Assembly: GCA_017861475.1 (NCBI GenBank) | Contig: JAGFXV010000001.1 | Span: forward strand, 1 to 24,941 | DNA: 24,941 nt | Reading direction: 5' to 3' | DNA from: Bacillota bacterium | GTDB taxonomy: Bacteria > Bacillota > Syntrophomonadia > Syntrophomonadales > Syntrophomonadaceae | Part shown: in pieces, positions 1-24,941 of the stretch | Layout of the letters: each line of letters starts with the position of its first letter | Position numbering within the stretch: position 1 is the first letter of the stretch | Made by a program: the position numbers and the translations under genes | The notes under the pieces: model-generated | What the model saw: only the letters and a program-made list of their open reading frames with translations | Database searches by the model: none | What the model was told of the DNA's origin: nothing

Positions 1-110
1 GCCACATCTACATCCACGCTTTCCTCCAGGGTAGGATAATCGGTCCTGGCAGCGGTGGCTATCCAGTAGGAATTGGGACGAATCTCAAATTCAGAAATGT
101 TTTCGTTCAT
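1..110 (-). CDS. FAD-dependent oxidoreductase, N-terminal fragment (cut by window edge)
   Basis: Only the first 36 codons are present; the gene runs off the left edge. The visible residues start MNENISEFEIRPNSYW and continue through an IATAART..YPTLEE segment to ESVDVDV. This pattern (NSYW followed by a short linker and a VDV strand) usually leads into the GxGxxG dinucleotide-binding strand of DAO-type FAD oxidoreductases, some of which carry a C-terminal Rieske domain. The GxGxxG motif itself is outside the window, so the family is inferred from the lead-in only. ATG at 110-108 is preceded by AAGGAT about 7 bases upstream. The gene is divergent from the UbiA-family gene, with a 149-base spacer. 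Confidence 0.5.
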   Translation of the reverse strand, partial: MNENISEFEIRPNSYWIATAARTDYPTLEESVDVDV

Positions 111-259
111 ATAAATCATCCTTGCTAATCATTGTTGCCATTATTATTTGTCGCAGAAATATAAATATACTCCTGGATTATAAGCCGAATAAAACGGGAA
201 ACTAATATCGGTGGGGAGACTGACTGCGGATTATTTTTATTCACAGGGAGCAGACGACG

Positions 260-1195
260 ATGACCTATGTTTGGGCAGTGCTGCCATCAAAAGTTCGGGA
301 ATTATACAAACTCATCAGATTTCTGCCGGTTTTTGCCTGGGGCATTTCCTCCAGTCTGCTCGGATTGGGATTTGCCTGGCAGGAAAATAAAAACCTCAGT
401 TTGACAACCTTTGGCCTGATTGTGATGATGATCGTTTTAATTCACGGAGTGATTTCACATGCTTACAATGACCGGGAAGACTGGCTTTCCGGTACGGATC
501 AAAATAGTCCGGGTATCTTGTCCGGCGGATCAGGCGTGATCGTCCGCGGAGGTTTCAGCCTCGGGGAACTGTTATGGGTAGGAAGAACAGCTGCATGGTC
601 AGCACTGCTTATTGGCGCGTACTTCTGGTGGCGTTTTGGTATTGTCGTGGTAGTATTGCTGGTGGTGGCGATCTGGTCGGCGATAGCCTACAGCTGTGCG
701 CCGCTGAGACTGGCTTATCATCCTTTGAGCGGGGAATGGCTGTGTGCATTTCCGGCATTATTTGCCGCTGTGACAGGGACCTATTATTTGCTGGTCTTTG
801 ATATGCAACCGGCGGTTTTGATAGCGGGGGCGATTCATGCGCTGTTGGCAATGGGTCTGCTGATGCATAACCATATCAGTGATGTCAGCAGCGATTTAAC
901 GGCTGATCCTCAAAAGCTGACCACCGTGGCGCTGGTGGCAAGCAAAATAGGGATGCCATTTACCCCGTTGGTCGAAGTACTGTATTTTTCCATGGCTTTG
1001 TTGTTGGGCATATGGGGAGGGATCAATTTTCATCCCGTATTCTGGATTACCCTCCCGTCCGCGCTGGGGTGCATCATAGCGGCTTTCACTACGGATCCTG
1101 AAGATATTGCCAGCATAACCAGCCGACAGTACCTGGTTTACGTTTTTATCATCGGTGATGCAATCGTAAAAACCTTATGGCTCGTTTCTCATTGA
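260..1195 (+). CDS. UbiA-family prenyltransferase (MenA-like)
   Basis: This 311-residue integral membrane protein has about eight or nine hydrophobic segments. It carries both Asp-rich motifs of UbiA prenyltransferases: N70-D71-x-x-D74 with D80 (in HAYNDREDWLSGTD), and D208-x-x-x-D212 followed by DPQKLT (in HNHISDVSSDL). These bind Mg-diphosphate and the isoprenyl donor. Members attach a polyprenyl chain to an aromatic ring in quinone or related lipid synthesis. MenA-type activity (menaquinone pathway) would fit a quinone-using complex I in the same window, but no other men genes are present and the acceptor cannot be read from sequence. The start is supported by GGGAG at 246-250. The gene stands alone and ends in a terminator shared with the convergent small gene. 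Confidence 0.85.
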   Translation: MTYVWAVLPSKVRELYKLIRFLPVFAWGISSSLLGLGFAWQENKNLSLTTFGLIVMMIVLIHGVISHAYNDREDWLSGTDQNSPGILSGGSGVIVRGGFSLGELLWVGRTAAWSALLIGAYFWWRFGIVVVVLLVVAIWSAIAYSCAPLRLAYHPLSGEWLCAFPALFAAVTGTYYLLVFDMQPAVLIAGAIHALLAMGLLMHNHISDVSSDLTADPQKLTTVALVASKIGMPFTPLVEVLYFSMALLLGIWGGINFHPVFWITLPSALGCIIAAFTTDPEDIASITSRQYLVYVFIIGDAIVKTLWLVSH

Positions 1196-1237
1196 TACAT
1201 AATTGGGGATTTCATCAAAAATTTATGAAAATAAAAA

Positions 1238-1267
1238 AATCAGAAGGGCGGATGCTCCTTCTGATTT
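1238..1267. terminator. Bidirectional intrinsic terminator
   Basis: A perfect 11-bp stem, AAATCAGAAGG (1238-1248) with CCTTCTGATTT (1257-1267), encloses an 8-base loop. The minus-strand transcript ends in a long T run (the A-rich 1231-1239 on plus), so it works best for the minus gene at 1292-1537. The plus side has GATTTTAG and is weaker. It lies between two convergent genes. Confidence 0.8.
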
Positions 1268-1291
1268 GATTTTAGATTAATTTTAGCGCCA

Positions 1292-1537
1292 TTAAAATTC
1301 AACGAACTTGGGGATCACACCTTCCAGTTTATCAAGTTCATTAAACATGGCTTCGATTTCCTGGGGATCACCGAATAATTGAAGGAGTAGGACGCCATCC
1401 ATCGAACAATGGTCTTCATTGGCTTCATGAAAGCCGACTCGGGTTTTGATGTTGCATCCGTATTTGGTGAGGATTTCCTGCACAACGGGGGCATTCGCAG
1501 CTCTGCCATTAACTTTGATCGCCATGATTGGGTTCAT
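1292..1537 (-). CDS. Small ACT-like protein (TM1266-type / iron-only hydrogenase regulator-like)
   Basis: This is an 81-residue protein. Its layout is strand MAIKVNGR, helix APVVQEILTKYG, strand NIKTRVGFHEAN, a polar loop, strand DGVLLLQLFG, helix DPQEIEAMFNELDKL, then EGVIPKFVEF. The beta-alpha-beta-beta-alpha-beta order with R-V-G after the first helix and a closing L-x-G-V resembles the small ACT-like TM1266 family, often annotated as iron-only hydrogenase system regulator. No hydrogenase gene is in the window, so the role is unknown. A longer reading frame opens at a GTG at 1546, but AAGGGG just upstream of the ATG at 1537 gives proper spacing to that ATG, so I start there. ATG 1525 is a second option. 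It lies 104 bases downstream of cardiolipin synthase on the same strand with no clear terminator between them, so cotranscription is possible. Confidence 0.65.
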   Translation of the reverse strand: MNPIMAIKVNGRAANAPVVQEILTKYGCNIKTRVGFHEANEDHCSMDGVLLLQLFGDPQEIEAMFNELDKLEGVIPKFVEF

Positions 1538-1641
1538 GAACAACACCCCTTACTTAAGATCATCCTATGTTAGCATAATTGATGATGTATGTACAGTGGG
1601 GCGTGGGAAGCATTTCCAGCTGTCTGAAGCGTGCCCGGTTA

Positions 1642-3177
1642 TTACATTAGCGGGGCGAACATCCTGAGGATCGAGCGCAGCACCCGGTTGAACCATTTGA
1701 CCTGGCGGCAGTCTTCCCACGTGATACTCTGACAGAGCTGCAGCGTCTGCAGGAAATCTTCCTTTACTTCCAAAACGCAGCTGCTTTTGTAGAGCCACAC
1801 ACCGCATTCAAAATGGAGGAACAAACTGCGATAATCCAGATTGATTGTTCCCACTATTGCAAATTGATCATCCACCACAAAAGTTTTGGAATGAATAAAG
1901 CCGGGCGTGTACTCATAAATCCTGACGCCGGTTTCGAGCAGTATTTCGTAGTTGGAATGGGTAACGGAATGCACATACCATTTATCAGGTATATGAGGTG
2001 TCACGATGCGGATATCCACCCCCCGTTTGGCGGCCAGCCGCAGCGCGGTCTGCATTTCATTATCCAGGACCAGGTAAGGAGTGTTGATATAAACGTAGCG
2101 TTCCGCCTGATTGATCAGATTCAGGTAAACCGATTCCCCCAGTGCCTCATCATCGAAAGGACTATCGGTAAAAGGCTGCACATATCCATCGGAAGTAAAA
2201 TTATGAGTGTGTTCCGTCCATGGTCTGAACTGGTCATAATCTTCGTTGTCTTCCCGCAGGAACTCCCAGAGGGACAGGAACATGACCACAAAACTCCACG
2301 CCGCATCGCCCTTGACCATAATGGAGGCGTCTTTCCAATGGCCGAACCTTTCATAGGCATTGATATATTCGTCGGCCAGATTGACCCCACCGGTAAAAGC
2401 CGTATGACCGTCGATCACTGCGATTTTGCGATGATCACGGTTATTCAGACGGATCGACAGGACCGGCTTGAAGGGGTTGAATATACAACATTTGATTCCC
2501 AAACGCTCCAGCTTCTGATCGTAGCCATAGGGAAGCTTCATCAGACAGCCCACGTCGTCATAAATAACTCTGACATCCACTCCCTGCCGGACTTTCTCAA
2601 CCAGGATGTCAAGCACCGCATTCCACATGACACCTTCTTCGATAATGAAATACTCCAGAAAAATATATCGCTTCGCTTTTTTTAATTCTTCCAGCAGCTG
2701 CGTGAATTTTTTTTCACCGGGCGTCAGATATTCAGCGGTTGTCCAGCAATAGACCGGACAGGATGAATAACGGTAAATATACCTGGCCTGATTGGCAGCT
2801 TTGGGATCATACAGGCACAGCTGGCTTAATACCATTTTATCCTGAGTAAGCGTATCATCCATTTTCTGGCCAATGACGAACATTTTACGTTTGTTTCTTT
2901 TGCTGGATTTGCTCCCCCCGAACATCAAATAAAACAAGCCGCCGAAGATGGGGAAGACCAGGATGGGAACGACCCAGGCCAGCTTGTAAGCCGGGTTGCT
3001 CCGCCCGTTCAAGATTACCAGCACAGCGATCAGACTGGCTACTGCACAGATACTGTAAAAAAGAACAAAGTAACTGCTGAATTTCCAGATTACCAGTGCC
3101 AGCGCAAACAACTGAATGAAAATGGCAAGGCCGAACAGGAATACCCGACTGAAAATATTTTTGATCAGTCTTTGCAT
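1642..3177 (-). CDS. cls: Cardiolipin synthase (phospholipase D family)
   Basis: At 511 residues, this is the usual length for bacterial cardiolipin synthases, which join two phosphatidylglycerol molecules at the membrane. Two N-terminal membrane segments (about residues 12-35 and 40-58), then a third hydrophobic stretch with PIFGGLFYLMFG, precede two HKD motifs. The first is H249-R-K251...D256 (in NNRDHRKIAVIDG) and the second is H429-S-K431...D436 (in FIHSKTFVVDD), each followed by the usual Gly/Asn residues (FTGGVN, GTINLDYRS). The open frame extends upstream to 3237 from a TTG, but that stretch covers the likely promoter. I start at ATG 3177, preceded by AAAGGA. The gene is divergent from ftsH. 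Confidence 0.93.
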   Translation of the reverse strand: MQRLIKNIFSRVFLFGLAIFIQLFALALVIWKFSSYFVLFYSICAVASLIAVLVILNGRSNPAYKLAWVVPILVFPIFGGLFYLMFGGSKSSKRNKRKMFVIGQKMDDTLTQDKMVLSQLCLYDPKAANQARYIYRYSSCPVYCWTTAEYLTPGEKKFTQLLEELKKAKRYIFLEYFIIEEGVMWNAVLDILVEKVRQGVDVRVIYDDVGCLMKLPYGYDQKLERLGIKCCIFNPFKPVLSIRLNNRDHRKIAVIDGHTAFTGGVNLADEYINAYERFGHWKDASIMVKGDAAWSFVVMFLSLWEFLREDNEDYDQFRPWTEHTHNFTSDGYVQPFTDSPFDDEALGESVYLNLINQAERYVYINTPYLVLDNEMQTALRLAAKRGVDIRIVTPHIPDKWYVHSVTHSNYEILLETGVRIYEYTPGFIHSKTFVVDDQFAIVGTINLDYRSLFLHFECGVWLYKSSCVLEVKEDFLQTLQLCQSITWEDCRQVKWFNRVLRSILRMFAPLM

Positions 3178-3219
3178 GAAATCAATCGATCCTTTATCTG
3201 TAAATACTGAATAAAGTAA

Positions 3220-3228
3220 ATTATACCA
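3220..3228 (-). promoter_or_regulatory. Candidate extended -10 promoter for cls
   Basis: On the minus strand the sequence reads TGGTATAAT, a TG-N extended -10 with a perfect TATAAT. No good -35 hexamer is seen at 16-18 bases, as is common for extended -10 promoters. Predicted transcription start is near 3213, leaving a leader of about 36 bases that holds AAAGGA before ATG 3177. This placement argues against the longer upstream start of cls. Confidence 0.5.
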
Positions 3229-3357
3229 GATTATCAATGGACGAAACCCATCAATCAGTAGTAATCTTAGTTTAAGCTTTATAGATAATGAATATCCTAA
3301 AATCAGAACTTAATAAGTAATATATGTCCGGGCAAGCGTTTTACTAAAAGGAGGAAA

Positions 3358-5187
3358 ATGATGCACGAGAATAAGCCGACCCGCAAACCAATGATTTATT
3401 ATTATATTTTATCTCTGTTTATCATACTGCTGCTGAATATGCTGGTTCTGCCCATGTATATGCGTACCCAGGTGACGGAGGTGGACTACGGGACATTTCT
3501 GAAAGACATCGACAGCGGCATGGTAACCAAGGTGGAAGTGAAAGAAAGCCAGAAACAGATCGCATATGAAAAGAACGATAAAAGCGGCAATCCAAAGACT
3601 TATGTGACCCAAACCATGAATGATCCGGATCTGGTCAACCGGCTTTACAACAGTAAAAACAAGATTACTTTTTCCGAGGTGAGCCCCAAACAGATGTCTC
3701 CGCTGATGAGTATTCTGCTCACCTGGATATTGCCTATTTTCATCTTTATCGGCTTGGGACAGCTGTTTTCCAGGCAAATGCAGGGGCGCATGGGCGGCAA
3801 TTTTATGCAGTTCGGCAAGAGCAACGCCAAAATATATGTACAGGCCCAAACCGGCAAAACATTTGCCGACGTGGCCGGACAGGACGAAGCCAAGGAGGCG
3901 CTTTCTGAAATCGTTGACTTTCTCCATGATCCGGGCAAATATACCCAGATTGGTGCAGTCCTGCCCAAAGGCGCATTACTGGTAGGGCCGCCGGGCACCG
4001 GCAAGACCTTGCTGGCCCGAGCCGTAGCCGGGGAGGCCAAAGTGCCGTTTTTCTCCATTTCCGGTTCGGAGTTCGTGGAAATGTTTGTTGGTATGGGAGC
4101 AGCCAAAGTCCGGGACCTGTTCAAACAGGCGGTGGACAAGGCGCCTTGTATCGTCTTTATCGACGAGATTGATACCATCGGCAAAAAGAGGGACGGAGGC
4201 AACTTTGGCGGCAATGATGAAAGGGAGCAGACATTGAACCAGCTGCTGACCGAAATGGACGGCTTTGATGGCAAAAAAGGCGTCGTCATCCTGGCCGCCA
4301 CCAATCGCCCGGAAATACTGGACAAAGCCTTGCTGCGCCCGGGACGTTTTGACCGGCGCATTCCGGTGGAATTGCCTGATCTGCAGGGCCGGGAAGCGAT
4401 CCTTAAAGTGCACGCCCAAAATGTCAAACTGGAAAAAAACATTGATTTCAATGCCATTGCCCGAGCTACTTCCGGTGCGTCCGGCGCCGACCTGGCCAAT
4501 GTTATCAATGAAGCCGCTCTGCGGGCTGTCCGCTGCGGCAGACAACTCATCAATCAGGGTGATCTGGAAGAGAGCGTGGAAGTGGTAATCGCCGGTTACC
4601 AACGCAAGAATGCGGTCATTTCAGTAAAAGAAAAAGAGATTGTAGCCTACCATGAGATAGGTCATGCTCTGGTTGCCGCCCGACAGACGGCTTCCGCCCC
4701 GGTGCACAAGATCACCATTGTACCCCGTACCTCCGGGGCACTCGGTTATACCATGCAAGTCGAACAGGACGAGCATAAACTGATGAGCAAGGAAGAAGCT
4801 TTTAATAAAATTGTGACTTTCACCGGAGGCCGGGCAGCGGAAGAATTGATTTTCAATTCTGTTACAACCGGTGCTGCCAATGATATCGAACAGGCTACCA
4901 GGATTGCCCGCGCCATGGTGACGCGCTTTGGTATGAGCGAAAACTTTGACATGACCGCACTGGAAACAATCAACAATCCGTATCTGAGCGGCGATGCGAC
5001 CATGACTTGCTCATCGGAAACCGCTGCCAAGGTTGACGCAGAGGTAGTAGCCATCATTAAAAAAGCCCATGACAAAGCCATTAGCATCCTTAAGGAAAAC
5101 CAGGAGAAAATGCATGAACTGGCTCAATACCTTTTAGATAAGGAAACGATCAGCGGCGAAGAATTTATGGAAATATTAAACCGCTAA
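3358..5187 (+). CDS. ftsH: ATP-dependent zinc metalloprotease, FtsH family (variant paralogue)
   Basis: This 609-residue protein has the full FtsH layout: N-terminal membrane helix (about 14-34), extracytoplasmic domain (about 40-115), second helix (about 117-136), AAA+ module and M41 peptidase. Visible motifs are Walker A GPPGTGKT (210-217), Walker B IVFIDE (265-270), pore loop FVG (243-245), second region of homology with RPGRFDRR (327-334), zinc motif HEIGH (432-436) and third ligand D509 in GAANDIEQAT. FtsH degrades membrane and short-lived cytosolic proteins. The zinc motif is HEIGH rather than the common HEAGH, and AAKVRDLF replaces the usual SRVRDLF, so this is probably an accessory paralogue and not the housekeeping copy. 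AAGGAGG at 3348-3354 supports the start. It is followed 30 bases later by a hydrolase gene, probably cotranscribed. Confidence 0.93.
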   Translation: MMHENKPTRKPMIYYYILSLFIILLLNMLVLPMYMRTQVTEVDYGTFLKDIDSGMVTKVEVKESQKQIAYEKNDKSGNPKTYVTQTMNDPDLVNRLYNSKNKITFSEVSPKQMSPLMSILLTWILPIFIFIGLGQLFSRQMQGRMGGNFMQFGKSNAKIYVQAQTGKTFADVAGQDEAKEALSEIVDFLHDPGKYTQIGAVLPKGALLVGPPGTGKTLLARAVAGEAKVPFFSISGSEFVEMFVGMGAAKVRDLFKQAVDKAPCIVFIDEIDTIGKKRDGGNFGGNDEREQTLNQLLTEMDGFDGKKGVVILAATNRPEILDKALLRPGRFDRRIPVELPDLQGREAILKVHAQNVKLEKNIDFNAIARATSGASGADLANVINEAALRAVRCGRQLINQGDLEESVEVVIAGYQRKNAVISVKEKEIVAYHEIGHALVAARQTASAPVHKITIVPRTSGALGYTMQVEQDEHKLMSKEEAFNKIVTFTGGRAAEELIFNSVTTGAANDIEQATRIARAMVTRFGMSENFDMTALETINNPYLSGDATMTCSSETAAKVDAEVVAIIKKAHDKAISILKENQEKMHELAQYLLDKETISGEEFMEILNR

Positions 5188-5217
5188 AAAGGACTTACGC
5201 AGTAAAGGAGAAATAAC

Positions 5218-6195
5218 ATGATCAATCAGGTTTTACCGGGTATTTATCGCATCGAAGTACCCTTGCCCAACAACCCGCTGAAAGCAACCAATTCCTGGCT
5301 GATCCGCGGGGAAAAAAGAAATCTGCTGGTGGATACCGGCTTTAATACGGAAGTATCACGTGAAGCCATGGATCATGGACTGCATGAACTGGGTATTAAA
5401 ATGGAGAACACTGACCTGTTTGTTACCCACCTGCATTCCGATCATTCAGGCCTGGTCAACCATCTGGCCACCCCGGAAACAACGGTGTGGATGAGTGAAG
5501 CCGACGGCCAGGTGGTGGCAGAAAGCCGGGAAAGTTTTCACTGGGGCATGTTCAACGAATTTTTGATCGTCAGCGGCCTGGTGGACAGCGGTGTGGAGAA
5601 TGATTTCACCAAACATCCAGGTTACAGATTTGCCTCAGAAGTGTATGAGCGTTTCAACCTGGTGAATGAAGGTTTTGAGATCACCGCGGGTGATTACCGG
5701 TTCCGCTGCGTGGCAACCCCCGGTCATACGCCGGGGCATATGTGCCTGTATGACCCGGAAAAAAAGCTGCTGCTCTCCGGTGATCATATCCTGGGAAAAA
5801 TCACCCCCAATATTACTGCCTGGAACTTCAATACCGATGTTCTCGGCCAATACCTCCAGAGCCTTGATAAAATCGCCCGGTTGGATATTGATACCGTGCT
5901 GCCCGGGCATCGCTATGTCATCACCGACTGTCAGGGGCGGATTGAGGAACTGAGAAAACATCACCGTGCCAGGCTGGATAACGTCCTGGACATCATTGGC
6001 AGCCAAACCATGAATACCACCCAGGTAGCCAGCCGGATGCGCTGGGATCTGTCCTTCAAAAAATGGGAGGATTTCCCCTGGGGGCAGAAGTTGTTTGCCT
6101 CCGGTGAGGCCATGTCCCATTTATATCACCTGACGGTTAAGGGCGAACTGGAGATGAGTCTCGAAAACGAAATCGCCTGGTTCAGTAAAAAATAA
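5218..6195 (+). CDS. Metallo-beta-lactamase-fold hydrolase
   Basis: This 325-residue MBL-fold protein has all core metal ligands: H71-x-H73-x-D75-H76 (THLHSDHSG), H170 (ATPGHTPGH), D189 (LLSGDHIL) and H231 (LPGHRYV). This set binds two metal ions and is typical of glyoxalase II-like and related thioester or ester hydrolases. The roughly 90-residue C-terminal part (from about 235) is helical and resembles the winged-helix-like tail of LACTB2-type proteins. No substrate can be named. AAGGAG just upstream supports the ATG. Only 30 bases separate it from ftsH, so the two probably form an operon. Its stop codon (6193-6195) lies inside a perfect palindrome that I read as an activator site for the next gene. 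Confidence 0.88.
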   Translation: MINQVLPGIYRIEVPLPNNPLKATNSWLIRGEKRNLLVDTGFNTEVSREAMDHGLHELGIKMENTDLFVTHLHSDHSGLVNHLATPETTVWMSEADGQVVAESRESFHWGMFNEFLIVSGLVDSGVENDFTKHPGYRFASEVYERFNLVNEGFEITAGDYRFRCVATPGHTPGHMCLYDPEKKLLLSGDHILGKITPNITAWNFNTDVLGQYLQSLDKIARLDIDTVLPGHRYVITDCQGRIEELRKHHRARLDNVLDIIGSQTMNTTQVASRMRWDLSFKKWEDFPWGQKLFASGEAMSHLYHLTVKGELEMSLENEIAWFSKK

Positions 6196-6212
6196 TGCAA
6201 TATTGCATTATT
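6191..6212. promoter_or_regulatory. Upstream activator site 1 (perfect palindrome)
   Basis: This is a 22-base perfect palindrome centred at 6201.5 with core TGCA-ATAT-TGCA (6196-6207). It overlaps the stop codon of the preceding gene. The same TGCA-N4-TGCA spacing recurs twice further downstream, before a sigma-54 promoter. I infer it is a remote binding site for the activator encoded at 7983-9722; its centre is about 240 bases upstream of the predicted transcription start. Confidence 0.6.
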
Positions 6213-6283
6213 TATGCTGCGCTTAGGCTGCCTGACAGCGGTTAAAATCCGGCGGAATCAACGTTATTGGCTTTCATTATGGT

Positions 6284-6324
6284 TAATGCACCACTGCATT
6301 ATTAACCGATGCGGTGGTGCATTA
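6284..6324. promoter_or_regulatory. Upstream activator sites 2 and 3, also a 16-bp stem-loop
   Basis: Two TGCA-N4-TGCA-type boxes sit here in mirror arrangement: TGCACCACTGCA (6287-6298) and TGCGGTGGTGCA (6310-6321, one mismatch). Their centres are 23 bases apart, about two helical turns, and lie about 148 and 125 bases before the predicted start of the CoA-transferase transcript. Together they form a stem of arms 6284-6299 and 6309-6324 with a 9-base loop. A T-rich stretch (ATCTATTTTTATT) follows, so the structure could also end transcription from the ftsH-hydrolase operon. Both roles may coexist. Confidence 0.6.
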
Positions 6325-6414
6325 TCTATTTTTATTAGACATTTTTACACAGCAGGGAAATATTACTTTGGCTTTATATCAGTTCTTATTCTGCCTATCT
6401 GGTTATACTGTTAC

Positions 6415-6430
6415 TGGCATGATTATTGCA
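6415..6430 (+). promoter_or_regulatory. Sigma-54 (-24/-12) promoter of the CoA-transferase gene
   Basis: The sequence TGGCATGATTATTGCA matches the sigma-54 consensus TGGCAC-R-N4-TTGCW at all but one position, with GG at 6416-6417 and GC at 6428-6429 in exact phase. Predicted start is near 6441, giving a leader of about 58 bases ending in AAAGGAGGT. The presence of a sigma-54 activator gene just beyond the CoA-transferase, and of spaced palindromes upstream, makes a chance match unlikely. The rest of the 304-base gap (6196-6499) holds only the palindromes and AT-rich spacer. Confidence 0.85.
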
Positions 6431-6499
6431 TTTTAATTGGTTGATCGGACAAGTTATATGAATTATTAATCAATGCATTGGATAAAGGAGGTCGTTATA

Positions 6500-7861
6500 A
6501 TGAACTGGCAGGAAGAATACAAGAAAAAACTAATCACCGCAGAAGAAGCGGCCAAACTGGTCAAATCAGGCGATTGGGTGGAATACGGTTTCGGCATCAA
6601 CTGCGCCCGGGATTTTGATGAAGCGCTGGCCCGCAGGGTGGACGAACTGACCGATGTGAAAATACGCTGTGATATCGGCGCTTACCAGCACTTTACCGCC
6701 GAGGCTGACCCGAAAGGGACTCACTTCCTGTGGAACAGCTGGCATGTATCGGCACATGACAAAAAATTTATAGGCAAGAATTTATTCTATATCCCCATGA
6801 AATTTCATGAAAACCCCATGATGACCCGCAAGGACTGTATCCCGGACAATGTGTTCGTCATGCAGGTCACGTCCATGGACAAACATGGATACTTTAACTT
6901 CGGCGGCAGTGCCGTAAACGGCTGGGCAGCAATGGAAACCGCCCGCATCACCATCCTGGAAGTGAATGACAAGATGCCCCGCTGTTTGGGAGGTAGTCAG
7001 GAAAACGTCCACATCAGCCAGGTGGATTATATCATCGAGAGCAAGAATGAACCGATCCTGACTCTGGCCTCATCCAATCCCAGCCAGGTGGAAGAGGAAA
7101 TCGCCAAACACATCATCGACAGGCTGTATAACGGCAATTGTATCCAGCTAGGCATCGGCGGCACACCCAATGCAGTGGGGAAAATGGTGGCGGCTTCCGA
7201 TCTGAAGGATCTGGGTGTACACACGGAAATGTATGTGGATGCCTATCTGGAAATGTTCAAAGCCGGCAAAATAACAGGTTCACACAAAAATATCGATCGC
7301 TACAAACAGGTTTATTCATTTGTTATGGGCAGCCAGGAGCTTTACGATTATATCGATGACAATCCAGGACTGGCCTCCTATTCGGTCGATTACACCAATG
7401 ATCCGAAAGTCATTGCCCAGATCGATGATTTTGTTTCCATCAATGCCTGCATCGAAGTCGACCTTTTCGGGCAGGTCTGCTCCGAATCAGTCGGGACCAG
7501 ACATATCAGCGGCACCGGAGGCCAGCTGGACTTTGTGGAAGGTGCCTACAAATCAAAAGGGGGCCAGAGCTTCATCTGCCTGCCCTCCACCATTGATATC
7601 AAAGGGAAAGTCGGTTCGCGCATCAAACCGGTTTTGACCCCGGGGGCCATCGTGACTTCCCCCAGAACCGCCACCCACATGCTGGTCACCGAATACGGGA
7701 TTGCCAGCATGAAAGGCAAGAGCACCTGGGAGAGAGCCGAAGCGCTGATCAATATCGCTCATCCCGATTTCAGAGATATGCTGGTCGCAGAGGCCGAAAA
7801 CATGAATATCTGGCGCAGATCAAACAAGATCGAGGGAGCCGAAGCGGTTATCAACTACTAG
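6500..7861 (+). CDS. Acetyl-CoA hydrolase/transferase family CoA-transferase, butyryl-CoA:acetate type
   Basis: This is a 453-residue family I CoA-transferase that exchanges CoA between a short acyl-CoA and a carboxylate. The catalytic glutamate is E243 in GVHTEMYVDA. The oxyanion/CoA loop is SGTGGQLDFVEGA, preceded by QLGIGGTPNAV (about 216-226). Segments such as SGDWVEYG, HFLWNSWH, GYFNFG, EVNDKMPRCLGG and the ending AHPDFRD..WRRSN look most like butyryl-CoA:acetate CoA-transferases of butyrate producers; 4-hydroxybutyrate CoA-transferase is the main alternative. The frame is open from 6473, but those nine codons contain the ribosome binding site AAAGGAGGT (6484-6492), so ATG 6500 is the start. 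It is the sole gene behind a sigma-54 promoter and ends in a strong terminator. Confidence 0.9.
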   Translation: MNWQEEYKKKLITAEEAAKLVKSGDWVEYGFGINCARDFDEALARRVDELTDVKIRCDIGAYQHFTAEADPKGTHFLWNSWHVSAHDKKFIGKNLFYIPMKFHENPMMTRKDCIPDNVFVMQVTSMDKHGYFNFGGSAVNGWAAMETARITILEVNDKMPRCLGGSQENVHISQVDYIIESKNEPILTLASSNPSQVEEEIAKHIIDRLYNGNCIQLGIGGTPNAVGKMVAASDLKDLGVHTEMYVDAYLEMFKAGKITGSHKNIDRYKQVYSFVMGSQELYDYIDDNPGLASYSVDYTNDPKVIAQIDDFVSINACIEVDLFGQVCSESVGTRHISGTGGQLDFVEGAYKSKGGQSFICLPSTIDIKGKVGSRIKPVLTPGAIVTSPRTATHMLVTEYGIASMKGKSTWERAEALINIAHPDFRDMLVAEAENMNIWRRSNKIEGAEAVINY

Positions 7862-7890
7862 AGCACAGGTTGCACTTATACGGAAAATAT

Positions 7891-7944
7891 AAAAAGCCTG
7901 TTCGGTCAGCGTACATATAGTGCGCCAAATCGAGCGGGCTTTTT
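7891..7944. terminator. Bidirectional terminator, part of composite palindromic repeat (copy A)
   Basis: Outer arms AAAAAGCCTGTTCG (7891-7904) and CGAGCGGGCTTTTT (7931-7944) pair with two G-T wobbles and one T-G. An inner stem GCGTAC/GTGCGC (7909-7914 with 7920-7925) sits in the loop. T runs on both strands suit the convergent CoA-transferase and activator genes. The stretch up to about 7980 (CTTCGC, TTCTGTTG, TTTTAG) matches the right half of the repeat at 14957-15055, so this terminator belongs to a dispersed element. Confidence 0.75.
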
Positions 7945-7982
7945 GCAAGTTATGATCTTCGCTTTTTAGTCATTCTGTTGTT

Positions 7983-9722
7983 TTAGTGTTTTATCCCATA
8001 GCGATTGGCTTTGCGTATGACGGTGGACTGATCGATCCCCAGCACCCGGGCGATCTGGTAACTGGAGGAGTAACGGGCAAAAGCATCGATCAGAAGTTCC
8101 CTTTCCGTGTTTTCCAGAGCCTCACGCATGGTGGACAGCGGTTTGTCTTCACCTGACAGGCCGGAACCGGCCCTGATATTGGCAGGCAGATCGTGAACTG
8201 TAATAATGTCATGGATACAGGTGACGACCAGCCGCTCCATCAGGTTTTCCAGTTCCCGGATGTTGCCCGGCCAGTTATATTCGATCAGCGCATTATAAAC
8301 GCCGGTATCGATGCGCTTTTCCATGCCGTATTTCTGGTTGAAAATATTGATGAAGTGATTCATCAGCGCGGGAATATCTTCCCGGTGTTCCCGCAGCGGC
8401 GGAACGATGACCGGGACCACATTGAGCCGGTAAAACAGATCCAGACGAAATTCCTTGTTCTCGATCATTTCCTCCAAATCGCGGTTCGTTCCGGCAATGA
8501 CCCGGCAATCGATCTTGATGGGGGAGGTCCCGCCGACCCGCAGCACGCTTCGATCCTGCAGCACCCGCAGCAGTTTGACCTGTAACTTCATGGGCAGTTC
8601 CCCGATCTCATCCAGAAATATAATGCCTCCCTGGGCCAGCTCAAACAAACCTGCCTTGCCGGTCTTGCTGGCTCCGGTAAAGGCTCCGCTCTCATAACCG
8701 AAAAGTTCCGACTCCAGCAGATTTTCGGGGATCGCTCCGCAGTTTACCCGGACAAAAGGCCCCTCCTTGTACCTGCTGTTGGTATGAATGATTTCCGCGA
8801 TCAACTCCTTGCCGACCCCTGACTCTCCTTGCAGCAACACGGTCGAATCCACCTTGGCAATACGAATGACCATGTTGATCAATTCCTTCATCTTGCTCGA
8901 AGTCATCACCAGGCTGCGGGAATTCTGCAGCTTCAGTTGTTGCAGTTCGGTTTTGTACATTTCCTGCAGACTTTCGACCCGTTCCAACTTGCGCTCCAGC
9001 ATGTTGAACTCAGTTTTGTCCCGGACATTGGTGACGACCAGAACGATGTTGCCTTTATCATCAAAGATCGGATTGCTGGTGACCAGCGCTTCATTGCCGC
9101 TTTTGGCAGTAAGGGCAATGGTCACCCGCTCTCTTTTTTCCAGCGCAGCCAGCGTAGCCGATTTGAGAAATACTCCTTCGCGAACCAAATCGACCATGTT
9201 CCGGCCAACAACTTGTTCGGCAGTAACGCCCATGATGCGTTCAAAACCCTGATTGACTTTCAAAATGTTGGCCTGGCCGTCGGTCACGCTCAGACCGTCG
9301 AAGGATGATGCGATGATTGCCTCCAACTCGCGGTTCAGCCTGCGAGTGTATTCCGATTCACGGATCAACTGCTCGATTTCCGATACATCACGAAGTACCA
9401 GCACCCGGCCGACATATTTCCCTTCAATGAAGATATCCTTGCTGAAGGGGATGTAACGATTTTCCTTCAAAGTGATTTTATTATCCGGATAGATCGATTC
9501 CTGTTTTAATAAATCAAGTATTTCACGGTTTTCAATAACGTCTGTTGCGGGGATGGTAATGACCATCTGGGCATCCAGGTCGAGCACCTGCGCCATGCGT
9601 TTGTTAAAGACCTTTATTCTTCCATGGGTATCAATAGCCATGATGGGGGTGTAGACAGCATCGAGCAAAGCCCTGAACCTTGCCACATCATTATATGGAT
9701 CAACATTTTCAAATGCTATCAC
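7983..9722 (-). CDS. Sigma-54-dependent transcriptional activator with two PAS domains
   Basis: This is a 579-residue enhancer-binding protein. PAS domain 1 spans about 14-115 and PAS 2 about 130-240. A coiled-coil linker (about 240-268) leads to a AAA+ domain (about 272-505) with Walker A GESGVGKE (299-306), the sigma-54 contact loop GAFTGA (346-351) and Walker B GIIFLDEIGEL (366-376). A short TyrR-like C-terminal HTH (about 537-579, SYQIARVLGIDQSTVIRK) completes it. There is no response-regulator receiver domain, so the signal probably acts through the PAS domains (small ligand or redox). The start is a GTG at 9722 with AAGGAG nine bases upstream; no nearby ATG has such a site. It is convergent with the CoA-transferase gene, whose sigma-54 promoter it probably drives. 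Confidence 0.93.
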   Translation of the reverse strand: MIAFENVDPYNDVARFRALLDAVYTPIMAIDTHGRIKVFNKRMAQVLDLDAQMVITIPATDVIENREILDLLKQESIYPDNKITLKENRYIPFSKDIFIEGKYVGRVLVLRDVSEIEQLIRESEYTRRLNRELEAIIASSFDGLSVTDGQANILKVNQGFERIMGVTAEQVVGRNMVDLVREGVFLKSATLAALEKRERVTIALTAKSGNEALVTSNPIFDDKGNIVLVVTNVRDKTEFNMLERKLERVESLQEMYKTELQQLKLQNSRSLVMTSSKMKELINMVIRIAKVDSTVLLQGESGVGKELIAEIIHTNSRYKEGPFVRVNCGAIPENLLESELFGYESGAFTGASKTGKAGLFELAQGGIIFLDEIGELPMKLQVKLLRVLQDRSVLRVGGTSPIKIDCRVIAGTNRDLEEMIENKEFRLDLFYRLNVVPVIVPPLREHREDIPALMNHFINIFNQKYGMEKRIDTGVYNALIEYNWPGNIRELENLMERLVVTCIHDIITVHDLPANIRAGSGLSGEDKPLSTMREALENTERELLIDAFARYSSSYQIARVLGIDQSTVIRKANRYGIKH

Positions 9723-9847
9723 GTAAATGCGCTCCTTTTTTGCTGCCTGTTATATAATCATTTTAACATCTTACGATGATATGAAAAAATAAATATAGAA
9801 ATAAAAGAAAGACCGGGGCATATGAGATGACCCGGCCGGAGTATCAA

Positions 9848-9881
9848 AAAAGGTGAATCGCTGCTTAGCCCTTCACCTTTT
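9848..9881 (-). terminator. Intrinsic terminator of the ketopantoate-reductase-like gene (repeat copy B)
   Basis: A perfect 10-bp stem, AAAAGGTGAA (9848-9857) with TTCACCTTTT (9872-9881), has a 14-base loop. On the minus strand it is followed by a T6 run. It lies just past the end of the gene at 9928-10845 and before the activator gene. A weaker CCGGG/CCCGG hairpin follows at 9813-9835. The bases from 9845 to about 9900 match the outer parts of the composite repeat at 14931-15055, with the inner hairpin missing. Confidence 0.8.
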
Positions 9882-9927
9882 GCTTGCTTGATTGATTTTT
9901 GGCGTTTTTAACAGTCTGACCGGTGGA

Positions 9928-10845
9928 TTAATACGGGCTCTCCAGATCGCGGATGCCGTCGTAGAGCATTTGGTTGACCGGCGTGGAGAGAGCATGTTTT
10001 TTACCCAGGCGAATGACCGTACCGGCAAACAGTTCCAGTTCGCTGGGCCGTCCGGCTTCGATGTCCTGACGCATGGACGGTTTGCCCAATGGGCTCAGCG
10101 AACCCACCACATTCAGCCAGTAGCCCAGATCATCTTCAGTAAGATCGATATTTTCTTTCTGCGCCAGCGTGATCACTTCGCGCATGGCACCGATCATCAC
10201 ATCCCGGGCCCGTCCTTCCTGCTGTACGTCCCCATAGGTACTGCCCAGCAGGGCTACGGCCTGGTTGACCCCAACGTTAAGCATTAATTTGCCCCACATG
10301 CGCCGGTTCATGTCCGTATCCAGCTGATGGGGAAGTTCCACAGAAGTGAAAAAATTCTCCACCGCCTGGGCATTTTCAGAAATGATACCCGGCTGGCGGT
10401 CGCCGAAGCAGATCATACCCATATTGGCATAATTCATCTGATTGCCCACCTTGACCGCGTCCATGCCCTGGGCGACACTGTAAAGGACATGCTCCGCACC
10501 GTAAGCATCGGCAATGATCTCTTCGCTGCTGATCCCGTTCAGCAACGACAGGAATATGGTTTGTTCTCCCACTTGATTGCGCACTGCCTCGATTGCCTCA
10601 TGGAGTCCGCCGTATTTGACGGCGAAAATGATCAGGTCAGCCGGAGGGCCTTCTTCCTCCGGGGCAATATAGTGAAAATCACAGCGCCGACCGTTGGAGA
10701 AAATTCCTTCCTGTTCGTAACGGGTAATTCGTTCCCGGTCGGCTATGATGCGCAGATTGCCGGCTCCCATCCTGGCAGCCATATGGTTTCCGAAGAGGAT
10801 GCCGAGTGCCCCAAGGCCGATGATGGATACACTTTCAATTTGCAT
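9928..10845 (-). CDS. 2-dehydropantoate 2-reductase family oxidoreductase (PanE/ApbA-like)
   Basis: This 305-residue protein has an N-terminal Rossmann fold with G10-x-G12-x-x-G15 (IIGLGALGILFG) and the family marks FAVK77 and LLNG104. In the C-terminal helical domain it has WGKLMLNVGVN (K186, N190, N194) and RPSELELFAG (S268/E269 region). These positions match the catalytic lysine and pantoate-binding residues of PanE. PanE reduces ketopantoate to pantoate with NADPH in coenzyme A synthesis, but many paralogues act on other 2-keto acids and no other pan genes are near, so I leave out the symbol. The frame is open to 10947. I choose ATG 10845, which has AAAGGA upstream, over ATG 10866, which has none. 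It is divergent from the LysR gene. Confidence 0.85.
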   Translation of the reverse strand: MQIESVSIIGLGALGILFGNHMAARMGAGNLRIIADRERITRYEQEGIFSNGRRCDFHYIAPEEEGPPADLIIFAVKYGGLHEAIEAVRNQVGEQTIFLSLLNGISSEEIIADAYGAEHVLYSVAQGMDAVKVGNQMNYANMGMICFGDRQPGIISENAQAVENFFTSVELPHQLDTDMNRRMWGKLMLNVGVNQAVALLGSTYGDVQQEGRARDVMIGAMREVITLAQKENIDLTEDDLGYWLNVVGSLSPLGKPSMRQDIEAGRPSELELFAGTVIRLGKKHALSTPVNQMLYDGIRDLESPY

Positions 10846-11015
10846 ATGATCTCTGTCCTTTGCCATAATGTAAAAAATCATTCTATAAATACTAATAATA
10901 CACTGTGGTGAAAAAAAGAAAAAGTCAGGCAATAATATTATTGGCAATATAAGCTATAATCAATATTAGTTGTTTGACTGCCGGCAGGATATATAAAAAA
11001 GCGAGCAGGTGAAGA

Positions 11016-11963
11016 ATGACCCTACAGCAATTAAAATACATCATTAAAATCGTGGAGTGCGGTTCCATCAGCGAGGCTGCCAAGCAGCTCTACATTTCCC
11101 AGCCGAGTCTTTCCAATGCCGTTAGAGAGCTGGAAAAGGAATTGGGCATTGAAATATTCTACCGGACCACCAAAGGCATATCATTGTCCGTGGACGGGAC
11201 GGAGTTTCTTTCTTATGCCCGGCAGGTAGTTGAACAAACGGAATTGCTGGAGCAGCGTTATCTGGGCAAGAAACCCTCCAAGCAGCTGTGCTCGGTCTCG
11301 ACCCAGCATTACGCCTTTGCGGTCAACGCTTTTGTGAATCTGCTGCGAGGGCTGGATGTCGATGAATACGAATTTACTTTGCGGGAAACCAGGACCTGGG
11401 AGATCATCGAAGATGTAAAAAATCTGCGCAGTGAACTGGGCGTCATCTATTTCAGCGATTTCAATGAAAAAGTACTCAACAAACTGCTGAAGGAAAACCA
11501 TCTGGTATTCCATCCGCTTTTTGAAGCCCGGCCCCATGTTTTCATCAGTTCCTCCCACCCGCTGGCCGGGCGGGAGAGCGTCACCCTGGAAGATCTGGAA
11601 GATTATCCGATCCTGGCCTTCGAGCAGGGCGAATACAACTCGTTCTACTTTTCGGAAGAGATCCTGAGCACCGTTCCCCACAAAAAAACCATCCATGTCA
11701 GCGACCGCGCCACCCTGTTCAATCTGCTGATCGGGCTGAATGGGTATACCATCAGTACTGGCGTACTCAACAGTGATCTGAACGGAGACAACATTGTTTC
11801 CGTACCGCTGCAGACGGACGAGCGCATGCTGGTGGGTTGGATCGCCAACGAGAAGGCACATCTCAGTATTATTGCCACAGATTATATCACTGAACTCAAG
11901 CGGGTCATTTCCGACTACGGGTGTTACACCGGGACGTGTTACACCGGGACGTTCTTCGTGTAA
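11016..11963 (+). CDS. LysR-family regulator, CmbR/MtaR-like
   Basis: This 315-residue LTTR has an N-terminal winged HTH (about 1-60: GSISEAAKQLYISQPSLSNA, ELGIEIFYRT). The effector domain carries STQHYAF, SELGVIYFSDFNEKVL, SSHPLAG and VSDRATLFNLLIGLNGYTI. These signatures resemble CmbR/MtaR regulators of sulfur-amino-acid genes in streptococci and lactococci. Methionine-related control fits the nearby metF, though the evidence is positional. AGGTGA lies just upstream of the ATG. The last 13 residues (CYTGTCYTGTFFV) and the stop codon are encoded by the GTTACAC repeat, so the native C-terminus was probably near residue 302 and has been rewritten by repeat insertion. It is divergent from the ketopantoate-reductase-like gene. 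Confidence 0.88.
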   Translation: MTLQQLKYIIKIVECGSISEAAKQLYISQPSLSNAVRELEKELGIEIFYRTTKGISLSVDGTEFLSYARQVVEQTELLEQRYLGKKPSKQLCSVSTQHYAFAVNAFVNLLRGLDVDEYEFTLRETRTWEIIEDVKNLRSELGVIYFSDFNEKVLNKLLKENHLVFHPLFEARPHVFISSSHPLAGRESVTLEDLEDYPILAFEQGEYNSFYFSEEILSTVPHKKTIHVSDRATLFNLLIGLNGYTISTGVLNSDLNGDNIVSVPLQTDERMLVGWIANEKAHLSIIATDYITELKRVISDYGCYTGTCYTGTFFV

Positions 11964-12026
11964 CAGTGCAGTAAAATGCCAACGTTACACCGGGACGTTC
12001 TTCGTGTAACAGTGCAGTAAAATGCC
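11923..12026. repeat. Tandem palindromic repeat, GTTACAC...GTGTAAC type
   Basis: Two full copies of a 27-base element with arms GTTACAC and GTGTAAC around CGGGACGTTCTTC start at 11938 and 11984 (period 46). Each is followed by the same 16-base tail AGTGCAGTAAAATGCC. A third, partial copy (GTTACACCGGGACGT, 11923-11937) precedes them, giving a 15-base direct duplication. An inverted copy is at 13069-13095. The array fills most of the convergent gap between the LysR and metF genes. It resembles the short palindromes moved by REP-associated tyrosine transposases, but no such gene is in the window. Confidence 0.85.
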
Positions 12027-12055
12027 GATGCAATCCGTAGCAGAAGAGGGTTATA

Positions 12056-12919
12056 TCAGGCGGCCAGCAGGGAACTGACGGCCGCATAAATTTTCTGGGC
12101 GATATAGGGATTGTTCATGGTATATAAATGGATCCCGTCGACCCCTTCAGCTGTCAAGTCAACGATTTGATCGACCGCATAGGCAATGCCCGCGTCTCTC
12201 ATTGCCACAGGATTATGCTCGTACTTGCTCATCATGCTCACGAACTTTCTGGGCAGCTTCACCCCGCAGAGAGATACCATCCGCTCGATCTGTTTTTTAT
12301 TGACGACCGGCATGATTCCCGCCTGGATCGGCACGTCAATACCGGCTTGCCGGGTCCGTTCCCGGAAAGAATAAAAGAAATCGTTATCAAAGAACAGCTG
12401 GGTGATCAACTGGTCGGTGCCGGCATCGACCTTGGCTTTCAAATTACGGATGTCCTTGGCCAGACTCTGGCTCTCATTATGGCCTTCCGGATAACAGGCA
12501 CCGATCACATTAAAGTCACCGTTTTCCTTGATGAACGACACCAGTTCGCTGGCATATCTGAAATCCTGTTTGGGAATGAAGTCCGGGTTTATATCACCGC
12601 GCAGAGCTAAAATGTTTTCAATGCCGGCTTGCCTGAAACCATCCAGCAGTTCCAGCACTTCACTTTTGGTGAGATTGATGCAGGGCAAATGGGCTACGCT
12701 CTCGATACCATAGTGGTTTTTGATGGAGGAGGCGATCTCCAGGGTAGCGGTATTCATCTCACTGCCGCCTGCCCCGTAGGTCACACTGATGAAGTCCGGA
12801 TTAAGACCTTTCAGACCATCCAGGGTATCGTAAATCATATTGATAGGAGCGGTCCGCCGGGGCGGAAAGACCTCCAACGACAGAACGGTTTTGTTTTTAA
12901 ACAAATCTGAGGTTTTCAT
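12056..12919 (-). CDS. metF: 5,10-methylenetetrahydrofolate reductase
   Basis: This 287-residue TIM-barrel flavoenzyme of the MetF family has E16 (LSLEVFPPR), the TYGAGGS loop (47-53) and the flavin-site LALRGD109 motif, followed by HNESQ-type and QLFFDN segments. It reduces methylene-THF to methyl-THF, which supplies methyl groups for methionine synthesis or, in acetogens, the methyl branch of the Wood-Ljungdahl pathway. There is no MetV/zinc partner gene or corrinoid methyltransferase here, so the pathway is open. AAAGGAG upstream supports ATG 12919. It is convergent with a CmbR/MtaR-like regulator, which hints at methionine-linked control. Confidence 0.93.
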   Translation of the reverse strand: MKTSDLFKNKTVLSLEVFPPRRTAPINMIYDTLDGLKGLNPDFISVTYGAGGSEMNTATLEIASSIKNHYGIESVAHLPCINLTKSEVLELLDGFRQAGIENILALRGDINPDFIPKQDFRYASELVSFIKENGDFNVIGACYPEGHNESQSLAKDIRNLKAKVDAGTDQLITQLFFDNDFFYSFRERTRQAGIDVPIQAGIMPVVNKKQIERMVSLCGVKLPRKFVSMMSKYEHNPVAMRDAGIAYAVDQIVDLTAEGVDGIHLYTMNNPYIAQKIYAAVSSLLAA

Positions 12920-13017
12920 AGATGCAAACTCCTTTTGGCTGAGATAAAAGCAGGTGTCCGGACTACTTGCCTTTGATAATAAAAATATATCACGAGCAGC
13001 AGCCTATATTGTAATAC

Positions 13018-13047
13018 TTGATATATATGGCTTGCCATAGCTAAAAT
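13018..13047 (+). promoter_or_regulatory. Candidate promoter of the macro/VWA genes with internal palindrome
   Basis: TTGATA (13018-13023) and TAAAAT (13042-13047) are separated by 18 bases. The palindrome TATGGC-TT-GCCATA (13026-13039) sits inside the spacer, where a bound repressor would block RNA polymerase. Predicted start is near 13054. The leader of about 117 bases would then carry the GTTACAC hairpin at 13069-13095. The 251-base gap 12920-13170 otherwise holds the upstream region of metF, in which I see no clear promoter or riboswitch. Confidence 0.35.
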
Positions 13048-13068
13048 CTATATCGCTTACTTTTTACC

Positions 13069-13095
13069 GTTACACAAAGAACGTCCCGGTGTAAC
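13069..13095 (-). repeat. Inverted single copy of the GTTACAC palindromic element
   Basis: The minus strand reads GTTACACCGGGACGTTCTTT followed by GTGTAAC, identical to the tandem copies at 11938 and 11984 except for one base (TTCTTT in place of TTCTTC). It lies 75 bases before the macro-domain gene. With the 11923-12026 array it brackets metF in inverted orientation. Confidence 0.85.
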
Positions 13096-13170
13096 GCGTG
13101 GCAGGAATCGTCTTCCCGGGCGGCGAATGAGATAGGCAAATGATTGACAAGACTGCAGGAGGTACCGGAT

Positions 13171-14175
13171 ATGCCGTTTGCAATCGTGCGCAACGATATC
13201 ACCAAAATGGAAGTGGACGCCATTGTCAATGCCGCCAATACAGCCCTGAAAATGGGCGGAGGCGTTTGCGGGGCGATCTTTTCTGCAGCCGGAGCACGGG
13301 AGCTGCAGGCCGAATGTGACCGCATCGGCAGATGCGAAACAGGCAAAGCTGTTATCACCAACGGCGGCAGGCTTCCAGCCAGGTATATCATTCACACCGC
13401 CGGCCCCATTTGGAACGGCGGCAAGTCAGGCGAGGCGCAGTTGCTGCATGATTGCTACATCAATTCCCTGGAACTGGCGCAACAGCATAAATGCGAGTCC
13501 ATTGCCTTTCCTCTGATTTCCTCCGGGATCTACGGCTACCCCAAGGACCAGGCGCTGCAGATTGCTGTGGCGGCCATCAGCGAATTCTTGTTTAAACATG
13601 AGATGATGGTCTACCTGGTGGTTTTTGACCGGCAATCATATGCCTTGAGCGAAAAACTGTTTGCCGCGCTGGAAAAATTCATTGATGACCACTACGTGGA
13701 GGAACTGGAGACGAAGTTCAGCTGCAGAAGGATTATTCAGCATGATGAGATGTTGGAAGAAGCCTCGGCCGGTTACACAAAAGCGAGCGAAGTCTCAAAA
13801 GCCCCCCGCAAACTCGACGATGTCGTCAATCATCTTGATGAGACCTTTTCCCGGATGCTGCTGCGGCTGATCGACGAAAAGGGTCTGACCGATGTGGAAA
13901 CTTATAAACGGGCCAACATTGACCGCAAGCTCTTTTCCAAAATCAAAAGCAACCAAAACTACCAGCCCGCCAAACCCACCGCCATTGCCTTCGCCATCGC
14001 CCTGCGGCTAAATCTGGATGAGACCCGCGACTTGCTGGGCCGGGCCGGCTATGCCCTGTCCCACAGCAGCAAGTTTGACGTCATCATTGAATATTTCATC
14101 GAGTCCGGCAACTATGACATCTTCGAGATCAACGAAGCCCTGTTCCATTACGACCTGAACCTGTTGGGCGCATAA
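13171..14175 (+). CDS. Macro-domain protein with C-terminal HTH-like domain
   Basis: This is a 334-residue two-domain protein. Residues 1-175 form a macro domain (ADP-ribose binding or O-acetyl-ADP-ribose/ADP-ribosyl hydrolase), with VDAIVNAAN23, the GGGVCGAIF loop (29-37), HTAGPIW (75-81) and the phosphate loop PLISSGIYGYP (114-124). In YmdB/MacroD enzymes the position ten after the Asn is a catalytic Asp; here it is Cys33. Residues about 222-334 form a helical domain (FSRMLLRLIDEKGL, YKRANIDRKLFSKIKSN, TAIAFAIALRLNLDETRDLLGRAGYALS) that looks like an XRE-type helix-turn-helix and recurs in other Gram-positive macro proteins. The open frame from 13144 contains the AGGAGG site, so ATG 13171 is the start. 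A VWA gene follows 80 bases later. Confidence 0.88.
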   Translation: MPFAIVRNDITKMEVDAIVNAANTALKMGGGVCGAIFSAAGARELQAECDRIGRCETGKAVITNGGRLPARYIIHTAGPIWNGGKSGEAQLLHDCYINSLELAQQHKCESIAFPLISSGIYGYPKDQALQIAVAAISEFLFKHEMMVYLVVFDRQSYALSEKLFAALEKFIDDHYVEELETKFSCRRIIQHDEMLEEASAGYTKASEVSKAPRKLDDVVNHLDETFSRMLLRLIDEKGLTDVETYKRANIDRKLFSKIKSNQNYQPAKPTAIAFAIALRLNLDETRDLLGRAGYALSHSSKFDVIIEYFIESGNYDIFEINEALFHYDLNLLGA

Positions 14176-14255
14176 AAAATGTCGTCTGGCGGGCGACCGG
14201 AGCACTTCAGGAAATTGTTATCCTTTAATCATCAAAGACGAGGAGGATAACAAAA

Positions 14256-14903
14256 ATGAAAAAAGATCTGACCGAACTGGTTTTTATCCTGGACAGGAGC
14301 GGCTCCATGGCAGGCCTCGAGAGCGATACCATCGGCGGCTACAACGCCATGCTGAAAAAACAACAGCAGGAGGCGGGCGAGGCCGTCGTTACCACCGTAC
14401 TGTTTGATGATGAGTACGAACTGCTGCACGACCGCATCAACATCAAAGGCATTCGTCCCATCACTGCCAGGGAATACTATGTGCGCGGCTGTACCGCTTT
14501 GCTGGACGCCATCGGCAAAACCATCCGCAAGATCAACAATGCCCAGCAGCACACCAGCGAAGATGAACGTGCCGAAAAAGTAATGTTTGTCATCACCACC
14601 GATGGCCTGGAAAACGCCAGCCTGGAGTACAGCTACAAGAAAATCAGGGCTATGGTGGAGAAACAGCAGGAACAATATGGCTGGGAGTTTATCTTTCTGG
14701 GAGCCAACATCGACGCCATAGGCGCTGCAACCGATCTCGGCATTAGAGCCGACCGGGCCGCCAACTATCACTCCGACGGGATCGGTACTCAACTCAATTA
14801 CATTGTTGTCAGCGACGCTGTCAGTGAACTACGCAAAAACCGCAACATTAAAGCCGGCTGGAAAGACAGGATCGATGAGGACTATGAGCAGCGCAAGAAA
14901 TAG
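14256..14903 (+). CDS. VWA-domain protein (TerY-like)
   Basis: This 215-residue protein is essentially a lone von Willebrand A domain. The MIDAS metal site is complete: D13-R-S15-G-S17 (FILDRSGSM), T80 (VRGCTALLDAIG) and D116 (VITTDGLEN). There is no signal peptide or membrane segment, so it is cytosolic. TerY-like VWA proteins are known from tellurite/stress gene clusters, where they pair with kinases, phosphatases or ADP-ribose-related proteins; none of the ter genes themselves are here. GAGGAGG upstream supports the ATG. With the macro-domain gene 80 bases upstream and no terminator between, a two-gene operon is likely. Its stop codon overlaps the first hairpin of the repeat region. Confidence 0.87.
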   Translation: MKKDLTELVFILDRSGSMAGLESDTIGGYNAMLKKQQQEAGEAVVTTVLFDDEYELLHDRINIKGIRPITAREYYVRGCTALLDAIGKTIRKINNAQQHTSEDERAEKVMFVITTDGLENASLEYSYKKIRAMVEKQQEQYGWEFIFLGANIDAIGAATDLGIRADRAANYHSDGIGTQLNYIVVSDAVSELRKNRNIKAGWKDRIDEDYEQRKK

Positions 14904-14923
14904 CCGGGGATAAATCCCCGGCT
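14902..14923. repeat. Left flanking hairpin of the composite repeat
   Basis: Arms AGCCGGGGAT and ATCCCCGGCT are perfectly paired around a 2-base centre. It starts one base inside the VWA stop codon. No T run follows, so it is not a typical terminator alone. A near-identical hairpin is at 15072-15093. Confidence 0.75.
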
Positions 14924-15047
14924 CAGAGCGTCAAAAAAGGTGAATAGCTGCGTTATGCAAAAAGCCCATTCAATCGGCGTACCATTGTACGCCTCAATCA
15001 TGGGCTTTTTGCAAGCCTTGCTCTTCGCCTTTTTTGCTCGCTCTGTT
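14924..15047. repeat. Composite nested palindrome (copy C), probable bidirectional terminator
   Basis: This is a nearly continuous 124-base hairpin. From outside in, the paired arms are CAGAGCG/CGCTCTG, AAAAAAGGTGAA/TTCGCCTTTTTT (one wobble), GCAAAAAGCCCA (14957-14968) with TGGGCTTTTTGC (15001-15012), and GGCGTAC (14976-14982) with GTACGCC (14987-14993). The inner T runs can end transcription from the VWA side and from the nuo side. Its inner and right portions match copy A at 7891-7980, and its outer portions match copy B at 9845-9900. Confidence 0.8.
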
Positions 15048-15071
15048 GATTTTAGACTTTATTGATAGTCA

Positions 15072-15093
15072 AGCCGTGGATAAATCCCCGGCT
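15072..15093. repeat. Right flanking hairpin of the composite repeat
   Basis: It reads AGCCGTGGAT-AA-ATCCCCGGCT, one base different from the hairpin at 14902-14923. The two copies bracket the composite palindrome. It lies 24 bases beyond the end of nuoN. Confidence 0.7.
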
Positions 15094-15116
15094 ACGATAT
15101 TTAATATACAAAAGTC

Positions 15117-16532
15117 TTACATAAATAGCTGTATGGCAGTCTGGGCCAGGTTCGACAAAGGAGCCGGGTAAACGCCCAGGAAAATCGTGCCCAGCAGGCA
15201 GATCCACATGGCGAACCGAGCTACGCCGCCTACTTCCATCTTTTCATTGGGTTTGGCTTCCTCTCCAATATACATCACCTTGGCCACCTGCAAATAATAG
15301 TACACCGAAATCATACTCATGATGAGGCCAATAAAGGCCAGCCATAAGTACCCGGATTGAACAGCGCCGGAGAAAAGGTAGAACTTGCCGGCAAATCCGG
15401 CCAGGGGTGGGATGCCGGCCAGCGACAGCATGCAAATCGTCATGACCGCTGCCAGCAGGGGGGAGCGGTTGCCAAGTCCGGCAAAAGATGATATATCCGT
15501 ACTGCCGGTATCTACTTCCACTGCCGTAGCCACGGCAAAAGCTCCGGTATTGGAAAACACATAAAGCATGGCATAAAACAGAACGCCTTTCAGACCATAG
15601 GCATTGGCGGCCACCAGACCAGCCAGGATATAACCGGCCTGGGCGATGCTGGAATAGGCCAGCAGCCGTTTGACATCTTTTTGCGTAAGGGCGATCAGAT
15701 TGCCAATAATGATCGTTAAAGCAGCCAGGACAGCCAGCATCAAGGTCCAATTAAACTGCGACAGGGGCAGGGCAATCATAAAAATCCTTACCAGGGCGGC
15801 AAATCCGGCTGCTTTGGAGCCAACCGCCAGATAGGTCGTTACCGGGATGGGTGCTCCCTGATAAATATCCGGTGCCCACATATGAAAAGGTACGGCTGAT
15901 ATTTTAAAGGCAAAACCGGCCAAAAGCATTACAATTCCAGCAATGAGAGCGGGCTGCGTATTGATTTTTGCGGCAATCTCACCGATCACGGTGGTGCCGC
16001 TCAAAGCATAAATCAGGCTGACCCCGAACAGCATGACCGCCGAGGAAACAGCGCCCAGAATGAGGTATTTGAGTCCTGCTTCAGCGGATCGTTCGTCATT
16101 CAGCAGATAAGCCGTTAGAATATAGAAACTGACCGTCATCAGTTCCAACCCCAGATAAACCGTGATCAAATCACCGGCACAGGCCATGATCATCATACCC
16201 AGGGTTGCAAAGATCATCAGCGCATAAAACTCACTCGATCTTTCCCGGAATCGTTCGATATACTTGCCGGTACTGAGCATGACCAGCAAAGCAGCAAGCA
16301 AAAAGAGGATTTTAAAGAAGCTGCCGTAGCTGTCCACCAGATAGATCCCGCCAAAAAATGATTGGTGCACATGAAACCTGAAGATTGTATAGATCAGCAC
16401 CAGTAACAATGCCAGTACGGACATTTTACCGACTATTTCCCTGCCCCTTTGCGGCAGCACAAGTCCGGAAACAAGCACCAGCAGTCCGATCACAGCGGTA
16501 AGGATTTCGGTTGCAAGCAAGCTGTAATCCAT
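15117..16532 (-). CDS. nuoN: NADH-quinone oxidoreductase-type subunit N
   Basis: This 471-residue antiporter-like proton-pumping subunit of complex I has about 14 membrane helices. Family marks are the pump glutamate E130 in YLGLELMTVSFYILTAYL, the lysine-bearing broken-helix region PFHMWAPDIYQGAPIPVTTYLAVGSKAAG, and a C-terminal GGVARFAMW..FLGVYP segment. It is the last gene of the operon. Its ATG overlaps the nuoM stop by one base (TAATG), and its ribosome binding site is a G7 run inside the last nuoM codons. It ends 24 bases before the right hairpin of the composite repeat. Confidence 0.95.
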   Translation of the reverse strand: MDYSLLATEILTAVIGLLVLVSGLVLPQRGREIVGKMSVLALLLVLIYTIFRFHVHQSFFGGIYLVDSYGSFFKILFLLAALLVMLSTGKYIERFRERSSEFYALMIFATLGMMIMACAGDLITVYLGLELMTVSFYILTAYLLNDERSAEAGLKYLILGAVSSAVMLFGVSLIYALSGTTVIGEIAAKINTQPALIAGIVMLLAGFAFKISAVPFHMWAPDIYQGAPIPVTTYLAVGSKAAGFAALVRIFMIALPLSQFNWTLMLAVLAALTIIIGNLIALTQKDVKRLLAYSSIAQAGYILAGLVAANAYGLKGVLFYAMLYVFSNTGAFAVATAVEVDTGSTDISSFAGLGNRSPLLAAVMTICMLSLAGIPPLAGFAGKFYLFSGAVQSGYLWLAFIGLIMSMISVYYYLQVAKVMYIGEEAKPNEKMEVGGVARFAMWICLLGTIFLGVYPAPLSNLAQTAIQLFM

Positions 16533-18040
16533 TAAAAAATCCCCCCCATCTGAATCGTACCGATCTGGGCCAGCAATCCGCTAACCCCGCTGGAAATGGG
16601 ATCCATTACCAGCGACGGGAAGATACCACCGACCAGGATGGCCGTTCCCAGAACGATCAAGGGAATCATTTCCGGCCCCTTAAGGTCCTGCAGATGATCC
16701 CACTGTTCCTTGCGCGGTCCGTAAAGAAGATCCGCCATGGTCCTGAGGATATAAACAGCGGTCAAAATGATCCCGGTAATGGCAATGATGGCGACCACCT
16801 TGAATACGCTGAAAGCACCGACAAAGATGGTGAACTCACCGATAAAGTTCACCGTTCCCGGCAGCCCCAGCGAAGCCAGACCAGCCAGCATGAAGCCGAC
16901 TGCCAGGCGGGGCATCTGGTGGGCCAGTCCACCGAAATCATTCACGTTGCGGGTATGACTCTTTTCATATAAATTGCCGATCATGGAGAAGAACAAGGCA
17001 GCCATCACCCCATGGGCGAACATCATCATGACCGCACCGTTGATGCTGATCACATTAAGTGCGGCAATACCGATCAACACATAGCCCATATGACTGACAC
17101 TGGAATAACCGACGATATATTTCAAATCCTTTTGGCTGAGACAAATAAAAGCGGCATACACTACGTTGCCAATGGCCAGTACGGCAATGATCGGGGCAAT
17201 AAATTTAGCGCCGGCCGGAAGGATAAACAAGCCGATACGGATCAACCCGTACCCTCCGATTTTTTTCAAAACCCCGGCATGGATCATACTGACGGCCGTC
17301 GGTGCCCCGGCATATCCATCCGGTGACCAGGCATGAAACGGAAACATCGACAAAAGCGTTCCAAAGCCAAAGGCCATCAGGGCATAGACAAAGATCTGGA
17401 AGCCCACCGGGAAGTCCACCCCGGCCAGTTTGGTGATATCCATGGTGGGGTAACCCAGCATCCCTTGCGCGGTTACGAATAAAGCAATCAAACCGACCAG
17501 CAGGAAAGCACTGCCGATTAATAAATAAATGGTCAGTTTCATGCCGGCATATTCCTTGGTAACTCTTTTGGTGGAGCCCCACATAATCACCAGCAAATAG
17601 ATGGGGATGACCACCACTTCATAAAACATAAAGAAAATGAAGAGGTCGGTGGCGACAAACGTTCCCATGACCCCGGTGATCAGGATCAACAGGAGAGTAA
17701 AGAATTCCTTGACCCGTTCCCGGATGTTCCAGGACGCGTAAACGGCTGAAAAACCTATCAGATTGGTCAGCAGCAGCAGGGGCATGCTGATCCCGTCCAC
17801 TCCCAGGGCATAGGAAACGCCCAGATCTTTGATCCAGGGAATGCTTTCGATAAACTGCATCCCCCCGGTGCTGCGGTCATAGGTAATGAACACCAGCAGT
17901 GACAAGGCCAGGCTGATAAAAGTGCTCAAGGCGGAGATATATTTGATGGCTTTTTCCTGGTCTTTGGGCAAGGCCATAATGATAATGGCACCAATAACCG
18001 GAATGAACAGGGTCAATGACAATATCGGCATATGATTCAT
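16532..18040 (-). CDS. nuoM: NADH-quinone oxidoreductase-type subunit M
   Basis: This 502-residue antiporter-like subunit has the key glutamate E141 in FFMFYEVVVIPIYLLVIMWG. It also has the PFHAWSPDGYAGAPTAVSMIHAGVLKKIGGYGLIRIG stretch that holds the broken helix and pump lysine, and SSVSHMGYVLIGIAAL. It forms one of the three proton channels of the membrane arm. AGGAGG lies ten bases before ATG 18040; a second ATG three codons in (MPILSL) is possible. The last five residues (QMGGI, F) are coded across a G7 run that also serves nuoN. It is 15 bases downstream of nuoL. Confidence 0.95.
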   Translation of the reverse strand: MNHMPILSLTLFIPVIGAIIIMALPKDQEKAIKYISALSTFISLALSLLVFITYDRSTGGMQFIESIPWIKDLGVSYALGVDGISMPLLLLTNLIGFSAVYASWNIRERVKEFFTLLLILITGVMGTFVATDLFIFFMFYEVVVIPIYLLVIMWGSTKRVTKEYAGMKLTIYLLIGSAFLLVGLIALFVTAQGMLGYPTMDITKLAGVDFPVGFQIFVYALMAFGFGTLLSMFPFHAWSPDGYAGAPTAVSMIHAGVLKKIGGYGLIRIGLFILPAGAKFIAPIIAVLAIGNVVYAAFICLSQKDLKYIVGYSSVSHMGYVLIGIAALNVISINGAVMMMFAHGVMAALFFSMIGNLYEKSHTRNVNDFGGLAHQMPRLAVGFMLAGLASLGLPGTVNFIGEFTIFVGAFSVFKVVAIIAITGIILTAVYILRTMADLLYGPRKEQWDHLQDLKGPEMIPLIVLGTAILVGGIFPSLVMDPISSGVSGLLAQIGTIQMGGIF

Positions 18041-18055
18041 TCTGCCTGCACCTCC

Positions 18056-19936
18056 TTACGCCAGGGCCGAGAATACGGCACATAATGCTGAAACCAGCAG
18101 TACCACGATCCCGGCAAACATATACAGGGCATAGCTCTGAACCTGCCCGTTTTCCGTATAGCGCAAGGCATACCCGGAACGACCTGTAACGGCAGCGATC
18201 GCATTGACCGCGCCGTTGATCACATACAGGTCGAACCATTCCAGGATTTTAGCCGAACCATCGATAAAGTGTTTAATCAGCCAGGCATAGCATTCATCAA
18301 TATAGTATTTGTGATAAAGCAGGTTATACAGCCCGCGGAAGCGTATTTTTAAGGCTGCATGATCGATCACCTGTTTCTGATAAACCAGATAGGCCAGATA
18401 AATTCCAGCCAGGGCAATGACGGCTGAAACCGCCATGACGGTCAGGTTGGCTTCATGATGCACCGCTCCGGCAAAGGTAACATAATGGGCAAAGGCATTG
18501 TTCATCAGCGGCGAGCCGACGAAACCGGCCAGTACGGAGATAACTGCCAGAATGATCAGCGGCACCGTCATCACTGCCGGTGATTCATGGGCATGTTCGC
18601 CGGCGGTATTTTTTCCGAAGAAAGCCACAAATATCAGTCTGAACATATAGAAAGCGGTCATAAATGCAACCAGCGTTCCTAAAATATATAGCCCTATATG
18701 GCCGCCGGCAAAAGCGCCCAGCAGAATCTCATCCTTGCTCCAGAATCCGGATAGAGGAGGGATACCGCTCAGCGCCAGCGCGCCGATGACAAAGGTCCAG
18801 GTGGTAACCGGCATTTTTTTGCTCAGGTTGCCCATTTTCCAGATATCCTGTTCATCATGCAGGGCATGGATCACCGAACCCGCCCCGAGGAAGAGCAGAC
18901 TCTTGAAGAAAGCGTGGGTCATCAAATGAAACATCCCGGCAGTCATCGCCCCGATACCCATGGCCATGACCATATAACCAAGCTGGGAAAGGGTCGAATA
19001 AGCCAGAATACGTTTTATGTCATTTTGTACCAGAGCGATACTGGCGGCAAACAGGGCGGTGAATCCGCCGATCGTCGCAATTAACGTCATGGTAGGTGCC
19101 GAGGTATTAAAGATAAACATGGCCCGGGCAATCAAATATACGCCGGCTGCCACCATGGTGGCAGCATGGATCAGGGCCGAAACCGGAGTAGGGCCTTCCA
19201 TGGCATCAGGCAGCCAGACATGTAGCGGGAACTGGGCCGATTTGCCCACTGGCCCAAAGAACAGCAGGATGGAGATCCCGATTAAAATTCCCGAATTGGC
19301 ATAAGCGGGAATCGCTGCGGCTAATTCGCTGAAGTTCAAAGTCCCGAAAATGACCTGTAGGAAAAGAATCCCCAGCAGGAAGCCAAAATCCCCCACCCGG
19401 TTGGTGATAAAGGCCTTCTTGGCAGCCTCTTTGGCCGAGTTGCGCCCAAACCAGAAGCCGATCAACAAATAAGAACAGAGCCCGACTAATTCCCAGAACA
19501 CGAAAATCTGTCCGAAATTATTGGCAACCACCAGGCCCAGCATGGAGCCGGCGAAAATGCTCTGGTAGGCGTAATAGCTTGCCAGGCCGGGGTCGCCGTG
19601 CATATAGCCCAGCGAATAGATCTGCACCAGCAAGGCCACCAGCGTGACCACCAACAGCATCACCGCTGTCAGCGGATCGATCAACAATCCCATATCCACC
19701 CTGAGACCGGGCATCGACAGCCAGCGGGTTGCCGTCTCATAGACCACTCCTTCAGCATTTCCGAATACAACCAGTGCCACCATTACAGATAAAACAAATG
19801 AGACTGCAATCATGGCAATGGACAACGCCGCCGAAAGTTTCGGCCAGCGATGCATAAACAGCCCGATCAGGGCAAAAGTCAAAAATGGCAGGAAGGGGAT
19901 CAGCCAGGCATTTTGCAAGATGTTTTGTAAAATCAT
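18056..19936 (-). CDS. nuoL: NADH-quinone oxidoreductase-type subunit L
   Basis: This 626-residue distal proton-pumping subunit of complex I is full length, including the C-terminal lateral helix region. It has E149 in FVFWELVGLCSYLLIGFW, K232 in GPVGKSAQFPLHVWLPDAMEGPTP with H239 and D244, and the SALIHAATMVAAGVYLIAR broken-helix segment. Near the C-terminus (about 510-560) the soluble NLLYHKYYIDECY motif typical of NuoL is present. A GGGGGGG run serves as the ribosome binding site, 13 bases after the end of nuoK. Confidence 0.96.
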   Translation of the reverse strand: MILQNILQNAWLIPFLPFLTFALIGLFMHRWPKLSAALSIAMIAVSFVLSVMVALVVFGNAEGVVYETATRWLSMPGLRVDMGLLIDPLTAVMLLVVTLVALLVQIYSLGYMHGDPGLASYYAYQSIFAGSMLGLVVANNFGQIFVFWELVGLCSYLLIGFWFGRNSAKEAAKKAFITNRVGDFGFLLGILFLQVIFGTLNFSELAAAIPAYANSGILIGISILLFFGPVGKSAQFPLHVWLPDAMEGPTPVSALIHAATMVAAGVYLIARAMFIFNTSAPTMTLIATIGGFTALFAASIALVQNDIKRILAYSTLSQLGYMVMAMGIGAMTAGMFHLMTHAFFKSLLFLGAGSVIHALHDEQDIWKMGNLSKKMPVTTWTFVIGALALSGIPPLSGFWSKDEILLGAFAGGHIGLYILGTLVAFMTAFYMFRLIFVAFFGKNTAGEHAHESPAVMTVPLIILAVISVLAGFVGSPLMNNAFAHYVTFAGAVHHEANLTVMAVSAVIALAGIYLAYLVYQKQVIDHAALKIRFRGLYNLLYHKYYIDECYAWLIKHFIDGSAKILEWFDLYVINGAVNAIAAVTGRSGYALRYTENGQVQSYALYMFAGIVVLLVSALCAVFSALA

Positions 19937-19949
19937 AATTTACCCCCCC

Positions 19950-20258
19950 TCACCACTTCAGTAGATTGAAATCATTCAGGTTGACTGATTTCTTGTGCCG
20001 ATAGATGGAAATAATCAGCGCCAGGCCGACCGCGACCTCCGCCGCTGCCACCACGATCACAAAAAGCGCAATCGTATGGCCCAGACCCGTTCCCGGCGTA
20101 ACGAATTTTTCTATGGCGACAAAATTTATATTGACTGCATTCAGCATCAATTCCACTGACATTAACACGGCAATCGCGTTGCGTTTGGACAATACGCCAA
20201 ACATACCAATGCCGAACAAGAGGGAAGCGAAAATCAAGTAATGGGCAAGCCCGATCAT
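19950..20258 (-). CDS. nuoK: NADH-quinone oxidoreductase-type subunit K
   Basis: This 102-residue, three-helix membrane subunit has both conserved buried acids of the proton path: E36 in LMSVELMLNAVNINFV and E74 in VVAAAEVAVGLAL. It overlaps nuoJ by four bases (ATGA), which points to translational coupling. Length and sequence are ordinary for the family. Confidence 0.95.
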   Translation of the reverse strand: MIGLAHYLIFASLLFGIGMFGVLSKRNAIAVLMSVELMLNAVNINFVAIEKFVTPGTGLGHTIALFVIVVAAAEVAVGLALIISIYRHKKSVNLNDFNLLKW

Positions 20259-20764
20259 TTATCTTCCACTCCCTTCGCCAGCAAGATCGCTCCAAACACA
20301 GCTACCAGCAGCAATATGGCTGCCACTTCAAAAGAAACCACATACGGTCCCAGCAACATCCCGGCCAGTTTTTCAACCCCCTGGTCCCCGACCTGGACCG
20401 CACTGAGCGGCCATTTCGTAAACCAGATGGCGCCAGCCAGCCCGGCTGCCAGCAGCACACTGACATAACCACCGGCCATGATGGTGGGTGTACTTTGATT
20501 AAACAAATTGGTTTGATCCGGCTCAACATCCATCACCAGCATGATGGCAAAAATAATTAAAACCGAAATGGCTCCGGCATAGACCATGATCTGTACCAGG
20601 CCGACAAATCCGGCATTCAGCTGAAAATATATCCCGGCCACACCCAGAAAGGTCAGCACCAGGAACAGGGCTGAGTGAATGATGTTCCTGGAAAGGACAA
20701 CCCCCAGTGCGGCCAGCAGCGTAATGCCGGCCAGGGCGATAAAAACGATATCATTCAGGCTCAC
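20255..20764 (-). CDS. nuoJ: NADH-quinone oxidoreductase-type subunit J
   Basis: This 169-residue membrane subunit has about five helices, with the conserved FLGVAGIYFQLNAGFVGLVQIMVYAGAISVLIIFAIMLV region, whose third helix includes the pi-bulge involved in coupling. The start codon is a GTG at 20764 that overlaps the nuoI stop (GTGA). It is coupled to nuoK at its 3' end. Confidence 0.94.
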   Translation of the reverse strand: MSLNDIVFIALAGITLLAALGVVLSRNIIHSALFLVLTFLGVAGIYFQLNAGFVGLVQIMVYAGAISVLIIFAIMLVMDVEPDQTNLFNQSTPTIMAGGYVSVLLAAGLAGAIWFTKWPLSAVQVGDQGVEKLAGMLLGPYVVSFEVAAILLLVAVFGAILLAKGVEDK

Positions 20765-21435
20765 GCTACCACATTTCCTTCCTTGGGGTGATCTTTTGCT
20801 GCCTTGTTGGCCAATGCACCCGCTACTTTTTTGGCTTTCTCTATATCTTCGACCATCATCACCGCTATTTTTTCCAGTTTATCCTGATCGGAAGCAAGAG
20901 CTGCCGCCAGAACTTTGCCCTTTTCCTCATCTTCCAGAAGTTTGCCCAGAATTTTGGGGGCATCCTTTTGCAGTGCACCGATCATTACGCTAATCCGTTT
21001 CTGATTCTTTTCTTCAGCTGCAACGATTTCTTCAGGCAAGTCTGTGACCAATTCCTGCGGGCGTTGATAAACTTTTTTGATATTTTCCCGATCATACGCG
21101 GCAAGTTCAAAGTTATGATCGAAGTGCAAACAATGCTTGGGACAATTTTCCACACAAAAATTACAGTACATGCAGTATTGAAAATCAATTGAATAAGACA
21201 TCAATTTTTTCTTGTTGGTTTTATCATCCCGGACTGATTCAAGGCTTAAAACGCCATTCGGACAAACCTTGGTACACATCTCGCAGGCAATACAATCCTG
21301 GAAGTCAAGCTGCAGATTCCCGCGAAAGCGCGCCGGCAGCACCGGCATCTGTTCCGGGTATTGCTGGGTAATTTCCCTTTCAAAAGTATGTTTCAGGGTA
21401 ATTCCCAATCCTTTTAACAAACCTGTTCCGTACAT
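20761..21435 (-). CDS. nuoI: NADH-quinone oxidoreductase-type subunit I (2[4Fe-4S]) with C-terminal extension
   Basis: At 224 residues it is longer than most NuoI. Two ferredoxin motifs, C48-x2-C51-x2-C54-x3-C58-P and C88-x2-C91-x2-C94-x3-C98-P, bind clusters N6a and N6b, which pass electrons to NuoB. After the ferredoxin core ends near residue 138 comes an unusual tail of about 85 residues. It is rich in Lys, Glu and Ala and probably helical (KILGKLLEDEEKGKVLAAAL, DKLEKIAVMMVEDIEKAKKV). With no nuoE, nuoF or nuoG in the operon, this subunit is a likely entry point for electrons from ferredoxin; the tail might help docking, which is speculation. The ribosome binding site (GGTGAT) is weak. It starts six bases after nuoH. 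Confidence 0.94.
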   Translation of the reverse strand: MYGTGLLKGLGITLKHTFEREITQQYPEQMPVLPARFRGNLQLDFQDCIACEMCTKVCPNGVLSLESVRDDKTNKKKLMSYSIDFQYCMYCNFCVENCPKHCLHFDHNFELAAYDRENIKKVYQRPQELVTDLPEEIVAAEEKNQKRISVMIGALQKDAPKILGKLLEDEEKGKVLAAALASDQDKLEKIAVMMVEDIEKAKKVAGALANKAAKDHPKEGNVVA

Positions 21436-21441
21436 CTAAAA

Positions 21442-22479
21442 TCACCATCCCATCCTCATTAAAACTTCTATGCCTGCGCCGGTGAGCAAAATATTGGCCA
21501 GACTCACCGGAATAAGAAACTTCCAACTGAAAGACATCAGATGATCCATCCGGATCCGGGGGAACGTCCACTTTATCAGGAAAAACACATTCAAAATAAG
21601 GTAGGTCTTAATGATGATCCACAGCCAGGAAGGCAGCCACGGTCCTTGCCAGCCGCCAAAAAATACGGTGGCCATCAGCGCCGACACAGCCACCAGATTG
21701 GTGTATTCCGCCAGGAAGAACAACGCCCAGCGCATGCCGGTATATTCCGTATAGGCACCGGAGGTCAGTTCCTGTTCCGCTTCCGGCATATCAAAAGGCC
21801 CACGGTTTAATTCCGCCGTCGCGGATATAAAATAGGTTATAAAGGCGATGGGCTGTAAAACCACGAACCAGATGTTGCTCTGGGCGGCCACAATATCAGA
21901 CATTCTGAGTGATCCTGTGATCATGACCACGCCTAAAAGGGAAAAGGCCAGGGGGATTTCATAGGAGATCATCTGCGCCACCGAACGCATTCCACCCAGA
22001 AGCGACCATTTGTTGTTTGAACCCCATCCCGCCATCAGCAGCGCAATGGTACTTAAAGAACCAATGGAAATGAAATAGAATAGACCTACATTCAGATCAA
22101 CAATTTCCATTCCGTCCCCCATGGGAATAACCACATACAACATGACTGAAATAATAATAAAAACCATGGGAGCGGTTTTGAAAATCATCCTGTCCGTTTG
22201 GGAAGGAACAATATCTTCCTTGGTCAGAAGCTTGATGGCGTCAGCAATAGTCTGAAACATGCCAAACGGACCCAGGCGATTCGGTCCCAGACGTTGTTGA
22301 ATGAAACCGGAGACCTTGCGCTCCAACCAGATCAAAACGGTAATATTGAGGATAACGATAATAATAACGGCAATCCACTGTACGACCAGCAGAATCAGAT
22401 CAGCCCAGCCCGGTGCCAATCCCAGACCTGTCAGCCATGCGACCAGGGCATGGGCAGTATTCACAAAGAAATGTTCCAT
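21442..22479 (-). CDS. nuoH: NADH-quinone oxidoreductase-type subunit H
   Basis: This 345-residue membrane subunit forms the quinone-entry chamber with NuoB and NuoD. Conserved blocks are ERKVSGFIQQRLGPNRLGPFG, the TIADAIKLLTKEDIVP segment and the acidic loop AELNRGPFDMPEAEQEL followed by GAYTEYTGMRWALFFLAEY. The open frame goes up to 22533 across the end of nuoD. I start at ATG 22479, which has AGGAG ten bases upstream and gives the normal MEHFF... start, leaving a 13-base gap to nuoD. Confidence 0.95.
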   Translation of the reverse strand: MEHFFVNTAHALVAWLTGLGLAPGWADLILLVVQWIAVIIIVILNITVLIWLERKVSGFIQQRLGPNRLGPFGMFQTIADAIKLLTKEDIVPSQTDRMIFKTAPMVFIIISVMLYVVIPMGDGMEIVDLNVGLFYFISIGSLSTIALLMAGWGSNNKWSLLGGMRSVAQMISYEIPLAFSLLGVVMITGSLRMSDIVAAQSNIWFVVLQPIAFITYFISATAELNRGPFDMPEAEQELTSGAYTEYTGMRWALFFLAEYTNLVAVSALMATVFFGGWQGPWLPSWLWIIIKTYLILNVFFLIKWTFPRIRMDHLMSFSWKFLIPVSLANILLTGAGIEVLMRMGW

Positions 22480-22492
22480 AAATATATCACTC

Positions 22493-23593
22493 CTATCGAT
22501 CTGCTTCGCCCAGAACCGGGTCCAGGGTGGCAATATTGGCGATAATATCCTGCAGCTTACCGCCCCGGGAAATCAGGGGCAAAACCATCAAATTGATGAA
22601 AGAAGGGGCCCGCACATGCAGGCGATAGGGTTTTTCTCCGCCGTCTGATACGATATAATATCCCAGTTCGCCCTTGGCTGATTCGATACGATGATACACT
22701 TCCAGACCTTTTTCCGGTTTCACAATCCGGGGGATCTTAGCCCGGATCTCACCTTCGGGCAGTTGATCCAGAGCCTGCGTGATAATCCGGCCGCTTTGTT
22801 CAATTTCCTGGAGACGGACCATGAAGCGGTCATAGTTGTCTCCTTTTTCACCCAGCGGCACATCGAATGCAAAACGATCATAAATACCGTACGGTTCAGC
22901 TTTGCGAAGATCATAATCCACGCCGCTGGCCCTTAAATTTGGCCCGGTGATCCCGTAATTGATGGCATCTTCGGCGGATAAAACGCCGATGTTTTTCAGC
23001 CTCGCCTGCAGGATCTCGTTGCCGCTCAGCAAATGGTTATATTCATCAAACATCTGCGGGATATTTTTAAGAAAGTTTCGGGCGGCAGGAATAAATTCCT
23101 CGGGAAGATCTTCGGCGAAGCCCCCAAAACGCATATAGGAAGCAATCATCCTTTGGCCGCTGGTCATCTCAAACAAATCCAGGATCTTTTCCCGGTCACG
23201 CATACAATAGGTGAAACCGGTGGTGGCCCCCAGATCGATCGCCAAACTGCCCACGAAAAGAATATGGGAAGCAATCCTTGAAAACTCACCCATAATGATA
23301 CGGATGTACTCGGCCCGTTCCGGCACATGAATGTCCAGCATCTTTTCCACCGTCTGCACGTAACCCATGGTCGGCAGATGGCTGGCCAGATAATCAAGAC
23401 GGGAAGCATAGGGAATGAATTGGGTATAGGTCCGGCTTTCGGCAATCTTTTCCACCGCCCGGTGCACATAGCCCACATGCACGATCGCATCCACGATCGT
23501 TTCTCCGTCCATCACCGCTTCCACATGCAGTCCGCCGTGGGTACTGGGATGGATCGGGCCGATATTGATGTTGTATTGATCAGTTTGTAACAT
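22493..23593 (-). CDS. nuoD: NADH-quinone oxidoreductase-type subunit D (49 kDa)
   Basis: This 366-residue subunit is of the NiFe-hydrogenase-large-subunit lineage. It has the quinone-site HPSTHGGLH loop (15-23), the YTQFIPYASRLDYLASH segment, and the closing ATLDPVLGEADR that stands in place of the CxxC nickel ligands of hydrogenases. That identifies a complex I subunit, not an energy-converting hydrogenase. It overlaps nuoC by 14 bases and is a separate gene, unlike the fused nuoCD of enterobacteria. Confidence 0.95.
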   Translation of the reverse strand: MLQTDQYNINIGPIHPSTHGGLHVEAVMDGETIVDAIVHVGYVHRAVEKIAESRTYTQFIPYASRLDYLASHLPTMGYVQTVEKMLDIHVPERAEYIRIIMGEFSRIASHILFVGSLAIDLGATTGFTYCMRDREKILDLFEMTSGQRMIASYMRFGGFAEDLPEEFIPAARNFLKNIPQMFDEYNHLLSGNEILQARLKNIGVLSAEDAINYGITGPNLRASGVDYDLRKAEPYGIYDRFAFDVPLGEKGDNYDRFMVRLQEIEQSGRIITQALDQLPEGEIRAKIPRIVKPEKGLEVYHRIESAKGELGYYIVSDGGEKPYRLHVRAPSFINLMVLPLISRGGKLQDIIANIATLDPVLGEADR

Positions 23594-24053
23594 TTTCCCG
23601 TCCCCTCATCGTAAAATCCTTGCGCAGCGGATGGCCCACATAATCATCCGGCATAAGTATGCGAACCAGATTGGGATGATTTTTAAAAGTGATGCCCATC
23701 AGATCATATACTTCCCGTTCCTGCCAATCGGCGGTGGGCCATACCGGAAATACCGAATCAATTTCCGGTTTATTGGCGGGTACCCGTGTCTTTATCACAA
23801 TCTTGCGGTTGGCTGGAATAGAGTATAGATGATAGACGATTTCAAAGCTTCCATGGCTGTCGATGTAGTCGACCGCGGTCAGGTCAGCCAGATGATTGAA
23901 GCCGTATTTATCCCGCAATATTCTGGACAACGCCAGCAAATCTCCGGGATTTGTATGCAAAAATGTAAAAAACCTGTCCTGGTAAATCACCAGCTTTTCT
24001 CCCATCTGTTGCTGCAGCTCCTGCAGCATGTCTTGCGGGTCGTATTCACTCAT
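23580..24053 (-). CDS. nuoC: NADH-quinone oxidoreductase-type subunit C (30 kDa)
   Basis: This 157-residue subunit has the signature WQEREVYDLMGITFKNHPNLVRILMPDDYVGHPLRKDF (about 114-150), which packs NuoC against NuoD. The frame also allows an ATG at 24062, but AAGGAG directly abuts that codon. The ATG at 24053 (MSEYDPQDML) has nine bases of spacing and is preferred. It lies 36 bases after nuoB. Confidence 0.93.
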   Translation of the reverse strand: MSEYDPQDMLQELQQQMGEKLVIYQDRFFTFLHTNPGDLLALSRILRDKYGFNHLADLTAVDYIDSHGSFEIVYHLYSIPANRKIVIKTRVPANKPEIDSVFPVWPTADWQEREVYDLMGITFKNHPNLVRILMPDDYVGHPLRKDFTMRGRENVTN

Positions 24054-24089
24054 AACGTTCATCTCCTTGTACTGGGATAGACGATTCTA

Positions 24090-24569
24090 TTATTGTTTCT
24101 CTACCTTTTTTTTCAATTCCAGCAAACCCTGAAAAGGGGCTTCCGGTCGCACCGGACAACCGGGGATATAGACATCAACATGAAAAATTGTATCCGCCCC
24201 GGGGAGTACACTGTATCCGTCCACAAAAGGCCCGCCGCTGACAGCGCAATTACCCATGGCTACCACCCATTTTGGTTCTGCCATCTGTGCCCATACTCTT
24301 TCCACCGCCGGTTTCATCTTGGCTGTGATCGGACCGGCCACCACCAGAACATCAGCCTGGCGCGAGGCTGCGCGGAAGACCTCATATCCGTAGCGGGCAA
24401 TATCGAAGCGCGCCGCACCCGAGGCCATCATTTCAATGGGGCAGCAGTTGCAGCCATAGGACAAGGGCCAGAAAGAACGGGATCTGCCCCAGTTCCACAG
24501 TTTTTCAAAAGTCGTGACGATGATATTGTTTTTCGCCAATATTTCCTCGTCATGGTTGTTTACCGCCAC
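24090..24569 (-). CDS. nuoB: NADH-quinone oxidoreductase-type subunit B (cluster N2)
   Basis: This 159-residue subunit carries the terminal [4Fe-4S] cluster N2, which reduces quinone. Ligands are the tandem C42-C43 in [13 protein letters not shown]108 in MGNCAVSGG and C138 in [10 protein letters not shown]. An additional Cys (C40) sits two residues before the tandem pair. A longer frame begins at ATG 24590, but those codons contain the GGAGGGAG ribosome binding site, so I start at GTG 24569, overlapping the end of nuoA by ten bases. ATG 24590 cannot be fully excluded. Confidence 0.94.
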
Positions 24570-24919
24570 TGCAAGGCTCCCTCCTTCCATGCATACCAGA
24601 GCCCGAGCACCAGTATGGCAATAAAGATCAACATCTCTCCAAACGCAAACAGGCCCAGACTTTTAAATTTAACCGCCCAGGGAAAGAGAAAAACGGTTTC
24701 CACGTCAAATGCCAGGAATACCAGGGCATAAAGAAAATAATTGACCCGAAAGCGGATCCAGGTTTTACCGATCGTATCCACTCCGCACTCATAAGTGGTA
24801 AGTTTTTCCCGGTCCTGTTTAGGCTTGGGCCGCACCAGCCAGGCTGTTGCCATGGCTGCGACCGGAAAAGCGATGGTTAATAATAGAAAGATTCCAATAA
24901 TTCCGTAATCGCTTAACAT
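24560..24919 (-). CDS. nuoA: NADH-quinone oxidoreductase-type subunit A
   Basis: This 119-residue, three-helix membrane subunit has the diagnostic YECGVDTIG loop (about 43-51) and [16 protein letters not shown] (about 68-83). It is the first visible gene of the operon. AGGAGG at about 24929-24934 (minus strand) sits nine bases before ATG 24919. Only 22 bases lie beyond the start, so the operon promoter is not in view; a TATAAT at the very edge (minus strand) is too close to the ribosome binding site to be its -10. Confidence 0.95.
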
Positions 24920-24941
24920 GTTGGCGAGCCTCCTAATTATA

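Follow-up and report, generated by a model that had tools for sequence, protein, structure and literature searches.

A dedicated sigma-54 module most likely controls the acyl-CoA transferase gene in the window, that is, the whole 24,941-nt stretch of DNA analyzed here, with a neighboring activator acting on a promoter at position 6415 and the enzyme activating acids for β-oxidation (rough probability 0.86). This reading builds on features evident in the sequence: the promoter, rpoN, the activator domains, private upstream sites, and the reappearance of the site, the promoter, and the type of activator in relatives. As for binding, activation, the signal, and the direction in which the enzyme works in the cell, we infer that the activator would bind palindromes of the form AATGCA-N4-TGCATT ~90–220 bp upstream of the promoter and loop to RNA polymerase-sigma-54 at 6415. 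The PAS domains would receive a fatty-acid supply or redox signal upon which the CoA-transferase promoter opens, and the enzyme would then exchange CoA to activate a short-chain acid destined for β-oxidation. The sigma-54 mechanism itself is standard.

The CoA-transferase and the convergent activator

Family profiles and structure alignment identified the 453-aa product of 6500..7861 (+ strand) as a family-I acyl-CoA transferase. Both PF02550 and PF13336 matched above their cut-offs, and the HTEMY motif (Glu243) aligned with HSEMI of 3gk7 (E 6e-85), whose glutamate we take to be the catalytic residue; the full-length match and this aligned residue place the protein in the 4-hydroxybutyrate/butyryl type. 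The likely start is the ATG at 6500, behind the Shine-Dalgarno sequence AAAGGAGGT (6484–6492), which was preferred over the mechanical call at 6473 from the ORF list. The label "butyryl-CoA:acetate-type" used in an earlier note on this DNA holds insofar as TIGR03948 is the best NCBIfam model, but the score of 607.5 is below the cut-off of 674.8. The enzyme is 83% identical to that of L166, the Syntrophomonas wolfei locus matched by the Swol_1932 peptides in the published excerpts, and nests within the Swol_1932 clade in a quick tree, as an orthologue would. In relatives, the same CoA-transferase either ends a β-oxidation operon under a sigma-54 promoter or stands alone under one, and the available part of PMC3582634 assigns Swol_1932 to the formation of butyryl-CoA, with which butyrate oxidation begins. 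A role in activating fatty acids for oxidation is a better fit than the fermentation step originally suggested, which appears doubtful; the host probably makes its living from the breakdown of short fatty acids.

The activator gene (7983..9722, − strand) has a GTG start preceded by AAGGAG and encodes 579 aa with a PAS-PAS-AAA+(GAFTGA)-HTH architecture according to domain profiles, namely PAS_8 (aa 14–54), PAS (aa 132–235), Sigma54_activat (aa 272–438), and HTH_50 (aa 531–578), presumably a TyrR-type HTH. PF00158 scored 233.7 bits, Walker A (GESGVGKE) lies at aa 299, GAFTGA at aa 346 (8670–8687), and HTH_50 carries the helix motif IDQSTVIRKA; a CBS domain found no match in this protein. The AAA+ domain with both motifs, sigma-54 in the genome, and a -24/-12 promoter with putative sites at looping distance assign it by sequence to the bEBPs. 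A GAFTGA activator with two PAS domains and a TyrR-like HTH indeed adjoins the CoA-transferase, as first described, though its minus-strand location makes the two genes convergent rather than successive in one operon. PrdR (NF041552), the sigma-54 activator of proline reductase, is the best NCBIfam model, but 444.4 bits against a cut-off of 795 and an unrelated target argue against that identity; every other equivalog among the matches listed (25 of 39 families) also scored below its cut-off.

Palindromic sites upstream of the promoter

The distal putative activator site, AATGCAATATTGCATT, is an exact palindrome at 6194..6209, whereas a tandem pair is formed by the exact palindrome AATGCACCACTGCATT (6285..6300) and, at a spacing of 23 bp, by GATGCGGTGGTGCATT (6308..6323; two mismatches), which lies 107 nt upstream of the -24 element. 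The distal palindrome also shares sequence with the stop codon of the MBL-fold gene that comes before it. The 2.34-Mb genome (77% complete) contains just two exact copies of AATGCA-N4-TGCATT, both at most 221 bp from the 6415 promoter, and it is this confinement of the exact putative sites that makes the module self-contained, as had been claimed. None of the eight one-mismatch palindromes in the genome has a sigma-54 element in the 2–3 kb around it. Across 61 genomes, exact palindromes numbered 30 versus 1 in the reversed control; their context was read in all genomes but G043, G048, and G058. When the region 75–130 nt behind distinct tandem pairs was searched, a sigma-54 element was found 85–120 nt downstream of 13/13 such pairs in the loci examined, including the one in the window. 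Permuted half-sites yielded 0 tandem pairs in 60 trials, a control that, devoid of any pairs, supports the pairs only and adds nothing on promoter spacing. The palindrome loci L222, L224, L225, and L227 do not fit the pattern. As judged from these patterns, AATGCA-N4-TGCATT is likely the site of the activator.

The tandem pair can also be read as a terminator-like inverted repeat of 17 pairs whose tail is rich in T (6284..6324, + strand), of which one was found versus 0.4 expected in shuffles. That this repeat terminates the MBL-fold gene instead of serving as an activator site, with the activator binding elsewhere, we nonetheless regard as improbable: the same palindrome recurs in tandem, at a 22–23 bp spacing and with other spacer letters, before the sigma-54 promoters of other operons, it tracks the helix type of the activator, and a third, exact copy, that at 6194, was not flagged as resembling a terminator. 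Termination of the MBL-fold gene is possible as a second role of the repeat alongside activator binding.

Probable recurrence of the switch in relatives

Judging from their sequences, relatives appear to have their fatty-acid oxidation operons under the same switch. A sigma-54 promoter stands at the operon head in 12/12 loci that combine CoA-transferase and activator on a contig reaching that head, several of them close kin (the contigs of L168 and L173 begin inside the operon and that of L179 before the CoA-transferase, which sets them outside the count). No such promoter was found in L178, whose CoA-transferase is 68% identical and where an adjacent activator was not seen. The synteny proposed for examination extends to other genomes, the arrangement being convergent in 29/33 typed neighboring pairs among the matches listed. 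Within ≤350 nt directly upstream of the CoA-transferase, a -24/-12 element scoring above 0.9 was evident only at L065 of 43 other loci, because many of them have the promoter further up, in front of a longer operon; the expectation of a promoter immediately before each orthologue was dropped. In the own genome, an element scoring at least 0.87 lies ≤450 nt upstream of 4/18 CoA-transferases with readable start (20 of 37 matches examined; L015 with only 5 nt of upstream sequence) versus 1/18 on the reverse strand, a weak difference. A composite site and promoter pattern, which does not match the window itself, returned 9 matches in 8/54 family genomes versus 0 when reversed, all preceding a β-oxidation gene. 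Further, this site and an activator of this type stand at the head of β-oxidation operons in Syntrophomonadaceae, including that of S. wolfei Swol_2052, where the pair is degenerate (two mismatches each) and an exact copy lies further up. The site copies there, ahead of the thiolase gene that neighbors Swol_2052, lie at L218 5377, 5558, and 5580.

The palindrome is present in 8/10 promoters associated with [ND]QST-helix activators and TGAATCA in 0/10, whereas promoters of SQP[TS]-type activators carry them in 1/9 and 9/9 cases, respectively (Fisher p 0.005 for the palindrome and 1e-5 for TGAATCA, both optimistic since the rows are related). TGAATCA also occurs in 1/3 promoters of other activator types (L170). 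Helix and site type appear, from these sequences, mostly to change together.

The trees of CoA-transferase and activator conflict, and one common history of both genes was rejected, as CoA-transferases accompanied by [ND]QST activators do not group as a single clade (AU p 0.00015, on a quick tree and with groups defined only once the sequences had been inspected). In the congener G001, the MBL and macro-domain genes adjoin with no module between them, so that the module looks to have been inserted as a block. It could be argued that the local activator serves another promoter while that at 6415 answers another sigma-54 activator, given this conflict, the 23 AAA+ sigma-54 activator domain matches in the genome, and the close activators found behind thiolase/acyl-CoA dehydrogenase operons lacking this CoA-transferase (L215–L218). 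We deem this quite unlikely in view of the privacy of the exact sites in the 77% complete genome, the one-mismatch copies without nearby sigma-54 elements, and the fit between site type and helix type of the local activator.

The sigma-54 promoter

The -24/-12 element TGGCATGATTATTGCA (6415..6430, + strand), of the form TGGCAT-N5-TTGCA and located 85 nt upstream of the family-I CoA-transferase gene, was supported by both its sequence and a genome-wide pattern count. The loose consensus TGGCACNNNNNTTGCW with ≤2 mismatches matched the window 14 times versus 16.1 expected, which is not significant, and was abandoned as a promoter test. The exact form TGGCAYNNNNNTTGCW, on the other hand, has 27 sites in the 2.34-Mb genome versus 1 for the same pattern read backwards. 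TGGCATGATTATTGCA also matches the Clostridiales consensus TTGGCATNNNNNTTGCT, as given in the main text of PMC6615313, save for its two outer bases. The same genome encodes rpoN (PF04552 at G000:C375, 208 bits, E 9.3e-62), the gene that the earlier note suggested looking for. The -12 position predicts a transcript start near 6441. That an ordinary sigma-70-type promoter mainly drives the CoA-transferase, leaving the -24/-12 match idle, is very improbable, as the two 9-of-12 sigma-70-like sites in 6150–6520, one of them on the coding strand, are close to the shuffled expectation (mean 1.7) and the excess of exact sigma-54 matches is marked.

Comparison with known systems

The main text of PMC6615313 describes AhcR, CrbR, XcgR, and YctR among its regulators and also names cotX-gntT. 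Like the window, these systems have a sigma-54 promoter, in many cases several upstream sites, most of them 100–250 bp away, an activator gene that usually neighbors one target operon, and C4 acyl-CoA genes as target. However, that text deals with butyrate/butanol synthesis in Clostridium, Geosporobacter, and Clostridioides and leaves Syntrophomonas unnamed, whereas the window belongs to Syntrophomonadaceae and its kin are oxidation operons. Moreover, AhcR, CrbR, and XcgR are assigned there to TGT-N10-12-ACA instead of AATGCA-N4-TGCATT, and the regulators to a Fis-type HTH (PF02954) instead of HTH_50. The present regulator group and site did not appear in the literature searched, which took in the main text of PMC6615313.

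In S. wolfei, the activator next to the CoA-transferase orthologue is of the SQP[TS] type, with TGAATCA lying upstream, and the activator type of the window sits behind thiolase and acyl-CoA dehydrogenase, at L218, matched by the Swol_2052 peptides in the published excerpts and likewise carrying the palindrome. The available parts of PMC3582634, PMC4324140, and PMC9676460 describe regulators, along with enzyme levels that stay fairly constant, and make no mention of a sigma-54 promoter or operator for the Swol_1932–1936 or Swol_2052 operons. The Swol_1932–36 cluster was found on both butyrate and crotonate, so that no on/off switch, such as the one by a specific acid, acyl-CoA, or redox signal suggested in the earlier note, is visible in that portion of PMC3582634.

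Tentatively, and with slightly less than even confidence, syntrophic fatty-acid oxidizers might run their many β-oxidation paralogues by insulated sigma-54 modules, each operon having at its end a convergent activator, of CBS-PAS or PAS type, that uses a site code of its own. Target and regulator would travel and re-pair as cassettes, the sensor would read an adenylate/acyl-CoA or redox signal, and the window would hold a captured, reduced cassette, with a CoA-transferase only and an activator without CBS. This bears on how syntrophs pick among these paralogues. The named palindrome, activator group, and promoter, together with the weaker site version before the S. wolfei operon of the acyl-CoA dehydrogenase Swol_2052, open that choice to direct tests in laboratory hosts, by footprinting and by reporter assays. 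The locus L045 retains a 39-aa acyl-CoA dehydrogenase tail, which was too weak a trace to reveal its source module. Between the convergent genes of the window, a possible bidirectional terminator, AAAAAGCC ... GGCTTTTT, can be read from the sequence at 7885..7950.

Genomic context of the CoA-transferase and the neighboring activator

The Clostridiales sigma-54 consensus is given as TTGGCATNNNNNTTGCT in the available excerpts of PMC6615313. Loose matching in the window yielded 14 sites vs 16.1 expected, so by this measure the element TGGCATGATTATTGCA, on the forward strand at 6415-6430, is not above chance. The exact pattern TGGCAYNNNNNTTGCW nonetheless occurs 27 times genome-wide vs once for the reversed control, in line with the -24/-12 promoter proposed in the earlier note, and the search for rpoN that it had called for found the gene in this genome. 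The element lies 85 nt upstream of the ATG (6500, + strand) of a gene with a strong Shine-Dalgarno sequence encoding a 453-aa acyl-CoA transferase. Assignment of this protein to the butyryl-CoA:acetate type held only as far as the acyl-CoA transferase family, since its score falls below the cut-off of the butyryl-CoA:acetate model. The neighboring activator gene (7983-9722, - strand) is oriented tail to tail with it, begins with a GTG that is served by a separate ribosome-binding site, and encodes PAS, PAS, AAA+ with GAFTGA and HTH_50 domains; the same note had read two PAS domains, GAFTGA and a TyrR-like HTH from the sequence. The 2.34-Mb genome holds 37 CoA-transferase and 23 sigma-54 activator domain matches; an activator stands tail to tail with a CoA-transferase at C409 and with an acyl-CoA dehydrogenase at C320.

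This gene arrangement recurs in other genomes: among the matches listed, 29 of 33 CoA-transferase/activator pairs (at most 2.5 kb apart, 24 genomes) are convergent, the remaining four having both genes in the same direction. In Syntrophomonadaceae, the CoA-transferase orthologues stand alone or last in an operon (e.g., ECH-HBD-thiolase-acyl-CoA dehydrogenase-CoA-transferase, genes being named by ORF size, within-set similarity and S. wolfei papers), with the convergent activator behind. A sigma-54 element (at least 0.87 in our own scoring) heads the operon in all 12 loci whose contig reaches that point, L164/L165 and L166/L167 being close kin. Leaders between this element and the first called gene span ~270-430 nt in L164, L165, L166, L174, L175, and L176, and 85 nt in the window. 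An inverted repeat of the GTGCGGAGTTC...GAACTCCGCAC type, different from the palindrome described below and followed by an AT-rich run, separates the preceding gene from the CoA-transferase, just 5' of the latter, in L063, L064, L103, L061, L048, and L051; it may play a part in processing or stabilizing the mRNA.

A putative tandem operator upstream of the sigma-54 promoter

The palindrome AATGCA-N4-TGCATT was first noticed in regions 5' of sigma-54 elements. Exact copies occur twice in this genome (2.34 Mb, 77% complete), at 6194-6209 and 6285-6300, and a third copy with two mismatches (6308-6323) pairs with the latter at 23-bp spacing, 107 nt before the -24. Eight more genomic copies carry one mismatch, none with a sigma-54 element in the surrounding 2-3 kb. 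The loci collected gave 19 rows of tandem pairs (spacing 22-23 bp, no more than three mismatches per pair), six being opposite-strand readings. Each of the 13 distinct pairs, the window's among them, is followed by a sigma-54 element at a distance of 85-120 nt (range searched, 75-130 nt); a large part of the loci had been chosen for carrying the gene or the palindrome. In a 36-sequence subset, 60 permuted half-sites produced zero tandem pairs, and the real motif 22 rows, 11 with a promoter. A composite pattern matched nine times in 8 of 54 family genomes vs none when reversed, always ahead of a thiolase, 3-hydroxyacyl-CoA dehydrogenase or enoyl-CoA hydratase gene; it misses the window, where the proximal palindrome copy is degenerate.

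Exact palindromes numbered 30 in 20 of 61 genomes vs one for the reversed control, and 27 of them were placed. Fourteen, including the window's two, have a closely related activator no more than 10 kb away, and nine further copies (three in L213, two in L221, one each in L214, L220, L223, and L226) precede a sigma-54 element heading beta-oxidation or CoA-transferase genes. Those of L224 and L225 fall within other ORFs, and no fitting promoter was found at those of L222 and L227.

Site type mostly follows the HTH helix of the activator. Of 10 promoters paired with [ND]QST activators, eight carry the palindrome within 260 nt and with no more than one mismatch, and none carries TGAATCA; the two lacking the palindrome, in the S. 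wolfei-type L217 and L218, have weaker pairs only. SQP[TS] activators go with TGAATCA in 9/9 promoters and with the palindrome in 1/9; among other activator types, TGAATCA occurs in one of three (L170). Fisher p values (0.005 for the palindrome, 1e-5 for TGAATCA) are optimistic, since some of the promoters compared come from closely related loci and part of these regions is where the two elements were originally spotted. The most likely explanation is that a dedicated activator would act on the putative tandem operator, and that the sigma-54 promoter at 6415 serves the CoA-transferase gene, whose product would activate a short fatty acid. No account of this operator emerged from the literature searched, which covered listings and opening lines of abstracts of mostly open-access papers.

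In 5 of the 13 pairs (window 6285-6323, L062 1492, L204 1501, L209 1501, and L220), the N4 spacers inside the two sites are perfectly reverse-complementary to each other, rendering the whole 39 bp one long inverted repeat, with a chance of about 1e-9 under equal bases. A terminator role, a cruciform or quasi-palindrome correction are candidate causes.

Origin of the module

In quick trees, the window and L045 each have a CoA-transferase nested within the group accompanied by SQP[TS]-type activators, and an activator nested within the [ND]QST type. A single group of CoA-transferases paired with [ND]QST activators was rejected (p 0.00015, likewise with a quick tree). The two window genes seem to have been re-matched as a pair.

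FtsH, MBL, and macro-domain genes are consecutive in the congener G001, with ~100 bp between the last two; in the window, ~6.9 kb (6196 to about 13075) intervene, holding the CoA-transferase, activator, ApbA-like and LysR genes and one that we take to be MetF. Homology to G001 stops at the MBL stop codon, which is the start of the first palindrome, and returns weakly ~100 bp ahead of the macro-domain gene. The module is absent beside MBL in three further relatives checked (G002, G014, and G012), G002 having a 36% CoA-transferase some 3.6 kb from MBL. The module was more probably inserted in the lineage of the window than lost in the others. CLS, MBL, macro-domain and the available FtsH end are 82-87% identical to G001, which places the contig in the genus. 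Farther downstream, 15117-24919 was judged by gene order to be a complex I operon, with genes presumably encoding NuoA, B, C, D, H, I, J, K, L, M, and N, and E, F, and G missing in the window; searching G022, an S. wolfei-like genome, for the NuoD-like protein at 1e-80 gave no match.

Relation to Syntrophomonas wolfei and sensor domains

Peptides listed in the accessible part of PMC9676460 tie two loci to S. wolfei proteins: both of those for Swol_1932 matched in L166, and all six for Swol_2052 in L218. As far as the excerpts of PMC3582634 go, Swol_1932 is assigned to butyryl-CoA formation, and its cluster is reported on butyrate as well as crotonate. PAS/sigma-54 regulators have been noted in S. 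wolfei in passages of PMC4324140, one of them, Swol_0456, only in butyrate-grown cells.

The PAS domains suggest a small ligand or redox state as the signal for the activator. Of the 10 activators scanned, eight gave an N-terminal CBS match, among them six of the seven that are of the [ND]QST type. CBS pairs go with adenosyl ligands, which suggests such a ligand for these kin; the domain search returned no CBS match in the window's activator, which would therefore not sense it by that domain. Tandem PAS copy number varies among the activators of L164, L166, L045, and L175, reaching five in L164, and the CBS match is present in some and missing in others, as if sensor units had been duplicated and dropped.
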